The notes under the pieces: generated by a model | The model's database searches: none | Told to the model about the DNA's origin: nothing | The model's input: the letters and a program-made list of their open reading frames with translations, nothing else | Made by a program: the position numbers and the translations under genes | Part shown: positions 1 through 64,000 of the stretch, in pieces | How positions within the stretch are numbered: position 1 is the first letter of the stretch | How the letters are laid out: each line of letters starts with the position of its first letter | Source: Allonocardiopsis opalescens | Lineage (GTDB): Bacteria; Actinomycetota; Actinomycetes; Streptosporangiales; Streptosporangiaceae | NCBI RefSeq assembly: GCF_003002095.1 | Contig: NZ_PVZC01000002.1 | Span: forward strand, 558,001 to 622,000 | Reading direction: 5' to 3' | Length of the DNA: 64,000 nucleotides

Positions 1-460
1 CGTCGTCGGCGTCGGCCGCGTTGGCGAAGTCGGCGGCCGAGGGCAGCGCGGTGGCCGCCCGGTACGCCTCGGCGTCGGCGAGCACGTGCTGCGGGTAGGT
101 CAGCACGGCGTCGCCCGCCTCGGGCAGGCCCGCGTTCTGCATCACCACCACGAGTTCGAGGTCGCCGCTGTGGTTGACCAGCCGGTGCACGGTGCCGGGG
201 GTGAACCACAGCAGGGTGCCGGCCGAGAGCGGGGTGGAGTGGAAGCCGGCGGCGCTCAGCGTCTCCAGCGCTCCGGAGCCCTGGAGCACCACGTAGCCCT
301 CCGCCGAGGCGGTGTGCAGGTGCGGGGAGCCGCCGGCCAGGCCGTCGGAGGTGGGCCAGTCGTAGACCCGCAGGTGGGAGACTGCCGTCCCGCCGGGGAA
401 GCCCGGGGTGGGGCCGGTCGCCGCTCCCAGGTCGTACTGGAGTCCGGGCTCGGTCGTCAT
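1..460 (-). CDS. Cupin-domain protein (3' end cut by window edge)
   Basis: An open frame starts at ATG 460, behind GAGGAGG seven bases upstream, and is still open at base 1, so about 153 residues are visible. The translation has a cupin barrel: a PHLHTASAEGYVVLQG stretch (about residues 47-62) resembles cupin motif 1 with its metal-binding His/Glu pattern, and WFTPGTVHRLVNHSGD (about 85-100) resembles motif 2. Cupins bind metals and act as sugar isomerases, dioxygenases or sensors; the substrate cannot be read. It is the last visible gene of the minus-strand carbohydrate operon, so a role in handling the imported sugar is inferred from position. Confidence 0.85.
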   Translation of the reverse strand, partial: MTTEPGLQYDLGAATGPTPGFPGGTAVSHLRVYDWPTSDGLAGGSPHLHTASAEGYVVLQGSGALETLSAAGFHSTPLSAGTLLWFTPGTVHRLVNHSGDLELVVVMQNAGLPEAGDAVLTYPQHVLADAEAYRAATALPSAADFANAADADD

Positions 461-602
461 GAGTACGCCTCCTCGGCCGTCCGCACGGCCTGGTCGAGCC
501 GATCCACCGCCGGCGCCGCAGCGCCACGGCGTAGTCCATGCCCGCGGCCGCGCCCCGTCACCACAGCCCGGTGCCCACCGGTCGACGCCACCCGCCCCGC
601 CC

Positions 603-1601
603 TCACGACCGCACCGCCGCGGCCTCGGCGAGTTGGCTGCGGCCGGTCTCGGCGAGGGTGCCGGAGCCGTCCCGGCCGCGGTCGCCGTCGGCGATGACGA
701 CGGCGTAGCGGAAGCGGAGCGGGACGCCGGGCTCGGCCGGGACCTCCTCGTCGAAGAACGGGGCCGGGCAGACGCAGGCGAAGACGTTGGTGCGCACGAA
801 CCACTTGACCGGATGGCCGAGGTTGGCGGGCTCGTCGACGAAGACCAGGGTGGAGGAGCGGTCGTGGTCGTCGTGCCGGCCGGCGTAGGCCATCCACGGC
901 GCCCGCACGCCCATCAGCTCGTCGCGGCCGACGGCGTCGGGGGTGTACACGGTGCCGTTGGAGAAGGACCGGGGGCCGCGCCAGAACAGGCCGCCGTAGC
1001 CGGCGTTCTCGCGGCCCTCGGTGGTGGGGCTGCCGATCCGGATGGCGGCGCCGGTCCGGTTGGTGAACTCGGTGTCGAAGACGAGCGTCCAGGCGCCCTG
1101 ATCGGGCTGGACGGTGGCGCGCACGGAGCGGGTCTCAGTGAACCAGGTCTCGCCCTGCTGGGTGACCCAGTCCAGCCGGTGCGCGATCTCGACGGCGCCG
1201 CCGTCCGCCGACACGCGGTCGAAGGCGCGGTGCACGGTGGCGCCGTCATTGTCCAGCTGCTGGTAGCCGCGGTCGCGCAGGTAGGTGGGGCCGCCCCAGA
1301 AGTTGGCCGGGCCGACATTGGGCAGCGACCAGGCGATGCCCTTGTGCCACACGTGGTCGTGCGGGCGGTACAGGCTCACCAGGTCGCCGCCGAGGGTGCG
1401 CAGCGGGTGGAAGTAGGGCCGCGGCGACTCCAGCTGCACGTCCCACGGCCGGTAGACGTACCGGGTCAGCTCGGTGCCGCCGTAGCCGATCCGCAGCGAG
1501 CGGTCGAGCTCGTGGACCAGCCCGAGTCCGCTGGGGGCCGGCTCGGTGGAGTCGGCGCCCTGGACCGGCGCGGCGGGACGGGCGGAAGTGTCGGAGGTCA
1601 T
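603..1601 (-). CDS. DUF6807 (PmoA-like) family protein
   Basis: This is a 332-residue soluble protein. It has the aromatic, His-rich pattern of the DUF6807 family, including RYVYRPWDVQLESPRPYFHP, a DHVWHKGIAWS stretch and a GLFWRGPRSF stretch. The older family name 'methane oxygenase PmoA' is misleading: these proteins usually sit in carbohydrate loci with Gfo/Idh/MocA oxidoreductases and transporters, as here, and are probably beta-sandwich sugar-binding or modifying proteins. No signal peptide is visible, so it is cytoplasmic. It is separated from the upstream binding-protein gene by a strong hairpin. The enzymatic reaction is not known to me. Confidence 0.85.
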   Translation of the reverse strand: MTSDTSARPAAPVQGADSTEPAPSGLGLVHELDRSLRIGYGGTELTRYVYRPWDVQLESPRPYFHPLRTLGGDLVSLYRPHDHVWHKGIAWSLPNVGPANFWGGPTYLRDRGYQQLDNDGATVHRAFDRVSADGGAVEIAHRLDWVTQQGETWFTETRSVRATVQPDQGAWTLVFDTEFTNRTGAAIRIGSPTTEGRENAGYGGLFWRGPRSFSNGTVYTPDAVGRDELMGVRAPWMAYAGRHDDHDRSSTLVFVDEPANLGHPVKWFVRTNVFACVCPAPFFDEEVPAEPGVPLRFRYAVVIADGDRGRDGSGTLAETGRSQLAEAAAVRS

Positions 1602-1644
1602 ACGGGTTCTCCTGTGACCGTTGCGGTGGGCGGTCCGGCGCGCC

Positions 1645-1687
1645 GGTGGCGGCGCCGGCCGGATCCCGCCCGGCCGGCGCCGCCACC
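1645..1687 (-). terminator. Intra-operon hairpin after the binding-protein gene
   Basis: A perfect 18-bp stem (GGTGGCGGCGCCGGCCGG and its complement) closes a 7-nt loop in the 93-bp gap between the binding-protein stop and the DUF6807 start. No T-tract follows on the minus strand. I infer a partial terminator or 3' mRNA-stabilising structure that lets the binding protein be made in excess over the downstream genes. Confidence 0.7.
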
Positions 1688-1694
1688 CGGCCGG

Positions 1695-3668
1695 CTAGGG
1701 CTGCTCGACGTAGTACTGCTCGGGGTTGGTGGGGCCGGGGTCGTTGTAGTTGGAGGCGCTGAACATGCGCTCGGGGACGTTGTGGAAGTCGTTGGCGACG
1801 ATGCCGTAGGTCTCCGGGGTCAGGCCGATGCCCATCGCCCAGAACTGGTCCTGGGCGATATCGATGATCTGCCGCATCAGCTCCTGCTGCGCCGCCGGAT
1901 CGGGCTCGGCCTGCACCTGGTCGTACAGCTCCAGCTGCTGCCGGGCCGGCTCCGACGGCTCCTGACCCCGCTCGTCCTGGCCCTCGGAGGCGTACCACTG
2001 CGCCCACGGGATGGCGAAGGCCGACTCGCCGCTGTGCCAGGGCACGTACCAGCGGGGGTCGTAGAGCACGTCGGTGAGGCCGCTGTCACCGGACCAGACG
2101 CTGACCTCGTGCTCGTTGTTCTGCTTGCGCTCCAGGAACAGCGCCCGGTCCTCGGGCCGCAGCTGGACGTCGATGCCGACGGCCTGCCAGTAGCCGACGA
2201 CCATCTCCATCGCGTCGATCTGATCGGGCCGGAAGTCGGTGGCCACCGAGAGCGTGAAGGCGATCGGCTCGCCGTCGGGGCCGAGCCGGGGCCCGTCGCC
2301 GCCGCGCCGCTCGTAGCCGGCGTCGTCGAGGATCTGCTCGGCCAGCTCGGGGTCGTACTCCAGGTACTGGGTGGCCAGCTCCTCGTTGTAGTACGGCGAC
2401 TCGCGGCGGGGCGCGGCCTGCCACGGCTCGCCCTGCTCCTGGTAGACGACGTCGATGACCTCCTGCCGGTTGATCGCGTGCGACATCGCGATGCGGAAGT
2501 CGATGTCGTTGAAGACCTCGCGGAGGCTCTCGTCCTCGTGGGTGAGGTTGAACGCGATGACGTTCGTGTTCATCTCACTGGGCGTCTGTGCGAAGAAGTC
2601 GTAATTGCCCCGCTCGCGGTTCTCGGCCAGCACCGGCCGGTTGGCCAGCGTGTTGAAGTGCCGCGAGTGCATGTTGATGTCGCCGTTGAGCGCGCGGGTG
2701 AGCATGACCTCGGGGTCCTGCATGATCTCGAAGTTCACCCGGTCGATGTAGGGCAGCTGGTTGCCCTCCGTGTCGATCTTCCAGTAGTAGGGGTTGCGCT
2801 CCAGCACCATCGTGCCCGAGTCGGCCAGCGGCTCCACCACCATCCACGGGTTCATCGTGGGCAGCTCGGGGTTCTGCCAGGTCAGGGCGCTGTTGGTGAC
2901 ACCCGCGCGCACGTCGAGCATCTCCACCCAGCTGTCGAAGCCCTCCTCCTCGGCCAGCTCCTGGGCGTCGGGGTTGTAGTCCTCGTGGAACTGCTCCAGG
3001 TAGTGCCGGGGCTTGTTCACGATCTGGTAGTTGAGCAGGTCGGAGGCGGCGAACAGCGCCCGCGGCTCCTCCCAGGTGATGGTGAAGGTCTGGTCGTCGA
3101 CGACCTCCACGGTGCCCGGGTCGGTGATGGCCTCGGGCGAGACCTCCTCGTTGCCGAAGATGTCGTTCAGCGCGAACTCGATGTCGCGCGAGGTGAAGGG
3201 CTCGCCGTCGGACCAGCGCAGCCCGGCCCGCAGCGTGTAGGTGAGCTGGGTGGCGTCCTCGTTGTACTCCCAGGACTCCGCCAGGTTGGGGATGGTCTCC
3301 GTCCAGTCGGTGCTCCAGCGGGTCAGGCTCTCGTAGCCGACGGTGCGGCCCAGCCACGGCCAGTCGCCGACGCCCGCGATGGCGGAGTTCCACTCCCCGC
3401 CGTAGGTGCCGACCTGCTCGGTCGGCTGCACGACGACCGGGTCCTCCGGCAGCCGCTCGGCCAGCGGCGGCAGCTCGCCCGCCTCGACCCGCTCGGCCAG
3501 CATCGGCGCCTCGTTGACGCCCTCCACGGCGGCGCCCTCCTCCTGCCCCGCGGGGTCGGTGGAGAAGAAGCTGCAACCGGTCAGCGCGAGGACCAGGACG
3601 CCGGCGACCGCGCCGAGCGCTCTCGTGCGCGGGCGGCGCCGCCCGCGTGTGGGTGTTCCCGTGTCCAT
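1695..3668 (-). CDS. ABC transporter substrate-binding lipoprotein, family 5 (Opp/Dpp type)
   Basis: The product has 657 residues. The ATG is chosen because GGAGGA lies nine bases upstream and because it gives a lipoprotein signal: basic RGRRRPRTR, a hydrophobic stretch, then LALTGC with the lipidated Cys at 32. The mature part has family SBP_bac_5 features: GLRWSDGEPFTSRDIEFALND, AMSHAINRQEVIDVVYQ and LDDAGY. Family-5 proteins bind peptides, but one branch binds plant oligosaccharides. The neighbouring GH3, oxidoreductase and DUF6807 genes favour an oligosaccharide ligand; this is inference. The protein would be tethered outside the membrane and deliver ligand to the two permeases encoded upstream. 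Hairpins flank the gene on both sides. Confidence 0.93.
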   Translation of the reverse strand: MDTGTPTRGRRRPRTRALGAVAGVLVLALTGCSFFSTDPAGQEEGAAVEGVNEAPMLAERVEAGELPPLAERLPEDPVVVQPTEQVGTYGGEWNSAIAGVGDWPWLGRTVGYESLTRWSTDWTETIPNLAESWEYNEDATQLTYTLRAGLRWSDGEPFTSRDIEFALNDIFGNEEVSPEAITDPGTVEVVDDQTFTITWEEPRALFAASDLLNYQIVNKPRHYLEQFHEDYNPDAQELAEEEGFDSWVEMLDVRAGVTNSALTWQNPELPTMNPWMVVEPLADSGTMVLERNPYYWKIDTEGNQLPYIDRVNFEIMQDPEVMLTRALNGDINMHSRHFNTLANRPVLAENRERGNYDFFAQTPSEMNTNVIAFNLTHEDESLREVFNDIDFRIAMSHAINRQEVIDVVYQEQGEPWQAAPRRESPYYNEELATQYLEYDPELAEQILDDAGYERRGGDGPRLGPDGEPIAFTLSVATDFRPDQIDAMEMVVGYWQAVGIDVQLRPEDRALFLERKQNNEHEVSVWSGDSGLTDVLYDPRWYVPWHSGESAFAIPWAQWYASEGQDERGQEPSEPARQQLELYDQVQAEPDPAAQQELMRQIIDIAQDQFWAMGIGLTPETYGIVANDFHNVPERMFSASNYNDPGPTNPEQYYVEQP

Positions 3669-3745
3669 ATCGATGCTTCCTCCGTTGTGGCGTGGCCCCC
3701 GAGTCGGCTCGCCCTTGCGGCCGGACAGTGGTGGACGGTCCGCGG

Positions 3746-3770
3746 CGCCCCGGCCCGTGCGGCCGGGGCG
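3746..3770 (-). terminator. Intra-operon hairpin before the binding-protein gene
   Basis: A perfect 10-bp stem (CGCCCCGGCC with GGCCGGGGCG) around a 5-nt loop begins three bases past the stop of the upstream ATPase gene. With the larger hairpin after the binding-protein gene it brackets that cistron, consistent with processing or stabilisation of the binding-protein message. Confidence 0.6.
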
Positions 3771-3772
3771 GC

Positions 3773-4846
3773 TCAGACCACTCCGTTGAGCTCCAGTTCC
3801 TCGGCGTAGTGGCAGGCGGCGCGGCGGCCGGGCGCCACCTCGCGCAGCGGCGGCTCCTCGGCCGCGCAGCGCTCGGTGGCGTAGCGGCAGCGGGTGCGGA
3901 AGGAGCAGCCCGACGGCGGATCCGACGGGTCGGGCACATCGCCGGTGAGCACGATCCGGCGCTCGCCGCCGCGCAGCCGGGGGTCGGGCTTGGGCACCGC
4001 CGACAGCAGCGCCTCGGTGTAGGGGTGGCGCGGCGCGGCGTACAGCGGCTCCGTCTCGCTCAGCTCCACGATCTTGCCGAGGTACATGACGGCGACGCGG
4101 TCGCACAGGTACTCCACGACCGACAGGTCGTGCGAGATGAACAGGTAGGTGAGGTTCAGCTCGTCCTGGAGGTCCTGCAGCAGGTTGAGGATCTGCGAGC
4201 GGATCGACACGTCCAGCGCGCTCACCGCCTCGTCGGCCACCACCAGCCGGGGGTCGAGGGCGAGCGCGCGGGCGATGCTGACCCGCTGCCGCTCGCCGCC
4301 GGAGAAGGCGTGCGGGTAGCGGCGCATGTACTCCGGCCGCAGCCCCACCTTGCGCAGCATCGCGGCCACCCGCTCCTCCAGGGCGGAGCCGCTCAGGCCC
4401 TCGTTCACCCGGATCGGCTCACCGATGATCTCCAGCAGGGTGAACCGGGGGTTCAGCGAGGCGTGCGGGTCCTGGAAGATCATCCGGACCTCGCGCCGGT
4501 AGGCGCGCAGGTCGTCAGGGCCCAGCCGCGACACGTCGAGCAGCCGCCCGTCGGAGGCGCGGAAGCGGATCCGGCCGCCGGTGATCTCGCGGGCGCGCAT
4601 GACGGCCGAGCCGAGGGTGGTCTTGCCGCAGCCGGACTCCCCCACCAGGCCCAGGGTCTCCCCGGCCCGGATGCTCAGGTCGACGCCGTCGACCGCCTTG
4701 ACCTGGCCGACCACCTTCTGCCGGAAGCCCTTGCGGATCGGGAAGTGCACCCGCACGCCCTCGGTCTCCAGCAGCACCCGCTCGTCGGGCGCCTCGCCGC
4801 CGCCCCCGGGGGCGTGCTCCTCGGGGCGGGTGGTCTCAGTCGCCAT
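3773..4846 (-). CDS. ABC transporter ATP-binding protein, OppF/DppF-like
   Basis: The protein has 357 residues from ATG 4846 (GGAGAG upstream); the start lies inside the end of the preceding ATPase gene (11-bp overlap), typical of translational coupling. Walker A GESGCGKT is at residues 69-76; the signature SGGERQR and Walker B LVVADEAVSALD follow. The C-terminal CSFRTRCRYATERC segment is the Cys-containing tail found in oligopeptide/dipeptide-type ATPases. It powers import through the two permeases of the operon, paired with the OppD-like subunit. Everything needed for ATP hydrolysis is present. Confidence 0.95.
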   Translation of the reverse strand: MATETTRPEEHAPGGGGEAPDERVLLETEGVRVHFPIRKGFRQKVVGQVKAVDGVDLSIRAGETLGLVGESGCGKTTLGSAVMRAREITGGRIRFRASDGRLLDVSRLGPDDLRAYRREVRMIFQDPHASLNPRFTLLEIIGEPIRVNEGLSGSALEERVAAMLRKVGLRPEYMRRYPHAFSGGERQRVSIARALALDPRLVVADEAVSALDVSIRSQILNLLQDLQDELNLTYLFISHDLSVVEYLCDRVAVMYLGKIVELSETEPLYAAPRHPYTEALLSAVPKPDPRLRGGERRIVLTGDVPDPSDPPSGCSFRTRCRYATERCAAEEPPLREVAPGRRAACHYAEELELNGVV

Positions 4847-5999
4847 GGCTGCTCTCCGGGGTGGGTTCGGGCGCGGCGGTCTGGGCGTCGGGGGCTCCCG
4901 GGGCCGGGCCGCCGTCACCGCCGTAGAGCAGGCAGCGCACCTGCCGGTCGGGGCCGAGCGCGACGGGCGGCGGCACGGTGGCGTCGCAGCGGCCCGGCAT
5001 GAAGGCGTCGCAGCGGGTGTGGAAGACGCAGCCGGCGGGCCGGTTGGCGGGATCGGGCACGATGCCCTTGATCGAGCGCAGCCGCTCGCGGCGGCGGTGC
5101 CCGATCTTGGGGATGGACTCCAGCAGCGCCCGGGTGTAGGGGTGCTTGGGGTCGTGGAAGATGTCGTCGACCGGGCCCTTCTCCACGACCTTGCCCAGGT
5201 ACATGATCGCCACGTCGTCGGCCATCTCGGCCACCACGCCCATGTCGTGGGTGATGAACATGATCGCCATGCCCAGCTCGCGCTGGAGCCGCTTGAGCAG
5301 CTCCATGATCTGGGCCTGGGTGGTCACGTCCAGCGCGGTCGTCGGCTCGTCGGCGATCAGCAGGCCGGGGTCGCACGACAGCGCCATCGCGATCATCACC
5401 CGCTGGCGCATCCCGCCGGAGAACTGGAACGGGTAGGAGTCCACCAGCCGCCCGGGGTTGGGGATGTTCACCATGCCCAGCAGCTCGACCGCCCGCTCGC
5501 GCGCCTCGCGCTTGCCCACGTCGTTGTGCACCCGGATGGCCTCGACCATCTGGTTGCCCACCGTGTGCACCAGCGAGAGCGAGGTCATCGGCTCCTGGAA
5601 GATCATCGCGATGTCCTTGCCGCGGACGCTCCTGATCTCCTTGCCGCCCGGCTTGAGTCCGGCCAGGTCCACGACCTCGCCGGGCCCCCCGTCGGCGCCG
5701 CCGCGGCGCAGCAGGATCCGCCCGTCGACCACCCGGCCGGGCGCCTCCACCAGCTGGAGGATGGAGCGGGCGGTGATGCTCTTGCCGCAGCCGCTCTCCC
5801 CGACCACGCACAGGGTGCGGCCCCGCCGGATCTCCAGGTCGACCCCGTCGACGGCGCGCACCGTGCCCTCGTCGGTGAAGAAGTGGGTCTTGAGGCCCCG
5901 CAGCTCCACCAGCACCTCGCCGCCGGGTGCCCCGGGGGCGCCGCCGGCCTGCGCGGCCGGGGCTCCGCCCGCCTCGGCCGCCCGTTCGCCTGCCCGCAC
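4836..5999 (-). CDS. ABC transporter ATP-binding protein, OppD/DppD-like
   Basis: About 387 residues. The start is a GTG at 5999 behind GGTGAG; an in-frame GTG at 6008 is an alternative. Walker A GESGCGKS (67-74), signature FSGGMRQR and Walker [13 protein letters not shown] are intact, and the C-terminal [15 protein letters not shown] tail matches oligopeptide-type ATPases. The first 30 residues are a low-complexity Ala/Gly linker. It lies 14 bases downstream of the permease C gene and overlaps the OppF-like gene. The two ATPases form the heterodimeric motor of the transporter. Confidence 0.94.
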
Positions 6000-6013
6000 G
6001 ACTCTCACCGCCC

Positions 6014-7174
6014 TTATCTGTAGGGGTCGGCGGAGTCGCGGACCCCGTCGCCGACGAAGTTGAGCACCAGTACCGCCACCACCACGGCGACGCCGGGGAG
6101 CAGCAGCCAGGGCGCGGTGGCGATGGTGCGGATGTTCTGCGACTCCTGGAGCAGCACGCCCCAGCTCACCACCGGCGGTTGCAGGCCGAGCCCGAGGAAG
6201 GACAGCGAGGTCTCGGCCAGGATCATGTACGGGATCGCCAGCGTCAGCGAGGCGATGATGTGGCTGCTGAACGAGGGCAGCATGTGGCGCAGGATGATCC
6301 GCGGCCTGCTGCACCCGTCCAGGCGCGCCGCTAAGACGAAGTCCTCCTCCCGCAGCGACAGGAAGCGGCCGCGCACCACCCGGGCCAGGTCGGTCCAGCC
6401 GATCACCGAGAGGATCACCGTGATCGCGAAGTAGGTCTCCAGCGGCCCCCAGGTGCGCGGCACCGCCGCCGACAGGCCCAGCCAGAGCGGGATCGTCGGG
6501 ATGGACATCAGGAACTCGATCACCCGCTGGATCGCGGTGTCGGTACGGCCGCCGAAGTAGCCGGAGACGCCGCCGAGCACGATGCCGAACACGAAGGTCA
6601 GCGCCACGCCCACCAGGCCGATCGAGAGCGAGATCCGGGTGCCGTAGATGATCCGCGACAGCAGGTCGCGGCCGTTGCGGTCGGCGCCCAGGAAGTACAC
6701 CCGCTGCTCGGGGTCGGTCGGGCCGATGAAGTGGCGGTCGGAGGGGATGAAGCCCCACATCTCGTAGGGCTCGCCGCGCACGAAGAAGCCCACGTCGATG
6801 CGCTGCGACTCGTCCTCCTGGAAGACCCGCGCCAGGGTCTCGGGGTCGCGCACGGAGGTGTAGCCGTGCACGTAGGGGCCGAACCGCGTCCCGCCGCCGG
6901 AGGTGTCGACGAAGTGCAGGCCCTGCGGCGGAGCGTAGGTGTGGTCGGCGCTGTAGGAGTCGGGCGTGGTCGGTGCCAGGAACTCGGCGAACACGCCGAC
7001 CAGCGCGAACAGCAGCACGAACACGGCGCTGACCATCGCCAGGCGGTGCTTGCGGAAGCGCCACCACACCAGCTTCCACTGGGGTGCGACGGCGACGCCG
7101 CCGTCGGTGGCGGCCGCCGCCTCGATCGGGGCGGTGCCCGCCGGCTGGTCCGGGGGGAGCTGTCTAACTGCCAT
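6014..7174 (-). CDS. ABC transporter permease, DppC/OppC-like
   Basis: The product has 386 residues. A cytoplasmic N-terminus leads into the OppC_N helix (AMVSAVFVLLFALVGVFAEF). After an external segment of about 110 residues come the DRNGRDLLSRIIYGTRISLSIG entry, several membrane helices, the ATPase-coupling loop around EEDFVLAARLDGCSRPRIILRHMLP, and a final helix ending GDGVRDSADPYR, the usual end of DppC proteins. The long extracytoplasmic segment between helix 1 and the core is typical of the sugar-associated branch. It pairs with the DppB-like permease encoded 12 bases upstream. Confidence 0.95.
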   Translation of the reverse strand: MAVRQLPPDQPAGTAPIEAAAATDGGVAVAPQWKLVWWRFRKHRLAMVSAVFVLLFALVGVFAEFLAPTTPDSYSADHTYAPPQGLHFVDTSGGGTRFGPYVHGYTSVRDPETLARVFQEDESQRIDVGFFVRGEPYEMWGFIPSDRHFIGPTDPEQRVYFLGADRNGRDLLSRIIYGTRISLSIGLVGVALTFVFGIVLGGVSGYFGGRTDTAIQRVIEFLMSIPTIPLWLGLSAAVPRTWGPLETYFAITVILSVIGWTDLARVVRGRFLSLREEDFVLAARLDGCSRPRIILRHMLPSFSSHIIASLTLAIPYMILAETSLSFLGLGLQPPVVSWGVLLQESQNIRTIATAPWLLLPGVAVVVAVLVLNFVGDGVRDSADPYR

Positions 7175-7186
7175 CTGCGTGCACCA

Positions 7187-8179
7187 TCACCCTTCCGCGT
7201 ACCTGATGCGCGGGTCCCACCACGCCAGCAGGAGGTCCGACAGGAGCGTGCCGATCACCGTGAGGGTGGCCAGGATGAGGATGAAGCTGCCGGCCAGGTA
7301 CATGTCCTGGCTGATCAGCGCCTCCACCAGCAGCGGCCCGGTGGTGTCCAGGCCGATCACGATCGAAACCAGCACCTCGCCCCCGATCAGGGACGGCAGC
7401 AGCCAGCCGGCCGTGCTGATGAACGGGCCCAGCGCCATCCGCACCGGGTACTTGAGGATGATCCGCCACTCGGGCAGCCCCTTCGCGCGGGCGGTGGTGA
7501 CATAGGGCTTGCGCAGCTCGTCCAGCAGGTTGGCGCGCAGCACCCGGATCAGCGAGGCCGTGCCCGCCATGCCGATGATCAGCACCGGCACCCACACGTG
7601 CGACAGCAGGTCGAGCACCTTGCCGAGGTTCCAGGCCGCGTCGGCGAACTCCGGGGAGAACAGCCCGCCCACGCTCTGCCCGAAGTAGTTGAACGAGATC
7701 CACACGAAGATCAGCGCGAGCAGGAAGTTCGGGGTGGCCAGGCCGAGGAAGCCGATGAAGGTGAAGGCGTAGTCGCCGGCGGAGTGCTGCTTGACGGCGG
7801 AGTAGACGCCGATCGGGAAGGCGATCGCCCAGCTGACCAGCAGGGTCGCCACGGCCAGCGCGATGGTCAGCCCGAGCCGGTTCCAGATCAGGTCGGCCAC
7901 CGGGCGCCGGTACAGGAAGGAGTCGCCGAAGTCGCCCTGCAGCACGATGTGGGAGATCCACTGGTAGTACTGCACGTAGATCGGGTCGTTGAGGCCGTAG
8001 CGCTCCCGCAGCGCCTCCACCAGCCGGGTGTCCACCGCGTCGCCGCGCGAGGACAGCTCCGCGATGTAGGTGGACAGAAAGTCGCCCGGCGGCAGCTGGA
8101 TGATCAGGAAAGTCACCACCGAGATGGCGAACATGGTGGGCACCATGTAGATCAGCCGCCGGATCACGAGCTTGGCCAT
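7187..8179 (-). CDS. ABC transporter permease, DppB/OppB-like
   Basis: The product has 330 residues starting MAKLVIRRLIYMVPTMFAISVVTFLI, the classic first helix of DppB. Further features are GDFGDSFLYRRPVADLI, the coupling-loop motif ELRKPYVTTARAKGLPEWRIILKYPVR, and the end DLLLAWWDPRIRYAEG. It forms half of the membrane channel. The gene opens the transporter part of the operon, behind the oxidoreductase gene and a small hairpin. Confidence 0.95.
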   Translation of the reverse strand: MAKLVIRRLIYMVPTMFAISVVTFLIIQLPPGDFLSTYIAELSSRGDAVDTRLVEALRERYGLNDPIYVQYYQWISHIVLQGDFGDSFLYRRPVADLIWNRLGLTIALAVATLLVSWAIAFPIGVYSAVKQHSAGDYAFTFIGFLGLATPNFLLALIFVWISFNYFGQSVGGLFSPEFADAAWNLGKVLDLLSHVWVPVLIIGMAGTASLIRVLRANLLDELRKPYVTTARAKGLPEWRIILKYPVRMALGPFISTAGWLLPSLIGGEVLVSIVIGLDTTGPLLVEALISQDMYLAGSFILILATLTVIGTLLSDLLLAWWDPRIRYAEG

Positions 8180-8214
8180 GCCGGATCCACCCCCTCTCCC
8201 CCGGAGGCGCCGGG

Positions 8215-8234
8215 CCGGCGGGCGGTCCCGCCGG
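8215..8234 (-). repeat. Small hairpin between oxidoreductase and permease genes
   Basis: CCGGCGGG and CCCGCCGG pair around a 4-nt loop in the 67-bp gap. It may be a processing or stability element; nothing shows that transcription stops here. Confidence 0.4.
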
Positions 8235-8246
8235 GCGCGCGCAGGC

Positions 8247-9356
8247 TCACCACCGCGGACCGCTCCCGTCCATCCGGCCGTGGAAGGGCGAGCCGGCGGC
8301 CAGGTCGGCGGGGGTGATCGTGCGGCGCTCGAAGGCCGAGGCGTAGATCCCGGCCACCAGCCGCATCGTCCGCGCGCTGTCGGAGGAGGTGACCGGCGGC
8401 GGGCGGTGCTCGCCCAGCGCCCGCACCACGTGGGCGAACTGGGCGCGGTGGCCGCTGCTCACCCCCGACTCCCCCGCCTTCCACGCGTTGACGACGGCCT
8501 CCTCGCGGCCGGGCGCCGGGGTGACCCGCCAGTCGTCGTCGCCGTAGCCGTACAGGTGGGTCAGCTCGACGGTGGCGTGCTCGAAGTCGATCCGCACGTA
8601 GCTCTCCTCGCGCGGCGACAGCACGCTGTTGACCACGCTGGCCACCGCGCCGCTGGCGAAGGTGACGTGCGCCAGCGACAGGTCCTCGGTGTCCATCACC
8701 CGCGCCTGCTGCCGGGCCAGCGCCGACACCGAGGTCCACTCGCCGAGCAGCGCGACCAGCAGGTCGATCTGGTGGATGCCGTGCCCCATGGTGGGGCCGC
8801 CGCCCTCGGTGTCCCAGCGGCCCCGCCACGGCACGTCGAAGTACTCCTGCTCACGGAACCAGGTGGTGTGGCAGATCGCCACCAGCGGGCGGCCGAGCAC
8901 CCCGGTGGCCATCACCTCCTGCAGCCGCCGCGCGCCCGAGCCGAAGCGGTGCTGGAAGACGGTGGCGAACCACGGCCCCTCAGCGCCCTCGGCGGCGGCC
9001 AGCTCGTCCATCTCGGCCAGGCTCAGCGCCGGCGGCTTCTCCACCAGCGCGGTGGCGCCTGCTCTCAGGCAGGCCAGGGCCTGCTCGCGGTGCAGCCCCG
9101 GCGGGGTGCACACGTGCACCAGGTCGGGGCGGGCCTCGCGCAGCATGGTGCCGAGGTCGGTGAAGAGGGCGGGCAGTTCGTGGCGGTCGGCGAAGGCGGC
9201 CAGCCGCTCCTCGTCGACGTCGACGCCGGCCACCACCTCGACCTGCCGGCCCAGCGCCCGCAGCGCCTCCACGTGGTAGCGCGCGATGTTCCCGGTGCCG
9301 ACGATCGCGGCGCGGACCGGGCCCGCCGGGCCCGGCGCACCGCTCACGCTCACCAC
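8247..9356 (-). CDS. Gfo/Idh/MocA family oxidoreductase
   Basis: About 369 residues from a GTG at 9356; GTGs at 9353 and 9347 are alternatives and none has a strong ribosome site. The N-terminal Rossmann fold carries VRAAIVGTGNIARYHVEAL. The LVEKPPALSLAEM stretch holds the EKP catalytic motif, and the C-terminal sheet domain includes GGGPTMGHGIHQIDLL. This family oxidises or epimerises sugars and inositols with NAD(P). As first gene of the operon that imports a glycoside, it probably processes the imported sugar or a keto intermediate; the exact substrate is not readable. Confidence 0.92.
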   Translation of the reverse strand: MVSVSGAPGPAGPVRAAIVGTGNIARYHVEALRALGRQVEVVAGVDVDEERLAAFADRHELPALFTDLGTMLREARPDLVHVCTPPGLHREQALACLRAGATALVEKPPALSLAEMDELAAAEGAEGPWFATVFQHRFGSGARRLQEVMATGVLGRPLVAICHTTWFREQEYFDVPWRGRWDTEGGGPTMGHGIHQIDLLVALLGEWTSVSALARQQARVMDTEDLSLAHVTFASGAVASVVNSVLSPREESYVRIDFEHATVELTHLYGYGDDDWRVTPAPGREEAVVNAWKAGESGVSSGHRAQFAHVVRALGEHRPPPVTSSDSARTMRLVAGIYASAFERRTITPADLAAGSPFHGRMDGSGPRW

Positions 9357-9516
9357 GACGCCGCCCGGCGGACCGCGCCGCCCCGTTCCGTACCGCCGCT
9401 GCTGGCCCTGCTCATCGACCGCCTCCTCGTCACCCGGCCGCGCCGCGGCGGCCGGCCCCAAGTGGTCCGGCCGGCACCGGGCGCGACGCGCACTGCACGC
9501 GCTGCAAGCACTGAGT

Positions 9517-9527
9517 GGAAAGTTTCC
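9517..9527. promoter_or_regulatory. Operator-like repeat GGAAAGTTTCC
   Basis: A perfect 11-bp inverted repeat containing GAAAGTTTC. GAAASTTTC (S = C or G) is the motif described upstream of streptomycete xylanase genes and bound by LacI-type xylan regulators. It overlaps a second palindrome TTTCCGGAAA (9523-9532). I infer binding of the LacI regulator encoded at 13615. Confidence 0.65.
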
Positions 9528-9598
9528 GGAAATCAGACCGGCCCGTAGTTTGAGTCCGTACCCTAGGCAGCTCTCGTAAAGGTCGTCAAGGACTTGCC

Positions 9599-9611
9599 GG
9601 AAAGCGTTTTC
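9599..9611. promoter_or_regulatory. Operator-like repeat GGAAAGCGTTTTC
   Basis: A near-palindrome with a central CG, typical of LacI-family operators. It lies 144 bases upstream of the GH3 start and close to a T-rich stretch that may be promoter. Possibly a second type of LacI site or a weaker copy of the regulon motif. Confidence 0.45.
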
Positions 9612-9670
9612 ATAGGCTTTTACACGGGGAGAAACGGACAAGAAGCATGTTGGGCGTCGGGAGTGGACCA

Positions 9671-9687
9671 ACCGGAAGTCTTCCGGT
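9671..9687. promoter_or_regulatory. Operator-like repeat ACCGGAAGTCTTCCGGT
   Basis: A perfect 17-bp inverted repeat in the GH3 leader. Its core CCGGAA-N3-TTCCGG is the same as in the repeat upstream of the xylanase gene (13451-13465), which links the two promoters to one regulator. Confidence 0.65.
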
Positions 9688-9754
9688 ACTACTGTTCCGA
9701 CAACTCCGTGACATGGCGCCACCGCGCCCCCAGCCGACAGAGGGAACCCCCCGG

Positions 9755-12196
9755 ATGACTGACGCTCCCGAACGGGCCGACACCCCCATGGGCACCATGG
9801 CCGGCGGACCCTGGCAGGACCCCTCCCTACCGACGGCCCAGCGGGTGGCCGACCTGATGTCCCGGATGACGCTGCGCGAGAAGGTCCAGCAGCTCATCGG
9901 CTTCTGGGCGGCGCCGGCCGCCGAGGGCGAGACCGTCGCGCCCATGCAGGACAGCTTCAGCGCCGACGTGCCCTCGCTCGACCTTGTCTCGGCCGACGGC
10001 CTGGGCCACCTCACCCGCGTCTTCGGCACCGCCCCGGTGCGGCCGGCCGAGGGCATCGTGCGGCTGGCCGCGCTGCAGCGCGACATCGCCGCGGCCAACC
10101 GCTTCGGCATCCCCGCCATAGCGCACGAGGAGTGCCTGACCGGGCTGGCCGCGCACGCCGCCACCGTCTTCCCCACCCCGCTGGCCTGGGGCGCCACCTT
10201 CGACCCCGAGCTGGTCGAGGAGATGTCGAGCGCCATCGCCGCCTCGATGCGCGCCCTGGGCGTGCACCAGGGCCTGGCCCCCGTCCTCGACGTCACCCGC
10301 GACTACCGCTGGGGCCGCACCGAGGAGACCATCGGCGAGGACCCCCAGCTGGTGGGCGTGCTCGGCAGCGCCTACGTGCGCGGCCTGGAGCGCGGCGGCA
10401 TCGTCGCCACCCTCAAGCACTTCGCCGGGTATTCGACCTCGCGGGCCGGGCGCAACCACGCGCCCGCCGCGCTCGGCCCCCGCGAGCTCAACGACGTGAT
10501 CGTCGAACCCTTCGTGATGGCGCTGCGCACCGGCGGCGCCCGCTCGGTGATGAACTCCTACGCCGACCTCGACGGCGTGCCCGCCGCGGCCGACGAGCGG
10601 CTGCTCACCGACCGCCTGCGCGGCGAACTCGGCTTCACCGGCGTGCTCGTCAGCGACTACTACGCGATCTCCTTCCTGGAGACCACCCACGGCGTGGCCG
10701 GGTCCCCCGGCGAGGCCGCCGCGCTCGCGCTGCGGGCCGGCATCGACGTCGAGCTGCCCACCGTGCGCTGCTACGGCGAGCCGCTGCTGGAGATGGTGTA
10801 CTCCGGCGCCGTCCCCGAGGAGCTGGTCGACCGCTCGGTGCACCGGGTGCTCACCCAGAAGTGCGAGCTGGGGCTGCTGGACGCCGACTGGGCCGAGCGG
10901 CTGGACCTGCTGGCCGAGGCCGCCGCCTCGGCGGAGGCGCCGATCGACCTGGACTCCCCGGCCAGCCGCGCCGTCGCCCGGCGCCTCGCCGAGCGCTCGG
11001 TGGTGCTGGCCGCCAACGACGGCGTGCTCCCGCTCTCCGCCGAGCTGCGCCGGGTCGCGGTCGTCGGCCCGCTCGGCGACGACCCCCTCGGCATGCTCGG
11101 CTGCTACACCTTCCCGATCCACGTCGGCCGCCGCCACCCCGAGATGCCGATGGGCGTGGAGATCCCGGGCCTGGCCGAGCGGCTGGCCGCCGAGCTGCCC
11201 GGCGCCGAGCTGCGGGTGGAGTTCGGCTGCCCGGTCATCGAGGCGCCCGAGAGCACCGACCGCGAAGAGGTCGACCGCGGCATCGCCGCCGCGGTGGCCG
11301 CCGCCCGCGAGGCCGAGGTCTGCGTGCTGGCCGTCGGCGACCGCGCGGGCATGTTCGGCCGCGGCACCTCCGGCGAGGGCTGCGACGCCGAGTCGCTGGA
11401 GCTGCCGGGCCGCCAGCGCGAGCTGGCCGAGGCGGTGCTGGCCACCGGCACCCCCACCGTGCTGGTGCTGCTGTCGGGGCGCCCCTACGCGCTGGGCGGG
11501 CTCGCCGAGCGCGCCGCCGCCGTGGTGGCCGCGTTCTTCCCCGGCGAGGAGGGCGCCGCGGCCATCGCCGGGGTGCTCACCGGCCGGGTGGAGCCGTCGG
11601 GGCGGCTGCCCGTCTCCATTCCGCGCACCCCGGGCAGCCAGCCCGCCACCTACCTGCACGCCCCGCTGGCCGGCCGCTCCGACGTCAGTTCGGTCGACCC
11701 CACCCCGCTGTACCCCTTCGGCCACGGCCTGGGCTGGACGAGCTTCGCCTTCACCGATCTCGCCCTGGAGACCGCGTCCGGCGCCGGCGTCCGCGAGCCG
11801 GGCGAGTCGGGCGTGGCCGTGCCCACCGACGGCTCGGTCGTGGTGTCGTGCACCGTCACCAACACCGGCGGGCGGGCCGGCGGCGAGCTGGTCCAGCTGT
11901 ACCTGTCCGACCCGGTCGCCTCCGTGGTCCGCCCGGTGCGCTGGCTGGCGGGCTGGACGCGGGTGCACCTCGAACCGGGCGCCTCGGCCCGGGTGCGCTT
12001 CACCGTGCACGCCGACCGCACCTCCTTCACCGACCCGCGCCTGCGCCGGGTGGTGGAGCCGGGCCGCATCGACGTCGCCCTGGGCCGCTCCAGCGGCGAG
12101 CTGCCGCTGACCGGCTCCTTCCGGCTGCGCGGCCCGGTCCGCGAGCCGGGGCCCGACCGCGTGCTCGACGTGCCCGTCGAGGTCGTGGCCGGCTGA
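9755..12196 (+). CDS. GH3 family beta-glycosidase (beta-glucosidase or beta-xylosidase)
   Basis: The product has 813 residues. The ATG at 9755 is chosen for AGAGGG nine bases upstream. The N-terminal GH3 barrel shows DYRWGRTEETIGEDPQLVG, KHFAGYS and the nucleophile motif VLVSDYYA with Asp301. The alpha/beta sandwich domain (GH3_C) follows, then an FnIII-like C-terminal domain from about residue 690. There is no signal peptide, so the enzyme is cytoplasmic and would cleave oligosaccharides after import by the divergent ABC system. The GH10 xylanase gene next to it makes beta-xylosidase activity at least as likely as beta-glucosidase; sequence reading alone does not decide. Confidence 0.93.
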   Translation: MTDAPERADTPMGTMAGGPWQDPSLPTAQRVADLMSRMTLREKVQQLIGFWAAPAAEGETVAPMQDSFSADVPSLDLVSADGLGHLTRVFGTAPVRPAEGIVRLAALQRDIAAANRFGIPAIAHEECLTGLAAHAATVFPTPLAWGATFDPELVEEMSSAIAASMRALGVHQGLAPVLDVTRDYRWGRTEETIGEDPQLVGVLGSAYVRGLERGGIVATLKHFAGYSTSRAGRNHAPAALGPRELNDVIVEPFVMALRTGGARSVMNSYADLDGVPAAADERLLTDRLRGELGFTGVLVSDYYAISFLETTHGVAGSPGEAAALALRAGIDVELPTVRCYGEPLLEMVYSGAVPEELVDRSVHRVLTQKCELGLLDADWAERLDLLAEAAASAEAPIDLDSPASRAVARRLAERSVVLAANDGVLPLSAELRRVAVVGPLGDDPLGMLGCYTFPIHVGRRHPEMPMGVEIPGLAERLAAELPGAELRVEFGCPVIEAPESTDREEVDRGIAAAVAAAREAEVCVLAVGDRAGMFGRGTSGEGCDAESLELPGRQRELAEAVLATGTPTVLVLLSGRPYALGGLAERAAAVVAAFFPGEEGAAAIAGVLTGRVEPSGRLPVSIPRTPGSQPATYLHAPLAGRSDVSSVDPTPLYPFGHGLGWTSFAFTDLALETASGAGVREPGESGVAVPTDGSVVVSCTVTNTGGRAGGELVQLYLSDPVASVVRPVRWLAGWTRVHLEPGASARVRFTVHADRTSFTDPRLRRVVEPGRIDVALGRSSGELPLTGSFRLRGPVREPGPDRVLDVPVEVVAG

Positions 12197-12202
12197 GAGA
12201 CG

Positions 12203-12247
12203 CGCGGTGCGGCCGGCGCCACCCCCTCCTCCGCCGGCCGCACCGCG
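12203..12247. terminator. Bidirectional hairpin between convergent GH3 and xylanase genes
   Basis: A 16-bp perfect stem (CGCGGTGCGGCCGGCG with its complement) closes a 13-nt loop, seven bases past the GH3 stop and 12 bases before the xylanase stop on the other strand. It probably ends both transcripts. Confidence 0.8.
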
Positions 12248-12258
12248 TCAGCTCCCGC

Positions 12259-13386
12259 TCAGTCCCGGCCCCGGCCGGAGGCCAGCGCCAGGGTCTCCAG
12301 CACCTCCCGGTAGGCGGGCTTGGGGTTGTAGTCCTCGTCCAGCAGGTTGGCCGCGCCCTCCCCCTCGAACCAGTCCGGCACCCACGAGTAGCGGTCGGTG
12401 AAGCCCCACACCGTGAAGGAGTCGCAGCGCGGGGTGCGCAGGCACGCGGTCAGCAGGCTGCTGTACCCCTGGGCCTGCGCCTGGAGCTCGACGGTGTCGG
12501 CCGGCATCGGGATGCGCACGTCGGCCTCGGTGACCGCGGTGCGCAGGCCGAGCGCGGCGAAGCGCTGGAGGTTGGCGGTCGTGTCGGGCGCGAAGCCGTA
12601 CTGCACGCCCAGGTGGCCCTGGACGCCGACGCCGTGCACGGGCACGCCCTCGCGGCGCAGCTGCCGGGCCAGCTCGTAGTAGGCGTCGCTCTTGGCGTTG
12701 ACGCCCTCGATGTTGTAGTCGTTCAGGAAGAGCTGGGCCCGGGGGTCGGCCTGGTGCGCCCAGCGGAAGGCGTCGGCGATGTAGTCGGGGCCGATGGTCT
12801 CCAGCCAGATGTTCTGCCGGAGGTTGCCCTCGTCGTCGAAGATCTCGTTGGCCACGTCCCACTGCCAGATCTGGCCGCGGTAGCGGCCGACCACGGTGTG
12901 GATGTGCTCGCGCAGGATGGCGCGCAGCTCCTGGCGGCTGAAGTCGCCCTCGGCCAGCCAGGCGGGGTTCTGGTTGTGCCAGACCAGGGTGTGGCCGCGC
13001 ACCCGCTGGCCGTTGGCGCGGGCGAACTCCACCAGCTCGTCGGCGGCCGCGAAGTCGTAGCGGCCGCGTTCGGGCTGGAGGGTCTCCCACTTCATCACGT
13101 TCTCGGCGGTGACCGAGGAGAACTCGGCGCCGACGCGCTCGCGGTAGACGGGGTCGTTCGCCAGCGCCGCCATGTCGACGGCGGTGCCGACGAACAGGCC
13201 GCGGGGGGCGGCGTCGCGGAGCACGTCGGGGTCTCCTTCCGGCTGGTGGCGGTCGGCGGGCAGCGGGGCGGCGGCCGGCGCGGCCACGGCGGCGGGGGTC
13301 GCGGGGGCGAGCAGCAGGGCGCCGAGGACCAGGGCCGCTCCGGCGCGCCGCACCCCCCGCGTCCGGATCGAAAGCAGGCTTCGCAC
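12259..13386 (-). CDS. Secreted GH10 endo-1,4-beta-xylanase
   Basis: The product has 375 residues from GTG 13386, preceded by AAGGAG at ideal spacing; an upstream ATG at 13476 would place the operator inside the gene. A Sec signal peptide (basic VRSLLSIRTRGVRR, hydrophobic core, AVAAPAAA cleavage region near 37) leads to a GH10 barrel: TAENVMKWETLQPERGRYDF, GHTLVWHNQNPAWL, WQWDVANE with acid/base Glu181, and TEADVR with nucleophile Glu287. The usual 'LDV' of the nucleophile loop is 'ADV' here. No carbohydrate-binding module is present. It would release xylo-oligosaccharides outside the cell for uptake by the neighbouring ABC systems. Confidence 0.95.
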   Translation of the reverse strand: MRSLLSIRTRGVRRAGAALVLGALLLAPATPAAVAAPAAAPLPADRHQPEGDPDVLRDAAPRGLFVGTAVDMAALANDPVYRERVGAEFSSVTAENVMKWETLQPERGRYDFAAADELVEFARANGQRVRGHTLVWHNQNPAWLAEGDFSRQELRAILREHIHTVVGRYRGQIWQWDVANEIFDDEGNLRQNIWLETIGPDYIADAFRWAHQADPRAQLFLNDYNIEGVNAKSDAYYELARQLRREGVPVHGVGVQGHLGVQYGFAPDTTANLQRFAALGLRTAVTEADVRIPMPADTVELQAQAQGYSSLLTACLRTPRCDSFTVWGFTDRYSWVPDWFEGEGAANLLDEDYNPKPAYREVLETLALASGRGRD

Positions 13387-13447
13387 GGTGAAAGCTCCTT
13401 CGGGTCCGGCGACCGAAGCCGGATGGCCGCGGCCGTTCGGGCGAGAT

Positions 13448-13468
13448 TTTCCGGAAGCATTCCGGAAA
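13448..13468. promoter_or_regulatory. Perfect 21-bp operator-like repeat upstream of xylanase gene
   Basis: TTTCCGGAA and TTCCGGAAA flank a GCA spacer. The site lies 62-82 bases upstream of the xylanase GTG and about 150 bases upstream of the divergent LacI gene, so it may control both. It shares its CCGGAA-N3-TTCCGG core with the repeat in the GH3 leader. Confidence 0.7.
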
Positions 13469-13614
13469 CACAGCAACGGTAGGATCAGTGCTGTGGACCG
13501 TCAACACCGGAACGCCTCGAAGCCGCCGGACACGCCGGGGGCTTCGCCGATCCGCGGCTCCCGTAAGAATCTCGGACGTAGACTGGCGATGTTCCGGCCA
13601 ATCGAGGAGGCTCC

Positions 13615-14652
13615 GTGACCGACGACACGGACGGCAGTACCGGTCGGGTTGGTCGCGTGACCATCACCACCATCGCCCAGGAGGCGGGGGTCTCACTCCC
13701 CACCGTCTCGCGGGTGGTGAACGGCCGGGCCGACGTCGCACCCCAGACCCGCAAGCGCATCGAGGAACTGCTCCAGCGGCACGGCTACCAGCGCCCGGTG
13801 CGGCGCCAGGAGGTCCGGGCCAACCTCATCGACCTCGTCTTCAACGACCTCGACAGCCCATGGGCGCTGGAGATCATCCGGGGCGTGGAGGAGGTCGCGC
13901 ACGGCGCCGGCATCGGCACCGTCATCTCCGCCATCCGCCGCCGCTCCACCGTCGCCCGCCAGTGGCTGGAGAACGTCCGCACCCGCGCGTCCGACGGCGT
14001 CATCTTCGTGACCTCCGACCCCGAGCCCCGGATGCACGCCGAGCTGCGCCGGCTGCGCGTGCCCACCGTGGTGGTCGACTCCGCCGGCATCCCCGCGCTC
14101 GACGTGCCCACCATCGGCGCCACCAACTGGTCCGGCGGCATGAGCGCCACCGAGCACCTGCTCAGCCTGGGCCACCGCAGGATCGGCGTCATCGGCGGCC
14201 ACCCCCGGCTGCTGTGCAGCCGCGCCCGCCTCGACGGCTACCGCGCCGCCCTCCAGTCGGCCGGAGTGCCGACCGACGACGCCCTCGTGGTCGAGGGCGA
14301 CTTCTCGCACGAGTCCGGCTACACCGGCGCGAGCCGCCTCCTCGACCTCGACGACCCGCCCACCGCGATCTTCGCGTGCAGCGACACCATGGCCTTCGGC
14401 GTCTACGAGGCGGCGCGGGTGCGCCGCATGCGGGTGCCCGACGACCTCAGCGTGGTCGGCTTCGACGACATCCCCGGCGCCCGCTGGACCTCCCCGCCGC
14501 TGACCACCGTCCGCCAGCCCCTGGTCGAGATGGGCCTGCTCGCCGCCCGCACCATGCTCCGCCTGATGGACGGCGAGCAGATCGAGAGCCCCCGGGTGGA
14601 ACTCGCCACCAACCTCATCCTGCGCCACAGCACGGCCCGGCTGGGCCACTGA
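13615..14652 (+). CDS. LacI-family transcriptional regulator
   Basis: The product has 345 residues from a GTG preceded by GAGGAGG. The N-terminal helix-turn-helix with hinge is clear (TITTIAQEAGVSLPTVSRVVNGRADVAPQTRKRIEELLQRHGY, about residues 16-58), followed by the periplasmic-binding-like sensor domain with DGVIFVTS, SLGHRRIGVIGG and LSVVGFDDIPGARW. It is divergent from the xylanase gene, and the GAA-N3-TTC repeats beside the xylanase and GH3 genes are likely targets. The effector is probably a xylo- or gluco-oligosaccharide; this is inference from context. Confidence 0.94.
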   Translation: MTDDTDGSTGRVGRVTITTIAQEAGVSLPTVSRVVNGRADVAPQTRKRIEELLQRHGYQRPVRRQEVRANLIDLVFNDLDSPWALEIIRGVEEVAHGAGIGTVISAIRRRSTVARQWLENVRTRASDGVIFVTSDPEPRMHAELRRLRVPTVVVDSAGIPALDVPTIGATNWSGGMSATEHLLSLGHRRIGVIGGHPRLLCSRARLDGYRAALQSAGVPTDDALVVEGDFSHESGYTGASRLLDLDDPPTAIFACSDTMAFGVYEAARVRRMRVPDDLSVVGFDDIPGARWTSPPLTTVRQPLVEMGLLAARTMLRLMDGEQIESPRVELATNLILRHSTARLGH

Positions 14653-15034
14653 CGGACGGGCGGTCCCGCCCAGAGGAGCGGGCCTGACGGCTCCCTCCGC
14701 CGTACCGGGGCGGGCGGCCCGGACGGGACCGGACTCTCGCCGCCCCGCGAGGGAGGCGGCGGGCTCCACGCGCGGCCGGGCGGCACCCCCGGGAGGCGCG
14801 GACGCCGGACCCCGGGCGTCCGCTGCACCGTCCGGCCGGACTGTGCGGGCCGATCCGGACCCAGACCGGCCCGCACCGGGGTCGACGCGGCCTGCGGACC
14901 GCCGGTTCCGTGCCTTTCCGGCAGTGGCCAGCAGCGCCGCACCGGGGACGCGGAGCGCTATCGTCCCGGCGTACGAGGCGCGCCGCCCGGGACCGGGCGG
15001 CGCCGCCGCCCCCTCTCGCCCCGCAAGGACACCG
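14653..15034. other. 382-bp gap with one hairpin
   Basis: No coding frame is convincing here. A 7-bp stem (GGACGCC with GGCGTCC, 14800-14821) could end lacI transcription. A GCTATCGTCCCGGCGTACG stretch near 14957 might belong to the promoter of the metallopeptidase gene, but I see no clear -35 box. Confidence 0.4.
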
Positions 15035-15853
15035 ATGCGCGCAACCGTCCCCGCCCTCGCCGCCGCCGCGACCCTGGCACTCGCCGGCTGCGGCGCCGGC
15101 GCCGCCCTGCCGGGCGCCGGCCCGGCCGGGGCCGCCGCCGAGGCCGAGGACCAGGGCTTCGTGATCGTCACCGACCCGCTGGGCAACCCCGGCGACGGTT
15201 CCGGCCTGCCCGACCTGGCCGACACCGCGCCGACGGAGGCGAGCGGCGAACCGGTGCCCGGCGCCGGCACCGTTCCGGCCGACGCCGGCGCCGACCCGCA
15301 GCAGGAGCTCTTCCACGCCGAGGTGATGTGGATCCACCAGGCCGCCGACCAGTTCTGGCGGCAGAACTTCGAGGCCGGCGGCTACGAGTGGACCCCGATC
15401 GAGATGCTCTACGCCTACGAGGGCGAAACCGGCCCCACCTGCGCGGGCGAGCCCTCGGTGCCGGAGAACGCCTACTACTGCATCCCCGAGCACTACATCG
15501 CCTATGACGACCCGTGGATGCGCGCCATGTACGACCGCCTCGGCGACGCCGTCGTCTGGGTGATCATCCCGCACGAGTACGGCCACGCCGCCCAGCACCA
15601 GCTCTCGCTCAGCGTCCCGTCCGGCCAGCGCACCGAGCAGCAGGCCGACTGCTACGCGGGCGCCTTCCTGGACCACGTCCTGTCCACCGGCATGGCCCAG
15701 GCCGAACTCGGCGACGAGGAGGAGATCGCCGCCCTCTTCAGCGAGATCGCCGACCCCGAGGACCAGTGGTGGGACCCGCAGATCCACGGCACCGTCCAGC
15801 AGCGCCAGGGCCAGTTCCTGCTCGGCTACAACAGCGGCTGGGAAACCTGCTGA
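15035..15853 (+). CDS. Neutral zinc metallopeptidase lipoprotein (PF04228-like)
   Basis: The product has 272 residues from ATG 15035 behind AAGGA. A short lipoprotein signal ends in LALAGC (Cys19), followed by an Ala/Gly-rich linker. The domain from about residue 88 carries HEYGH at 180-184 (two zinc His and the catalytic Glu) and the later EQQADCYAGAFLDHV stretch, in which the Glu/Asp near the Cys may supply the third ligand. Four Cys in the domain (about 136, 149, 207 and 272) could form disulfides outside the cell. The family is common in actinomycetes; its substrate is not known. It stands alone, transcribed with no obvious partner. Confidence 0.9.
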   Translation: MRATVPALAAAATLALAGCGAGAALPGAGPAGAAAEAEDQGFVIVTDPLGNPGDGSGLPDLADTAPTEASGEPVPGAGTVPADAGADPQQELFHAEVMWIHQAADQFWRQNFEAGGYEWTPIEMLYAYEGETGPTCAGEPSVPENAYYCIPEHYIAYDDPWMRAMYDRLGDAVVWVIIPHEYGHAAQHQLSLSVPSGQRTEQQADCYAGAFLDHVLSTGMAQAELGDEEEIAALFSEIADPEDQWWDPQIHGTVQQRQGQFLLGYNSGWETC

Positions 15854-16119
15854 TCTTCCAAGCGGATTCTTAGCCCCCGCTCAGGTTTACAGACGGAAGG
15901 ATGGGTATACGCAGTGCGGGCGGCGGTGGACGACGGGTTCCCCGATTCCCATCGACCGCCCACCAGCCTGGCCCCCACCGCGCTGACCACCACCCGCCCG
16001 GGGGCATCCCACCGACCGGCGGCTGCGGACGTGCTCCGAGGCCGCCGGAGGCGTCTCCGCCCCGGCCCGCCGCGCCGATAGGGTCACGGTCACCCGAAGG
16101 CACCGGAGAGGACGCGCCG

Positions 16120-16572
16120 ATGACCACCGACCCCACCCTCATCAGGATCGGCGAGGTGGTCCAACTCGCCCACCAGGGCGAACGCGAGTCCGCCCGCCGC
16201 CGCTTCGCCGAACTGTGGGACGAGATCGGCGGCGAGCAGGGCGACGCCCTGCACCGCTGCACCCTCGCCCACTCGATGGCCGACGTACAGGACGACGTCC
16301 ACCAGGAACTGGCCTGGGACCAGCGCGCCCTGGAGGCCGCCGCCCAACTCACCGACGCCCGCGTCGCGTCGGCCGGCGTCGGCCTCACCGTGGCCGGCCT
16401 GTACCCGTCCCTGCACCTCAACCTCAGCGAGTGCCACCGCAAACTGGGCGACCTCGACCGCGCCCGCGAGCACCTGCGGCAGGCCCAGGCCACCATCGGC
16501 GCCCTCGAAGACGACGACTACGGGCGGCTGATCAGGCAGGGCTTGGAGCGGCAGGTCGAACTGCTGCGCTGA
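16120..16572 (+). CDS. Conserved TPR-like helical protein of unknown function
   Basis: The product has 150 residues from ATG 16120 behind GGAGAGG. It appears all-helical, with repeats resembling tetratricopeptide units (ESARRRFAELWDEI, QELAWDQRALEAAAQL, YPSLHLNLSECHRKLGDLDRAREHL). No signal peptide or catalytic motif is seen. It is convergent with nrdB and monocistronic. A protein-interaction scaffold is plausible; no function is assigned. Confidence 0.75.
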   Translation: MTTDPTLIRIGEVVQLAHQGERESARRRFAELWDEIGGEQGDALHRCTLAHSMADVQDDVHQELAWDQRALEAAAQLTDARVASAGVGLTVAGLYPSLHLNLSECHRKLGDLDRAREHLRQAQATIGALEDDDYGRLIRQGLERQVELLR

Positions 16573-16573
16573 C

Positions 16574-16595
16574 CCGGCGCCGCCGGGGGCGCCGG
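16574..16595. terminator. Convergent hairpin between TPR-like gene and nrdB
   Basis: CCGGCGCC and GGCGCCGG pair around a 6-nt loop directly after the TPR-like stop codon and 35 bases before the nrdB stop on the other strand. Probably ends both transcripts. Confidence 0.65.
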
Positions 16596-16629
16596 CCCGC
16601 ATGGGGCCGGTGCCCGCCGCTGGGAGCGC

Positions 16630-17751
16630 TCAGTCCCAGTCGAGCCCACCGCCCGTCTGGTACTCGATGACGCGGGTCTCGAAGAAGTTCTTCTCCTTGT
16701 TCAGGTCCATCAGCTCCGACATCCACGGGAACGGGTTCTCCGTCTCGCCGTAGATGGGCGCGAGGCCCAGCTGGGCGGCGCGGCGGTTCGCGATCACGTG
16801 CATGTAGCGCTCGCACTGCTCGGCGTTGAGGCCGAGCATGCCGTTGGGCATGGTGTCGCGGCCGTAGGCGACCTCCAGTTCGCAGCCCTCGGCGAGCATG
16901 CCGCGGACCTCGCGCTGGAAGTCCTCCGTCCACAGGTGGGGGTTCTCGATCCTGATCTGGTTGATCGCGTCGATGCCGAAGTTCAGGTGGATGGACTCGT
17001 CGCGCAGGATGTACTGGTACTGCTCGGCCACGCCCACCATCTTGTTGCGGCGGCCCAGGGCGAGGATCTGGGCGAAGCCCGTGTAGAACCACATCCCCTC
17101 GAAGACCACGTAGAAGGCGACCAGGTCGCGCAGGAAGGCGCGGTCGGCCTCCGGTGTGCCGGTGCGGAACTCCGGATCCTCCAGGTTGCGGGTGTAGTCC
17201 AGCGCCCAGGCCGCCTTGTCGGTGATCGAGGGCACCTCCCGGTACATGTTGAACAGCTCGCCCTCGTCCAGGCCGAGGCTCTCGCAGATGTACTGGAAGG
17301 TGTGGGTGTGCACGGCCTCCTCGAATGCCTGGCGCAGCAGGTACTGGCGGCACTCGGGGTTGGTGAGGTGCCGGTAGACCGCGAGGACGATGTTGTTGGC
17401 CACCAGCGACTCCGAGGTGGCGAAGAAGCCCAGGTTCCGCTTGATCATCAGCCGCTCGTCGGCGGTGAGCCCGTCGCGCGACTTCCACAGCGCGATGTCG
17501 GCCTGCATGCCGACCTCGGTCGGCATCCACTGGTTGCGGCAGCCGGCCAGGTACTTGTCCCAGGCCCACCGGTACTTCAGCGGCAGCAGCTGGTTCACGT
17601 CGGCCCTGGCGTTGATCATCGCCTTGTCGCCGACCTCCACCCGCCCGGCCCCGCGCTCGATCGCCTCCAGCCCCGTGGTCCCGGAACCCGTGCCCCCGGG
17701 AGCGGCCGCGGCCGCCGCCGTATCCGTGCCGAAGGTCTCCGTGCCGCTCAT
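16630..17751 (-). CDS. nrdB: Class I ribonucleotide reductase small subunit, class Ic type
   Basis: The product has 373 residues from ATG 17751, with GAGGG upstream. The R2 ferritin-like fold carries metal ligands Glu114, Glu145, His148, Glu218, Glu252 and His255 ([25 protein letters not shown]). The position of the radical tyrosine (Tyr122 in E. coli) is Phe152, and the first ligand is Glu rather than Asp. Both are hallmarks of the Chlamydia trachomatis class Ic enzyme, whose ligand numbers (89, 120, 123, 193, 227, 230, Phe127) differ by exactly 25. A Mn/Fe cofactor instead of a tyrosyl radical is therefore expected. It partners with NrdA encoded upstream; the gap between them holds two DnaA boxes, suggesting its own promoter. 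Confidence 0.95.
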
Positions 17752-17770
17752 CGCCCACCCTCTCGTCGAG

Positions 17771-17809
17771 TTGTCCACAGCCGGCCGCCGCCGGTCCGAG
17801 TTGTCCACA
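17771..17809. promoter_or_regulatory. Two DnaA boxes upstream of nrdB
   Basis: TTGTCCACA occurs at 17771-17779 and again at 17801-17809, each preceded by CGAG, exactly 30 bp apart. This is the actinomycete form of the DnaA box. They lie 20-58 bases upstream of the nrdB start, in the leader or promoter. DnaA control of nrd genes is known in E. coli; here it is inferred from the sites. Confidence 0.7.
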
Positions 17810-17920
17810 GCCCCGCCCCACCACCTGGCGCGGGGCCTTGCGATTCGGGAAGAATTGAAGGGAGGGTGGCCCCCTGGGCGGGCGGGGCATCAACTCCCGG
17901 CTTCCCGGTCCGGGCCGACG

Positions 17921-17947
17921 GAGCGGACAGAGCGGACAGTGCGGACA
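17921..17947. repeat. Three tandem 9-bp repeats in the nrdA-nrdB gap
   Basis: GAGCGGACA, GAGCGGACA and GTGCGGACA are head to tail, followed by GAG. They lie about 75 bases past the nrdA stop on the transcribed strand. It could be a protein-binding array or replication slippage product; no function is visible. Confidence 0.6.
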
Positions 17948-18019
17948 GAGCCCACTGAGCCGCCCGCGCCACCCCCGCCCGCGCCTCCCGGGGCGCGAGG
18001 CCGCCCGGCGCCGACCGCC

Positions 18020-20524
18020 TCACTGGCACGCCTCGCAGTCGGGGTCCTCGATCGAGCAGGCCGCACCGGACGGCTCCGGCGCCGGCGCCGCGGCCGGCTG
18101 CTCCACCGCCACCGCGTTCAGCCGTCCGTCGGTGCCGCGCAGCGTGCTCTTCTCCACGTGGGTGGCCCCCTGGGACCGCAGGTAGTACGTGGTCTTCAGC
18201 CCGGCCCGCCACGCCCCGCGGTACAGCTCGTCCAGCTTTCGCCCGCTCGGCGCGGCCACGTACAGGTTCAGCGACTGCGCCTGGTCCAGCCACTTCTGCC
18301 GCCGCGAGGCGGCGGCCACCAGCCAGGACGGGTCGATCTCGAAGGCCGTCGCGTACAGCGCCTTCAGGTCCGCGGGCACCCGACCGATCGGCCCGAGGCT
18401 GCCGTCGTGCAACTTCAGGTCCGCCACCATGGCCGCGTCCCACAGGCCGCGCTCCTTGAGGTCGGCGACCAGGTACGGGTTGACCACGGTGAAGTCGCCC
18501 GACATGTTCGACTTCACGTACAGGTTCCGGTACAGCGGCTCGATCGACTGCCCCACCCCGCAGATGTTGGAGATCGTCGCCGTGGGCGCGATCGCCATCA
18601 CATTGGAGTTGCGCATGCCGACGGTGCGCACCCGCTCCCGCAGCCCCGACCAGTCCAGGCGCGCCCCCGCGTCCATCTCCAGCTCGCCCCCGCGCGCCTC
18701 GCGCAGCAGCTCCACCGAGTCGATCGGCAGCACGCCCCGGCTCCACAGCGAGCCCGCGAAGCTGGCGTAGCGCCCGCGCTCGGCCGCCAGCTCCACCGAC
18801 GCCTCGATCGCGTGGTAGGAGATCCGCTCCATGCTCGCGTCCGCGAACTCCACCGCCGCCTGCGAGGCGTACGGCAGCCGCAGCCGGAACAGCGCGTCGG
18901 CGAAGCCCATCAGCCCGAGCCCGATCGGCCGGTGCCGCAGGTTGGACCGCTCGGCCTCGGGGATCGTGTAGAAGTTCACGTCGATGACGTTGTCCAGCAT
19001 CCGCACGGCGGTGCGCACGGTGCGCCGCAGCCGCTCGGTGTCGAGCGCGCCGTCCACCACGTGCCTGGCCAGGTTCACCGAGCCCAGGTTGCAGACCGCC
19101 ACCTCGTCCGCCGAGGTGTTGAGGGTGATCTCGGTGCACAGGTTCGACGAGTGCACCACCCCGGTGTGCCGCTGCGGCGAGCGCAGGTTGCACGGGTCCT
19201 TGAAGGTGATCCACGGGTGCCCGGTCTCGAACAGCATGGTCAGCATCCGCCGCCAGAGCTCCACCGCGCGCACCCGCCGGTGGACGCGGATCTCCCCCGC
19301 CTCGGCCGCCCGCTCGTAGGACTCGTACCGCTCGGCGAAGTCCGCCCCGTACAGCTCGTGCAGGTCCGGCACCTCGTCCGGCGAGAACAGCGTCCAGTGC
19401 GCGTCGGCCTCCACCCGCCGCATGAACAGGTCGGGCACCCAGTTGGCGGTGTTCATGTCGTGCGTCCGCCGCCGCTCGTCCCCGGTGTTCTTGCGCAGGT
19501 CCAGGAACTCCTCGACATCGATGTGCCAGGTCTCCAGGTAGGCGCAGACGGCGCCGCGCCGGCGGCCGCCTTGGTTCACCGCCACCGCCGTGTCGTTGGC
19601 GATCTTGAGGAAGGGGACGACGCCCTGGGACTTGCCGTTGGTGCCCTTGATGTGGGCGCCCATGCCGCGGATGGGCGTCCAGTCGTTGCCGAGGCCGCCC
19701 GAGTACTTCGACAGCAGGGCGTTGTTCTGGATGCCGTGGAAGATCGACGCCAGGTCGTCCTGGACGGTGGTCAGGAAGCACGACGACAGCTGGGCGCGGC
19801 GGGTGCCGGCGTTGAACAGGGTCGGGGTGGAGCACATGAAGTCGAAGGACGACAGCAGCTCGTAGAACTCGGCCGCGCGGGCCTCGCGGTCGTCCTCGCG
19901 CAGGGCCAGGCCCATGGCGACGCGCATCAGGAAGGCTTGGGGCAGTTCGTAGCGGACGCCGTCGCTGTGCAGGAAGTAGCGGTCGTAGAGGGTCTGCAGG
20001 CCGAGGAAGGTGAAGGACAGGTCGCGCTCGGGGCGCAGCGCGGCGGCGACGCGGTCCAGGTCGAAGGCGGCCAGTTCGGGGTCGAGCTGCTCCAGTTCGA
20101 TGCCGCGCCGCACGTAGGCGGCGAAGTAGGCCGGGTAGCGCTCGGCCATCTCGGCCTGGGCGGCCTGGTCGAAGCCGCCGTGCACGAAGCCCAGCGCCTC
20201 CCGCCGCAGCTTGTCCAGCAGCAGCCGCGCGCTGACCTGGGAGTACTCGGGTTCGACCTCCACGAGGGTGCGGGCGGCCATCACCAGGGCCAGTTCCAGC
20301 TCGTCGACGCGCACGCCGTCGTAGAGGTCGCGCAGCACCGCGTCGAGCACCCGCCGGGGTTCGACGGCGTCCAGCCCGGCGCAGGCCTCGCCGATCACCA
20401 GGGCGAGCCGGTCGGTGTCCAGCGGCATGAGGCCGCCGTCGGGCCGCCGTACCGAGATCCCCGGCACCGCGCTCGGCGCGGCGGCGCTCTCGGTTCGGTG
20501 GCGCACGTCTTCGGTGATGGTCAC
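18020..20524 (-). CDS. nrdA: Class I ribonucleotide reductase large subunit
   Basis: The product has 834 residues from GTG 20524 behind GAGGAG. One ATP-cone (about residues 23-110) precedes the ten-stranded barrel. Motifs include SSCFLTT (first redox Cys), SSNLCTEITLN (radical Cys, about residue 462), CNLGSVNL (second redox Cys), IAPTATISNICG, and TTYYLRS (radical-transfer Tyr pair). The tail ends DPDCEACQ, with Cys830/Cys833 as the shuttle thiols that accept electrons from thioredoxin-like donors. It reduces ribonucleoside diphosphates. A cobalamin riboswitch and NrdR-like boxes upstream place it under B12 and dNTP control. Being 834 residues with a single ATP-cone, it is shorter than the chlamydial partner. 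Confidence 0.97.
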   Translation of the reverse strand: MTITEDVRHRTESAAAPSAVPGISVRRPDGGLMPLDTDRLALVIGEACAGLDAVEPRRVLDAVLRDLYDGVRVDELELALVMAARTLVEVEPEYSQVSARLLLDKLRREALGFVHGGFDQAAQAEMAERYPAYFAAYVRRGIELEQLDPELAAFDLDRVAAALRPERDLSFTFLGLQTLYDRYFLHSDGVRYELPQAFLMRVAMGLALREDDREARAAEFYELLSSFDFMCSTPTLFNAGTRRAQLSSCFLTTVQDDLASIFHGIQNNALLSKYSGGLGNDWTPIRGMGAHIKGTNGKSQGVVPFLKIANDTAVAVNQGGRRRGAVCAYLETWHIDVEEFLDLRKNTGDERRRTHDMNTANWVPDLFMRRVEADAHWTLFSPDEVPDLHELYGADFAERYESYERAAEAGEIRVHRRVRAVELWRRMLTMLFETGHPWITFKDPCNLRSPQRHTGVVHSSNLCTEITLNTSADEVAVCNLGSVNLARHVVDGALDTERLRRTVRTAVRMLDNVIDVNFYTIPEAERSNLRHRPIGLGLMGFADALFRLRLPYASQAAVEFADASMERISYHAIEASVELAAERGRYASFAGSLWSRGVLPIDSVELLREARGGELEMDAGARLDWSGLRERVRTVGMRNSNVMAIAPTATISNICGVGQSIEPLYRNLYVKSNMSGDFTVVNPYLVADLKERGLWDAAMVADLKLHDGSLGPIGRVPADLKALYATAFEIDPSWLVAAASRRQKWLDQAQSLNLYVAAPSGRKLDELYRGAWRAGLKTTYYLRSQGATHVEKSTLRGTDGRLNAVAVEQPAAAPAPEPSGAACSIEDPDCEACQ

Positions 20525-20653
20525 TGCTGCTCCTCGTCGCTTCGGACCCCGTGGTCCGGGCTCGCGAGAAGGCGCAGCGGCGGCACAAGACGGAGCGCGG
20601 CGGCCCGCACGGCCGCCGTCGCCGCCCGTGAGCCCACCCGCGAGGCTCCGGAA

Positions 20654-20676
20654 CGCGCACGCCGGAGGCGTGCGCG
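20654..20676 (-). terminator. Expression-platform hairpin downstream of the riboswitch
   Basis: CGCGCACGC and GCGTGCGCG form a perfect 9-bp stem with a 5-nt loop a few bases past the B12 box, 130 bases before the nrdA start. Its position suits a terminator or anti-antiterminator arm governed by cobalamin binding; it lacks a T-tract. Confidence 0.55.
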
Positions 20677-20678
20677 CC

Positions 20679-20925
20679 GGTGGCAGGTCTTCGGACTCGC
20701 GGGCGTCCGGGCGGGGGCCCGGCGGATCTACTGACCGTCGCTTCCCGGACGCAGGCGTCCAGTGCTGTCCGGGGCGCGGCCGCGCCGGCGGTTTCGCACC
20801 GTCGGGCGGGCCGGCTCCGGGACGGTGGTCGTTCCCGCTCACCGCTGCGGGGCAGTCCCGGATTCGCACCGGGTTCCCTCTTCGCCACCGGCCCGTGGGG
20901 GCCGGTGGACCACCAGCAGGGCACA
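20679..20925 (-). promoter_or_regulatory. Cobalamin (B12) riboswitch upstream of nrdA
   Basis: On the minus strand the conserved core reads GGGAACCCGGTGCGAATCC, then GGGACTGCCCCGCAGCGGTGA (plus positions 20839-20878), and the 3' B12 box reads GAGTCCGAAGACCTGCCACC (20679-20698). A P-stem GGCCCCCAC/CCACGGGCC-like element flanks the 5' side. Cobalamin riboswitches repress B12-independent class I reductases when B12 is available and a B12-dependent class II enzyme can work, as established for nrdABS of Streptomyces coelicolor. This implies a class II nrdJ elsewhere in the genome. Confidence 0.93.
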
Positions 20926-20973
20926 GCCTACATCTTGTGGCGGTCTTGTCGAGCTGCCCAACATGATGTGGCG
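20925..20973 (-). promoter_or_regulatory. nrdA promoter candidate with two NrdR-box-like repeats
   Basis: CCTACATCTTGTGGCG (20927-20942) and CCAACATGATGTGGCG (20958-20973) share 13 of 16 bases and start 31 bp apart, the three-helical-turn spacing typical of paired NrdR boxes. Between and within them, on the minus strand, a TCGACA (-35) and TAGGCT (-10) pair with a 16-bp spacer can be drawn, so bound NrdR would cover the promoter. The promoter call is inference. Confidence 0.6.
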
Positions 20974-21026
20974 CGTCGCGTTCTCTTTCTCACTCTGGCC
21001 ACTCTGGTGCCGGACGCGCCGGCGCC

Positions 21027-21797
21027 TCAGCCGCCCAGGCGGCCGTCCCCTACGGCGAGCAGCCGCTCGGCCACCAGCTCCACCACCCGCTCGCGGTGCT
21101 CGTTGAGGAAGAAGTGGCCGCCGGCGAAGGTGTGCAGTTCGAACGGGCCGGTGGTGTGGGCGGCCCAGGCCGCCGCCTCCTCGGGCTCCACCCGCGGGTC
21201 GCGGTCGCCGGTGAGCGCGACGACCGGGCAGTCCAGCGGCTCCGCCGGACGGTACACGTGGGTCTCGACGGCCGTGTAGTCGGCCCGTACGACGGGCAGC
21301 ACCAGCCGCCGCAGCGCGGGGTCGGCCAGCAGTTCGGGCTCGACCCCGCCGAGCCGGCCCAGCTCGGCCACCAGGCCGTCGTCGTCCAACTCCCGCACCG
21401 CCTCGTCCTCGCGCCACCGCGAGGGCGCGCGCCGCCCGGAGACGAAGAGGGCGGCCGGCGGCGCACCGGAGCGGCGCAGCCGGTCGGCGACCTCGAAGGC
21501 CAGCAGGGCGCCCATGCTGTGCCCGAACAGGGCGAGCGGCCGGTCGGTCCAGGCCAGCAGCACCGCGTGCAGGCCGTCGGCCAGCTCGGCCAGGTCGGGT
21601 ACCAGCGGCTCGGCGCGGCGGTCCTGGCGGCCGGGGTACTGCACGGCGAGCGCCTCGATCCGCTCGGGCAGCGCCGCGGACACCGGGTGGTAGTAGGAGG
21701 CGGAGCCGCCGGCGTGCGGCAGGCAGGCCAGCCGGAACTCGGCGCCCGGGCGCGGGTGGAAGCGGCGGGTCCACCGGTCCGCGGCGGCTGCGGGCAT
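21027..21797 (-). CDS. Type II thioesterase (alpha/beta hydrolase)
   Basis: The product has 256 residues from ATG 21797 (AGAGGA upstream). The opening FRLACLPHAGGSASYYHPVS is the hallmark of GrsT/SrfAD-type thioesterases. The nucleophile elbow GHSMG is at 92-96 (Ser94), TGDRDPRVEP holds the acid, and AGGHFFLNEH the catalytic His. Such enzymes clear misprimed carriers in polyketide or non-ribosomal peptide assembly lines. No synthase lies in this window, so it is an orphan here and may serve a cluster elsewhere. It is transcribed toward the nrd promoter region and divergently from the pentose ABC operon. Confidence 0.9.
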   Translation of the reverse strand: MPAAAADRWTRRFHPRPGAEFRLACLPHAGGSASYYHPVSAALPERIEALAVQYPGRQDRRAEPLVPDLAELADGLHAVLLAWTDRPLALFGHSMGALLAFEVADRLRRSGAPPAALFVSGRRAPSRWREDEAVRELDDDGLVAELGRLGGVEPELLADPALRRLVLPVVRADYTAVETHVYRPAEPLDCPVVALTGDRDPRVEPEEAAAWAAHTTGPFELHTFAGGHFFLNEHRERVVELVAERLLAVGDGRLGG

Positions 21798-22131
21798 GGG
21801 TCTGCGTCCTCTCGTAGCGGTGCCGGCCGTGGCGCGGCCGCCGCCTGCGGCCCGGCGCTCGGCCCGCCCCCATTCCCTCACGGCGGGCGGCGCCGCGCCA
21901 CTGCCCGTTGGAGCACCCCGCGCAGCCGCGGCCGCGGCCGCCGCTCACCGGCCGCTACCAGCGCGAACACACGGCAAGCGATGTTAAACAGAGATGACAG
22001 TCACATTACGGAACCGCATCGACAGGGGGCACTTATCTGGACCAAGTTCTCATTAAGGAATAAGTTGCCCGGAACAACAAAGGGCGGCCGGGCGCCCCAG
22101 GCACCGGGCGAACCAGGTGAGGAGTTCCGAA
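21798..22131. promoter_or_regulatory. Divergent promoter region of thioesterase and pentose ABC operon
   Basis: The half nearest the ABC operon (21975-22085) is clearly AT-richer than its surroundings. It holds an inverted repeat ACTTAT (22031-22036) and ATAAGT (22060-22065), spaced by 23 bases, and a TTAAGGAATAAG stretch. The ROK regulator encoded at the operon end may bind here; I see no firm -35/-10 pair. Confidence 0.45.
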
Positions 22132-23217
22132 GTGCGTCGAAGCTACGTGGGAATGGCGGCCGCGGCCGCGACCGCGGCACTGACCCTCGCCGCCTGCGGC
22201 GGGGGTGCCCAGCCGGAGGGCGAAGGCGAGGGCGGCGGCGCCGCCACCGGCGGCGTCGGGGTCATCCTGCCCGACACGGTCTCGTCGGTGCGGTGGGAGC
22301 AGTTCGACCGCCCCTACCTGGAGGACGCCTTCGAGGCGGCCGGCATCGAGTACGACATCCAGAACGCCGAGGGCGACGCCCAGCGGATGCAGACCATCGC
22401 CGACCAGATGATCACCAGCGGCATCAGTGTGCTCGCACTGGTGAACCTGGACTCCGACTCCGCGGCCACCATCCAGCAGAGCGCCGAGCAGGCCGGCGTC
22501 CAGACCATCGACTACGACCGCCTCACCCTGGGCGGCAGCGCCGAGTACTACGTCTCCTTCGACAATGTCGTGGTCGGCGAGGAGCAGGGCCGCGGCCTGC
22601 AGCAGTGCCTCGGCGAGGGCGACGCCAACATCGTGTACCTCAACGGCGCCCCCACCGACAACAACGCCACCCTGTTCTCCCAGGGCGCCCACTCCGTGCT
22701 GGACGCGGTGGAGAACTACGAGGTCGTGGCCGAGCAGGCCGTGCCCGAGTGGGACAACCAGCAGGCCGCCACCATCTTCGACCAGATGTGGACCGAGGAG
22801 GGCGGCGAGATCGACGGCGTGGTCGCCGCCAACGACGGCCTCGCCAACGCGGTGATCTCGGTGCTGGAGCGCAACGGCGCCGCGGGCGACGTGCCCGTCA
22901 CCGGCCAGGACGCCACCGTCGAGGGCCTGCAGCACATCCTCGCCGGCGACCAGTGCATGACCGTCTACAAGCCGGCGCACCTGGAGGCGCAGGCCCTGGC
23001 CGACCTGGTGATCGCGCTGCTGAACGGCGAGGAGGCCGAGACCACCACCACGGTCCGCGACGAGACCGGCGGCCGCGACGTGCCCGCCGTGCTGCTCGAC
23101 CCGATCGCGATCTTCCAGGACAACGTGAGCCAGGTCGTCGACGACGGCGTCGTCTCCGCCGAGGAGCTGTGCGAGGGCGAGTTCGCCGAGCCCTGCGCCG
23201 ACGCCGGCATCGAGTAA
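22132..23217 (+). CDS. Sugar ABC transporter binding lipoprotein (XylF-like)
   Basis: The product has 361 residues from GTG 22132, chosen because GAGGAG lies seven bases upstream. The signal peptide ends LTLAACGGG with lipidated Cys near 23. The mature domain is a type-1 periplasmic binding fold: VGVILPDTVSSVRWEQFDRPYLEDAF, ADQMITSGISVLALVNLDS, IDYDRLTLGGSAEYYVSFDNVVVGEEQG, VVAANDGLANAVISVL, VTGQDATVEGLQHI. This resembles D-xylose binding proteins. It is followed by the ATPase and permease genes and the ROK regulator, resembling the xylFGH-rok7B7 locus of Streptomyces. Confidence 0.93.
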   Translation: MRRSYVGMAAAAATAALTLAACGGGAQPEGEGEGGGAATGGVGVILPDTVSSVRWEQFDRPYLEDAFEAAGIEYDIQNAEGDAQRMQTIADQMITSGISVLALVNLDSDSAATIQQSAEQAGVQTIDYDRLTLGGSAEYYVSFDNVVVGEEQGRGLQQCLGEGDANIVYLNGAPTDNNATLFSQGAHSVLDAVENYEVVAEQAVPEWDNQQAATIFDQMWTEEGGEIDGVVAANDGLANAVISVLERNGAAGDVPVTGQDATVEGLQHILAGDQCMTVYKPAHLEAQALADLVIALLNGEEAETTTTVRDETGGRDVPAVLLDPIAIFQDNVSQVVDDGVVSAEELCEGEFAEPCADAGIE

Positions 23218-23345
23218 CCGGACCCGGGACGCGCGGTCCTGGCCGCCGCCGGCCGCGCGTCCCGCAACCAGCGCCGGTCCGCGGGCCCACTCCCCTCCTC
23301 GGGTCCGCGGACCGGTCAGGAACCCAGAGCAGATTGGGGCTTGGT

Positions 23346-24128
23346 GTGGCCTCCCCTGAACAGCCCGTGCTGGAACTGCACGGCGTCAACAAGAGCTTCG
23401 GCGCGGTGCACGTGCTGCACGACGTCGACCTGGCCGTCTATCCGGGCCAGGTGACCGCACTGGTCGGCGACAACGGCGCGGGCAAGTCGACCCTGATCAA
23501 GTGCATCGCCGGCATCCACGCCGCCGACAGCGGCCAGATCCGCTTCAACGGCTCCCCGGTGAGCATCGGCAGCCCGCGCGACGCCGCCCAGCTGGGCATC
23601 GAGATCGTCTACCAGGACCTCGCGCTCGCCGACAACCTCGACGTCACCCAGAACATGTTCCTGGGCCGTGAGATCACCTCCGGCCCGGTGCTGGACGAGG
23701 CGACGATGGAGCGCAAGGCCCGCGAGACGCTGACCCGGCTGTCGGTGCGCACGCTGTCGTCGGTGCGCCAGCTGGTGGCGAGCCTGTCCGGCGGCCAGCG
23801 GCAGACCGTCGCCATCGCCAAGGCGGTGCTGTGGGACTCCAAGGTGGTCATCCTGGACGAGCCCACCGCCGCGCTCGGCGTCGCGCAGACCCGCCAGGTG
23901 CTCGACCTGGTCCGGCGGCTGGCCGAGACGGGCCACGGCGTCATCCTGGTCTCGCACAACATGAACGACGTCCTGGAGGTGGCCGACCGCATCGCCGTGC
24001 TGTACCTGGGCCGGATCGCGGCCGAGGTCGAGGCGGCCGAGGTCACCCAGAACCAGGTCGTGGAGCTGATCACCTCCGGCCGCTCCGGCGAGCTGGGCCT
24101 GGCCGCGCACAACGGCGCGAACCTCTGA
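23346..24128 (+). CDS. Sugar ABC transporter ATP-binding protein (XylG-like, single domain)
   Basis: The product has 260 residues from GTG 23346; the ribosome site is weak, so the start is less sure than the gene. Walker A GDNGAGKST (41-49), QDLALADNLDVTQNMFLG (Q-loop), SLSGGQRQT and VVILDEPTAALG are intact. Only one nucleotide-binding domain is present, unlike E. coli XylG or RbsA, which have two; the actinomycete relatives are single-domain and presumably dimerise. It energises the permease encoded 16 bases downstream. Confidence 0.95.
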   Translation: MASPEQPVLELHGVNKSFGAVHVLHDVDLAVYPGQVTALVGDNGAGKSTLIKCIAGIHAADSGQIRFNGSPVSIGSPRDAAQLGIEIVYQDLALADNLDVTQNMFLGREITSGPVLDEATMERKARETLTRLSVRTLSSVRQLVASLSGGQRQTVAIAKAVLWDSKVVILDEPTAALGVAQTRQVLDLVRRLAETGHGVILVSHNMNDVLEVADRIAVLYLGRIAAEVEAAEVTQNQVVELITSGRSGELGLAAHNGANL

Positions 24129-24144
24129 GGGGGAAGTACCACCG

Positions 24145-25419
24145 ATGACGACCCAGTCCCCCGCCGCCGAGGCGCCCGCCGAGCGCGGGCAGTTCTCGGC
24201 CGACGTGCGCGAGCACACCGCCGCATCCGCGATCCAGGACTACCTGGTCAAGATCCGGTCCGGCGACCTCGGCGCGCTGCCGGCCGTCCTGGGCCTGGTC
24301 GCGCTGTTCATCCTGTTCAGCGCGCTGCGGCCGGAGACCTTCCCCTCGCCGCTGAACATGGCCAACCTGCTGCTGCAGGCCATGTCGATCACCCTGCTGG
24401 CCCTCGGGCTGGTCTTCGTGCTGCTGATCGGCGAGATCGACCTGTCGGCCGGCGTGGCCAGCGGCGCCTCGGCGGCGGTGATGGCGACGGCGCTCGCCGA
24501 CGCCGGGCTGCCCTGGTTCGCGGCGGCGGCCGGCGCCATCCTGACCGGTGTCGTCATCGGGGCCGCCATCGGCGCGATGGTGGTGCTGGTGGGCATCCCG
24601 TCCTTCGTGGTCAGCCTCGCCTTCTTCCTCGGCCTGCAGGGCATCACCCTGTGGCTGATCGGCCAGGGCGGGTCCATCCCGGTCCGCGACGAGGTCATCT
24701 CCGCGGTGGCCAACGAGAACCTGCCGTTGGCGGCCGGCTGGGTGCTGTGCGCGCTGTGCGTGCTCGCCTACGCGGGCGCCGTCCTGTACGGCTGGTCGCG
24801 CAAGCGGGCCGGCGGGCTGGCCCGCGACCCGCTCCCGGTGGTCATCGGGAAGGCCGTCGCGGTCGGCCTGCTCATCATCGGCGCCACCGCCCTGCTCAGC
24901 GTCGACCGGGCGCCGTCCCCGACGGTGTTCCTGGGCGGCGTCCCGGTCGGTGTGCCGGTCGTGCTGGCCTTCCTGCTGGCCGCCGGCTTCGTGCTCACCC
25001 GCACCCGCTTCGGCCGGCACATCTACGCGGTGGGCGGCAATGCCGAGGCGGCCCGGCGGGCCGGCATCAACGTGGCGCGGGTCCGGTTCACCATGTTCGT
25101 CATCTGCTCGGGCCTGGCCGCGGTCAGCGGGATCGTCGCGGCCGCCCGCATCGGCTCGGTGGCGCCCGACGCGGGCGGCGGCAACACCCTGCTGTACGCG
25201 GTGGGCGCGGCCGTCATCGGCGGCGTCAGCCTGTTCGGCGGCCGCGGCCGGGTGGTGGCCGCGCTGCTGGGCGGCCTGGTCATCTCCGTGATCGCCAACG
25301 GCCTCGGCCTGATCGGGCTGCCGGCCTTCGCCAACTTCCTGATCACCGGCGGCGTGCTGCTGGTGGCGGCCAGCGTGGACGCGCTCGCCCGGAGGCGCCG
25401 GCAGGCGGCTGGTCGCTGA
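24145..25419 (+). CDS. Sugar ABC transporter permease (XylH-like)
   Basis: The product has 424 residues from ATG 24145 with GAGGGGGAAG upstream. Multiple hydrophobic segments are present. Family motifs are GEIDLSAGVASGASAAVM in the first third and TRFGRHIYAVGGNAEAARRAGINVARVR near residue 290, typical of ribose/xylose-type permeases (BPD_transp_2). Its length and extra mid-protein segment match XylH rather than RbsC. It is followed two bases later by the ROK regulator gene. Confidence 0.95.
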   Translation: MTTQSPAAEAPAERGQFSADVREHTAASAIQDYLVKIRSGDLGALPAVLGLVALFILFSALRPETFPSPLNMANLLLQAMSITLLALGLVFVLLIGEIDLSAGVASGASAAVMATALADAGLPWFAAAAGAILTGVVIGAAIGAMVVLVGIPSFVVSLAFFLGLQGITLWLIGQGGSIPVRDEVISAVANENLPLAAGWVLCALCVLAYAGAVLYGWSRKRAGGLARDPLPVVIGKAVAVGLLIIGATALLSVDRAPSPTVFLGGVPVGVPVVLAFLLAAGFVLTRTRFGRHIYAVGGNAEAARRAGINVARVRFTMFVICSGLAAVSGIVAAARIGSVAPDAGGGNTLLYAVGAAVIGGVSLFGGRGRVVAALLGGLVISVIANGLGLIGLPAFANFLITGGVLLVAASVDALARRRRQAAGR

Positions 25420-25421
25420 CG

Positions 25422-26705
25422 ATGCCGTCGCCGCGGCCTCCACGGGGCTCCACCCAGGACGACGTACGCCGCCACAACCTCTCGCTGATCCTGCGGGAAC
25501 TGCACCGCCACGGCCCGCGCTCGCGTGCGGAGCTGACCGCGCGGATGGGCCTGAACCGCAGCACGATCGGCGCGCTGGTGGCCGAGCTGGCGGCGGCCGG
25601 GCTGGTGTACGAGCGCCGCCCCCGCCCCGGCGAGGGCGGCGCCGGGGACCGGGCGGTGCCCGGCGGGCCGGTGCCCCCGGCGCCGCGCGACGGCGCCCGC
25701 CGCCGGGCGGGCCGCCCCTCGCTGACGGTCACCCCGCACAGCGAGACGGTGTACGTCATCGCGGTGAACCTGGGCGTGCGGCGGCTGCACGTGGCGCTGG
25801 TCGGCCTGGGCGGCGCGGTGCTGGCCAGGCGGCGGCTCGACGACCAGTTCGGGCCGGGCGACCCCGGCAGCGCCGTGGCGGCGATCGTGCGGACCTGCCG
25901 CGAGCTGATGGCCGGCACGCCGCCGGACGCCCGCTGCCTGGGCATGGGGGTCGCGGTGCCGGCCGTGCTGCGCGAGCGCGACGGCTTCGTGCGCTTCGCG
26001 CCGAACCTCGGCTGGAAGGACGTGCCGCTGGGCGCGCCGCTGTCGCAGGCGCTGGGCATGCCGGTCGCCGTCGGGAACGAGGCGAACCTCGGGGTGATCG
26101 CCGAGCACCTGCGCGGCCGCGCCGTCGGCTTCGCGCACGTGATCTTCATGTACGGCGAGGTGGGCGTCGGCGGCGGCGTGATCGTCGGCGACCGGCTGCT
26201 GGGCGGCAGCGGCGGCTACGCGGGCGAGATCGGGCACATCGTGGTGAACCCGCAAGGGCGGGTCTGCCGCTGCGGCACCCGGGGCTGCCTGGAGACCGAG
26301 CTGGGCGCCGACGCGGTGCTGCGCGCGGTCGGCGCCGGCCAGGACGCCGACCCGCAGGACGTCAGCACCCTGTTCGACGGCCGCGAACTGCCCGGTCTCG
26401 ACTCACTCAGCCGCTGGCTGGGTATCGGGGTGGGCATGCTGGTGAACATCTTCAACCCCGACATCGTGGTGCTGGGCGGCCACCTGGGGCCGATGTTCGA
26501 GGCGGGCGCCGCCCAGGTGCGGGCCGAGGTGGCGCGCCGCTCGCTGCGCGCGCCCTGGGAGCAGGTGCGGATCGTGCCCTCCCGGCTCGGCAACGACGCG
26601 CTGCTCGGCGGTGCGGCCGAACTCGCCTTCGCGCCGCTGCTGCACGATCCGCTCGGGGTGGTGCAGCAGGGGTCCCGCGCGGCGCAGGCGCGGGTGGAAT
26701 GGTAA
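25422..26705 (+). CDS. ROK-family transcriptional regulator (Rok7B7-like)
   Basis: The product has 427 residues. The start ATG lies two bases after the permease stop, so the gene is translationally coupled to the transporter. An N-terminal winged helix (DDVRRHNLSLILRELHRHGPRSRAELTARMGLNRSTIGALVAEL) is followed by an unusually long Gly/Ala/Pro linker (about 65-110) and a ROK domain. GHIVVNPQGRVCRCGTRGCLE holds the zinc Cys cluster. In Streptomyces coelicolor, rok7B7 neighbours xylFGH and controls xylose uptake and carbon repression. The same job is inferred from the same neighbourhood. Confidence 0.93.
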   Translation: MPSPRPPRGSTQDDVRRHNLSLILRELHRHGPRSRAELTARMGLNRSTIGALVAELAAAGLVYERRPRPGEGGAGDRAVPGGPVPPAPRDGARRRAGRPSLTVTPHSETVYVIAVNLGVRRLHVALVGLGGAVLARRRLDDQFGPGDPGSAVAAIVRTCRELMAGTPPDARCLGMGVAVPAVLRERDGFVRFAPNLGWKDVPLGAPLSQALGMPVAVGNEANLGVIAEHLRGRAVGFAHVIFMYGEVGVGGGVIVGDRLLGGSGGYAGEIGHIVVNPQGRVCRCGTRGCLETELGADAVLRAVGAGQDADPQDVSTLFDGRELPGLDSLSRWLGIGVGMLVNIFNPDIVVLGGHLGPMFEAGAAQVRAEVARRSLRAPWEQVRIVPSRLGNDALLGGAAELAFAPLLHDPLGVVQQGSRAAQARVEW

Positions 26706-26954
26706 AGGCGCGGGGCGACGAAACGGGCGATAGCGTGGCGTGACGCCCGGCTGCCCGGCGGCGTCCGTTCCGGTACGCTCGCCATACGTACGGGACCAGC
26801 CGGTCACCGTCCGCTCCTCGGGCGGCCCGCCGCACGGCTCGTGTCGCGAGGACGACCAACCGAACACCGAGACGTCCGGACCGGGGGTCCGCGCACCGGC
26901 GGCGCGCGCCCGGGCCCGTCCCGGCGCCTTTCCGGACCCGGCAGGATAGAGACC

Positions 26955-28307
26955 GTGGCCAAAACGATCACGCTGATCGCCGTCGGTACGCGCGGCGACA
27001 CCCAGCCCTACGTGGCGCTCGGCCGCGCGCTGACGGCGCGCGGCTACCTGGTCCGGCTGGCCGCGAACAAGAGCTACGCGGGCCTGGTCACCGGCGCGGG
27101 CCTGGAGCACATCCCGCTCGGCGTCGACCCCCAGCTGCTGCTGTCGGGGCCGGAGGGCCAGGAGCTGCTGAGCAAGGGCCACCGCCCGCTGCGCTTCCTG
27201 CGCGGGCTGAAGAAGCTGGTCGCCCCGGTCATCGACGACTACTTCGCCGAGCTGGAGGCGGCCGGCGAGGGCGCCGACGCGGTCGTCTACTCCACCATGG
27301 GCTTCATGGGCTCCTGCGCGGCCGAGCGCGACGGCCGTCCCACCCTGCACGCCCAGCTCCAGCCGATGGAGCCCACCCGCGAGTTCCCGGTGTTCGGCGG
27401 GGAGCGGTCCTTCGGCAAGCTCGGCAACCGCCTCAGCTACACCGCCTTCGAGCAGGTCGCCTGGCACCTCGCCCGCGAGGCCACCAACCGGGGCCGCTCG
27501 GAGCGGATCGGGCTCGACCCCATCGGGCGGCGCGGCGCCTTCCACTACCTGCGCGACGCCGAGGTGCCGGTGCTGGCCGCGTTCAGCCCCACCCTGGTGC
27601 CCAGACCCATGGGCTGGAAGCGCCACGTCCACATCACCGGCTTCTGGTTCCACGACGCGCCCGACGACTACCGGCCCTCCCCCGAGCTGGCCGCCTTCCT
27701 CGCCGCCGGCCCGCCGCCGGTCTACGTCGGCTTCGGCAGCATGGTCCCGCCCGAGGGCATGGCCGAGACGGTCCGCGAGGGCGTCCGCCGGGCCGGGGTG
27801 CGCGCGATCATCCTGGGCGACCCGCGCGAGCAGCCCTCCGACGACCAGTTCCACGTCGTCTCCGACGTGCCGCACAACTGGCTGTTCCCCCGGGTGGCCG
27901 CGGTGGTGCACCACGGCGGGGCCGGTACCACCGCCGCCGGGCTGCGGGCGGGGGCGCCCACCATCATCTGCCCGTTCATCTCCGACCAGCCCTTCTGGGG
28001 GGCGCGGGTGCACGCCATCGGGGCGGGTCCGGCTCCGCTGCTGGCCAGGAAGCTCACCGCCGAGGACCTCGGCGAGGCGATCCGCGCCGCCGTCGCCGAC
28101 CCCGCGATGCGCGAGAGCGCCGCCGCGGCGGGTCGGATGATCAAGGCCGAGCGCGGTGCCGACGTCGCGGCCGACGTGATCGAGGACACCATGGGCGCCG
28201 GCTCCGGCTGGGGTCCGCCGTCCGCACCGGCCAAGCGGCCGCGGCGCGTGCGCCGGATCAGGATCAGGCGCCCCCGGCTCCGCTCGCTCTCGCTGCGCCG
28301 CTCCTGA
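26955..28307 (+). CDS. GT1/UGT-like glycosyltransferase
   Basis: The product has 450 residues from GTG 26955 behind AGGA. The N-terminal half begins TITLIAVGTRGDTQPYVALGRALTARGYLVRLAA, the acceptor domain of glycosyltransferase family 28/UGT proteins. The C-terminal half holds VYVGFGSM and the donor-sugar site HHGGAGTTAAGLRAGAPTIICPFISDQPFWGARV (about 318-350). Relatives are sterol glucosyltransferases and antibiotic glycosyltransferases. The end is Arg-rich. The acceptor is unknown and no biosynthetic cluster is visible. Its 3' end overlaps the convergent GNAT gene by 44 bp. Confidence 0.92.
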   Translation: MAKTITLIAVGTRGDTQPYVALGRALTARGYLVRLAANKSYAGLVTGAGLEHIPLGVDPQLLLSGPEGQELLSKGHRPLRFLRGLKKLVAPVIDDYFAELEAAGEGADAVVYSTMGFMGSCAAERDGRPTLHAQLQPMEPTREFPVFGGERSFGKLGNRLSYTAFEQVAWHLAREATNRGRSERIGLDPIGRRGAFHYLRDAEVPVLAAFSPTLVPRPMGWKRHVHITGFWFHDAPDDYRPSPELAAFLAAGPPPVYVGFGSMVPPEGMAETVREGVRRAGVRAIILGDPREQPSDDQFHVVSDVPHNWLFPRVAAVVHHGGAGTTAAGLRAGAPTIICPFISDQPFWGARVHAIGAGPAPLLARKLTAEDLGEAIRAAVADPAMRESAAAAGRMIKAERGADVAADVIEDTMGAGSGWGPPSAPAKRPRRVRRIRIRRPRLRSLSLRRS

Positions 28308-28770
28308 GCCCGGCGGGCGGTGGCTCCTCCTCGAAGCGGAGCTCCTTCTCGAAGCACAGGCTGAGCGGGTTGCCGGCGTACATGCCATAGGCCGGGATCG
28401 GCCGGTAGCCCGAACGGGTGTAGAGCCCCACGGCCTCCGGCTGGCGGGTGCCGGCCTCCAGCCGCAGCAGCTCGTGGCCGGCGGCGCGGGCGGCGTCCTC
28501 CAGCGCGGCCAGCAGCAGCCGGGAGATGCCCTCGCCGCGCCGGTCGGGCCGCACGTACATGCGCTTCAGCTCGGCGGTGCGCTCGTCCAGGCGCTGGACG
28601 GCGCCGCAGCCGACGGCCTCGCCGCCGTCGACGGCCACCAGGAAGCGGGCGGCGGGGTCGAGCGGGAAGTGGCCGTCCTCGTCGCCGTAGCGCTCGGCCA
28701 GCTCGGCCTGCTGGGCGGCGACCAGCCGGGACAGCTCGGGGTCGGCGGGCTCGCGGGTTTCGATGACCAC
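28264..28770 (-). CDS. GNAT-family N-acetyltransferase
   Basis: The product has 168 residues from GTG 28770; no strong ribosome site is seen, so the start is tentative. The GNAT acetyl-CoA site reads LKRMYVRPDRRGEGISRLLLAALEDAARAAGHELLRLEAGTRQPEAVGLYTRSGYRPI. The last 23 residues are low-complexity and run antisense into the glycosyltransferase gene, so the functional domain ends earlier. Substrate unknown. Confidence 0.85.
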   Translation of the reverse strand: MVIETREPADPELSRLVAAQQAELAERYGDEDGHFPLDPAARFLVAVDGGEAVGCGAVQRLDERTAELKRMYVRPDRRGEGISRLLLAALEDAARAAGHELLRLEAGTRQPEAVGLYTRSGYRPIPAYGMYAGNPLSLCFEKELRFEEEPPPAGLRSGAARASGAGGA

Positions 28771-28834
28771 CTGGCGAAAACTACCCGACCGCGCGTTTCG
28801 GCGGTGTTTCCACGCGGGGCGGCCGCCGCGCTGC

Positions 28835-29296
28835 TCAGCCGAGCCGGGCCGGGAAGCCGCCGGTGGCGATCGGCCCCCAGCGGTTCGGGGTGACCCGCAG
28901 CAGCGACTTGCCCTGGCGGAGCATGGCGGCGCGGTACTCGTCCCAGTCGGGGTGCTCCCCGGCGATGGAGCGGAAGTACTCCACCAGCGGCTCCACCGCC
29001 TCGGGCACGTCGAGCACCTCGGCCGTGCCGTCGACCTGCACCCAGGGGCCGTCGAAGTCGTCGGAGAGCACGACCACCGATACCTCGGGCCGGCTGCGCG
29101 CGTTGCGGGCCTTGGCGCGCTCGGGGTAGGTGGACACCACGATGCGCCCCTCGCCGTCGAGCCCGCAGGTGACCGGCGAGGCCTGCGGCCCTCCGTCGGC
29201 ACGGCGGGTGATCAGCAGGGCGTGGTGGCGGGGGCGGACGAACTCCAGCAGTTCGTCGCGGCCGACGGTCTGGTTGGTGGCGATTCTGGGACTCAC
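28835..29296 (-). CDS. PPOX-class, probably F420-dependent, oxidoreductase
   Basis: The product has 153 residues from GTG 29296. It has the split-barrel fold of pyridoxamine-phosphate-oxidase relatives: HHALLITRRADGGPQASPVTCGLDGEGRIVVSTYPERAKARNARSRPEVSVVVLSDD, then WVQVDGTAEVLDVPEA. Actinomycete proteins of this length and motif set commonly use F420 or FMN to reduce small molecules. The gene stands between the GNAT and SDR genes on the same strand, but gaps of 60-100 bp suggest separate promoters. Confidence 0.88.
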   Translation of the reverse strand: MSPRIATNQTVGRDELLEFVRPRHHALLITRRADGGPQASPVTCGLDGEGRIVVSTYPERAKARNARSRPEVSVVVLSDDFDGPWVQVDGTAEVLDVPEAVEPLVEYFRSIAGEHPDWDEYRAAMLRQGKSLLRVTPNRWGPIATGGFPARLG

Positions 29297-29397
29297 CCGC
29301 CCAGTCTAGGACCGCGCCCCCGCTCGTCCCCGAGCCGACACGGCGCCGCCCGCCGCGCTCTCTGCCGCGCCGGCGGCACCGGGCCTGAGGCGGCCGC

Positions 29398-30321
29398 TCA
29401 GTCCCAGCTGTAGCCGACCCCGGTGAGCCGTTCCGACAGCTCCCACAGGGCGCGGCCGGTCTCGGGGTCGTCGGCGCCCCGGGGCAGCGGGACGCGGGTG
29501 GGCGCGCCACGGGACTCGCCGGCGCCGCCGGGGCCGATGAAGGCGCCGCCGGGCACGGTGGGGTCGGTGGCGGCGTACAGGGAGGGCAGCGCGGCGCGCT
29601 CCGGGCTGTGGCCGAGGACGGGTTCGAGCGCGGTGCGGGTCAGCCAGCGGACGAGGCTGGAGCCGTGCCGCTGGATGCCGGTGTCGCTGGTGCCGGGGTG
29701 CGCGGCCATCGCGTGCAGGTCGGTGCCTGCGGCCCGCCGGTCCAGTTCCTCGGTGAAGACGACATTGGCGAACTTCGACAGCGCGTAGGCCCGCATCGGC
29801 CGGTAGCCGCCCTCGCTGTTGACGTCGGCGAGCGCGGCGGAGCGCCAGCGCGAGGCCATCGCGCTGACGGTGACCACCCGGGCTGCCTCGGCCTTGAGCA
29901 GCGCGGGCAGCAGCCGGCCGGTGAGCGCGAAGTGGCCGAGGTGGTTGGTGCCGAAGGTCAGCTCGAAGCCGTCGGCGGTGGTGCGCCGCTCCGGCACGGC
30001 CATCACCCCGGCGTTGTTGACCAGCAGGTCCAGCGGGCGGCCCGCGGTGAGCACCTGCTCGGCGGCGCGCTCGACCGAGGAGAGGTCGGCCAGGTCGAGC
30101 ACGAGGTGTTCCAGGTCCGCGCCCGGCGCGCGCCGCGCGATGCCGGCGGCGGCCCGGTCGAGCGCCTCGGGCTTGCGGCCGGCCAGCAGCACGGTGGCGC
30201 CCGCGCGGGCCAGCCCGAGCGCTGTCTCCAGGCCGATCCCCCCGGCCGCGCCGGTGACCAGCGCCAGCCGGCCGTGCTGCGGCGGGATGTCGGCCGCGCT
30301 CCACCCGTTTCGTCCGGACAT
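29398..30321 (-). CDS. Short-chain dehydrogenase/reductase
   Basis: The product has 307 residues. The NAD(P) site is TGAAGGIG (about 24-31), followed by NNAG (about 107-110), a catalytic Ser in VTVSAM and YALSK (Tyr/Lys pair). The sequence resembles the retinol-dehydrogenase-like 'classical' SDRs of actinomycetes. It is divergent from a TetR regulator; two matching operator-like repeats lie between the genes, so TetR probably controls it. The substrate is unknown. Confidence 0.92.
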   Translation of the reverse strand: MSGRNGWSAADIPPQHGRLALVTGAAGGIGLETALGLARAGATVLLAGRKPEALDRAAAGIARRAPGADLEHLVLDLADLSSVERAAEQVLTAGRPLDLLVNNAGVMAVPERRTTADGFELTFGTNHLGHFALTGRLLPALLKAEAARVVTVSAMASRWRSAALADVNSEGGYRPMRAYALSKFANVVFTEELDRRAAGTDLHAMAAHPGTSDTGIQRHGSSLVRWLTRTALEPVLGHSPERAALPSLYAATDPTVPGGAFIGPGGAGESRGAPTRVPLPRGADDPETGRALWELSERLTGVGYSWD

Positions 30322-30335
30322 CGCCCACTCCTGAC

Positions 30336-30410
30336 TGAATGTTCATTCAATAACTCCGTCCAGCGAAGCAGCCGGGACACCGACTTGTCAACTGAACATT
30401 CACTCAATAA
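30336..30410. promoter_or_regulatory. Pair of TetR operator-like sites
   Basis: TGAATGTTCATTCAATAA (30336-30353; the first 14 bases are a perfect palindrome) and TGAACATTCACTCAATAA (30393-30410) agree at 15 of 18 positions and lie in the same orientation, 57 bp apart, in the 99-bp gap between SDR and TetR genes. They are AT-rich in a GC-rich background. Most likely each covers one of the divergent promoters. Confidence 0.75.
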
Positions 30411-30420
30411 CCTGGCCGCC

Positions 30421-30978
30421 ATGCCCACCCGCGATCCCGAGGCCAAGCGGCGGCGGCTGCTCGACGCCGCCCGCGCCGAGTTCGCCGCCCACGGGATCGC
30501 CGGCGCCCGGGTCGACCGGATCGCCAAGCGCGCCGGGTGCAGCGCCGGGCTCGTCTACACCTACTTCGGCGGCAAGGACGAGCTGTTCGACGCCGTCTTC
30601 GCCGACGTGGTGGACGGCGCCGTCACCGAGGTGCCGATCACCCCCGACGACATTCCCGGCTACGCCGGGCGCCTCTTCGACGCGCACGAGCGCCATCCCG
30701 AGGTCGCCCGGGTGGTCGGCTGGTACCGGCTCGAGCGCGGCACCGCCCTGCCGTCCTCGGCCGGCGCGGCGACCGGCGCCAAGGTGGCGGCGGTGCGCGC
30801 CGCCCAGGAGGCGGGCACCGTCTCCCGCCGCTTCGACGCCGAGCAGCTGATCGCGCTCGTGCTGACCCTCTCGGCGATGTGGACCGCCGCCTCCGTCGAG
30901 GCCGGATCCGACGCGGCCGACCGCGCGGTGCGCCGCGCCACCGTGGTCGACGCCGTCCGCCGCCTGGTCGAGCCCTGA
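30421..30978 (+). CDS. TetR-family transcriptional regulator
   Basis: The product has 185 residues from ATG 30421. The DNA-binding domain is standard: PEAKRRRLLDAARAEFAAHGIAGARVDRIAKRAGCSAGLVYTYFGGKDELFDAVF (about 6-60). The ligand domain is Ala-rich and resembles TetR proteins with a C-terminal TetR_C domain. It faces the SDR gene across two operator-like repeats and is likely autoregulated. Confidence 0.93.
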   Translation: MPTRDPEAKRRRLLDAARAEFAAHGIAGARVDRIAKRAGCSAGLVYTYFGGKDELFDAVFADVVDGAVTEVPITPDDIPGYAGRLFDAHERHPEVARVVGWYRLERGTALPSSAGAATGAKVAAVRAAQEAGTVSRRFDAEQLIALVLTLSAMWTAASVEAGSDAADRAVRRATVVDAVRRLVEP

Positions 30979-31018
30979 GGCCGCGCCAGAGGACGGCGGG
31001 GGCGGCCGCCCGCCGCGC

Positions 31019-31747
31019 TCAGGCCGCCTCGGCGCCGAAGGACGAGGTCCCCAGCAGCCGCCAGTCCCGGCACTGGTCGCCGTACTGCCCGAGCAGCCGG
31101 CGGGTCTCGGGGTGGCCGGGGCCGAGCACCCGCGTCAGCTCGCCGATCGCGAACTCGTAGCAGACCCGCGCCTCGCCGCGCCGGCCGGCGCAGGCGTAGG
31201 CGTCGGCCAGCTCCGCGCGGGTCAGCAGGGTGACGGGGTCGTCGGGGCCCGCGACCCGCTCCAGCTCGGCCATCGCCTCCTCAAGCAGCGGCACGGCGTG
31301 GTCGGGGCGGTGCAGCAGCAGGTAGGCCGAGCCCAGCTCCCGGCGCGCGTCCAGCGTCTCGGGCCGGTTCGGGCCGAGCGCGTACAGGGAGTCGTGCACG
31401 GCGTGCTCCATCAGCGGCACCGCGGAACCCACCCGGCCCTGCTGCACATAGACCCGGGCCAGCTCGCGGCGGGCCGACAGCACCTCCGGGTCGGCGGGGC
31501 CGCGCCGGCACTCCAGCCGGGCCAGCCGGTCCCGCAGCCGGCGCGCGCTCGGCGGCTGGCCGAGCAGCACCAACATCAGGCAGCCGACGGCCGCCGTCAG
31601 CAGCACCGCCGCCGCCACCAGCGCCCCCATGCCGAGCTGCGCCCAGCCGGGCGGCAGCAGGACGAGACCGAGGAAGAGTCCGACCAGCGCGGCGATCCCC
31701 AGGGTCCGCAACCCCACCGCCACCGGTCCTCTCGACGGGTTCTGCAC
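31019..31747 (-). CDS. Membrane-anchored tetratricopeptide-repeat protein
   Basis: The product has 242 residues from GTG 31747. Two hydrophobic segments (about 13-35 and 39-63) anchor the N-terminus. From about residue 85 there are three to four TPR-like units of 42 residues (ELARVYVQQGRVGSAVPLMEHAV, ELGSAYLLLHRPDHAVPLLEEAM, ELADAYACAGRRGEARVCYEFAI), of the kinesin-light-chain style. It probably scaffolds proteins at the inner face of the membrane; no enzyme motif is seen. Confidence 0.8.
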   Translation of the reverse strand: MQNPSRGPVAVGLRTLGIAALVGLFLGLVLLPPGWAQLGMGALVAAAVLLTAAVGCLMLVLLGQPPSARRLRDRLARLECRRGPADPEVLSARRELARVYVQQGRVGSAVPLMEHAVHDSLYALGPNRPETLDARRELGSAYLLLHRPDHAVPLLEEAMAELERVAGPDDPVTLLTRAELADAYACAGRRGEARVCYEFAIGELTRVLGPGHPETRRLLGQYGDQCRDWRLLGTSSFGAEAA

Positions 31748-32346
31748 GCGAGCTCACCCCCACAGCACACTGCACACTGCTCCCGTGACGCCGCGGGCCG
31801 GACGGGGCGGGTCGAGGTGGATACCGCCCCGTTTGACCCAACGATCTACAGATGCCCCGGATGCACCGCCGGAGAACCTGTCCGGGAGGCCAGGGAACCG
31901 TGCGCCGCGGTCAGGGTGCGGATCGCCGCCGCGGCCCCGTTTAATCCGTTGCGCCGCCCACCCGGCTCCGGCACCCTGAATCACGTCAGCGGGCCGCTGA
32001 GACCGGCCCAGGGCACACCGGAAGGAGGCCGCCATGGACGCGAAACGGCTGATGCCGCTACTGCCGCCGCGCAGCGCTCCGGCGGCGCTCGCCGGCGGCG
32101 CGCCGCTGGGCGCGCACCGGTGGTCCGGCGTCGCGTGCCCTTCCCCGCTCCGCCCGGCCGAGTCCCCGCTCGGCCGCTACGAGCACGGCACCCTCGCCGG
32201 CACCGGCCGGAGGTGTGGCGACTAGGTCCGTTCCGGGCCCGTACGAGCCGCCCTCCGGGACCCGTCCTGGACGGCGGCTCGGCTCCGTCCGGGCGCCCCC
32301 CGCCCCTACCACCGCCCGATCGCGGGCGGCACTCCTCGCACACCTT
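31748..32346. other. 600-bp region before the tRNA genes
   Basis: There is no well-supported large gene. The left part should carry the promoter of the minus-strand TPR gene. A CCGTTTGACCC-like AT-poor tract near 31830 and the CCGTTTAATCCGTTGCGCC stretch near 31937 are the only less GC-rich points. A 63-codon frame with a strong ribosome site occupies 32034-32225 (listed separately). Confidence 0.4.
32034..32225 (+). CDS. Possible small protein, 63 residues
   Basis: The ATG has GGAAGGAGG six bases upstream, better than most starts in this window. The peptide begins MDAKRLMPLLPPRSAPAALAGG and is Pro/Ala/Gly-rich without a clear domain or membrane segment. It may be a real short protein or a chance frame in GC-rich DNA. 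No recognisable family. Confidence 0.35.
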   Translation: MDAKRLMPLLPPRSAPAALAGGAPLGAHRWSGVACPSPLRPAESPLGRYEHGTLAGTGRRCGD

Positions 32347-32431
32347 GCCCGGGTGGCGGAATTGGCAGACGCACCGGATTCAGGATCCGGCGGCCCACGG
32401 GCCACTGCAGGTTCGACTCCTGTCCCGGGTA
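32347..32431 (+). tRNA. tRNA-Leu (CAG)
   Basis: An 85-nt tRNA: acceptor GCCCGGG pairs with CCCGGGT (G-U at the first pair). The D-arm is GCGGAATTGGCAGACGC, the anticodon stem CCGGA/TCCGG with loop TTCAGGA (CAG at 32381-32383), followed by a long variable arm of class II type and T-arm CAGG-TTCGACT-CCTG. The CCA end is not encoded. CAG reads CUG, the main Leu codon in this GC-rich genome. Confidence 0.95.
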
Positions 32432-32559
32432 CCGGCGCTTCCCCGCGATCGTGCGGTGAAGACCGCCGCGATCACCCGGTTCGTCCGCGAAGGCTCAATC
32501 AGCGCCTGAGGGGGCATAACCGGGAGGACACATCGGCAGCGAGATGACAACAGTCCACT

Positions 32560-32651
32560 GGAGGGGCCAGCCGAAGGATGGCGGCGGCCGCGGTTTGGAG
32601 AACCGTCGGGGACGGGTGCGTCCCGTAGGGGTTCGATCCCCCTTCCCTCCG
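32560..32651 (+). tRNA. tRNA-Ser (GGA)
   Basis: A 92-nt class II tRNA: acceptor GGAGGGG pairs with TCCCTCC (last pair G-U), anticodon stem GCGGT/ACCGT with loop TTGGAGA (GGA at 32597-32599). The variable arm is GGGAC/GTCCC, the T-arm AGGGG-TTCGATC-CCCCT, and the discriminator is G, as in serine tRNAs. The D-region is longer than usual and positions 8-9 read CC, so the D-arm fold is the least certain part. CCA is not encoded. Confidence 0.8.
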
Positions 32652-32677
32652 CACAGCCCGCAAAGGAGGTGCGCCCG

Positions 32678-33118
32678 GTGGGCGTGCTGGTTCTGAATGC
32701 CTCGTACGAGCCCCTGCACAAAGTGTCCCTGACCCACGCGATACGCATGCTGGTGCGGCAGGTGGCGGTGGTCGAAGAGGTGGTCGAGGGCGCCACCTTC
32801 GGCACCTTCCCGGTGCCCAGGGTGCTGCGCCTGGTCAGGTACGTGACGATGAAGTGGCGCTACGGCCGCACCCCCTCGTGGTCCAAGCGCGGTGTGCACC
32901 TGCGGGAGAACGGGCGCTGCGCGTACTGCGAGCGGCCCGGCGACACCGTCGACCACATCGTGCCGGTCTCGCGGGGCGGCCCCAGCGACTGGCTGAACAC
33001 GGTGCTGGCCTGCGGCCCGTGCAACAACCGCAAGCGCGACCGCACCCCGGCCGAGGCGGGGATGCGGCTGCTGGTCACGCCCCGGGTGCCGCCCTGGGGC
33101 GAGGTGCTCTTCCGCTGA
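32678..33118 (+). CDS. HNH endonuclease
   Basis: The product has 146 residues from GTG 32678; AAAGGAGG lies eight bases upstream, ruling out the overlapping GTG at 32669. After a beta-rich N-terminus (GVLVLNASYEPLHKVSLTHAIRMLV), the HNH domain reads CAYCERPGDTVDHIVPVSRGGPSDWLNTVLACGPCNNRKRDRTPAEAGM: two CxxC zinc pairs, the DH of the metal site and the N of the HNH motif. This conserved actinobacterial protein stands alone and its substrate is not known to me. It begins 27 bases after the tRNA-Ser gene. Confidence 0.92.
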   Translation: MGVLVLNASYEPLHKVSLTHAIRMLVRQVAVVEEVVEGATFGTFPVPRVLRLVRYVTMKWRYGRTPSWSKRGVHLRENGRCAYCERPGDTVDHIVPVSRGGPSDWLNTVLACGPCNNRKRDRTPAEAGMRLLVTPRVPPWGEVLFR

Positions 33119-33120
33119 GC

Positions 33121-33148
33121 GGGGCCGGGCGGTGCACCGCCCGGCCCC
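33121..33148. terminator. Perfect palindromic terminator between HNH and hmgA genes
   Basis: A 28-nt perfect palindrome begins GGGGCCGGGCGGTG and continues with its own complement, two bases after the HNH stop and six bases before the hmgA stop on the other strand. A 12-bp stem with a TGCA loop forms on both strands, so both genes can end here. Confidence 0.8.
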
Positions 33149-33154
33149 GTGCCG

Positions 33155-34327
33155 TCAGCGCGCCCAGCTCCACGCGTAGCCGGAGTCCTCCACCGCGAGG
33201 GCGGCCGCCCCCAGGCCTAGGGGGCGGAAGGTGTCGACCATCACCGCCGTCTCGGTGGTGTGGGTCTTGCCGAGGCTGGCCTCCACCGCGCCCGGCTGCG
33301 GGCCGTGGGTGAACCCGGCCGGGTGCAGCGAGACGGAGCCCACGTCGATCCCGGAGCCGCGCCGGGCGGCGTAGTCGCCGCCGACGTAGTACATGAACTC
33401 GTCGGAGTCGACATTGTGGTGGTTGTAGGGGATCGGCACCGCCTCGGGGTGGAAGTCCAGCGGCCGGGGGCAGAACGAGCAGATCACGAAGTTCGGCCCC
33501 TCGAAGGTCTGGTGCACCGGCGGCGGCGCGTGCACCCGCTTCACCAGCGGCTCGAAGTCGTGGATGCTGAAGGCGTAGGGGTACAGGTAGCCGTCCCAGC
33601 CGACCACGTCGAAGGGGTGGTGCGCGAAGGTCATCCGGGTGAGCCCGCCCCGGGTGCGCACCAGCACCGGCGTCTCCCGGGCGGCCTCGGGGCCCTCGGC
33701 CACCAGCGGCTCGGTGGGCCCGCGCAGGTCGCGCTCGCTGTAGGGGGCGTGTTCGAGCAGCTGCCCGTAGGCCGAGCGGTAGCGGCGCGGCGGCCGCACG
33801 TGGCCGCGCGCCTCGACGGTCAGCGCGGTCACCGGCCCGCCGGTGGGCACCCAGCGGTGGATCGTGCCGGTCGGCACCACCACGTAGTCGCCGGCCGCCA
33901 CGTCGAGCGCGCCGTAGCTGGACTCGAACCGGGCCGCTCCGTCCTGGAGGTAGACCACCTCGTCGCCGGCGGAGTCGCGGTAGAGCGGGCTCGGCGCGTC
34001 GGCGCGGACGTAGCCGATGGTGACGTCGGCATTGGCGGCCAGCACCTGGCGGCCGAGCACGAGGTCGCCGCCGGCGGGCAGCTTGCCGGTGCGGAAGTGG
34101 CGGGGGGCGAGCGGCTGGTTGGGCCGCACCTCGGCGCCGTCGGCCGGCGCCTCCACCGGCTCGCTGCGCACGATCGCGGTGGGCAGGTTGACGTGGTAGA
34201 GCAGCGAGGAGTCGGAGGAGAAGCCCTCCTCGCCCATCAGCTCCTCGGCGTACAGGCCGCCGTCGGGCCGGCGGAACGCGATGTGGCGCTTGCGCGGCAG
34301 CTCCCCCACCGCCCGGTAGTACGGCAT
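33155..34327 (-). CDS. hmgA: Homogentisate 1,2-dioxygenase
   Basis: The product has 390 residues from ATG 34327, chosen because GGGAGG lies nine bases upstream and because an upstream ATG (34384) would put a MarR-type operator inside the gene. The sequence matches the HmgA family in its shorter bacterial form: PYYRAVGELPRKRHIAFR, FSSDSSLLYHVNLPTAI, VPTGTIHRWVP, GWDGYLYPYAFSIHDFEP, PIPYNHHNVDSDEFMYYVGGDY and LHPAGFTHGPQ, with the His/Glu iron ligands in the last two. It opens the ring of homogentisate in tyrosine/phenylalanine breakdown. Maleylacetoacetate isomerase and fumarylacetoacetase genes are not nearby. Confidence 0.93.
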   Translation of the reverse strand: MPYYRAVGELPRKRHIAFRRPDGGLYAEELMGEEGFSSDSSLLYHVNLPTAIVRSEPVEAPADGAEVRPNQPLAPRHFRTGKLPAGGDLVLGRQVLAANADVTIGYVRADAPSPLYRDSAGDEVVYLQDGAARFESSYGALDVAAGDYVVVPTGTIHRWVPTGGPVTALTVEARGHVRPPRRYRSAYGQLLEHAPYSERDLRGPTEPLVAEGPEAARETPVLVRTRGGLTRMTFAHHPFDVVGWDGYLYPYAFSIHDFEPLVKRVHAPPPVHQTFEGPNFVICSFCPRPLDFHPEAVPIPYNHHNVDSDEFMYYVGGDYAARRGSGIDVGSVSLHPAGFTHGPQPGAVEASLGKTHTTETAVMVDTFRPLGLGAAALAVEDSGYAWSWAR

Positions 34328-34360
34328 CGGCACCGACCTCCCGCACACATCACGCATATC

Positions 34361-34374
34361 GTCAAAGCCTTGAC
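34361..34374. promoter_or_regulatory. MarR-type operator-like repeat
   Basis: GTCAA-AGCC-TTGAC is a perfect inverted repeat in the 178-bp gap between hmgA and the divergent MarR gene, followed by CAAATGACATTAA. MarR proteins often bind TCAA-Nn-TTGA repeats. It lies 34-47 bases upstream of the hmgA start, suitable for repression. Confidence 0.65.
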
Positions 34375-34505
34375 CAAATGACATTAACGCGGCTGGTACG
34401 GGACGTCCAGGGCGCCCGGCGGCTGGTGGGTGGCCGGTTCCGGCAGCGCCGGTCCGGTGGCCGCGCGCCCCGCCGCGGCGGGCGGAACCGACCTAGGCTG
34501 ACGGC

Positions 34506-35105
34506 GTGACCCCTCCCGCAGACCCGCCCGCCGCGCCGCCGGCGGAGCCGCCGCCCGAGTCCGGTGCCGGGCCGACGCCTCCCGCCGCCGAGGAGCCGCT
34601 GACCTTCTGGTCCTTCGTCGACGCCGCCGTGACGCGCACCGCGCGGCAGCTGCCCGGCACCGACACCGACGCGACCCGCCTGGTCCTCACCCTGTACCGG
34701 GTCACCAACATGGTCGTCTACGACCTGGAGTCCAGCGTGCACCGCCCGCGCGGCTGGAGCTGGCCGGGCTTCCGGCTGCTGTTCGTGCTCTGGCTGGCCG
34801 GCCCGCTGGAGGCCGGACGCGCCGCCGAGCTGAGCGGGATGAGCCGCCAGGCCGTCTCCGCGCTCACCAACACCCTGGAGCGCCAGGGCCTCGTCTCCCG
34901 CGCGCCCTCGGCCCGCGACGGCCGCTCCGTGCGGCTGAGCCTGACCGACACCGGCCAGCGCGCCATCGCCGACGCCTTCGCCGCCCACAACGAGCGCGAG
35001 CGCCTGTGGGCGGCCTCCCTGTCCGCCGAGGAGCAGGCCACCCTGGTCCGCCTGCTGGGCAAACTGGGCTCAGCCGCCCAGCACTCCGAGATCCGCCGGC
35101 GCTGA
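34506..35105 (+). CDS. MarR-family transcriptional regulator
   Basis: The product has 199 residues from GTG 34506. A Pro/Ala-rich N-terminal tail of about 30 residues precedes the winged-helix domain: WSWPGFRLLFVLWLAGPLEAGRAAELSGMSRQAVSALTNTLERQGLVSRAPSARDGRSVRLSLTDTGQRAI. It is divergent from hmgA with an operator-like repeat between them, so it probably represses hmgA and responds to homogentisate or a relative. Confidence 0.93.
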   Translation: MTPPADPPAAPPAEPPPESGAGPTPPAAEEPLTFWSFVDAAVTRTARQLPGTDTDATRLVLTLYRVTNMVVYDLESSVHRPRGWSWPGFRLLFVLWLAGPLEAGRAAELSGMSRQAVSALTNTLERQGLVSRAPSARDGRSVRLSLTDTGQRAIADAFAAHNERERLWAASLSAEEQATLVRLLGKLGSAAQHSEIRRR

Positions 35106-35110
35106 GGGGT

Positions 35111-35138
35111 CCGCCGGCCGCCGCGCGAAGGCCGGCGG
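35111..35138. terminator. Convergent terminator between MarR and amidase genes
   Basis: CCGCCGGCC and GGCCGGCGG pair around a 10-nt loop, six bases after the marR stop and seven before the amidase stop on the other strand. Confidence 0.65.
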
Positions 35139-35144
35139 GGGATC

Positions 35145-36026
35145 TCAGCCCAGGTAGTCGGCCAGGCCCGCGGCGATGCCCTCGGCGGCCAGCTGGCGCC
35201 ACTCGGGATCGGTCATCAGCGCGGCGTCGTCGGCATTGCGCATATTGCCGACCTCCAGGAACACCTTCGGCACCGTGGAGAGGTTGAGCCCGCCCAGGTC
35301 GCCGCGGACGTCCAGGCCGTCCTCGGCGGTGTAGTCGGAGTAGGGCTGACCGGTCACCTCGTGGAAGGCGTCGCGCAGCGAGCGGCCGAGCCGGGCGGAG
35401 GGCTCGGCGATGGCGTCGGTGTAGCCCTCGATCCGCTCCGGCACGATCACGTGGAAGCCGCCGCCGCCGTCGGGACCGCCGTCGGCGTGGATGGACACGG
35501 CGGCGTCCGCGCCCGCCTCATTGCCGATCTCGGCCCGCTCGTTCACGCACGGCCCCACGCCGTCGTCGTCGTGCCGGGTCAGCACCACCTCGGCGCCCCG
35601 CGCCTCCAGCAGCTCGGTCAGCCGCAGCGCGACGTCGTAGTTGAAGGCGTGCTCGGCGTAGCCGGAGTCGGTCTCGGCGCCGACGGTGTCGCACTCCTTG
35701 GTGTCGGGGCCGGCCGGCACCTGCTGCGCGATCTGCTCGGCCGCGGCGGCATTGCCGCCGTTGTGGCCGGGGTCGACGGCGATGACGGCGCCGTCGAGCG
35801 CGTCCCGCGCGGGTGCCGGCGCGGAGGCGGAGCCGGTCGGCGGCACGGCGCCCGGCGGGCGGGTACCCTCGCCGACGGCACCCGGCGGCGGGGCGGAGGA
35901 GCCGCCGGGAGCGGCGGCGGGCGAACCGGCCGACGGGCTGGGCTCCCCGCCGCCCGGACCGCAGCCGGCGGCGAGCACCAGTACCGCAGCCAGCACACCG
36001 GCGCCGCCCCTGGTGAAGAGTCCCAT
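35145..36026 (-). CDS. N-acetylmuramoyl-L-alanine amidase lipoprotein (Amidase_3)
   Basis: The product has 293 residues from ATG 36026. The lipoprotein signal ends LVLAAGC (Cys22), followed by a Pro/Gly/Ser linker to about residue 75. The amidase domain has IAVDPGHNGG (zinc His), EHAFNYDVALRLTELLEARGAEVVLTR (second ligand Glu), SIHADGG (zinc His) and KVFLEVGNMRNADDAALM (catalytic Glu). The insertion VPAGPDTKECDTVG holds a Cys that may pair with the Cys in GPCVNERAEIG. It cleaves the stem peptide from the glycan of peptidoglycan. Confidence 0.93.
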   Translation of the reverse strand: MGLFTRGGAGVLAAVLVLAAGCGPGGGEPSPSAGSPAAAPGGSSAPPPGAVGEGTRPPGAVPPTGSASAPAPARDALDGAVIAVDPGHNGGNAAAAEQIAQQVPAGPDTKECDTVGAETDSGYAEHAFNYDVALRLTELLEARGAEVVLTRHDDDGVGPCVNERAEIGNEAGADAAVSIHADGGPDGGGGFHVIVPERIEGYTDAIAEPSARLGRSLRDAFHEVTGQPYSDYTAEDGLDVRGDLGGLNLSTVPKVFLEVGNMRNADDAALMTDPEWRQLAAEGIAAGLADYLG

Positions 36027-36143
36027 GCCGCCCGAGCCTAGCCGCGCCCGGTGCGCAATCGTCCGGGATCGGGGTAGGAACGCCCACGGGACAGCGGAAA
36101 CCGGACGCCTGGGCGGGCGACGGACGAACACGAAGGAGCCCCG

Positions 36144-36539
36144 ATGCGAAAGTCACAGCGCACGGCCGCGGCCGCCGCCGCGTGGCGCGCCGCACGCGAA
36201 CCGGACCGGCCGGGCTCGCCCGGACTCGGCGAGCGCCTGGCCGCGCTCCCGCGCACCCTGCGCGCCGGACTGGGCGGCGAGTACCCGGGCCTGGGCAAGG
36301 GCAAGGTGCTGCTCTACCTGGTCGCCCTGATCTACGTCGTCTCCCCCATCGACGCCCTCCCCGAGATGCTGGTGCCCTTCCTCGGCTTCGCCGACGACGT
36401 CGGCCTCGCCGTCTGGCTGACCACCAGCGCGCTCAGCGAGAGCGGCCAGTACCTGGAGTGGGAGCGGCGCCAGGGCCGCGTCGTCCAGGGCCGCGCCAAG
36501 CGGGTCGAACCGGACGGCCCCGAGCCCGAGCAGCCCTGA
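36144..36539 (+). CDS. YkvA-like (DUF1232) small membrane protein
   Basis: The product has 131 residues. The conserved DUF1232 core reads KVLLYLVALIYVVSPIDALPEMLVPFLGFADDVGLAVWL, with the family-typical SPID-LP signature and a membrane-embedded helix pair. The N-terminus is Arg/Ala-rich and the C-terminus charged. Function is unknown. It lies between the divergent amidase gene and the convergent bldC gene. Confidence 0.9.
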   Translation: MRKSQRTAAAAAAWRAAREPDRPGSPGLGERLAALPRTLRAGLGGEYPGLGKGKVLLYLVALIYVVSPIDALPEMLVPFLGFADDVGLAVWLTTSALSESGQYLEWERRQGRVVQGRAKRVEPDGPEPEQP

Positions 36540-36808
36540 CCCGCGCCCGCTGACGCCCCGGACCGGGCGACGGAACGGTCTCATGCCGCGGGCGCGGCCG
36601 GGAAACGGGGCCCGGCCGCGCCCTTCGATCCCGGCCGCCGCCGCGGCCGGCCCTCCTGACACGTCGAACGGGGCGCCCGGTCGGCGAAGCCGCCCGTACG
36701 CCCCGGTCATCGGCGCTTCCCTGCCGCCCGGGGCGCGGGTCCGGCAGCCTCCCCTCCAGCCGCCGCCGCGCCCGACGGGCGACGAGTGATCCCCCTCCTA
36801 GGTGCCGC

Positions 36809-37018
36809 TCAGGCGATCTCGGCGCGCTGGTTCGGGATACCAGCCAGCAGAGCGCGCACCTCGGTCTCGCGGTAGCGCCGGTGCCCCCCCAACGTACGGA
36901 TCGAGGTCAGCTTCCCCGCCTTGGCCCAACGGGTGACTGTCTTGGGGTCAACGCGGAACATCGTCGCGACTTCAGCGGGGGTCAGCAGCGGCTCCGCCTC
37001 CGGCGTGCGTGTTGACAT
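36809..37018 (-). CDS. bldC: BldC, MerR-like developmental regulator
   Basis: The product has 69 residues from ATG 37018 behind AGGAGGAGAGG. The sequence is a single winged helix-turn-helix: LLTPAEVATMFRVDPKTVTRWAKAGKLTSIRTLGGHRRYRETEVRALL. This is BldC, nearly the size of the Streptomyces protein (68 residues), which binds cooperatively to direct repeats and delays entry into sporulation. Its presence indicates a differentiating, filamentous actinomycete. A 428-bp gene-free region lies upstream. Confidence 0.97.
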   Translation of the reverse strand: MSTRTPEAEPLLTPAEVATMFRVDPKTVTRWAKAGKLTSIRTLGGHRRYRETEVRALLAGIPNQRAEIA

Positions 37019-37446
37019 GAGTTCGGCCTCTCCTCCTGGACCTGCCAGATCCACTGTCCCAATTCCCGGCATTCTCGGCGCATGGCCCGGATGTCCAATA
37101 TCGCCTCGTAGGTACATATTGGCATCACCCGAGGTGACTACGCGAGTACTTACCGCGACGAACTTTCCGAGAGTCGCCCGCCGCTACCCGCACAGGAAGT
37201 CACGCTGCGTGATTCTAGCGACACGTTGTGTTGCAACGGGGCGGATTCACCTAAAACTTCGCCTCCCTGCCAGATTTTTCTGGCGAACCAGCCCAAGAAA
37301 GGGACAAATTGCGCCAAAACCGAGCGGTTCGACAGGCTCGCGTCAACCGGATGGCCTCATTCGGCCAAGTTATCCGCCGTCTCGCCATTCGAGCAGACAC
37401 GAAGGTAACTCACGGCCACCGGGCGCCGACGCGGCGTCGCGGCCGC
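37019..37446. promoter_or_regulatory. Long upstream region of bldC
   Basis: This 428-bp stretch is markedly AT-richer than the rest of the window, especially 37130-37330. It holds an inverted repeat CCAGA-TTTT-TCTGG (37270-37283) and no convincing frame on either strand. It should contain the bldC promoter and possibly several regulator sites; the AT content also leaves room for nucleoid-protein binding. Confidence 0.55.
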
Positions 37447-38418
37447 TCAGTTGGCGCGCTCACGGGCCTGGACCGCGTCCCAGCGGCCGCGCAGCCGCTG
37501 GTACATGGCCATCGACACCTCGTCCTGCCGCGTCTCCAGACCGGTGAGCGCCGCGGCGACCTCCGCCACGGACTGGTCCGTGCGCAGCGTCTCGTCGTCG
37601 AGCAGGTGCACCAGCCCGCCGTAGTCCAGCTCCACCAGGGAGTCGCGGTGGAAGCCCTCCAGCCACCGGCCGGCGTCGCGCACCTCGGTGAGCAGGTCGC
37701 CGTCGCCGACGTGGCGGCGGATCACCGCCACCGCCCGGGCCAGCCGGCGCCGCGCCTGCCCCATCGGGGCGACGTACAGCAGCGACCTGGGCGCGTGGGT
37801 GGCCGCCGGGACCGGCTGGCCGACCGCGGCCCGCCGGCCCTCGGCCGCCTCGCCGCCCTGCGGCACCGCGTCGTCGGCGCCCGCGGCCGCGGGCGGGCCG
37901 GGCTTGGCCAGCACCAGCCAGCGCTGGGCCGAGTCGAAGGGGACGAACCACGACAGCGGGATCGTCCAGTTGCTCTCCAGGATCTGCGGCACTGCGTCCT
38001 CGCCGCGCAGCCGGGCCCGCTCCTGGTCGGCGGTGAGCTGGTCCACCACCACCCGCGGCACGAAGACGTCGACCAGCCGCTCCTCGGTCTGCGCCCGGAA
38101 GCGGCCGAAGGCCGCCCACGAGCGCGATCTGGTCCGCCACGGGCACACATAGGTCTGGCCGTTGGCCCGGCGCACATAGGCGTCGCCGCTCTCCCGCTCC
38201 GGCGCCACCACCGGGGGGCGCCCCATCAAGCGGCGCAGGGCGGCGCGGTGCTCCACCGCGAGCGCGTTCACCCGGCGCGGACGGTCCGCCGACGCCGCGT
38301 ACTGCTGCCAGTGGGCGCGGTCGGCTCCGGTGTAGGCGATCAGGGGCTGGTATACACGGAAATACGCGGTGTAGGGCAGCACGAACGCATCGTGGCACGG
38401 CGGCGGGGTGTCGCGCAC
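37447..38418 (-). CDS. Conserved actinobacterial protein of unknown function (DUF8083-like)
   Basis: The product has 323 residues from GTG 38418. It is soluble, with motifs FVLPYTAYFRVYQPLIAYT, TYVCPWRTRSRSWAAFGRFR, SNWTIPLSWFVPFDSAQRWLVLAK and LLYVAPMGQARRRLARAVAVIRRH. I recall proteins of this type beside bldC in other actinomycetes, but no reaction is known to me. It is the upstream neighbour of bldC on the same strand, 428 bp away, so it is probably a separate transcript. Confidence 0.8.
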   Translation of the reverse strand: MRDTPPPCHDAFVLPYTAYFRVYQPLIAYTGADRAHWQQYAASADRPRRVNALAVEHRAALRRLMGRPPVVAPERESGDAYVRRANGQTYVCPWRTRSRSWAAFGRFRAQTEERLVDVFVPRVVVDQLTADQERARLRGEDAVPQILESNWTIPLSWFVPFDSAQRWLVLAKPGPPAAAGADDAVPQGGEAAEGRRAAVGQPVPAATHAPRSLLYVAPMGQARRRLARAVAVIRRHVGDGDLLTEVRDAGRWLEGFHRDSLVELDYGGLVHLLDDETLRTDQSVAEVAAALTGLETRQDEVSMAMYQRLRGRWDAVQARERAN

Positions 38419-38769
38419 GATTCCTCCGGCCTGTCGCCGGGATTTCGATGATTTCGTGGAAACCGCTCCAGAGCGGGCCCGCGCACGGGCGCTGGACGGC
38501 GCGTCATATCCTGGGTGTCCCGCCGTCGGCCGCGGGCCCGGGCAGCCAGCCCGGAGCCGCTCCGCAGCGGTGCCGACGACGCCTGGAGCGGCGCCGGCCG
38601 ACCTGCGCCGCGTCGTGCGACGTAGGCGAGTCGGGTCAGAAACGGGTACGGTTGTATCTGTACGACAAGCTGGCGCCTGTCGTCAGTGCGGTGACGGCTG
38701 TCAGCCCGGCATGCGGTTTTGCGAGTGATCTGGGGTCACGTAACCCCGTTCGTTGAGGGGGTCGAGCCA
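38419..38769. promoter_or_regulatory. Divergent promoter region with palindrome before the DUF3073 gene
   Basis: Between two divergent genes. GGGGTCACGTAACCCC (38732-38747) is a 14-of-16 palindrome 23 bases upstream of the DUF3073 start. A GTACGGTTGTATCTGTACGAC stretch near 38646 is the most promoter-like AT-richer point. A frame crosses the region without a ribosome site and is not accepted. Confidence 0.5.
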
Positions 38770-39021
38770 ATGGGGCGCGGCCGAGCCAAGGCCAAGCAGC
38801 AGAAGGTCGCCCGACGGCTGAAGTACAGCAGCGGCGGGACCGATCTCGATCGGCTGCGGTCAGAGCTGGGTGTCGCTGAGGATGAAGGCGGGTCGTCCGC
38901 GGACGATCCGTACTACGACGACTCCTCGGACGACGGACTGGTAGACCGCTATGCGGATCTGGCCGACAAGTACTCGGACGACGATCGCGAAGACGAGTCC
39001 GAGAACGCCCGTCGGCGCTAG
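38770..39021 (+). CDS. DUF3073 family protein
   Basis: The product has 83 residues from ATG 38770 (GAGGGGG upstream). The start MGRGRAKAKQQKVARRLKYSSGGTDLDRLRSELG is the invariant basic head of DUF3073; the rest is highly acidic and low-complexity (DDPYYDDSSDDGLVDRYADLADKYSDDD). The split charge suggests nucleic-acid or ribosome contact, but no function is established. It is convergent with purM. Confidence 0.92.
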   Translation: MGRGRAKAKQQKVARRLKYSSGGTDLDRLRSELGVAEDEGGSSADDPYYDDSSDDGLVDRYADLADKYSDDDREDESENARRR

Positions 39022-39133
39022 CGGCGACCGGCAGCGGTCGCGTTCCCGCCTCGGCGGTCGCGCGTCCGCACCAGTCGTCGGGGGCATTGCCGTCGGCGGT
39101 TGCGGCGGAGGTCCCAGGGTTGACGTCTCCGAA

Positions 39134-39162
39134 GGCCCGGCCCGCCTTTCGCGGACCGGGCC
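39134..39162. terminator. Bidirectional terminator between DUF3073 gene and purM
   Basis: GGCCCGGCCCGC and GCGGACCGGGCC pair with one mismatch around CTTTC, followed by CTTTGG on the plus strand. It lies about 110 bases after the DUF3073 stop and 12 before the purM stop on the other strand. Confidence 0.75.
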
Positions 39163-39173
39163 CTTTGGTGTGC

Positions 39174-40223
39174 TCAGACCCTGGCATGCTCGCCCCGCAG
39201 TACCGTCCGGCCGCCGCCCGGCACGATCTCGCCGAGCCGCCAGGCCGGCACCGAGCGGCCGGCCAGCAGCGCCAGCGCGCGCTCGGCGTCGCCGGCCGCC
39301 ACCACCGCCACCATGCCCACCCCCATGTTGAAGGTCGCCTCCATCTCGGCGGCGGGCACCCCGCCGTGCCCGGCGATGACCGAGAAGACCGGCTGAGGGG
39401 TCCAGGTGCCGCGGTCGAGTTCGGCGTCCAGGTGGCCGGGCAGCGAGCGGGCCAGGTTGGCGGCCAGCCCGCCCCCGGTGATGTGGGCGAAGGCGTGCAC
39501 CTCGGTGCCGGCGGCCAGGGCGAGGCAGTCCAGCGCGTAGATCCGGGTGGGTGTGAGCAGTTCCTCTCCCAGCGGCCGGTCCAGCTCGGGCAGGTCGGCA
39601 TCCCAGGCCAGCTTGGCCCGGGCGACGACGTGCCGGATGAGGGAGTAGCCGTTGGAGTGCGGCCCGGAGGAGCCGAGCGCGATCACCGCGTCGCCGGCCC
39701 TGACCCGGTCGGGGCCGAGCAGCGCACCGGCCTCCACGATGCCGGTGCCGGCGCCGGCCAGGTCGTACTCGTCGGGCCCGAGCACGCCGGGGTGCTCGGC
39801 GGTCTCGCCGCCGACCAGCGCGCAGCCGGCCAGCCGGCAGCCTTCGGCGATCCCGCCGACGATCTCGGCGATCCGCTCGGGCACCACCTTGCCGCAGGCG
39901 ATGTAGTCGGTCATGAACAGCGGCTCGGCCCCGCTGACGACGAGGTCGTCCACGACCATGCCGACCAGGTCCAGGCCGATGGTGCCGTGCCGGTCCAGGG
40001 CCTGCGCCAGCAGCACCTTGGTGCCCACGCCGTCGGTCGAGGTGGCCAGCACCGGCTCCCGGTAGCGGGCGGTGTCGAGCCGGAACAGCCCGGCGAAGCC
40101 GCTGGCGTCGGCCAGCTGCTCGGGCCGGCGGGCCCGGGCCAGCTTGGCCTTCATCAGCTCGACGGCGCGCTCGCCGGCGGCGATGTCCACTCCGGCGGCG
40201 GCGTAGCTGCTTGCTTCGGACAC
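39174..40223 (-). CDS. purM: Phosphoribosylformylglycinamidine cyclo-ligase
   Basis: The product has 349 residues from GTG 40223, which has AAGGG seven bases upstream; the ATG at 40253 has none. Family motifs: SYAAAGVDIAAGERAVELMK, ATSTDGVGTKVLLA (substrate/ATP site), LVGGETAEHPGVLGPDEYDLAG and HITGGGLAANLARSLP. It closes the imidazole ring to AIR, step five of purine synthesis. It follows purF on the same strand with an 88-bp gap. Confidence 0.96.
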   Translation of the reverse strand: MSEASSYAAAGVDIAAGERAVELMKAKLARARRPEQLADASGFAGLFRLDTARYREPVLATSTDGVGTKVLLAQALDRHGTIGLDLVGMVVDDLVVSGAEPLFMTDYIACGKVVPERIAEIVGGIAEGCRLAGCALVGGETAEHPGVLGPDEYDLAGAGTGIVEAGALLGPDRVRAGDAVIALGSSGPHSNGYSLIRHVVARAKLAWDADLPELDRPLGEELLTPTRIYALDCLALAAGTEVHAFAHITGGGLAANLARSLPGHLDAELDRGTWTPQPVFSVIAGHGGVPAAEMEATFNMGVGMVAVVAAGDAERALALLAGRSVPAWRLGEIVPGGGRTVLRGEHARV

Positions 40224-40311
40224 GGGTGAACCCTTCGTAGCCGTCTGCGACATGAGCGTGGGTGCCGGGCACCGGCCCCGCGGCGCGGCCCCGGCGGGGC
40301 CGTCCGGGGGC

Positions 40312-41826
40312 TCAGGGGCGGCTGAGCGCGTCGGCCGCGCCGACGCCTCCCGCCAGGCGGGCCACACCGTCGGGGTCGGGACGGTGCGGCTCGGCCTCTT
40401 CCAGCAGGAACTTGCCGCGCTCGGAATCGGGGACCTCGATCGGGTAGACGCCGTCGAAGCAGGCCCGGCACAGGCGGTCGGACGGGATGGTGGTCGCCTC
40501 CACCAGCTGGTCGAGCGCGACGTAGGCGAGGGAGTCGGCACCGATGGAGGCGCGGATCTCGTCGTGGCCGAGGTTCCCGGCGATCAGCTCGGCCTTGGTG
40601 GCGAAGTCGATGCCGTAGAAGCACGGCCACATCACCGGCGGGCTGGAGATGCGGACGTGCACCTCGGCGGCGCCGGCCTCGCGCAGCATCCGCACCAGCG
40701 AGCGCTGGGTGTTGCCGCGCACGATGGAGTCGTCGACGACGACCAGCCGCTTGCCGCCGATGATGTCGCGCAGCGGGTTCAGCTTGAGCCGGATGCCGAG
40801 CTGGCGGATGGTCTGGCTGGGCTGGATGAAGGTGCGCCCCACGTAGGAGTTCTTCACCAGGCCCTGGGCGTAGGGGATGCCGCTGGCCTCGGCGTAGCCG
40901 ATCGCGGCGGGGGTGCCGGACTCGGGCACCGGGATGACCAGGTCGGCCTCTGCCGGCGACTGGCGGGCGAGTCTGCGGCCCACCTCCACCCGGGTGGCGT
41001 GCACGCCGCGGCCCGCGATGGTGGTGTCGGGCCTGGCCAGGTAGACGTACTCGAACAGGCAGCCCTTGGGCTTCGCCGGGGCGAAGCGGCGGCTGCGCAG
41101 CCCGGAGGCGTCGACGGCGATCAGTTCGCCCGGCTCGATCTCGCGGATGAAGGTGGCGCCGACGATGTCGAGGGCGGCGGTCTCGCTGGCCAGCACCCAG
41201 CCGCTCTCCAGCCGGCCCAGCACCAGCGGGCGGATGCCCTGGGGGTCGCGGGCGCCGTAGAGGGTGTGCTCGTCCATGAAGACCAGGGAGAACGCGCCCT
41301 TGACCCGGGGCAGCAGCTCGGCGGCGGCGTCCTCGACGCGGTGGTCGTCGTGCGCCGCGAGCAGCGCGGTCAGCACCTCGGTGTCGCTGGTGGCGGTCAG
41401 CTCGGCGGGGTCGACGCCCTTGGCCAGCTCGGCGGTGTTGATGAGGTTGCCGTTGTGGCCGAGGGCGAGCCCGCCGCCGCGGTCGTTGGAGCGGAAGGTG
41501 GGCTGCGCGTTCTCCCACACCGGCGAGCCGGTGGTGGAGTAGCGGCAGTGGCCGACCGCGATGCCGCCCCGCAGCGAGTTCAGCGCGGACTCGTCGAAGA
41601 CCTGGGAGACCAGGCCCATGTCCTTGTAGACCACGATGCGCTGGCCGTCGCTGACCGCGATGCCGGCGGATTCCTGGCCGCGGTGCTGGAGTGCGTAGAG
41701 TCCGAAATAGGTGAGCTTGCTGACCTCCTCGCCGGGAGCCCAGACGCCGAAGACCCCGCAGGCGTCCTGTGGTCCACGGTCGTGCGGATCGAGGTCGTCG
41801 GTCAGCCGTCCGTCGGGATGCGACAC
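40312..41826 (-). CDS. purF: Amidophosphoribosyltransferase
   Basis: The product has 504 residues from GTG 41826. A 22-residue propeptide precedes Cys23 (ACGVFGVWAPGEE), the expected N-terminal nucleophile after processing. The glutaminase domain shows QHRGQESAGIAV and GHCRYSTTGSP, the transferase domain VVVDDSIVRGNT for PRPP. The Cys residues in MWPCFYGID and CRACFDGVYP fit the iron-sulfur cluster of the Bacillus-type enzyme. It commits PRPP and glutamine to purine synthesis. Confidence 0.97.
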   Translation of the reverse strand: MSHPDGRLTDDLDPHDRGPQDACGVFGVWAPGEEVSKLTYFGLYALQHRGQESAGIAVSDGQRIVVYKDMGLVSQVFDESALNSLRGGIAVGHCRYSTTGSPVWENAQPTFRSNDRGGGLALGHNGNLINTAELAKGVDPAELTATSDTEVLTALLAAHDDHRVEDAAAELLPRVKGAFSLVFMDEHTLYGARDPQGIRPLVLGRLESGWVLASETAALDIVGATFIREIEPGELIAVDASGLRSRRFAPAKPKGCLFEYVYLARPDTTIAGRGVHATRVEVGRRLARQSPAEADLVIPVPESGTPAAIGYAEASGIPYAQGLVKNSYVGRTFIQPSQTIRQLGIRLKLNPLRDIIGGKRLVVVDDSIVRGNTQRSLVRMLREAGAAEVHVRISSPPVMWPCFYGIDFATKAELIAGNLGHDEIRASIGADSLAYVALDQLVEATTIPSDRLCRACFDGVYPIEVPDSERGKFLLEEAEPHRPDPDGVARLAGGVGAADALSRP

Positions 41827-41907
41827 GCCTTCAGCCTACCCGCTCCCCCGACCCGTCGAGCGGGGCGCCCCCGCCGGTCCAGGTCAGCGGCGGGATCGGG
41901 GGCGCGC

Positions 41908-43551
41908 TCAGGCGTCCAGCCGGGCTTCTGGGCGGGTGAGGGAGAGGCCGAGCTCGGCGCGCCGGCTGAGCCAGGCGCTCGGCCGGTAGCGGGGGTCGAG
42001 GTAGCGCTGGTGCAGGCGGCGCAGGATCGTGTCGACGCGGGCGGCGCCCACGGCGTCGCCCCAGGCCAGCGGGCCCTGCGGGTAGCCCAGGCCCAGGACG
42101 ACGGCGACGTCGATGTCGGCCGGGGCGGCGATGCCGAGCTGGGCCGTCTCGGCGGCCAGGTTCACGATGGCGGCGAGCAGCCGCTGGGCGATGAAGCCGG
42201 GGCTGTCGCGGATGGCGACGACCTCGCGGCCGGTGGCGCGCAGCGCGGCCGCGGCGGCGCGCAGGGCGTCGGGAGCGGTGGCGGGGCTGCTCGCCAGGGT
42301 GAGCGGGCCGGCGAAGTAGTGCTCGGGGGCGCCGCCCGCTCTGGCTCCCGTTCCGCCTCCCGTCCGGCCGGGCGTGTCGCCGGGGCGGCCGAAGGGGTCG
42401 ACGCCGACGGTGCGCTCGGCCGGCAGGCCCTGCTCGCGCGCCTCGGCGGTGACGTCGGCACCGAAGGGAGTGACGATGTGCAGCGCCCCGGGCCCCGGCT
42501 CGGCCGCGAGCGGGACGCCCGCCTCGGCCAGCATCGCGGCCAGCCGGGCGGCGGCGGGCTCCGCCGGCGACACCCAGACCGGGGGCGCGCCGGGCCCGGC
42601 CGGGGCGGCGGCGTCGCCGGGCGCGGCGTCCAGGGAGCCGTCCGCGCGGAAGCCGGTGCCGTTCTTGCGGCCGAGCAGCCCGGCCGCCAGCCGGCGGCGC
42701 AGGGTGGGCGAGGGGCGCAGCCGGGGGTCCTGGTAGAAGCCGTGGTAGACGTTCTCGGTGACCGGCTGGGAGACGTCGACGCCGGTCAGGTCGAACAGCT
42801 CGAACGGGCCCATGCGCAGGCCGAGCACGGAGCGGGCCACCAGGTCGATCTGGGCGGGGGTGGCGATCCGCTCGTCCAGCAGCCGCAGCGCCTCGGTGCC
42901 CAGCGCCCGGCCGACGTGGTTCACCAGGAAGCCGGCGGTGTCGATGACGCGTACCGGGGTGTGGCCGAGGGCGGAGACCAAGGCGCCGAGCCGGTCGACC
43001 AGCTCGGGCGCGGTGCGCTCGCCCGGCACCACCTCGACCAGCTTCATCAGCGGCACCGGGTTGAAGAAGTGCAGGCCGCACAGGCGCTCGGGGCGGCGGA
43101 GGCCGGCGGCGATGTCAGTGACCGACAGCGAGCTGGTGTTGGTGGCGAGCACGGTGTGCGGCCCGGTGCGCGCCTCGACCTCGGCGAACAGCTCGCGCTT
43201 GACCCGCAGCTCCTCCACCACCGCCTCGATGACGAGGTCGGCGGCCGCGGCGGCCTCCAGGCCGCCCTCGGCGAGGCGGCCCGCCGCCGCCCGCGCGTCG
43301 GACGGGGCGAGGGCGCCCTTCTCGGCCAGCCGGGCGATCCGGCCGCGCACCTCGGCGATGGCCTCGGCCACCGCGCCCGGCCGCACGTCGACCAGGGTGG
43401 TGTGCACGCCGGCCACCGCCAGCACCTGCGCGATCCCGCGCCCCATGGCGCCCGCGCCGACCACCACCGCCCGCCGGAACGACGCCGCCCCGTCCGCGGG
43501 CGCGCCCGGCGCCGCCTCCGCCGGGACCCCGGTGTCCGCCGTACTCGTCAC
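41908..43551 (-). CDS. 3-hydroxyacyl-CoA dehydrogenase, duplicated C-terminal domain
   Basis: The product has 547 residues from GTG 43551 behind GAGGAGG. The NAD domain starts RRAVVVGAGAMGRGIAQVLAVAGVHTTLVD. The catalytic motifs ATNTSSLSVTDIAAGLRRPERLCGLHFFNPVPLMKLVEVV and TAGFLVNHVGRALGTEALRLLDE follow, and then a second 3HCDH-like domain (RDSPGFIAQRLLAAIVNLAAETAQLGIA, about 430-540) joined by a Gly/Ala linker. This two-domain layout resembles the longer PaaH/PaaC-type enzymes of fatty-acid or phenylacetate breakdown. No other beta-oxidation gene is adjacent. Confidence 0.93.
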   Translation of the reverse strand: MTSTADTGVPAEAAPGAPADGAASFRRAVVVGAGAMGRGIAQVLAVAGVHTTLVDVRPGAVAEAIAEVRGRIARLAEKGALAPSDARAAAGRLAEGGLEAAAAADLVIEAVVEELRVKRELFAEVEARTGPHTVLATNTSSLSVTDIAAGLRRPERLCGLHFFNPVPLMKLVEVVPGERTAPELVDRLGALVSALGHTPVRVIDTAGFLVNHVGRALGTEALRLLDERIATPAQIDLVARSVLGLRMGPFELFDLTGVDVSQPVTENVYHGFYQDPRLRPSPTLRRRLAAGLLGRKNGTGFRADGSLDAAPGDAAAPAGPGAPPVWVSPAEPAAARLAAMLAEAGVPLAAEPGPGALHIVTPFGADVTAEAREQGLPAERTVGVDPFGRPGDTPGRTGGGTGARAGGAPEHYFAGPLTLASSPATAPDALRAAAAALRATGREVVAIRDSPGFIAQRLLAAIVNLAAETAQLGIAAPADIDVAVVLGLGYPQGPLAWGDAVGAARVDTILRRLHQRYLDPRYRPSAWLSRRAELGLSLTRPEARLDA

Positions 43552-43624
43552 GAGACCGCCTCCTCGCCGCCGCGTGCGTCCACTCTCGCACGCGGTCTCC
43601 GTCCGGCGGCGGTCCGGGCGGGGC

Positions 43625-44080
43625 TCAGCGCGGGGGCGCCAGCGGCAGGTAGGGGCCCAGGTCGGCGCGCACGCCGCTGGCCGCCACCCGGTGGCGGGCG
43701 GCGGCGTCGGCCCAGGTCAGCCGGCCGGTGGCCAGTTCGAGCCAGGTGACGGGGTCGGTCTCGACCACGCCGGGCGGGGTGCCCCGGGTGTGGCGGGGCC
43801 CGGCCACGCACTGCACGGCGCCGTGCGGGGGCACCCGGACCTCCAGGGAGTGGCCCGGCGCGGCGGCCGCGAGGCGGTCCAGGGTGCCGCGCACCGCCGC
43901 CTTGGCGGCGGCCCGCACCGGCACGGCGCCCGCGTCGGCCGCCCGCAGCACCGCGCGGGCGAGGGCGTCGACGAGCGCGCCGAGTTCGTCGGCGCCCTGA
44001 TAAGGGTCTTCGCCGGAGGCGTCGAGCTGCGCGTCGAGAGCTTCGCGGACTCTCCGTGCGGAGAGCTTTACGGGGGGCAT
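43625..44080 (-). CDS. Sterol-carrier-like (SCP2) family protein
   Basis: The product has 151 residues. The fold-like pattern HSLEVRVPPHGAVQCVAG and TDPVTWLELATGRLTWADAAARHRVAASGVRADLGPYLPL matches actinobacterial SCP2-related proteins often found near purF. The N-terminus is helical and Ala-rich. It probably binds lipids or fatty acyl chains. It lies 73 bp upstream of the dehydrogenase gene on the same strand; joint transcription is possible. Confidence 0.8.
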   Translation of the reverse strand: MPPVKLSARRVREALDAQLDASGEDPYQGADELGALVDALARAVLRAADAGAVPVRAAAKAAVRGTLDRLAAAAPGHSLEVRVPPHGAVQCVAGPRHTRGTPPGVVETDPVTWLELATGRLTWADAAARHRVAASGVRADLGPYLPLAPPR

Positions 44081-44127
44081 AAGGCAAGCGTAGAACGGGC
44101 AGCATCACTGTTTATCGCATCGTGGCC

Positions 44128-44155
44128 GGTCACCGCCGTTCACCTGGGATTCACG
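44128..44155 (+). promoter_or_regulatory. PHO-box-like direct repeats upstream of phosphatase gene
   Basis: GGTCACC, GTTCACC and ATTCACG follow each other at 10- and 11-bp intervals. The Streptomyces PhoP box consists of 11-bp direct repeats with a GTTCACC core. The array lies 114-141 bases upstream of the PhoX-type gene, so PhoP activation under phosphate starvation is the likely meaning. Confidence 0.65.
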
Positions 44156-44268
44156 CCCCGGTGGCGCGGTACCGCTTGACTCCACCTGGAGCGCCGCACG
44201 GCGCCCACGGTCCGCACTCCCCGCAGGTGGTGGGCCGTTTCCCTGTTCGTTTCGGACCTGGAGGCCCT

Positions 44269-46341
44269 GTGTCTGGCTCCACCCCGCGCAGACGACTGCT
44301 CCCGATCATCTCCGCACCGCACCCCTCGGGCCGCAGTGCGATGACCTGCCGGTTCCGCTGCGGTGACGCGTGCGACCACGCCGTCCCGAACCAGAGTGGC
44401 AACGAGTACTTCGGCGACGTGGTCGCCAAGGCGCTCTCCCGCCGCAATGTGCTGCGGGCGGGGGCGGTGGGCGCGGCCGCGGTGGGCTTCGGCGGCCTCG
44501 TGGGCTCGGCCCCCGCCATGGCGGACCCGGGCCGCGGCCGCGGCCGAGGGGGCGGCGCGCGGCTGCGCTTCACCCCGATCGAGCCGACCACCGCGGACGC
44601 GGTCGTCGTCCCCGAGGGCTACCAGAGCGCCGTGGTGGTGCGCTGGGGCGACCCGGTGCTGCCCGGGGCGCCCGCCTTCGACTTCGACAACCAGACGCCC
44701 GAGGCGCAGAACGCCCAGTTCGGCTACAACTGCGACTACGTCGACTTCTTCCCGATCAGCGACGACCGCGCGCTGCTGTGGGTGAACCACGAGTACACCA
44801 ACGAGAACCTGATGTTCCGCGGCTACGTCGACGGCAACGAGGCGCCGATCGAGCAGATCGAGATCGGCATGGCCGCCCACGGCGGCAGCGTCGTGGAGAT
44901 CGCGCGCTCGGGCCGCACCGGCCGCTGGGAGCTGGTCACCCAGGGCCGCCGCCGCTACAACCGCCGCATCACCGCGCAGACGCCGATGCGCTTCACCGGC
45001 CCGGCCGCTGGCCACGAGCTGCTGCGCACCGCCGCCGACCCCGAGGGCCGCAACCCGATCGGGATGCTGAACAACTGCGCGGGCGGCAACACCCCGTGGG
45101 GCACCATCCTGACGGCCGAGGAGAACTTCAACCAGTACTTCGTCGGCGGCAACGGCGTGCCCGAGGCCGACCGGCCGGCGCTGCAGCGCTACGGCATCTC
45201 CACCAGCGGCGACGGCCGCGCCGGTAACCGCCGCTTCGACCGGGTCGAGGAGCGCTTCGACCTGGCCCGCCACCCGCACGAGGCCAACCGCTTCGGCTGG
45301 ATCGTGGAGATCGACCCCTTCGACCCCACCTTCACCCCGCGCAAGCACACCGCGCTGGGCCGGCTCAAGCACGAGGGCGCCACCCACGCGCTCACCCGCG
45401 ACCAGCGGGTGGCGGTCTACATGGGCGACGACGAGCGCTTCGACTACGTGTACAAGTACGTCAGCCGCGACCGCTTCCGCCGCGGCAGCCGGCGGCACAA
45501 CAGCTCGCTGCTGGACGACGGCACCCTGTACGTCGCCCGGTTCACCGGCGACAGCCCGGAGGCCGAGATCGACGGCACCGGCACGCTGCCCTCGGACGGC
45601 GAGTTCGACGGCACCGGCCAGTGGATCAAGCTCGTCGAGGGCGACCGCAGCTTCGTGGAGGGCATGTCCGCCGCCGAGGTGCTGATCCACACCCGGATCG
45701 CCGCCGACCGGGTGGGCGCCACCCCGATGGACCGCCCCGAGGACGTCGAGCGCAACCCGGTCAACGGCGCGATCTACGTGGCGCTGACCAACAACTCCTC
45801 GCGCACGGCCGCGCAGGCCGACGAGGCCAACCCGCGCGCCGCCAACCGCTACGGCCACATCGTGGAGATCGCGGAGCACCGCAACGACGCCGGGGCCGAG
45901 CGCTTCAACTGGCGGATCCCGGTGGTCTGCGGCAACCCCGACGACCCGTCGACGTACTTCTCCGGCTTCGACAAGAGCCGCGTGTCGCCGATCTCCTCGC
46001 CGGACAACCTCGCCTTCGACGACTCCGGCAACCTGTGGATCTCCACCGACGGCCAGCCCGGCTCGATCGGTGTCAACGACGCGCTGCACGTCATGCCGGT
46101 CGAGGGCTCCGACCGGGGCTACCTGCGGCAGTTCCTCAGCGTGCCCGTCGGCGCCGAGACCTGCGGCCCGTTCATCACGCCGGACCAGAAGACCGTCTTC
46201 GTGGCGGTCCAGCACCCCGGCGAGGTGGACGAGGCGACCCCGGACAACCCGGCCACCCAGTTCCCCGACGGCCCCGGCGGCCAGCCGCGTCCGTCGGTGG
46301 TGGCGGCCTGGCACACCGGGGGCGGTGACATCGGCAACTGA
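44269..46341 (+). CDS. PhoX-type (DUF839) secreted phosphatase
   Basis: The product has 690 residues from GTG 44269 with GGAGG upstream. A Tat signal sits unusually far in (ALSRRNVLRAGAVGAAAVGFGGLVGSAPAMA, about 58-88), as is normal for PhoX proteins. The mature beta-propeller has LLWVNHEYTNENLMF, NNCAGGNTPWGTILTAEENF, FGWIVEIDPFDPTFTPRKHTALGRLKHEGA, MDRPEDVERNPVNGAIYVALTNN and SPDNLAFDDSGNLWISTDG, which carry the acidic metal ligands. Relatives are calcium/iron-dependent alkaline phosphatases. Folding before export fits the cofactor. A PHO-box-like array lies upstream and a strong terminator follows. Confidence 0.93.
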   Translation: MSGSTPRRRLLPIISAPHPSGRSAMTCRFRCGDACDHAVPNQSGNEYFGDVVAKALSRRNVLRAGAVGAAAVGFGGLVGSAPAMADPGRGRGRGGGARLRFTPIEPTTADAVVVPEGYQSAVVVRWGDPVLPGAPAFDFDNQTPEAQNAQFGYNCDYVDFFPISDDRALLWVNHEYTNENLMFRGYVDGNEAPIEQIEIGMAAHGGSVVEIARSGRTGRWELVTQGRRRYNRRITAQTPMRFTGPAAGHELLRTAADPEGRNPIGMLNNCAGGNTPWGTILTAEENFNQYFVGGNGVPEADRPALQRYGISTSGDGRAGNRRFDRVEERFDLARHPHEANRFGWIVEIDPFDPTFTPRKHTALGRLKHEGATHALTRDQRVAVYMGDDERFDYVYKYVSRDRFRRGSRRHNSSLLDDGTLYVARFTGDSPEAEIDGTGTLPSDGEFDGTGQWIKLVEGDRSFVEGMSAAEVLIHTRIAADRVGATPMDRPEDVERNPVNGAIYVALTNNSSRTAAQADEANPRAANRYGHIVEIAEHRNDAGAERFNWRIPVVCGNPDDPSTYFSGFDKSRVSPISSPDNLAFDDSGNLWISTDGQPGSIGVNDALHVMPVEGSDRGYLRQFLSVPVGAETCGPFITPDQKTVFVAVQHPGEVDEATPDNPATQFPDGPGGQPRPSVVAAWHTGGGDIGN

Positions 46342-46360
46342 GCCACCCGGTCCACCGTGC

Positions 46361-46388
46361 GGGGGCGGAGCCTGCGGGCTCCGCCCCC
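46361..46388 (+). terminator. Strong terminator after the phosphatase gene
   Basis: GGGGGCGGAGCC and GGCTCCGCCCCC form a perfect 12-bp stem with a 4-nt TGCG loop (13 bp with the flanking C-G pair), 19 bases past the stop codon. Confidence 0.85.
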
Positions 46389-46423
46389 GTCCGCGTTCCC
46401 GGTGGGCGGCCCCGTCGTTGTGC

Positions 46424-46468
46424 CACCTTACGGTTGCACATCAGGACGCGATGTGCAACTGTAAGGTG
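46424..46468. promoter_or_regulatory. 45-bp inverted repeat, ArsR operator candidate
   Basis: CACCTTACGGTTGCACATC is repeated in inverted form as GATGTGCAACTGTAAGGTG around a 7-nt spacer; only one position differs and it still pairs as G-T. It ends 30 bases before the SRPBCC start. The size and the ACCTTAC/GTAAGGT ends fit binding of the ArsR-type repressor of this operon, perhaps as two dimers. Confidence 0.75.
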
Positions 46469-46498
46469 TCAGTTCAGTCGTGACCTGAGGGGGCCGCC

Positions 46499-46954
46499 AT
46501 GGCACCGGAACCGGACGCCGTGCGGCGCGAGATCGCGATCCGGGCGCCGATCGACGCCGTCTGGGAGCTGGTCACCCGGGCCGAGCACGTCCAGAAGTGG
46601 TTCGCCTTCGACGGCGCGCGCCTGGACCTGCGCGTCGGCGGCGCGATCGAGCACTTCTGGGCGGAGCACGGCCGCTACCGGGGGATCATCGAAGAGCTGG
46701 TGCCGCCCACCCGGCTGGCCTACCGCTACTCCGCCGTCCCCGACACCGAGCCCGAGCCCGGCCGCCAGACCCGGGTGGTCTTCGAGCTCAGCGCGGGCGC
46801 CGACGGCACCACCACCGTGCGGGTCACCGAGAGCGGCTTCGCGGCGCTGGACCTGTCCCCCGAGGAGCGGGCCGCGCACCTGGAGGGGGTCCGCCAGGGC
46901 TGGGGCGGCGGCTTCGCGATGCTGGCGGAGCTGGCCGAGCGGCGGGAAGGCTGA
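46499..46954 (+). CDS. SRPBCC/AHSA1-domain protein
   Basis: The product has 151 residues. The START-like fold begins IAIRAPIDAVWELVTRAEHVQKWFAFDGARLDLRVGGAIEHFW and ends with the long helix EGVRQGWGGGFAMLAELAE. Such proteins bind hydrophobic ligands. The stop overlaps the ATG of the ArsR gene by one base (TGATG), so the two are translated together, a very common two-gene module. Confidence 0.9.
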   Translation: MAPEPDAVRREIAIRAPIDAVWELVTRAEHVQKWFAFDGARLDLRVGGAIEHFWAEHGRYRGIIEELVPPTRLAYRYSAVPDTEPEPGRQTRVVFELSAGADGTTTVRVTESGFAALDLSPEERAAHLEGVRQGWGGGFAMLAELAERREG

Positions 46955-47301
46955 TGCCGCCGGCGCCCGCCGGCGCCCCGGTCGCCGTGTTCGCCGCGCT
47001 GGCCGACCCCACCCGCTGGCAGCTGCTCGACCTGCTCGCCGAGGCCGACCGCAGCGCCTCCGCCCTGTCGCGGGCGGTGCCGGTCAGCCGCTCCGCCGTC
47101 CTCAAGCACCTCGCCGTGCTCGAACGGGCCGAGCTGGTCGGCCGGCACCGCTCCGGCCGCGAGGTCCGCTTCTCGGTCCGCCCGGAGCGCCTGGCCGCGA
47201 CGGCCCGCTGGATCGAGGCGACGGCCGCCGCCTGGGACACCCGCCTGGCCGCCCTCCGCGAGCTCGCGGAGGGCCGCTCCGCGCCGGGCAACGCCGGCTG
47301 A
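46954..47301 (+). CDS. ArsR-family transcriptional regulator
   Basis: The product has 115 residues. The winged helix reads FAALADPTRWQLLDLLAEADRSASALSRAVPVSRSAVLKHLAVLERAELVGRHRSGREVRFSVRPERLAATARWI. No Cys metal site is present, so it senses something other than arsenic-type metals. It probably represses its own operon through the 45-bp inverted repeat upstream, with the coupled SRPBCC protein handling the ligand. Confidence 0.93.
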   Translation: MPPAPAGAPVAVFAALADPTRWQLLDLLAEADRSASALSRAVPVSRSAVLKHLAVLERAELVGRHRSGREVRFSVRPERLAATARWIEATAAAWDTRLAALRELAEGRSAPGNAG

Positions 47302-47394
47302 GCGCCGCGCCTCCACCCTCCCGCCGCCGTCTCCACCCCGGTCTCCACCCTGCGGAGGAACCGCCCGGAGCGCCGGCTGCCTAGCGTGTCGCGC

Positions 47395-47679
47395 ATGAAC
47401 GAACGAGACGGCGGGCGCGGCCCGCTGCGCGGGATGCTCGACGCCTTCCTCGGCACGGGCGGCTCCGACGGGGACGGCGGGCGCAGGTCGAGGCGGAACA
47501 GCCTCGTCCTCGCCGTCCTGGACCGGATCCTGGCGGCGACCGGGGAGAAGGGAGGCAAGATGTCCACAGGGCGGCTGCTGGTGGTCGTGGCCGTGATCGG
47601 CCTGGTGCTGGTGCTCGGCTTCCTGGCCTACCGGATGATCATGATCGAGCTGATCCTCGGGCTGGCGCGCGAGCGCTAG
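47395..47679 (+). CDS. Small single-pass membrane protein
   Basis: The product has 94 residues from ATG 47395 (GTG 47386 is an alternative). A basic, Gly-rich N-terminus precedes one transmembrane segment (RLLVVVAVIGLVLVLGFLAYRMIMIELIL, about 60-88). No family is recognised. It ends 14 bases before the histidine kinase gene and is probably cotranscribed with it, perhaps as a sensor accessory. Confidence 0.7.
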   Translation: MNERDGGRGPLRGMLDAFLGTGGSDGDGGRRSRRNSLVLAVLDRILAATGEKGGKMSTGRLLVVVAVIGLVLVLGFLAYRMIMIELILGLARER

Positions 47680-47693
47680 CCCGGGGCGGAGGG

Positions 47694-48917
47694 ATGCGGC
47701 GCGGTATGGCGCGGATGTGGCGGCGGCTGTGGCGGCTGGCCGGGTCCGACGATCCCGAGACCGGCTGGCTGGTCCGCGCCGCCTCCACCGTGGCGCTGCT
47801 GTGGGCGGCGCTCGCCGCGCCGCCGCACGGCGCGCCGCTGTGGGTGTGGGTGCTGTTCGGCGCCGGGCTGACCTGCTGGCTCGCCTACGCCCTCGGCGAC
47901 CCCGTGCTGCCGAGGGCGTCGATCGCGGCCCTGGCGCTGTGCTCGCTGCTGACGGCGCCGCTGGCGGGCTCGCAGAGCGCCGCGGGCGTGGTGCTCTTCT
48001 ACGTGGCGCTGAGCACCTTCGCGCTGCACCTGCGGCCGGGCGTGCCGGAGATCGCCGGGCTGCTGGCCGCCGACCTCGCGCTCGCGCTGGCCGCCATGCA
48101 GCTGCTGTGGCAGCGCTCCCCGGCCGCCATGCTGGCGCACGCGGCCGCCTTCGCCGGCGTCGTCCTGTTCGCGCTGCACCGGCGGCAGTACCGCGTGCAG
48201 GCGCGGCAGACGGCGCTGCTGCTCGAACGCACCCGCCAGGCGCAGGCCGAGCGGGCCAGGGCGGCGGCGCTGGACGAGCGGGCCAGGATCGCCCGCGAGC
48301 TGCACGACGTGCTCGCGCACTCCCTGGGCGCGCTCAGCGTGCAGCTGGAGTTGGCCGAGGCGCTGCTGACCGAGCGGGGCGACACCGAGGGCGCGGCGCA
48401 GCGCCTGCACCGGGCGCGCGGGCTCGCCGCCGAGGGCCTGGAGGAGGCCCGCGCCGCCGTCGCGGCGCTGCGCGAGGACCCGCCGCCGCTGCCCGACGCG
48501 CTGGCCGCGCTCGCCGCCGCCCACACCCGCGACCACGCCGTCCCGGTACGGCTCGGCATCGAGGGCGAGCCGGTGCCGCTGCCCGCGGCGGCCGAGGTCT
48601 CACTGGCGCGCGCCGCCCGCGAGGCGCTGACCAACGCCGCCAGGCACGCGCCCGGCGCCCCGGTCCGCGTGGAACTGCGCTACCTGGACGGCGGCGCCCG
48701 CCTGCGGGTGCGCAACGAGCCGCCGGCCGACCCGCCACCGCCCTCGCGCCCCGGCGGGCACGGCCTGGCCGGGATGCGCGAGCGGCTGGCGCTGGCCGGT
48801 GGCACCCTTGAGGCGGGTCCGCAGGACGACGGTGACCGGGGGTGGACGGTGACGGCGGAGGTGCCGGGAGCACGGACGGCCGCGGCCGGAGACGCGCCCG
48901 GCGGAGGCGGCGGATGA
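47694..48917 (+). CDS. Sensor histidine kinase, NarL-partner (HisKA_3) type
   Basis: The product has 407 residues. Five or six hydrophobic segments fill about residues 27-165, followed by a coiled segment and the HisKA_3 box DERARIARELHDVLAHSLGALSVQLELAEALL, with phospho-acceptor His204. The ATPase domain has AAREALTNAARHAPGAPVRVEL (N box) and GGHGLAGMRERLALAGGTLEAG (G box). Signal unknown. Its stop overlaps the response-regulator ATG (ATGA). Confidence 0.93.
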   Translation: MRRGMARMWRRLWRLAGSDDPETGWLVRAASTVALLWAALAAPPHGAPLWVWVLFGAGLTCWLAYALGDPVLPRASIAALALCSLLTAPLAGSQSAAGVVLFYVALSTFALHLRPGVPEIAGLLAADLALALAAMQLLWQRSPAAMLAHAAAFAGVVLFALHRRQYRVQARQTALLLERTRQAQAERARAAALDERARIARELHDVLAHSLGALSVQLELAEALLTERGDTEGAAQRLHRARGLAAEGLEEARAAVAALREDPPPLPDALAALAAAHTRDHAVPVRLGIEGEPVPLPAAAEVSLARAAREALTNAARHAPGAPVRVELRYLDGGARLRVRNEPPADPPPPSRPGGHGLAGMRERLALAGGTLEAGPQDDGDRGWTVTAEVPGARTAAAGDAPGGGGG

Positions 48918-49615
48918 ACCCGGCCGCCCCCGGGCGGCGCCCCGGCGGCCGGGCGCCGCTGCGCGTCGTGGTCGCCGACGACCAGTCGGCGGTGCGGGAG
49001 GGGCTGGTCGCCCTGCTCGGCCTGCTCGACGGCGTGTCGGTGGCAGGGGCGGCGGCCGACGGCGAGCAGGCGCTGCGGCTGGTGGCCGAGCACCGCCCCG
49101 ACGCCGTCCTGATGGACCTGCGGATGCCGGTGGTCGACGGCGTCCGCGCGACCGAACTGATCGTCCAGCAGTACCCCGACGTGGCGGTCGTGGTGCTGAC
49201 CACCTATGCCGACGACGAATCGATAGCGGCGGCCCTGCGCGCGGGAGCGCGCGGCTACCTCACCAAGAACGCGGGCCGCGCCGAGATCGCCGCCGCGCTG
49301 CACGCCGCCGTGGCCGGCCAGTCCGCCTTCGACCCCGCCGTCTCCGCCCGGCTCACCGCCGCCTTCGGCGCCGCCGTGCGCGCCGGCCGCCCCGCGGAGC
49401 CGCCCCCCGCGCCGCCCGACGGCCTCACCGCCCGCGAGGCCGAGGTCCTGCGCGCCCTGGCCCGCGGCCTCAGCAACGCCGAGATCGGCGCCGAACTGTT
49501 CATCGCCGAGACGACCGTCAAGACGCACATCAACAACGCCTTCGCCAAGATCGGCGCCCGCAACCGCACCGAGGCCGCCCACTACGCCCACCGCCACGGC
49601 CTCACCGAGGGCTAG
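48914..49615 (+). CDS. NarL/LuxR-type response regulator
   Basis: The product has 233 residues from ATG 48914 behind GGAGG. The receiver domain has ADDQ, phospho-acceptor Asp68 in VLMDLRMPVVDG, VVVLTTYADDE and a conserved Lys in YLTKNAG. The LuxR output domain reads LTAREAEVLRALARGLSNAEIGAELFIAETTVKTHINNAFAKIGARNRTEA. It is the cognate partner of the kinase encoded just upstream. Confidence 0.95.
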   Translation: MNPAAPGRRPGGRAPLRVVVADDQSAVREGLVALLGLLDGVSVAGAAADGEQALRLVAEHRPDAVLMDLRMPVVDGVRATELIVQQYPDVAVVVLTTYADDESIAAALRAGARGYLTKNAGRAEIAAALHAAVAGQSAFDPAVSARLTAAFGAAVRAGRPAEPPPAPPDGLTAREAEVLRALARGLSNAEIGAELFIAETTVKTHINNAFAKIGARNRTEAAHYAHRHGLTEG

Positions 49616-49868
49616 GGTCTCCGCTGGTCGGGTGTCCGCGGTTTCCCTGCATTGGCCCGACGGTGCCCTGAAGGGGCCCGGCGACCAGTGGGGGGACGGC
49701 CGGAGTGCCGCGCGGCTCCGAGCACGTGGACGCCGGTCACCGCCGCGGTCACGATGGCCGCGGGGCCGCTCGGGTCCGCGCTCGCGAACCGCGGCCCGTC
49801 CACCCCCTGCCCGCCGTTCGGAGGGCGGACGGCGCCCGGATCACCGCCCGGCGCCGTTCGCACGCGCC

Positions 49869-52160
<2,292 letters not shown>

Positions 52161-52228
52161 GCGTGACCGTTCTGCGGGGCTGGGCGGGGGGGACGGGTCA
52201 GGGGGCCGGGCGGCGGCCGGGCGCGGGT

Positions 52229-52687
52229 CTAGGCCGGTGCGCCCCAGGTCATCAGCAGGGTAGCCGCCTCTTCCGGGTTCTCCAGGTCGGTGGGTCCGCC
52301 GGCCACCACGACGGCCTCGCGGGTGGCCAGGAACTCGCCGGTCTCCTCGTTCTGCACCGTGACGTCGTAGCCCTCGTCGTGCAGGCGCTCGCGGACGCGG
52401 TCCAGCTGCTCGTCCACGGTCGCGTCCTCGGCGGACAGCCCGATCACCCGGATGCAGATGTCGCTGCACTGCTCGCCGTAGTCGTCGTACCGGATGTCCT
52501 GCGGCGGCTCGCCCATCTCGGCCGCCGGCGGCGCGGGCTGCGGCGGGGGCGCCGAGGCGGCGGCGTCCGGCGGCTGGGCGGACGGCGCGAAGCCGATCAG
52601 CCCGCTGATCGCCGGGACCACCAGGCCGAGGCAGACGATGCCGACGATCACCATCAGCAGCCGCGGGGAGCGCATCAGCTTGAGCAT
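52229..52687 (-). CDS. Membrane-anchored protein of unknown function between purQ and purL
   Basis: The product has 152 residues. One N-terminal membrane helix ([24 protein letters not shown]) is followed by a Pro/Ala linker and an extracytoplasmic domain with [36 protein letters not shown]. Two Cys four residues apart (about 74 and 78) could form a disulfide or bind metal. It starts ten bases after purQ, so it is expressed with the purine genes, though nothing suggests a purine role. No family recognised. Confidence 0.75.
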
Positions 52688-52697
52688 CGCGGCCGCC

Positions 52698-53384
52698 CTA
52701 CGCCGGCGTCCCGACCAGGCGGGACATGATCGAGGTGAAGAACGGGAGGCCGTCGGTGGAGGGCCCGGTCAGCTCCTCCACGGCGTGCTCGGGGTGCGGC
52801 ATCAGCCCGACGACGTTGCCGTGCTCGTTGGTGATGCCGGCGATGGCGTCGGCCGAGCCGTTGGGGTTGGCGCCGGCGTAGCGGGCCACCACCCGGCCGT
52901 TCGCGGTCAGCTCCGCCAGGGTGGCCGCGTCGGCGACGTAGCCGCCCTCGCCGCTCTTGAGCGGGATCAGCGGCTCGTCGCCCACCCGGTAGTCGCCGGT
53001 CCAGGCGGTGTCGGTGCTCTCGATGCGCAGCCGCTGGTCGCGGCAGACGAAGTGCAGGCTGGAGTTGCGGGTCAGCGCGCCGGGCAGCAGGGCGGACTCG
53101 CACAGGATCTGGAAGCCGTTGCAGATGCCCAGGACCGGCAGCCGGCCGGCCGCGGCGGGCGGCAGGATCTCGGCCATGATCGGGGCGAAGCGCGCGATCG
53201 CGCCGCACCTCAGGTAGTCGCCGTAGGAGAAGCCGCCGGGGAGCACCACGGCGTCGACGCCGCGGAGGTCGGCGTCGCCGTGCCAGAGCGGTACGGGGGT
53301 GGCTCCGGCGATCCGCAGCGCCCGGGCGGCGTCGCGGTCGTCGAGGGAGCCGGGGAAGGTGACGACGCCTACACGGGCGGTCAT
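52698..53384 (-). CDS. purQ: Phosphoribosylformylglycinamidine synthase, glutaminase subunit
   Basis: The product has 228 residues from ATG 53384 (GGAGA six bases upstream). It is a class I glutamine amidotransferase with GICNGFQIL (Cys88 nucleophile) and [10 protein letters not shown] (His197 and Glu199). The start [24 protein letters not shown] is typical of PurQ. It releases ammonia from glutamine for PurL. Confidence 0.97.
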
Positions 53385-53565
53385 GCGCACTCTCCGTGGT
53401 CGTTTGCCGGTTCGCCGCGGTTCCGCCGACGGGTCCGCCGCGGGCGCCGCGCCGGCGTCGGCACGGCCGGGGGTCCGCTAGAAGGCTACCCGGTGCGCGC
53501 GGGTCCGCAGATCAGGGAGGGCCGCGGGCGTACCGCGGCCCGTCCCGCCGGCCGGCCGGGAGCGC

Positions 53566-54009
53566 TCAGGAGGCGCGGGAGACGGCGCCCACCAGCTCGC
53601 CGGGCCGGTCGTCGCGCCAGCGCACCCGCTTCTCCAGGCAGACCGCCATCCGGGCGCCGTCGTCGCGGACGAAGCTGACGTCGTCGACGAGGGCCCGCAT
53701 CAACGCGATACCGCGCCCGGACTCTGCGTCGGGCGCGGCTGGCGGTACACGGGAGAGATCGAATCCCGATCCCTCGTTGACGATTTCGAGAATGCAGCAG
53801 GAATCGCGTATGAGTACGTTCAGTTCGTAGCCGTGTGCGGACACTCCGTGGTCCACGACATTGGTACAGGCTTCTGAGCTGGCGATGAGAATATCGTCGA
53901 GGCATTCCTCTGCCACGCCCAGCGCGCGGAGGGTGTCCCCGACGACGCGCCGCATCACCGGAACCGTGTACGCGGCGCGCGGCAGCGCCAGTGAGAACCT
54001 GACATCCAT
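53566..54009 (-). CDS. RsbW/SpoIIAB-like ATP-binding serine kinase (anti-sigma type)
   Basis: The product has 147 residues from ATG 54009. The GHKL ATPase fold has DILIASSEACTNVVDHGV (N box), LEIVNEGSGFD (G1) and ESGRGIALMRALVDDVSFVRDDGARMAVCL (G2). Such proteins bind SigB-type sigma factors or phosphorylate anti-anti-sigma proteins; actinomycetes have dozens. No STAS partner or SigB-type sigma gene is adjacent. It sits oddly between purS and purQ on the same strand and might share their transcript. Confidence 0.9.
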   Translation of the reverse strand: MDVRFSLALPRAAYTVPVMRRVVGDTLRALGVAEECLDDILIASSEACTNVVDHGVSAHGYELNVLIRDSCCILEIVNEGSGFDLSRVPPAAPDAESGRGIALMRALVDDVSFVRDDGARMAVCLEKRVRWRDDRPGELVGAVSRAS

Positions 54010-54125
54010 GGGCCCAACCCCCGTCGCCGGCCCGGGAGGAGGCCGGTGGGACCCGGCCGCCTCGTCATGCGTCACAAGGTAGACGGTTCCCGCTGCCCAT
54101 TGTGGTAATCCCACAGATGCGGAAA

Positions 54126-54368
54126 CTATTCGACACGCAGTTCGAAATCCTCGATGACCGGATTCGCGAGCAATGTCTGGGCCATCTCCCGCACTTCAGT
54201 CAGAACGGTCTCACTGGCCGGACCGTCGATCTCGACCTCGAACCGTTTGCCCTGGCGTACCGACGTGATCGCGGGAAAGCCGAGCCGCGCGCTGGCGCTC
54301 GCGATGGCCTCCCCCTGGGGGTCCAGGATCTCCGGCTTGAGCATGACGTCGACGATGACGCGCGCCAC
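54126..54368 (-). CDS. purS: Phosphoribosylformylglycinamidine synthase, PurS subunit
   Basis: The product has 80 residues from GTG 54368 behind GAGGAGG. The sequence ARVIVDVMLKPEILDPQGEAIASASARLGFPAITSVRQGKRFEVEIDG is the PurS signature. PurS bridges PurL and PurQ in the FGAM synthase complex. In many actinomycetes it is next to purQ; here an ATPase gene separates them. Confidence 0.95.
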   Translation of the reverse strand: MARVIVDVMLKPEILDPQGEAIASASARLGFPAITSVRQGKRFEVEIDGPASETVLTEVREMAQTLLANPVIEDFELRVE

Positions 54369-54815
54369 GTGTCCTCCTCGGGTGCGGTGGGCCGGCCGCC
54401 GCCGGCCGGCGGCTGACCTGCGGCCCGACCGGCATACAATGGAGTAGCCGGGGGCCGCCGAGGGCACCGGTCGGGGCGCCCGGCGTGTCATTCTTCCAGG
54501 TCTCGCGGCAGCACCGGCCCCCGCGCCCGGCCCGCCCCGCCGTTACCGGGCCGTGACCCAAATCACGCCCGCCGTCGTCACCATCCGGGCCCCTCCCGAA
54601 CGTCTATCAGTGTGGGGCACCGGGAAGTGGACCCGGAGCGGGGCCGCGACCCCAGCGCACGGCGCGGCAGCGCGGCCCGCCGAACGGCCTCTCCACCCGC
54701 TCCACCCCGCGGCCGCCGATCCCGACGCCGCCCCGCCCACCAGCCGGATCCGACCGGCTCGGCACCACCCGACTCCACCCGCCGCAACGACGCGTCACGA
54801 CCTGCGGAGGTTCGC
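54369..54815. promoter_or_regulatory. Divergent region between purS and the ECF sigma gene
   Basis: 447 bp without a supported gene. On the plus strand CTGACC (54413-54418) and TACAAT (54435-54440), with a 16-bp spacer, form a vegetative-type promoter candidate pointing toward the sigma gene, about 370 bases upstream. I did not find a clear SigR-type GGGAAT...GTT promoter. Confidence 0.45.
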
Positions 54816-55436
54816 ATGGCCCTACTCGTTCAGGACCGTCAGGACGAGACGGACACCAAGAGCACCGCGCCCGAGGCGAGCGCGCACGACGACTTCACCG
54901 AGAACGTCGTGCCCTTCGCCACCCAGCTGTACCCGGCGGCGCTCCGGATGACCCGCAACCCCGACGACGCCGAGGACCTGGTGCAGGAGACCTTCGTCAA
55001 GGCGTACGCCAACTTCCACCAGTTCCGCGCCGGCACCAACCTGCGGGCGTGGCTGAACCGCATCCTGACCAACACCTTCATCAACGGCTACCGCAAGAAG
55101 CAGCGGGAGCCGCAGCAGGACGTCACCGACGTGATCCACGACTGGCAGCTGGCCGCCGCGGCCGACCACGAGTCCGCCGGGCTGCGCTCGGCCGAGGCCG
55201 AGGTGCTCGACCGGCTGCCCGACGCCGAGATCCGCCGCGCGATGGAGGCGCTGCCCGAGGACTTCCGCCGGGTCGTCTACCTGGCCGACGTCGAGGGCTA
55301 CGCCTACAAGGAGATCGCGGCGATGATGGGCACCCCGCTGGGCACCGTGATGTCGCGGCTGCACCGCGCCCGGCGGCAGCTGCGCTCCCAGCTCACCGGC
55401 TACGCGCGGCGCCGGGGCATCGCCGCGGCGGCCTGA
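54816..55436 (+). CDS. SigR-like ECF sigma factor
   Basis: The product has 206 residues from ATG 54816 behind GCGGAGG. It closely resembles SigR of Streptomyces: [62 protein letters not shown] (region 2) and [39 protein letters not shown] (region 4). SigR controls the thiol-oxidative stress regulon with the zinc anti-sigma factor RsrA, usually encoded next to it. No rsrA is found here: the next 390 bp hold no HxxxCxxC frame. It is either an orphan paralogue or regulated by an RsrA encoded elsewhere. Confidence 0.92.
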
Positions 55437-55826
55437 GCCGAAGGGCGGCCCCGCGGCCGGCGGCGGGCCGTCAACTCGGACGTCACAACAAGTACTAGGA
55501 CGTCAAACCAGCAGGTCAACGGGGTTTCGGGCATTCCGCGACAAGCGCGGGCGGCGTAGGATCACGGCGGGCTCCACGGGGCAGCGGTCCTGTTTCCAGA
55601 CAGGCGCCGCCCGTCCGGGCGCGGCCCACCGGAGGTTCCGGGGCGGGCGGCAGGGCTCGTCTGGGGCGTGGGAAAACTCGGGTCCGGGTCTTGCCAGGTG
55701 CACCGTGACGTCTGTCACCATGGCGGTCAGGCCACCGCCGAGCCCACCACCCCAGGGCTCGGGAGTGGATACCAGGCCGTGAGGGGGCGACCCGCCCTTC
55801 GGCCCCGACCATGCGAGGAGTGACGG
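55437..55826. promoter_or_regulatory. Promoter region of the 2-oxoacid dehydrogenase operon
   Basis: 390 bp without a gene. GGACGTCA occurs twice, 20 bp apart (55478-55485 and 55498-55505). CGTGA-CGTCTG-TCACC (55704-55718) matches the actinobacterial CRP-type consensus CGTGA-N6-TCAC(G), about 110 bases upstream of the E1 alpha start. No certain -10 box was found. Confidence 0.5.
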
Positions 55827-56984
55827 ATGTCGATCAGTACCTCGAACGCCGCCCCGGTATCCGGGCAGGCGTCGAGCGCCGCGGCACCGGAACCGGAGGA
55901 GCTGGTGCAGCTGCTCACCCCCGAGGGTGAGCGCCGCGAGCATCCGGACTATCCGCTCGACCTGTCCCCGGAGGAGATCCGCGGCCTCTACCGCGACCTG
56001 GTGCTGGTGCGCCGCTTCGACACCGAGGCCGTGTTCCTGCAGCGGCAGGGCGAGCTGGGGCTGTGGCCGTCGCTGCTGGGCCAGGAGGCGGCCCAGGTCG
56101 GCTCGGCGCGGGCCCTGCACGGCCACGACATGGTCTTCCCGACCTACCGCGAGCACGGCGTCGCGATGTGCCGCGGGGTGCGGCCCGAGCAGCTGCTCGA
56201 ACTGTTCCGCGGGGTGAGCCACGGCGGCTGGAACCCCAAGGAGCACGGCTTCCACCTGTACACGATCGTGATCGGCAGCCAGACCCTGCACGCCACCGGC
56301 TACGCCATGGGCATCCAGCGCGACGGCCGGGTGGGCGCCGAGGGCGAGGCGGCGCTGGCCTACTTCGGCGACGGCGCCTCCAGCCAGGGCGACGTGAACG
56401 AGGCCTTCGTGTGGGCGTCGGTCTTCCACGCCCCGGTGGTGTTCTTCTGCCAGAACAACCAGTGGGCCATCTCCGCGCCGCTGGCCAAGCAGTCCCCCAT
56501 CCCGCTGTACCGGCGCGCGGCCGGCTTCGGCTTCCCCGGCGTGCGGGTCGACGGCAACGACGTCTTCGCCTGCCTGGCCGTCACCCGCCAGGCGATGCGG
56601 GCCGCCCGCGAGGGGCAGGGCCCCAGCCTGATCGAAGCCTTCACCTACCGGATGGGCGCGCACACCACCAACGACGACCCCACCCGCTACCGCCTGTCGG
56701 GCGAGCTGGAGGAGTGGAAGCTCAAGGACCCGATCGAGCGGCTGCGCGCCTACATCGCCCGCGAGGGCCTGGCCGGCGCCGACTTCCTCAGCGGGGTCGA
56801 CGCCGAGGCCGAGGAGCTGGGCGAGCAGGTCAGGCGGGCCTGCCGCGAGCTGCCCGACCCGCGTCCGATGGAGATCTTCGACCACGTCTACGCCGAGCCG
56901 AACAGCCAGGTGGACGAGGAGCGGGAGCGCTTCGCGGCGTACCTGGACTCCTTCGAGGGCGCCGAGCACGAGGGGGACCGCTGA
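55827..56984 (+). CDS. 2-oxoacid dehydrogenase E1 component, alpha subunit
   Basis: The product has 385 residues. The thiamine-diphosphate site is GDGASSQGDVNEAFVWASVFHAPVVFFCQNNQWAIS (about 180-215); YRMGAHTTNDDPTRYR is the conserved phosphorylation-loop region. The heterodimeric E1 form and motif set fit branched-chain 2-oxoacid dehydrogenase (Bkd) or the pyruvate enzyme. It decarboxylates the 2-oxoacid and passes the acyl group to the E2 lipoyl arm. The stop overlaps the next gene by one base. Confidence 0.95.
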   Translation: MSISTSNAAPVSGQASSAAAPEPEELVQLLTPEGERREHPDYPLDLSPEEIRGLYRDLVLVRRFDTEAVFLQRQGELGLWPSLLGQEAAQVGSARALHGHDMVFPTYREHGVAMCRGVRPEQLLELFRGVSHGGWNPKEHGFHLYTIVIGSQTLHATGYAMGIQRDGRVGAEGEAALAYFGDGASSQGDVNEAFVWASVFHAPVVFFCQNNQWAISAPLAKQSPIPLYRRAAGFGFPGVRVDGNDVFACLAVTRQAMRAAREGQGPSLIEAFTYRMGAHTTNDDPTRYRLSGELEEWKLKDPIERLRAYIAREGLAGADFLSGVDAEAEELGEQVRRACRELPDPRPMEIFDHVYAEPNSQVDEERERFAAYLDSFEGAEHEGDR

Positions 56985-57973
56985 TGCCGACCACCACGCT
57001 GACCCTGGGGCGGGCGCTGAACGCCGGAATGCGCCGCGCCATGGAGGCCGATCCGAAGGTGCTCGTCATGGGCGAGGACGTCGGCAAGCTCGGCGGCGTC
57101 TTCCGGGTCACCGACGGACTGCAGAAGGACTTCGGCGAGGACCGGGTCGTCGACACCCCGCTGGCGGAGTCCGGCATCATCGGCACCGCGATCGGGCTGG
57201 CGCTGCGTGGCTACCGGCCGCTGTGCGAGATCCAGTTCGACGGCTTCGTCTTCCCGGCCGCCGACCAGATCATCACCCAGCTGGCCAAGATGCACATGCG
57301 CTCGCGCGGCTCGATCCGGCTGCCGGTGGTGATCCGCATCCCCTTCGGCGGCGGAATCGGCGCCGTGGAGCACCACAGCGAGTCGCCGGAGGCGTACTTC
57401 GCGCACACCCACGGCCTGCGGGTGGTGGCCTGCGCCAACGCGGTGGACGCGTACTGGATGATCCAGCAGGCCATCGCCTGCGACGACCCGGTGGTGTTCT
57501 TCGAGCCCAAGCGGCGCTACTACGACAAGGGCGAGATCGACGAGACGGCGCCGCTGGAGTCGGCGCTGCCGATGGGCGCGGCCCGGGTGGCCAGGGCCGG
57601 CACCGACCTCACCATCGCCTGCTTCGGCCCGATGGTGAAGACCGCGCTGGAGGCGGCGGCCGCGGCCGAGGAGGAGGGGCGCTCGGTGGAGGTGCTCGAC
57701 CTGCGCTCGCTCTCACCGATCGACTACCCCGCGCTCTTCGACTCGGTGCGGCGCACCGGCCGGCTGGTGGTGGCGCACGAGGCGCCGGTCGCCTACGGCC
57801 TGGGCGGCGAGATCGCCGCGCGTGTCACCGAGGAGTGCTTCTACCAGCTGGAGGCGCCGGTGATCCGGGTGGGCGGCTTCGCCACCCCGTACCCGCCGGC
57901 CCGGCTGGAGGAGCACTACCTGCCGGACCTGGACCGCGTCCTCGACGCGGTCGACCGGTCGCTGAGCCACTGA
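56984..57973 (+). CDS. 2-oxoacid dehydrogenase E1 component, beta subunit
   Basis: The product has 329 residues; its ATG overlaps the E1 alpha stop (TGATG). Motifs: LTLGRALNAGMRRAMEADPKVLVMGEDVGKLGGVFRVTDGL, FDGFVFPAADQIITQLAKMH, IPFGGGIGAVEHHSESPEAYFAHTHGLRVV and the C-terminal transketolase domain DLRSLSPIDYPALFDSVRRTGRLVVAHEA. The HHSESPEAYFAH loop lines the active site. It forms the alpha2beta2 E1 with the upstream gene product. Confidence 0.96.
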   Translation: MPTTTLTLGRALNAGMRRAMEADPKVLVMGEDVGKLGGVFRVTDGLQKDFGEDRVVDTPLAESGIIGTAIGLALRGYRPLCEIQFDGFVFPAADQIITQLAKMHMRSRGSIRLPVVIRIPFGGGIGAVEHHSESPEAYFAHTHGLRVVACANAVDAYWMIQQAIACDDPVVFFEPKRRYYDKGEIDETAPLESALPMGAARVARAGTDLTIACFGPMVKTALEAAAAAEEEGRSVEVLDLRSLSPIDYPALFDSVRRTGRLVVAHEAPVAYGLGGEIAARVTEECFYQLEAPVIRVGGFATPYPPARLEEHYLPDLDRVLDAVDRSLSH

Positions 57974-57989
57974 GACGGGGAGGTCGTAC

Positions 57990-59354
57990 ATGAGTGCGGG
58001 ACAGGCGTCCGCCGCGGCGGACGGCGGGTCCGTCCGCCGGTTCATCCTCCCCGACGTGGGCGAGGGACTGACCGAGGCGGAGATCATCAGCTGGCACGTG
58101 CGGCCCGGCGAGCAGGTCGCGGTCAACCAGACCATCGTGGAGATCGAGACGGCCAAGGCGGCGGTGGAGCTGCCCAGCCCGTGGGCGGGCACCGTCACCG
58201 AGCTGCTGGTCGAGGCGGGCCAGACCGTGGACGTCGGCACGCCGATCATCGCGGTCGACACCGGCGAGGGCGGCGCCGCGGCGGAGGCCGCGCCGGAGAA
58301 GACCGGTGCGGCCGAGAAGCCGCAGCCGAACCTGGTCGGCTACGGCGCGAAGGCGGCGGCCACCCGGCGGCGCGCCCGCAGGGGCCGCCCGGTCGCCGCG
58401 GCCGAGCCGGCTCCGGCGCCCCGGGCCGCCGCCCCGGCCCCGGCCCCCGAGCCGCCGCCCCCGGCGGCCGAGCCGGAGGGGCGGGTGGCGGTGCTGGCCA
58501 AGCCGCCGGTGCGCAAGCTGGCCAAGGACCTCGGCGTCGACCTGCGCGCCGTCGAGCCCACCGGCCCGGGGGGCACGGTCACCCGCGACGACGTGCACCG
58601 GCACGCGGACACGGGCGCGCCGGCGCCCGCCCCGGTGGCCGGCGCCCCGGGCGCCCGCGAGGAGCGGGTGCCGATCCGGGGCGTGCGCAAGCACACCGCC
58701 GCCGCGATGGTGGCCAGCGCCTTCACCGCGCCGCACGTCACCGAGTTCCTCCAGGTCGACGTCACCGAGACCATGGCCGCGGTGCGTCGGCTGCGCGAGC
58801 TGCCGGAGTTCGCCGGGGTGAAGGTGTCGCCGCTGCTGCTGGTGGCCAAGGCGCTGCTGCTGGCGGTGCGCCGGCACCCGATGGTGAACTCCAGCTGGGA
58901 CGAGACCGCGCAGGAGATCGTGGTCAAGCACTACGTGAACCTGGGCATCGCGGTGGCCAGCGAGCGCGGCCTGGTGGTGCCGACGGTGAAGGAGGCCCAC
59001 GCGCTGCCGCTGCCGGAGCTGGCCGCGCGGCTGAACGAGGCGGCGGCCACCGCCCGCGAGGGCCGGTCCACCCCGGCCGACCTGAGCGGCGGCACGATCA
59101 CCATCACCAATGTCGGCGTGTTCGGCGTGGACGCCGGCACCCCGATCCTGGTGCCCGGTGAGGCCGCCATCCTCGCCTTCGGGCAGATCCGCGAGCTGCC
59201 GTGGGTGCACGAGGGCCGGTTGGCGGTGCGCAAGGTCACCACGCTGGCGCTCTCCTTCGACCACCGCATCGTCGACGGCGAACTCGGCTCCAAGGTGCTG
59301 CGCGACGTCGGCGCGGTGCTGCACGACCCGCTCACGGCCCTGGCCTGGAGCTGA
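57990..59354 (+). CDS. 2-oxoacid dehydrogenase E2 component (dihydrolipoyl acyltransferase)
   Basis: The product has 454 residues. A single lipoyl domain carries Lys56 in EIETAKAAVELPSP. A Pro/Ala linker follows, with the E3-binding domain (AKPPVRKLAKDLGVDLRAVEPTGPGGTVTRDDVHRH, about 170-207) and the catalytic domain ending LSFDHRIVDGELGSKVL with the active-site His near 425. It transfers the acyl group to CoA. The operon lacks a dihydrolipoamide dehydrogenase gene, so E3 is shared from elsewhere. Branched-chain acyl-CoA formation for fatty acids or polyketides is a likely output; this is inference. Confidence 0.96.
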   Translation: MSAGQASAAADGGSVRRFILPDVGEGLTEAEIISWHVRPGEQVAVNQTIVEIETAKAAVELPSPWAGTVTELLVEAGQTVDVGTPIIAVDTGEGGAAAEAAPEKTGAAEKPQPNLVGYGAKAAATRRRARRGRPVAAAEPAPAPRAAAPAPAPEPPPPAAEPEGRVAVLAKPPVRKLAKDLGVDLRAVEPTGPGGTVTRDDVHRHADTGAPAPAPVAGAPGAREERVPIRGVRKHTAAAMVASAFTAPHVTEFLQVDVTETMAAVRRLRELPEFAGVKVSPLLLVAKALLLAVRRHPMVNSSWDETAQEIVVKHYVNLGIAVASERGLVVPTVKEAHALPLPELAARLNEAAATAREGRSTPADLSGGTITITNVGVFGVDAGTPILVPGEAAILAFGQIRELPWVHEGRLAVRKVTTLALSFDHRIVDGELGSKVLRDVGAVLHDPLTALAWS

Positions 59355-59433
59355 TCCACCCGCACCAGCGCGGGGCCGGGGCGGTGCCCGGCCCCGCGCC
59401 GTTTCCGGCCGCGAACCCGCAGGAGGTGGCAGC

Positions 59434-59838
59434 GTGCGCGAGGCGGCGCACCGGCTGCGGCGCTACGTCGGCGGCGTCCCCCACCTCGCCGAGGTCACCG
59501 TGCGCGGCGAGCCGGCCGGACGCGACCGCGTCACGGTCGACCCGGACGCCCTCGGCTGGCGGCGCGCGGTCTACGGGCCCGGCGCGGCCATCGGCGGTGC
59601 GGAGGACGAGCGCTGGGCCGCCGAGGCCCGGGCCGGTGCCGCCTACGCGCTGCGCCGGTCGGCGGACGGGCGGGCGCCCCTCGCGGTCACCGTGGTCCGG
59701 ATCTACGGCACGTACGCCGACACCGGGCCGGGCGACATCGAGTTCGCGGCCGCGGTGGCCGTCGCCGAGCTGCTGGGCACCGGGTGGGGCGCTTCGCCGC
59801 CCGTCCTCGGCGCCCATGGGGCCGTCTTCCCCGAGTAG
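59434..59838 (+). CDS. Conserved protein of unknown function
   Basis: The product has 134 residues from GTG 59434 behind AGGAGG. It is soluble and Ala/Arg-rich, with VDPDALGWRRAVYGPGAAIGG and TVVRIYGTYADTGPGDIEFAAAVAVAELLG. No domain is recognised. It follows the E2 gene by 79 bp on the same strand and could be cotranscribed. Confidence 0.7.
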   Translation: MREAAHRLRRYVGGVPHLAEVTVRGEPAGRDRVTVDPDALGWRRAVYGPGAAIGGAEDERWAAEARAGAAYALRRSADGRAPLAVTVVRIYGTYADTGPGDIEFAAAVAVAELLGTGWGASPPVLGAHGAVFPE

Positions 59839-59992
59839 CGCGCCGGCCGGCGTCCGGCGCTTTGTCCGGTGACGCGAAGTACTGACCGGATACGGCCGAG
59901 CTTCGCTATCCAGGGAGCGCACAAGCGCCCTCTGTTATCCAATTCAGGTAGCCGCGGCCGTACGGACGCGCCGGATGACGGAGGTACCCGCC

Positions 59993-61738
59993 ATGCCAGC
60001 CTCAGCGCCCCTGCCCGTCCCGCCGGCCCTGCGACGCCCGCGGGCCGGCCTCCTCGGCGCGGCGGCGGTGCTCGCGCTGCTGCTGGCCGGATGCGTGCCC
60101 GCGGGCAACCGGGCGGGCGGCGCCGATCCGTCCGCCGCCTCGGCGCCGCCCGCCCCGGCCGAGGGCTTCGTGCGGGAGGGCGACCTGGGCTGGATGGACA
60201 ACGCGAGTCCGGGCCGGATCGAGATCCTGGCGGTGGAGCGGGAGCCCGACAGCACCGCGCTGCGCTTCCGGTACACCCCGCTGGGCGAGGAGTCCGCGCC
60301 GCCCCGGCACACCTTCGGGGTGCTCGGCTGGCACGGGCTGGACACCACGCTGAGCGGCTTCAGCCTCATCGACGCGGTCGGGCAGCGCCGCTACCGGCTG
60401 CTCTTCGACGGCGAGCCGCAGATCCAGGCCGGCAACCACCTGGGCAGCCGCCAGCCCAACGGGCTGTTCGAGTGGGTGCCGGAGGTGGAGTACGACCTGG
60501 TCGCGTACTTCCCGCGGCTGCCCGAGGACCTGGGCGCGGTCACCGTGGTCGCGCCGGGCAACATCGGCCCGTTCACCGGTGTGCCCGTCACCGACGTGCC
60601 CGAGCCCGAACCGGTGCCCTCGCTGTCGGAGACCCCGTTCGTGGACTGGCGGCCTGACAGCGAGGAGCGGCCCGCGCCGGGCGAGCGGGTGACGCTGCCG
60701 GTGGTCGACGGGCCGGTGACCGCTCCTGAAGAGGACGTCGCCGAGCTGTTCGGGGTGACCGAGACGGTGGTGCAGAACCGCGAGGTGGAGGCGGACACCG
60801 AGACGGTGGCCCTGCGCGCCGACGTGCTCTTCGACTTCGACGAGGCGACGCTCACCGACGGCGCCCGCGGCGTGCTGGCCGAGGTGATCGAGGAGACCCG
60901 TCGGCGCGCCGACCCCGAGCGGCCGCCGATCACCATCGTCGGCCACACCGACGGCATCGGCGAGGACGCCTACAACCAGGACCTCTCCGAGCGGCGCGCC
61001 GAGGCCGTGCGCGAGCTGCTGGCGGCCGAACTCGGACCGGAGTTCGCCTACGAGTCCGAGGGGCGCGGCAGCGAGGACCCGGTGGCCACCGAGGGCGGCG
61101 ACGACGACAGCGAGGCCCGCGCCCGCAACCGGCGGGTGGAGATCTCCTACCACTACCGCGAGACCACCACGTCCACCGCGTCCCCGACCACGGTGCAGCC
61201 GACCGCCGGGGCGACCGGCGACGTCCAGCAGCACCTCGACCGGGCCGAGGAGGGCGGCGAGCCCGCACCGTTCCGCCCCGGCCCCGGCGAGCCGGCGGCC
61301 ACCCGCACCGTCACCCTCCAGCCGTGGGGCAACGCCGAGGAGACCACCTACCGGCTGGACGTCTACCCCTTCTTCCGCGACGGCGCCTTCCTGGTCGCGA
61401 CCTTCGACTTCACCGTCGTCAGCGGCGAGGACCTCAACCCCGGCACCAACAGCACCGACCACTTCGGCTACCGCAGGGGCGCCTTCGACGACTTCGCCGC
61501 CTTCGACCCGGCCACCGGCATCACGTACCGGCACGTGCAGATCGGCGCCACCGACGGCCGCGACGAGAACGAGATCGGCCGGGTCGGCACCCCCGCCTGG
61601 CCGGTGCACCTGACGGCGGGCGCCGGCGCCAACCGGGGCTTCTTCTACCTGCCGGCGCCCCCACCCGAGGTCACCGCGCTGCACGTCAACGCCGGGGAGT
61701 TCGGGCTGATCGAGGACGTGCCGATCCAGCAGCCGTAG
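59993..61738 (+). CDS. OmpA-domain lipoprotein
   Basis: The product has 581 residues from ATG 59993 (GGAGG eight bases upstream). The lipoprotein signal ends ALLLAGC (Cys34). A beta-rich N-terminal domain (about 60-240) is followed by an OmpA/MotB-type domain (about 275-388): RADVLFDFDEATLTDGARGVLAEVIEE, ITIVGHTDGIGEDAYNQDLSERRAEAVRELL and EARARNRRVEISY, with the Asp and Arg that bind diaminopimelate. A third domain of about 180 residues follows, starting near TRTVTLQPWGN. It would link the outer membrane face to peptidoglycan. In a Gram-positive this is a surface wall-binding protein; its partner is unknown. Confidence 0.88.
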   Translation: MPASAPLPVPPALRRPRAGLLGAAAVLALLLAGCVPAGNRAGGADPSAASAPPAPAEGFVREGDLGWMDNASPGRIEILAVEREPDSTALRFRYTPLGEESAPPRHTFGVLGWHGLDTTLSGFSLIDAVGQRRYRLLFDGEPQIQAGNHLGSRQPNGLFEWVPEVEYDLVAYFPRLPEDLGAVTVVAPGNIGPFTGVPVTDVPEPEPVPSLSETPFVDWRPDSEERPAPGERVTLPVVDGPVTAPEEDVAELFGVTETVVQNREVEADTETVALRADVLFDFDEATLTDGARGVLAEVIEETRRRADPERPPITIVGHTDGIGEDAYNQDLSERRAEAVRELLAAELGPEFAYESEGRGSEDPVATEGGDDDSEARARNRRVEISYHYRETTTSTASPTTVQPTAGATGDVQQHLDRAEEGGEPAPFRPGPGEPAATRTVTLQPWGNAEETTYRLDVYPFFRDGAFLVATFDFTVVSGEDLNPGTNSTDHFGYRRGAFDDFAAFDPATGITYRHVQIGATDGRDENEIGRVGTPAWPVHLTAGAGANRGFFYLPAPPPEVTALHVNAGEFGLIEDVPIQQP

Positions 61739-61754
61739 CGGCCGGGCCGGGCGC

Positions 61755-62405
61755 TCAGCCGCGTCCGGCGCGCACCAGGCCGGAGTCGTAGGCGGCGATG
61801 ACGGCCTGGGTGCGGTTGCGCACGCCGAGCTTGGCCAGCACGTTGGAGACGTGCGTCTTGACCGTCTCGACGCTGACGAACAGCTCGGCCGCCGCCTCGG
61901 CATTGGACAGGCCACGCGCCATCAGCACCAGGGTGTCCGCCTCGCGCTCGGTGAGCGTGCCGACCGCCCTCGCGGCGGGCGACTCCGGGCGGGAGTCGCC
62001 GGCGGCGAGGGAGCGGACGGCGGCCGGGAAGAGCAGCGAGTCGCCGGAGTGCACCAGCCGGATGCCGGCCAGGATCTCCTCGGGGCGGCCGCGCTTGAGC
62101 AGGAAGCCCGCGGCGCCGACGCGCAGCGCTCCGTACACGTAGTCGTCGTTCTCGAAGGTGGTCACCACGATCACCTTGGGCGGCCGGTCCAGCGCGGCCA
62201 GTTCGGCGGTGGCCCGGATGCCGTCCACGCCGGGCATCCGCACGTCCATCAGCACGATGTCGGGCCGGGTGCGCCGGACCAGGTCGCGCGCTCCCGCGCC
62301 GTCGTCGCCCTCGCCGACCACCGCCATGTCCGCCTCGGCGGAGATCAGGGCGCGCAGCCCGGCCCGGATCAGCGCCTCGTCGTCGACCAGCGCGATGCGA
62401 ATCAT
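61755..62405 (-). CDS. NarL/LuxR-type response regulator
   Basis: The product has 216 residues. The receiver has VDDE, phospho-acceptor Asp54 in IVLMDVRMPGVDG, VIVVTTFENDDYVYGAL and Lys in FLLKRG. The output domain reads LTEREADTLVLMARGLSNAEAAAELFVSVETVKTHVSNVLAKLGVRNRTQA. The ATG overlaps the stop of the kinase gene upstream (ATGA), so the pair is coupled. Confidence 0.95.
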   Translation of the reverse strand: MIRIALVDDEALIRAGLRALISAEADMAVVGEGDDGAGARDLVRRTRPDIVLMDVRMPGVDGIRATAELAALDRPPKVIVVTTFENDDYVYGALRVGAAGFLLKRGRPEEILAGIRLVHSGDSLLFPAAVRSLAAGDSRPESPAARAVGTLTEREADTLVLMARGLSNAEAAAELFVSVETVKTHVSNVLAKLGVRNRTQAVIAAYDSGLVRAGRG

Positions 62406-63664
62406 GTCCGCTCCTTCCACGGGATGGCGGCGGCCAGCCGCCAGACGCCGTCGACGGCGCCGGCCGTCAGTTCGCCGCCGAGCAGTTCGACCCGCTCGCG
62501 CATGCCGCGCAGGCCCCGGCCGCCGCCCGGGCGGGTGCTCCGCCCCGGCCTGGCCGGATCGGCCGGGTTGGTCATCACCAGCCGCACCCGCTCCTCCTCG
62601 ACCCGCAGGTCGACGGTGACGGGCACGTTCTCGCCGCCGTGGCGCAGCGCGTTGGTGACGCCCTCCTGGCAGATGCGGTACAGCTCCCTGGACAGCACCT
62701 CGGGCAGCGCGTCGAGGGTACCGGTCTGCCGGAGGCGCAGGTCGGCGCCTGCGGTCCTGGCCGCCGCCACCAGGCGGGGCAGATCGGCCAGGGTGCGCTG
62801 CGGCGCGGCGGCGGCGCGCTCCTCGCGCAGCAGGCCGAGCATGTGGTCGAGTTCGGCGGTGGCCGTGCGGGCCTGCTCGGCGATGGTCTCCAGGGCGCCG
62901 CGGGCGAAGGCGGGGTCGCGGTCGATGACGCGGGCGGCCGCTCCGGCCTGGAGCGCCACCACGGACAGCACGTGGCCGATGGAGTCGTGCAGCTCGGCGG
63001 CCAGCCGGTTGCGCTCGGTGAGGTTGTCGGCGCGGGCCTGGGCGGCGGCGAGCCGGTCGGCCGCCGTCGGTCCGAGGAACCGGGGGGCCAGCCGGGCGGC
63101 CCCGGCGCCGATGAGTGCGATCAAGTAGACCAGCGCCAGCAGCACCACCGCTCCGGCGGGCGGCCCGAGCCAGGTCCACCCGCCGGTGGGCGACAGTTCG
63201 CGGAGGAACATCAGCGCGGGCTCGTCGGCCAGGAACGGGGCCAGCGCCAGCATGGCCGACTGGGTCAGCCCGACCATGGTGGTGATGCAGACCGCGAAGC
63301 CGACGGCGAAGTGCAGGGCCAGCCAGCAGGCGGCCCTGATCCGGGGGCCGGCCGGACGGGCGGCGGGCAGCGCGGCGAGCGGCCCGCCGAGCAGCGCCCG
63401 CGACAGCTGCGCCTGCTGCGCGCGCACGCCGGGGATCCAGACCGTCCCCGCGCCCAGCACGGCGGCGGCCGCCGTTCCCACGTACCACTGGGGTCCGGCC
63501 CCGAAGCGCTCCATCGAGGCGCCCCAGCCCAGTAGCAGCGACAACAGCACGAGGGTCGCCACCAGGAAGGGCGTGAAGAGGACGCCGCCCAGCACCAGGT
63601 AGACCCAGCGCCGGTAGGTGTCGGCGCCGAGCAGCGGGGCGGCGGCGCTCCGGAGTATCCGCAC
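62402..63664 (-). CDS. Sensor histidine kinase (HisKA_3 type)
   Basis: The product has 420 residues from GTG 63664. Membrane segments lie at about 20-48, 60-80, 110-140 and 165-190, with no large external domain. The dimerisation box LTERNRLAAELHDSIGHVLSVVALQAGAAARV carries His226. The ATPase domain has CQEGVTNALRHGGENVPVTVDL and GGGRGLRGMRERVELLGGELTAG. It is divergent from a membrane-protein gene at the window end. Such pairs often sense envelope stress and control an adjacent transporter; that is only suggested here. Confidence 0.93.
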   Translation of the reverse strand: MRILRSAAAPLLGADTYRRWVYLVLGGVLFTPFLVATLVLLSLLLGWGASMERFGAGPQWYVGTAAAAVLGAGTVWIPGVRAQQAQLSRALLGGPLAALPAARPAGPRIRAACWLALHFAVGFAVCITTMVGLTQSAMLALAPFLADEPALMFLRELSPTGGWTWLGPPAGAVVLLALVYLIALIGAGAARLAPRFLGPTAADRLAAAQARADNLTERNRLAAELHDSIGHVLSVVALQAGAAARVIDRDPAFARGALETIAEQARTATAELDHMLGLLREERAAAAPQRTLADLPRLVAAARTAGADLRLRQTGTLDALPEVLSRELYRICQEGVTNALRHGGENVPVTVDLRVEEERVRLVMTNPADPARPGRSTRPGGGRGLRGMRERVELLGGELTAGAVDGVWRLAAAIPWKERT

Positions 63665-63828
63665 ACCGCGATCGTGGCACGCCCGGCCGCCCGCCCGCCT
63701 CCCACGCGCGGGGGAGGCGGTTCCCCAGCCGGGGCGATGTGCGCGGGCGCCCGTCCGGCGAGGGTGGAGCCATCGGGAGCAGGGACGCGACCCGGCGCCC
63801 CGCCCCGACGAGCACGGAGGAGACCACG

Positions 63829-64000
63829 ATGGACGGGAAGACGGCCGCGACGGAGCCGGACCTCGGGAGGGCGCCCGCCGGCGGGCCCGAGCCCGGCTCC
63901 CACGTCCACCGGACACCGCGCGGGTGGTGGGCCCGCTGGAGCGCCCCGCTGGCCCTGGCCTGGTCGGCCGTCACCGCCGTATGGGCGGTGACCTGGGCGG
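63829..64000 (+). CDS. Membrane protein, 5' part only
   Basis: ATG 63829 follows GGAGGA at good spacing and the frame stays open to the window end (57 residues). After a hydrophilic, Pro/Gly-rich head, a first membrane helix begins near WSAPLALAWSAVTAVWAVTWA. It is divergent from the histidine kinase gene and may be its target. Family cannot be assigned from this part. Confidence 0.7.
   Translation, partial: MDGKTAATEPDLGRAPAGGPEPGSHVHRTPRGWWARWSAPLALAWSAVTAVWAVTWA

Follow-up and report, generated by a model that had tools for sequence, protein, structure and literature searches.

Genes and palindromes of the locus

The window analyzed here, a 64-kb stretch of the Allonocardiopsis opalescens genome, contains two pairs of divergent transcription units, and their arrangement agrees with the initial annotation: an ABC transporter operon led by a Gfo/Idh/MocA oxidoreductase gene faces away from a GH3 gene, and a GH10 xylanase gene faces away from a lacI gene. 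The operon lies on the minus strand. It comprises the oxidoreductase gene (hereafter Gfo; 8247-9356, with an uncertain GTG start at 9356, 9353 or 9347), two permease genes (7187-8179, oligopeptide type, and 6014-7174, OppC type), two oligopeptide-type ATPase genes (4836-5960, start approximate, and 3773-4918), a gene for a family-5 solute-binding protein (1695-3752, start approximate), a DUF6807 gene (603-1601) and, in last position, a cupin gene (1-460) that begins within the window and continues beyond its edge. Gene order suggests that all of these are probably carried on one transcript.

On the plus strand, the GH3 gene (9755-12196) encodes a beta-xylosidase/alpha-L-arabinosidase-type enzyme, scoring 1062.2 bits against the NCBI curated cut-off of 1050 for that function. 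Its start is assumed to be at 9755, since operator 2 (see below) sits inside a longer reading frame that begins at 9647. The GH10 endo-xylanase gene (xyn10, 12259-13386, minus strand) starts with a GTG at 13386 that follows a GGAG, and lacI occupies 13615-14652 on the plus strand. The lacI product exceeded the cut-offs for Pfam LacI, Peripla_BP_3 and Peripla_BP_1; with this helix-turn-helix (HTH) and periplasmic-binding-type sensor domain, it belongs to the LacI/GalR family of transcription factors.

Three perfect inverted repeats had been reported in these promoter regions, and all three are present and exact: operator 1 at 9517-9527 (GGAAAGTTTCC), operator 2 at 9671-9687 between the Gfo-ABC operon and the GH3 gene (ACCGGAAGTCTTCCGGT), and operator 3 at 13448-13468 between xyn10 and lacI (TTTCCGGAAGCATTCCGGAAA), ~70 bp upstream of the GH10 start codon and 157 bp upstream of that of lacI. 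Shuffle controls show them to be non-random. The CCGGAA-N3-TTCCGG element ascribed to both operators 2 and 3 was recovered as CCGGAANNNTTCCGG, which occurs twice in the window (0.01 occurrences expected; none of 100 shuffles reached two), and GGAANNNTTCC occurs three times, exactly at the three operators (0.22 expected; none of 100 shuffles reached three). Operator 1 is embedded in the longer GAGTGGAAAGTTTCCGGAA (9513-9531), which has four mismatches against TTCCGGAA-N3-TTCCGGAA. This operator had been linked to the known xylanase motif GAAASTTTC; the core is indeed there, but it belongs to the related BxlR box CGAAASTTTCG, from which the operator differs at the base beside GAA. At each of the three operators GAA is preceded by G where BxlR boxes have C, and operator 1 contains GAAAGTTTC, the core of a BxlR box, with its flanks changed to G..C. 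Judged by these flanks, operator 1 may have originated as a BxlR box that was switched.

Between operators 1 and 2 lies an additional CG-centered palindrome (GGAAAGCGTTTTCA, 9599-9612), an unproven candidate noticed by eye and absent from the initial annotation, which resembles LacI-type sites and the CcpA cre consensus. A strict sigma-70 scan found no promoter.

Genome-wide distribution of the motif

The 15-bp form CCGGAANNNTTCCGG is present at four places in the 6.97-Mb genome, and its reversed control pattern at none. Two of these places are in the window, and besides operator 3 the genome has no perfect TTCCGGAA-N3-TTCCGGAA; a third site, CCGGAAAGTTTCCGG, precedes the gene for a secreted glucuronoyl esterase with a CBM2 (cellulose-binding) domain. 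The fourth is found at the start of an AraC-type regulator gene (L006 8518-8536, contig C6).

An extended scan of the whole genome with TTCCGGAA-N3-TTCCGGAA, allowing up to three mismatches and using the reversed pattern as control, returned 26 places versus 10 for the control; operator 1 fell below this cut because of its four mismatches. Nine of the 26 precede xylan-type genes, within about 400 bp upstream: one at GH10/lacI, one at GH3/Gfo, one at the glucuronoyl esterase, two at each of two GH11 xylanase genes and two at a PHB/CE1-type esterase. The regulon claimed initially thus passed a genome-wide scan for its motif, which recovered both of the GH11 genes (at each, the two sites are separated by 152 bp), one of the two GH10 genes and two esterases. 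The second GH10 gene has no CCGGAA-type site and carries a CebR box instead. Since the best NCBIfam name for the PHB/CE1-type esterase (over cut-off) is short-chain polyhydroxyalkanoate depolymerase, its activity on xylan is presumptive. Overall, the palindromes very probably mark xylan-breakdown genes as targets of one repressor.

The other 17 places have no evident xylan link (nine inside called ORFs and eight elsewhere, with neighbors annotated in part), and a very loose pattern, CGGAAN{1,5}TTCCG, was not enriched genome-wide (23 versus 23 in the control), so the signal resides in the long, N3-spaced form. Both observations would be expected if the palindromes had merely arisen by chance near sugar genes and no regulon existed. 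We consider this extremely improbable given the shuffle controls in the window, the recovery of both GH11 promoters, and the 15/15 versus 0/15 distribution among relatives described below.

We took N3 as the home spacing because a scan with N2 (19 places versus 7 in the control) re-found so few of the nine promoter sites, returning one (C1:1260299) plus one that overlaps a second of them (C1:1288368). N2 spacing is frequent among relatives in the family.

A LacI clade next to the BxlR-like group

The genome encodes 20 LacI-family matches, which include one close paralogue of the window LacI (53% identical) on contig 8 (the C8 paralogue). We compared 111 LacI loci, consisting of the window, the C8 paralogue, the best 29 from the genome's family and the best 80 of 420 relatives. 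At the residue that we number as LacI position 22 and take to be AA-20 of the recognition helix, 96 of the proteins, including the window LacI, have arginine (Arg-type) and 15, including the C8 paralogue, have lysine (Lys-type); the best 80 of 420 relatives were all Arg-type, so the Lys side of the comparison is small. All 15 Arg-type loci of the family have a GH10 gene within 1.5 kb of lacI. A dominant LacI subgroup with arginine at recognition-helix AA-20 is discussed in PMC2978694.

Upstream of lacI, a CGGAA-type box within one mismatch was present at 69 of the 96 Arg-type loci (27 had none) and at 0 of the 15 Lys-type loci, which form a BxlR-like sister clade; a CCGAA-type box within one mismatch was present at 17/96 and 8/15 loci, respectively. 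When sites were collected by the GAA-N3-TTC core only (found at 57/96 Arg-type and 10/15 Lys-type loci), its flanks were G..C at 40 of 60 sites of Arg-type loci, whereas at Lys-type loci they were C..G at 15 of 21 sites and G..C at none. The base before GAA was G at 50 of the 60 Arg-type sites, and the 40 G..C sites have the consensus TCCGGAA-N3-TTCCG-N-AA. The operator base beside GAA (mostly G here, C in the BxlR-like clade) is therefore in step with arginine versus lysine at LacI-22. A single branch (support 100/99) parts the Arg and Lys groups in a tree of 57 rows, so this co-distribution represents one evolutionary event, widely conserved and seen many times. In this tree the window LacI falls outside the BxlR-like clade, as its sister; the Lys group is called BxlR-like by its CGAAA boxes (the tree included no experimentally studied BxlR sequence). 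Counting CCGGAA-N2/3-TTCCGG per genome did not serve as a marker of the regulator; by eye, counts across 80 genomes were no higher in those with an Arg-type LacI.

The two groups also share an unusual hinge. An A..L hinge motif, present in 15 of 17 other LacI proteins of this genome (one further protein lay outside the set), occurred in none of the 102 hinges that could be parsed among the 111 proteins of the combined Arg/Lys clade (nine could not). Its absence fits the operators of the window and of Arg-type loci, which have an N3 spacer and no conserved central CG and so depart from the canonical, though not universal, pairing of hinge and central CG in LacI/GalR proteins. Exceptions to this pairing are described as rare in PMC2978694.

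Comparison with known xylan and cellulose regulators

Sites of the form CGAAACTTTCG are bound by BxlR, the xylobiose-responsive LacI-family repressor of Streptomyces (PMC4743123, with a similar account in PMC12772271). BxlR and the window LacI are alike in family, in xylan targets, in the GAA-N3-TTC core and in having operators that lack a central CG, and the short hinge without the A..L motif is common to the BxlR-like Lys-type clade and the window LacI. They differ in the operator, CGAAASTTTCG for BxlR versus CCGGAA-N3-TTCCGG in the window, where sites do not conform to the BxlR definition CGAANNNTTCG; in the recognition helix (lysine in the BxlR-like clade, arginine here) and hence in clade; and in gene neighborhood. 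The neighbors of bxlR are the bxlEFG-bxlA genes (PMC12772271), whereas the window lacI adjoins the GH10 gene and, across GH3, an oligopeptide-type ABC operon and not the bxlEFG transporter.

The Lys-type C8 paralogue might itself be the true regulator, acting on these sites as BxlR boxes through the common GAA-N3-TTC core, with the local LacI controlling little. The BxlR core within operator 1 would agree with this, as would the BxlR-type boxes that relatives carry at the same operon (see below). Yet this genome has exact BxlR boxes (CGAAANTTTCG) at only four places, and two of these belong to the ABC locus of the paralogue itself; none was found within one mismatch in the loci of the genome's two GH10 and two GH11 genes; and Lys-type loci never show G..C flanks. 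Control by the paralogue is thus unlikely, and we favor the window LacI as the probable binder of CCGGAA-type sites. At the C8 locus (L197 3266-11714), where exact BxlR boxes occur, the paralogue has a sugar-type ABC transporter and a GH42 enzyme as neighbors, and its promoter holds GATCGAAAGTTTCGATC, which includes a BxlR box.

The cellobiose regulators CebR and CelR recognize TGGGAGCGCTCCCA (PMC4898821 and PMC3377646, in part). Like the window LacI, they are LacI-family switches for plant-polymer enzymes that use a palindromic site at many promoters, but their operator has a central CG. The related box GGGAGCGCTCCC was absent from GH10 locus L219, and by eye none was seen in the promoter stretches of the window. 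It does occur upstream of the second GH10 gene (L218 near 2624), and the glucuronoyl esterase promoter (L001 1560-1580, contig C1) holds a CebR-type box TGGGAGCGCTCCCA beside its CCGGAA site; because of these two boxes, the genome may have overlapping control of cellulose and xylan. Elements of the types GAAA(G/C)TTTC and TGAAANTTTCA precede cellulases and xylanases in C. acidiphila and A. robiniae (PMC3377646, in part), and these resemble the window operators in being palindromic with a GAA-N3-TTC core but have A or T beside GAA where the window has G; the part of PMC3377646 at hand names no regulator for them. A literature text search returned no description of a CCGGAA-type xylan operator, and among the matches listed for TTCCGGAA, none concerned xylan by title.

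GH11 promoters in relatives

Among 38 family genomes searched for GH11 genes (19 whose best LacI match was at least 62% identical to that of the window and 19 picked among those with weaker matches), 30 yielded 40 matches in all, and we examined 30 loci, one per genome. The best CCGGAA-type site (N2 or N3) at the GH11 promoter had 0-2 mismatches in 15/15 genomes with an Arg-type LacI and 3-7 mismatches in 15/15 genomes without one, though these genomes are related, so P values overstate the case. A first grouping, by LacI identity alone, had given 15/16 versus 0/14, and the odd genome (G119) proved to have a Lys-type LacI. Under that first grouping, BxlR boxes within one mismatch occurred at 13 of 14 GH11 promoters of the second group and also at 6 of 16 of the first. 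None of 300 shuffled Arg-type GH11 promoters reached the site, and none of 40 shuffled-letter palindromes reached it in any of the 15.

A factor from outside the LacI family could in principle bind TTCCGGAA, which is itself a palindrome and recurs as extra units ~11 bp apart at several promoters; conservation beside lacI would then reflect the adjoining xylanase promoter. The fourth perfect site of the genome, at the AraC-type regulator gene, also speaks for this reading. We find this improbable, as the site is kept upstream of lacI where none of nine window proteins was found in 6-kb flanks (e.g., L103-L105), and the operator flanks change with the LacI clade.

A model for xylan control

The sites, the gene sets, their conservation and the regulator-operator co-distribution, all established computationally, are in our judgment best explained as a whole by the palindromes being operators of the LacI encoded at 13615-14652, which would control xylan genes, and we hold this reading with considerable confidence. 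A LacI dimer most likely binds TTTCCGGAA-N3-TTCCGGAAA and would thereby repress its own gene, the GH10 xylanase, the GH3 xylosidase and the Gfo-ABC-DUF6807-cupin operon. The same sites would place the two GH11 xylanases, the glucuronoyl esterase and the further esterase under this repressor, making LacI probably the main xylan switch of the organism. At four promoters in this genome the sites come in pairs spaced about 150-200 bp from each other, an arrangement suggestive of cooperative or looped binding. Given the target genes, a xylo-oligosaccharide is the presumed inducer that would release the repressor. These patterns point to a genuine regulon and, probably, to a specific regulator for it that is close to BxlR yet has an operator code of its own.

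If so, xylan control outside BxlR gains a concrete regulator-operator pair across several actinobacterial families, and a previously uncharacterized operon (oxidoreductase, oligopeptide-type ABC transporter, DUF6807 and cupin) would find a place in xylan metabolism. The system would also provide a natural experiment, confined to one residue and one base, on how paralogous repressors come to be insulated from each other and swap targets. We regard as evenly balanced the broader scenario in which sister xylan repressors split their operator code by one helix residue (Arg/Lys at LacI-22) and one base per half-site (G/C beside GAA), after which whole operons changed hands, the Gfo-ABC-DUF6807 operon coming under BxlR-type boxes in relatives and under CCGGAA sites here and in Pseudonocardia nigra.

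The DUF6807 operon and its operators in relatives

The DUF6807 protein has many invariant residues in an 11-sequence alignment, and a sequence search found no relative of it in the PDB. A structure prediction (mean pLDDT 82.7) gave it a mutarotase-like fold, similar to galactose mutarotases and PL26 lyases at Z about 18. The top four rows of that structure comparison had Z 17.8-18.1 over 234-250 residues with rmsd 3.1-4.3, while Foldseek gave TM-scores below 0.5 in the 50 rows shown. Such a predicted fold fits a sugar role without naming a specific function.

DUF6807 genes occur in 79 of 150 family genomes and, being this common, are not xylan-specific, but in several lineages DUF6807 and Gfo genes accompany genes of xylan type or LacI boxes of that type. 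In Allorhizocola (L119), a single block of GH10, GH3, Gfo and DUF6807 genes faces away from lacI, and the interval holds a CCGGAA-type site and also a CCGAAAGTTTCGG box; in Rhizocola (L140), such a block consists of GH3, Gfo and DUF6807 genes, and the site there is off by two mismatches. Across 18 family stretches, the full set of Gfo, permeases, ATPases, binding protein and DUF6807 was present in seven and a broken set in G127, while Gfo and DUF6807 occurred without this transporter in ten; a GH3 relative was present in six and a LacI of 53-58% identity in five.

Around 30 DUF6807 loci with 1.5-kb flanks, which are too short to include the operon promoter, no CCGGAA-type site was found within two mismatches (best 3-6). 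Longer stretches, which replaced this test, revealed BxlR-type boxes: in all six Arg-type genomes fetched (L301-L306), the Gfo operon promoter had two BxlR-type boxes within one mismatch, separated by 194-197 bp, and lacked a CCGGAA site (the closest sequences had 2-3 mismatches of 10). At least five further Arg-type genomes with a DUF6807 match lie outside this six-promoter comparison. The near-constant spacing of the boxes suggests looped repression. The second LacI genes taken from 13 of the 15 Arg-type genomes all belong to the Lys type, and G062 has a lacI of this type facing away from the operon. Of the 11 remaining family loci at which the Gfo start could be used (one more was omitted, as its Gfo matched in pieces), two had a BxlR-type box within one mismatch and nine had neither type. 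The initial proposal that the DUF6807-cupin-oxidoreductase operon is tied to xylan is therefore upheld insofar as LacI boxes of xylan type precede the operon in both settings, but control by CCGGAA-type sites is not general. Operators of the Gfo-ABC-DUF6807 operon appear to have been exchanged between the CCGGAA and BxlR types.

In Pseudonocardia nigra (L102), a block of Gfo, two permeases, a partial ATPase, DUF6807 and a cupin-like ORF directly precedes a lacI whose product is 86% identical to that of the window, and a CCGGAA-type site (one mismatch of 10) lies ~100 bp upstream of the Gfo match; the block yielded no binding protein. Several products of the block (L102 364-7002) are closer to those of the window than are those of the genome's own family (LacI 86%, compared with at most 66% in the family; permeases 89% and 83%; Gfo 79%), whereas its DUF6807 (72%) is no closer than the family's. 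This similarity hints at horizontal transfer of the Pseudonocardia nigra block.
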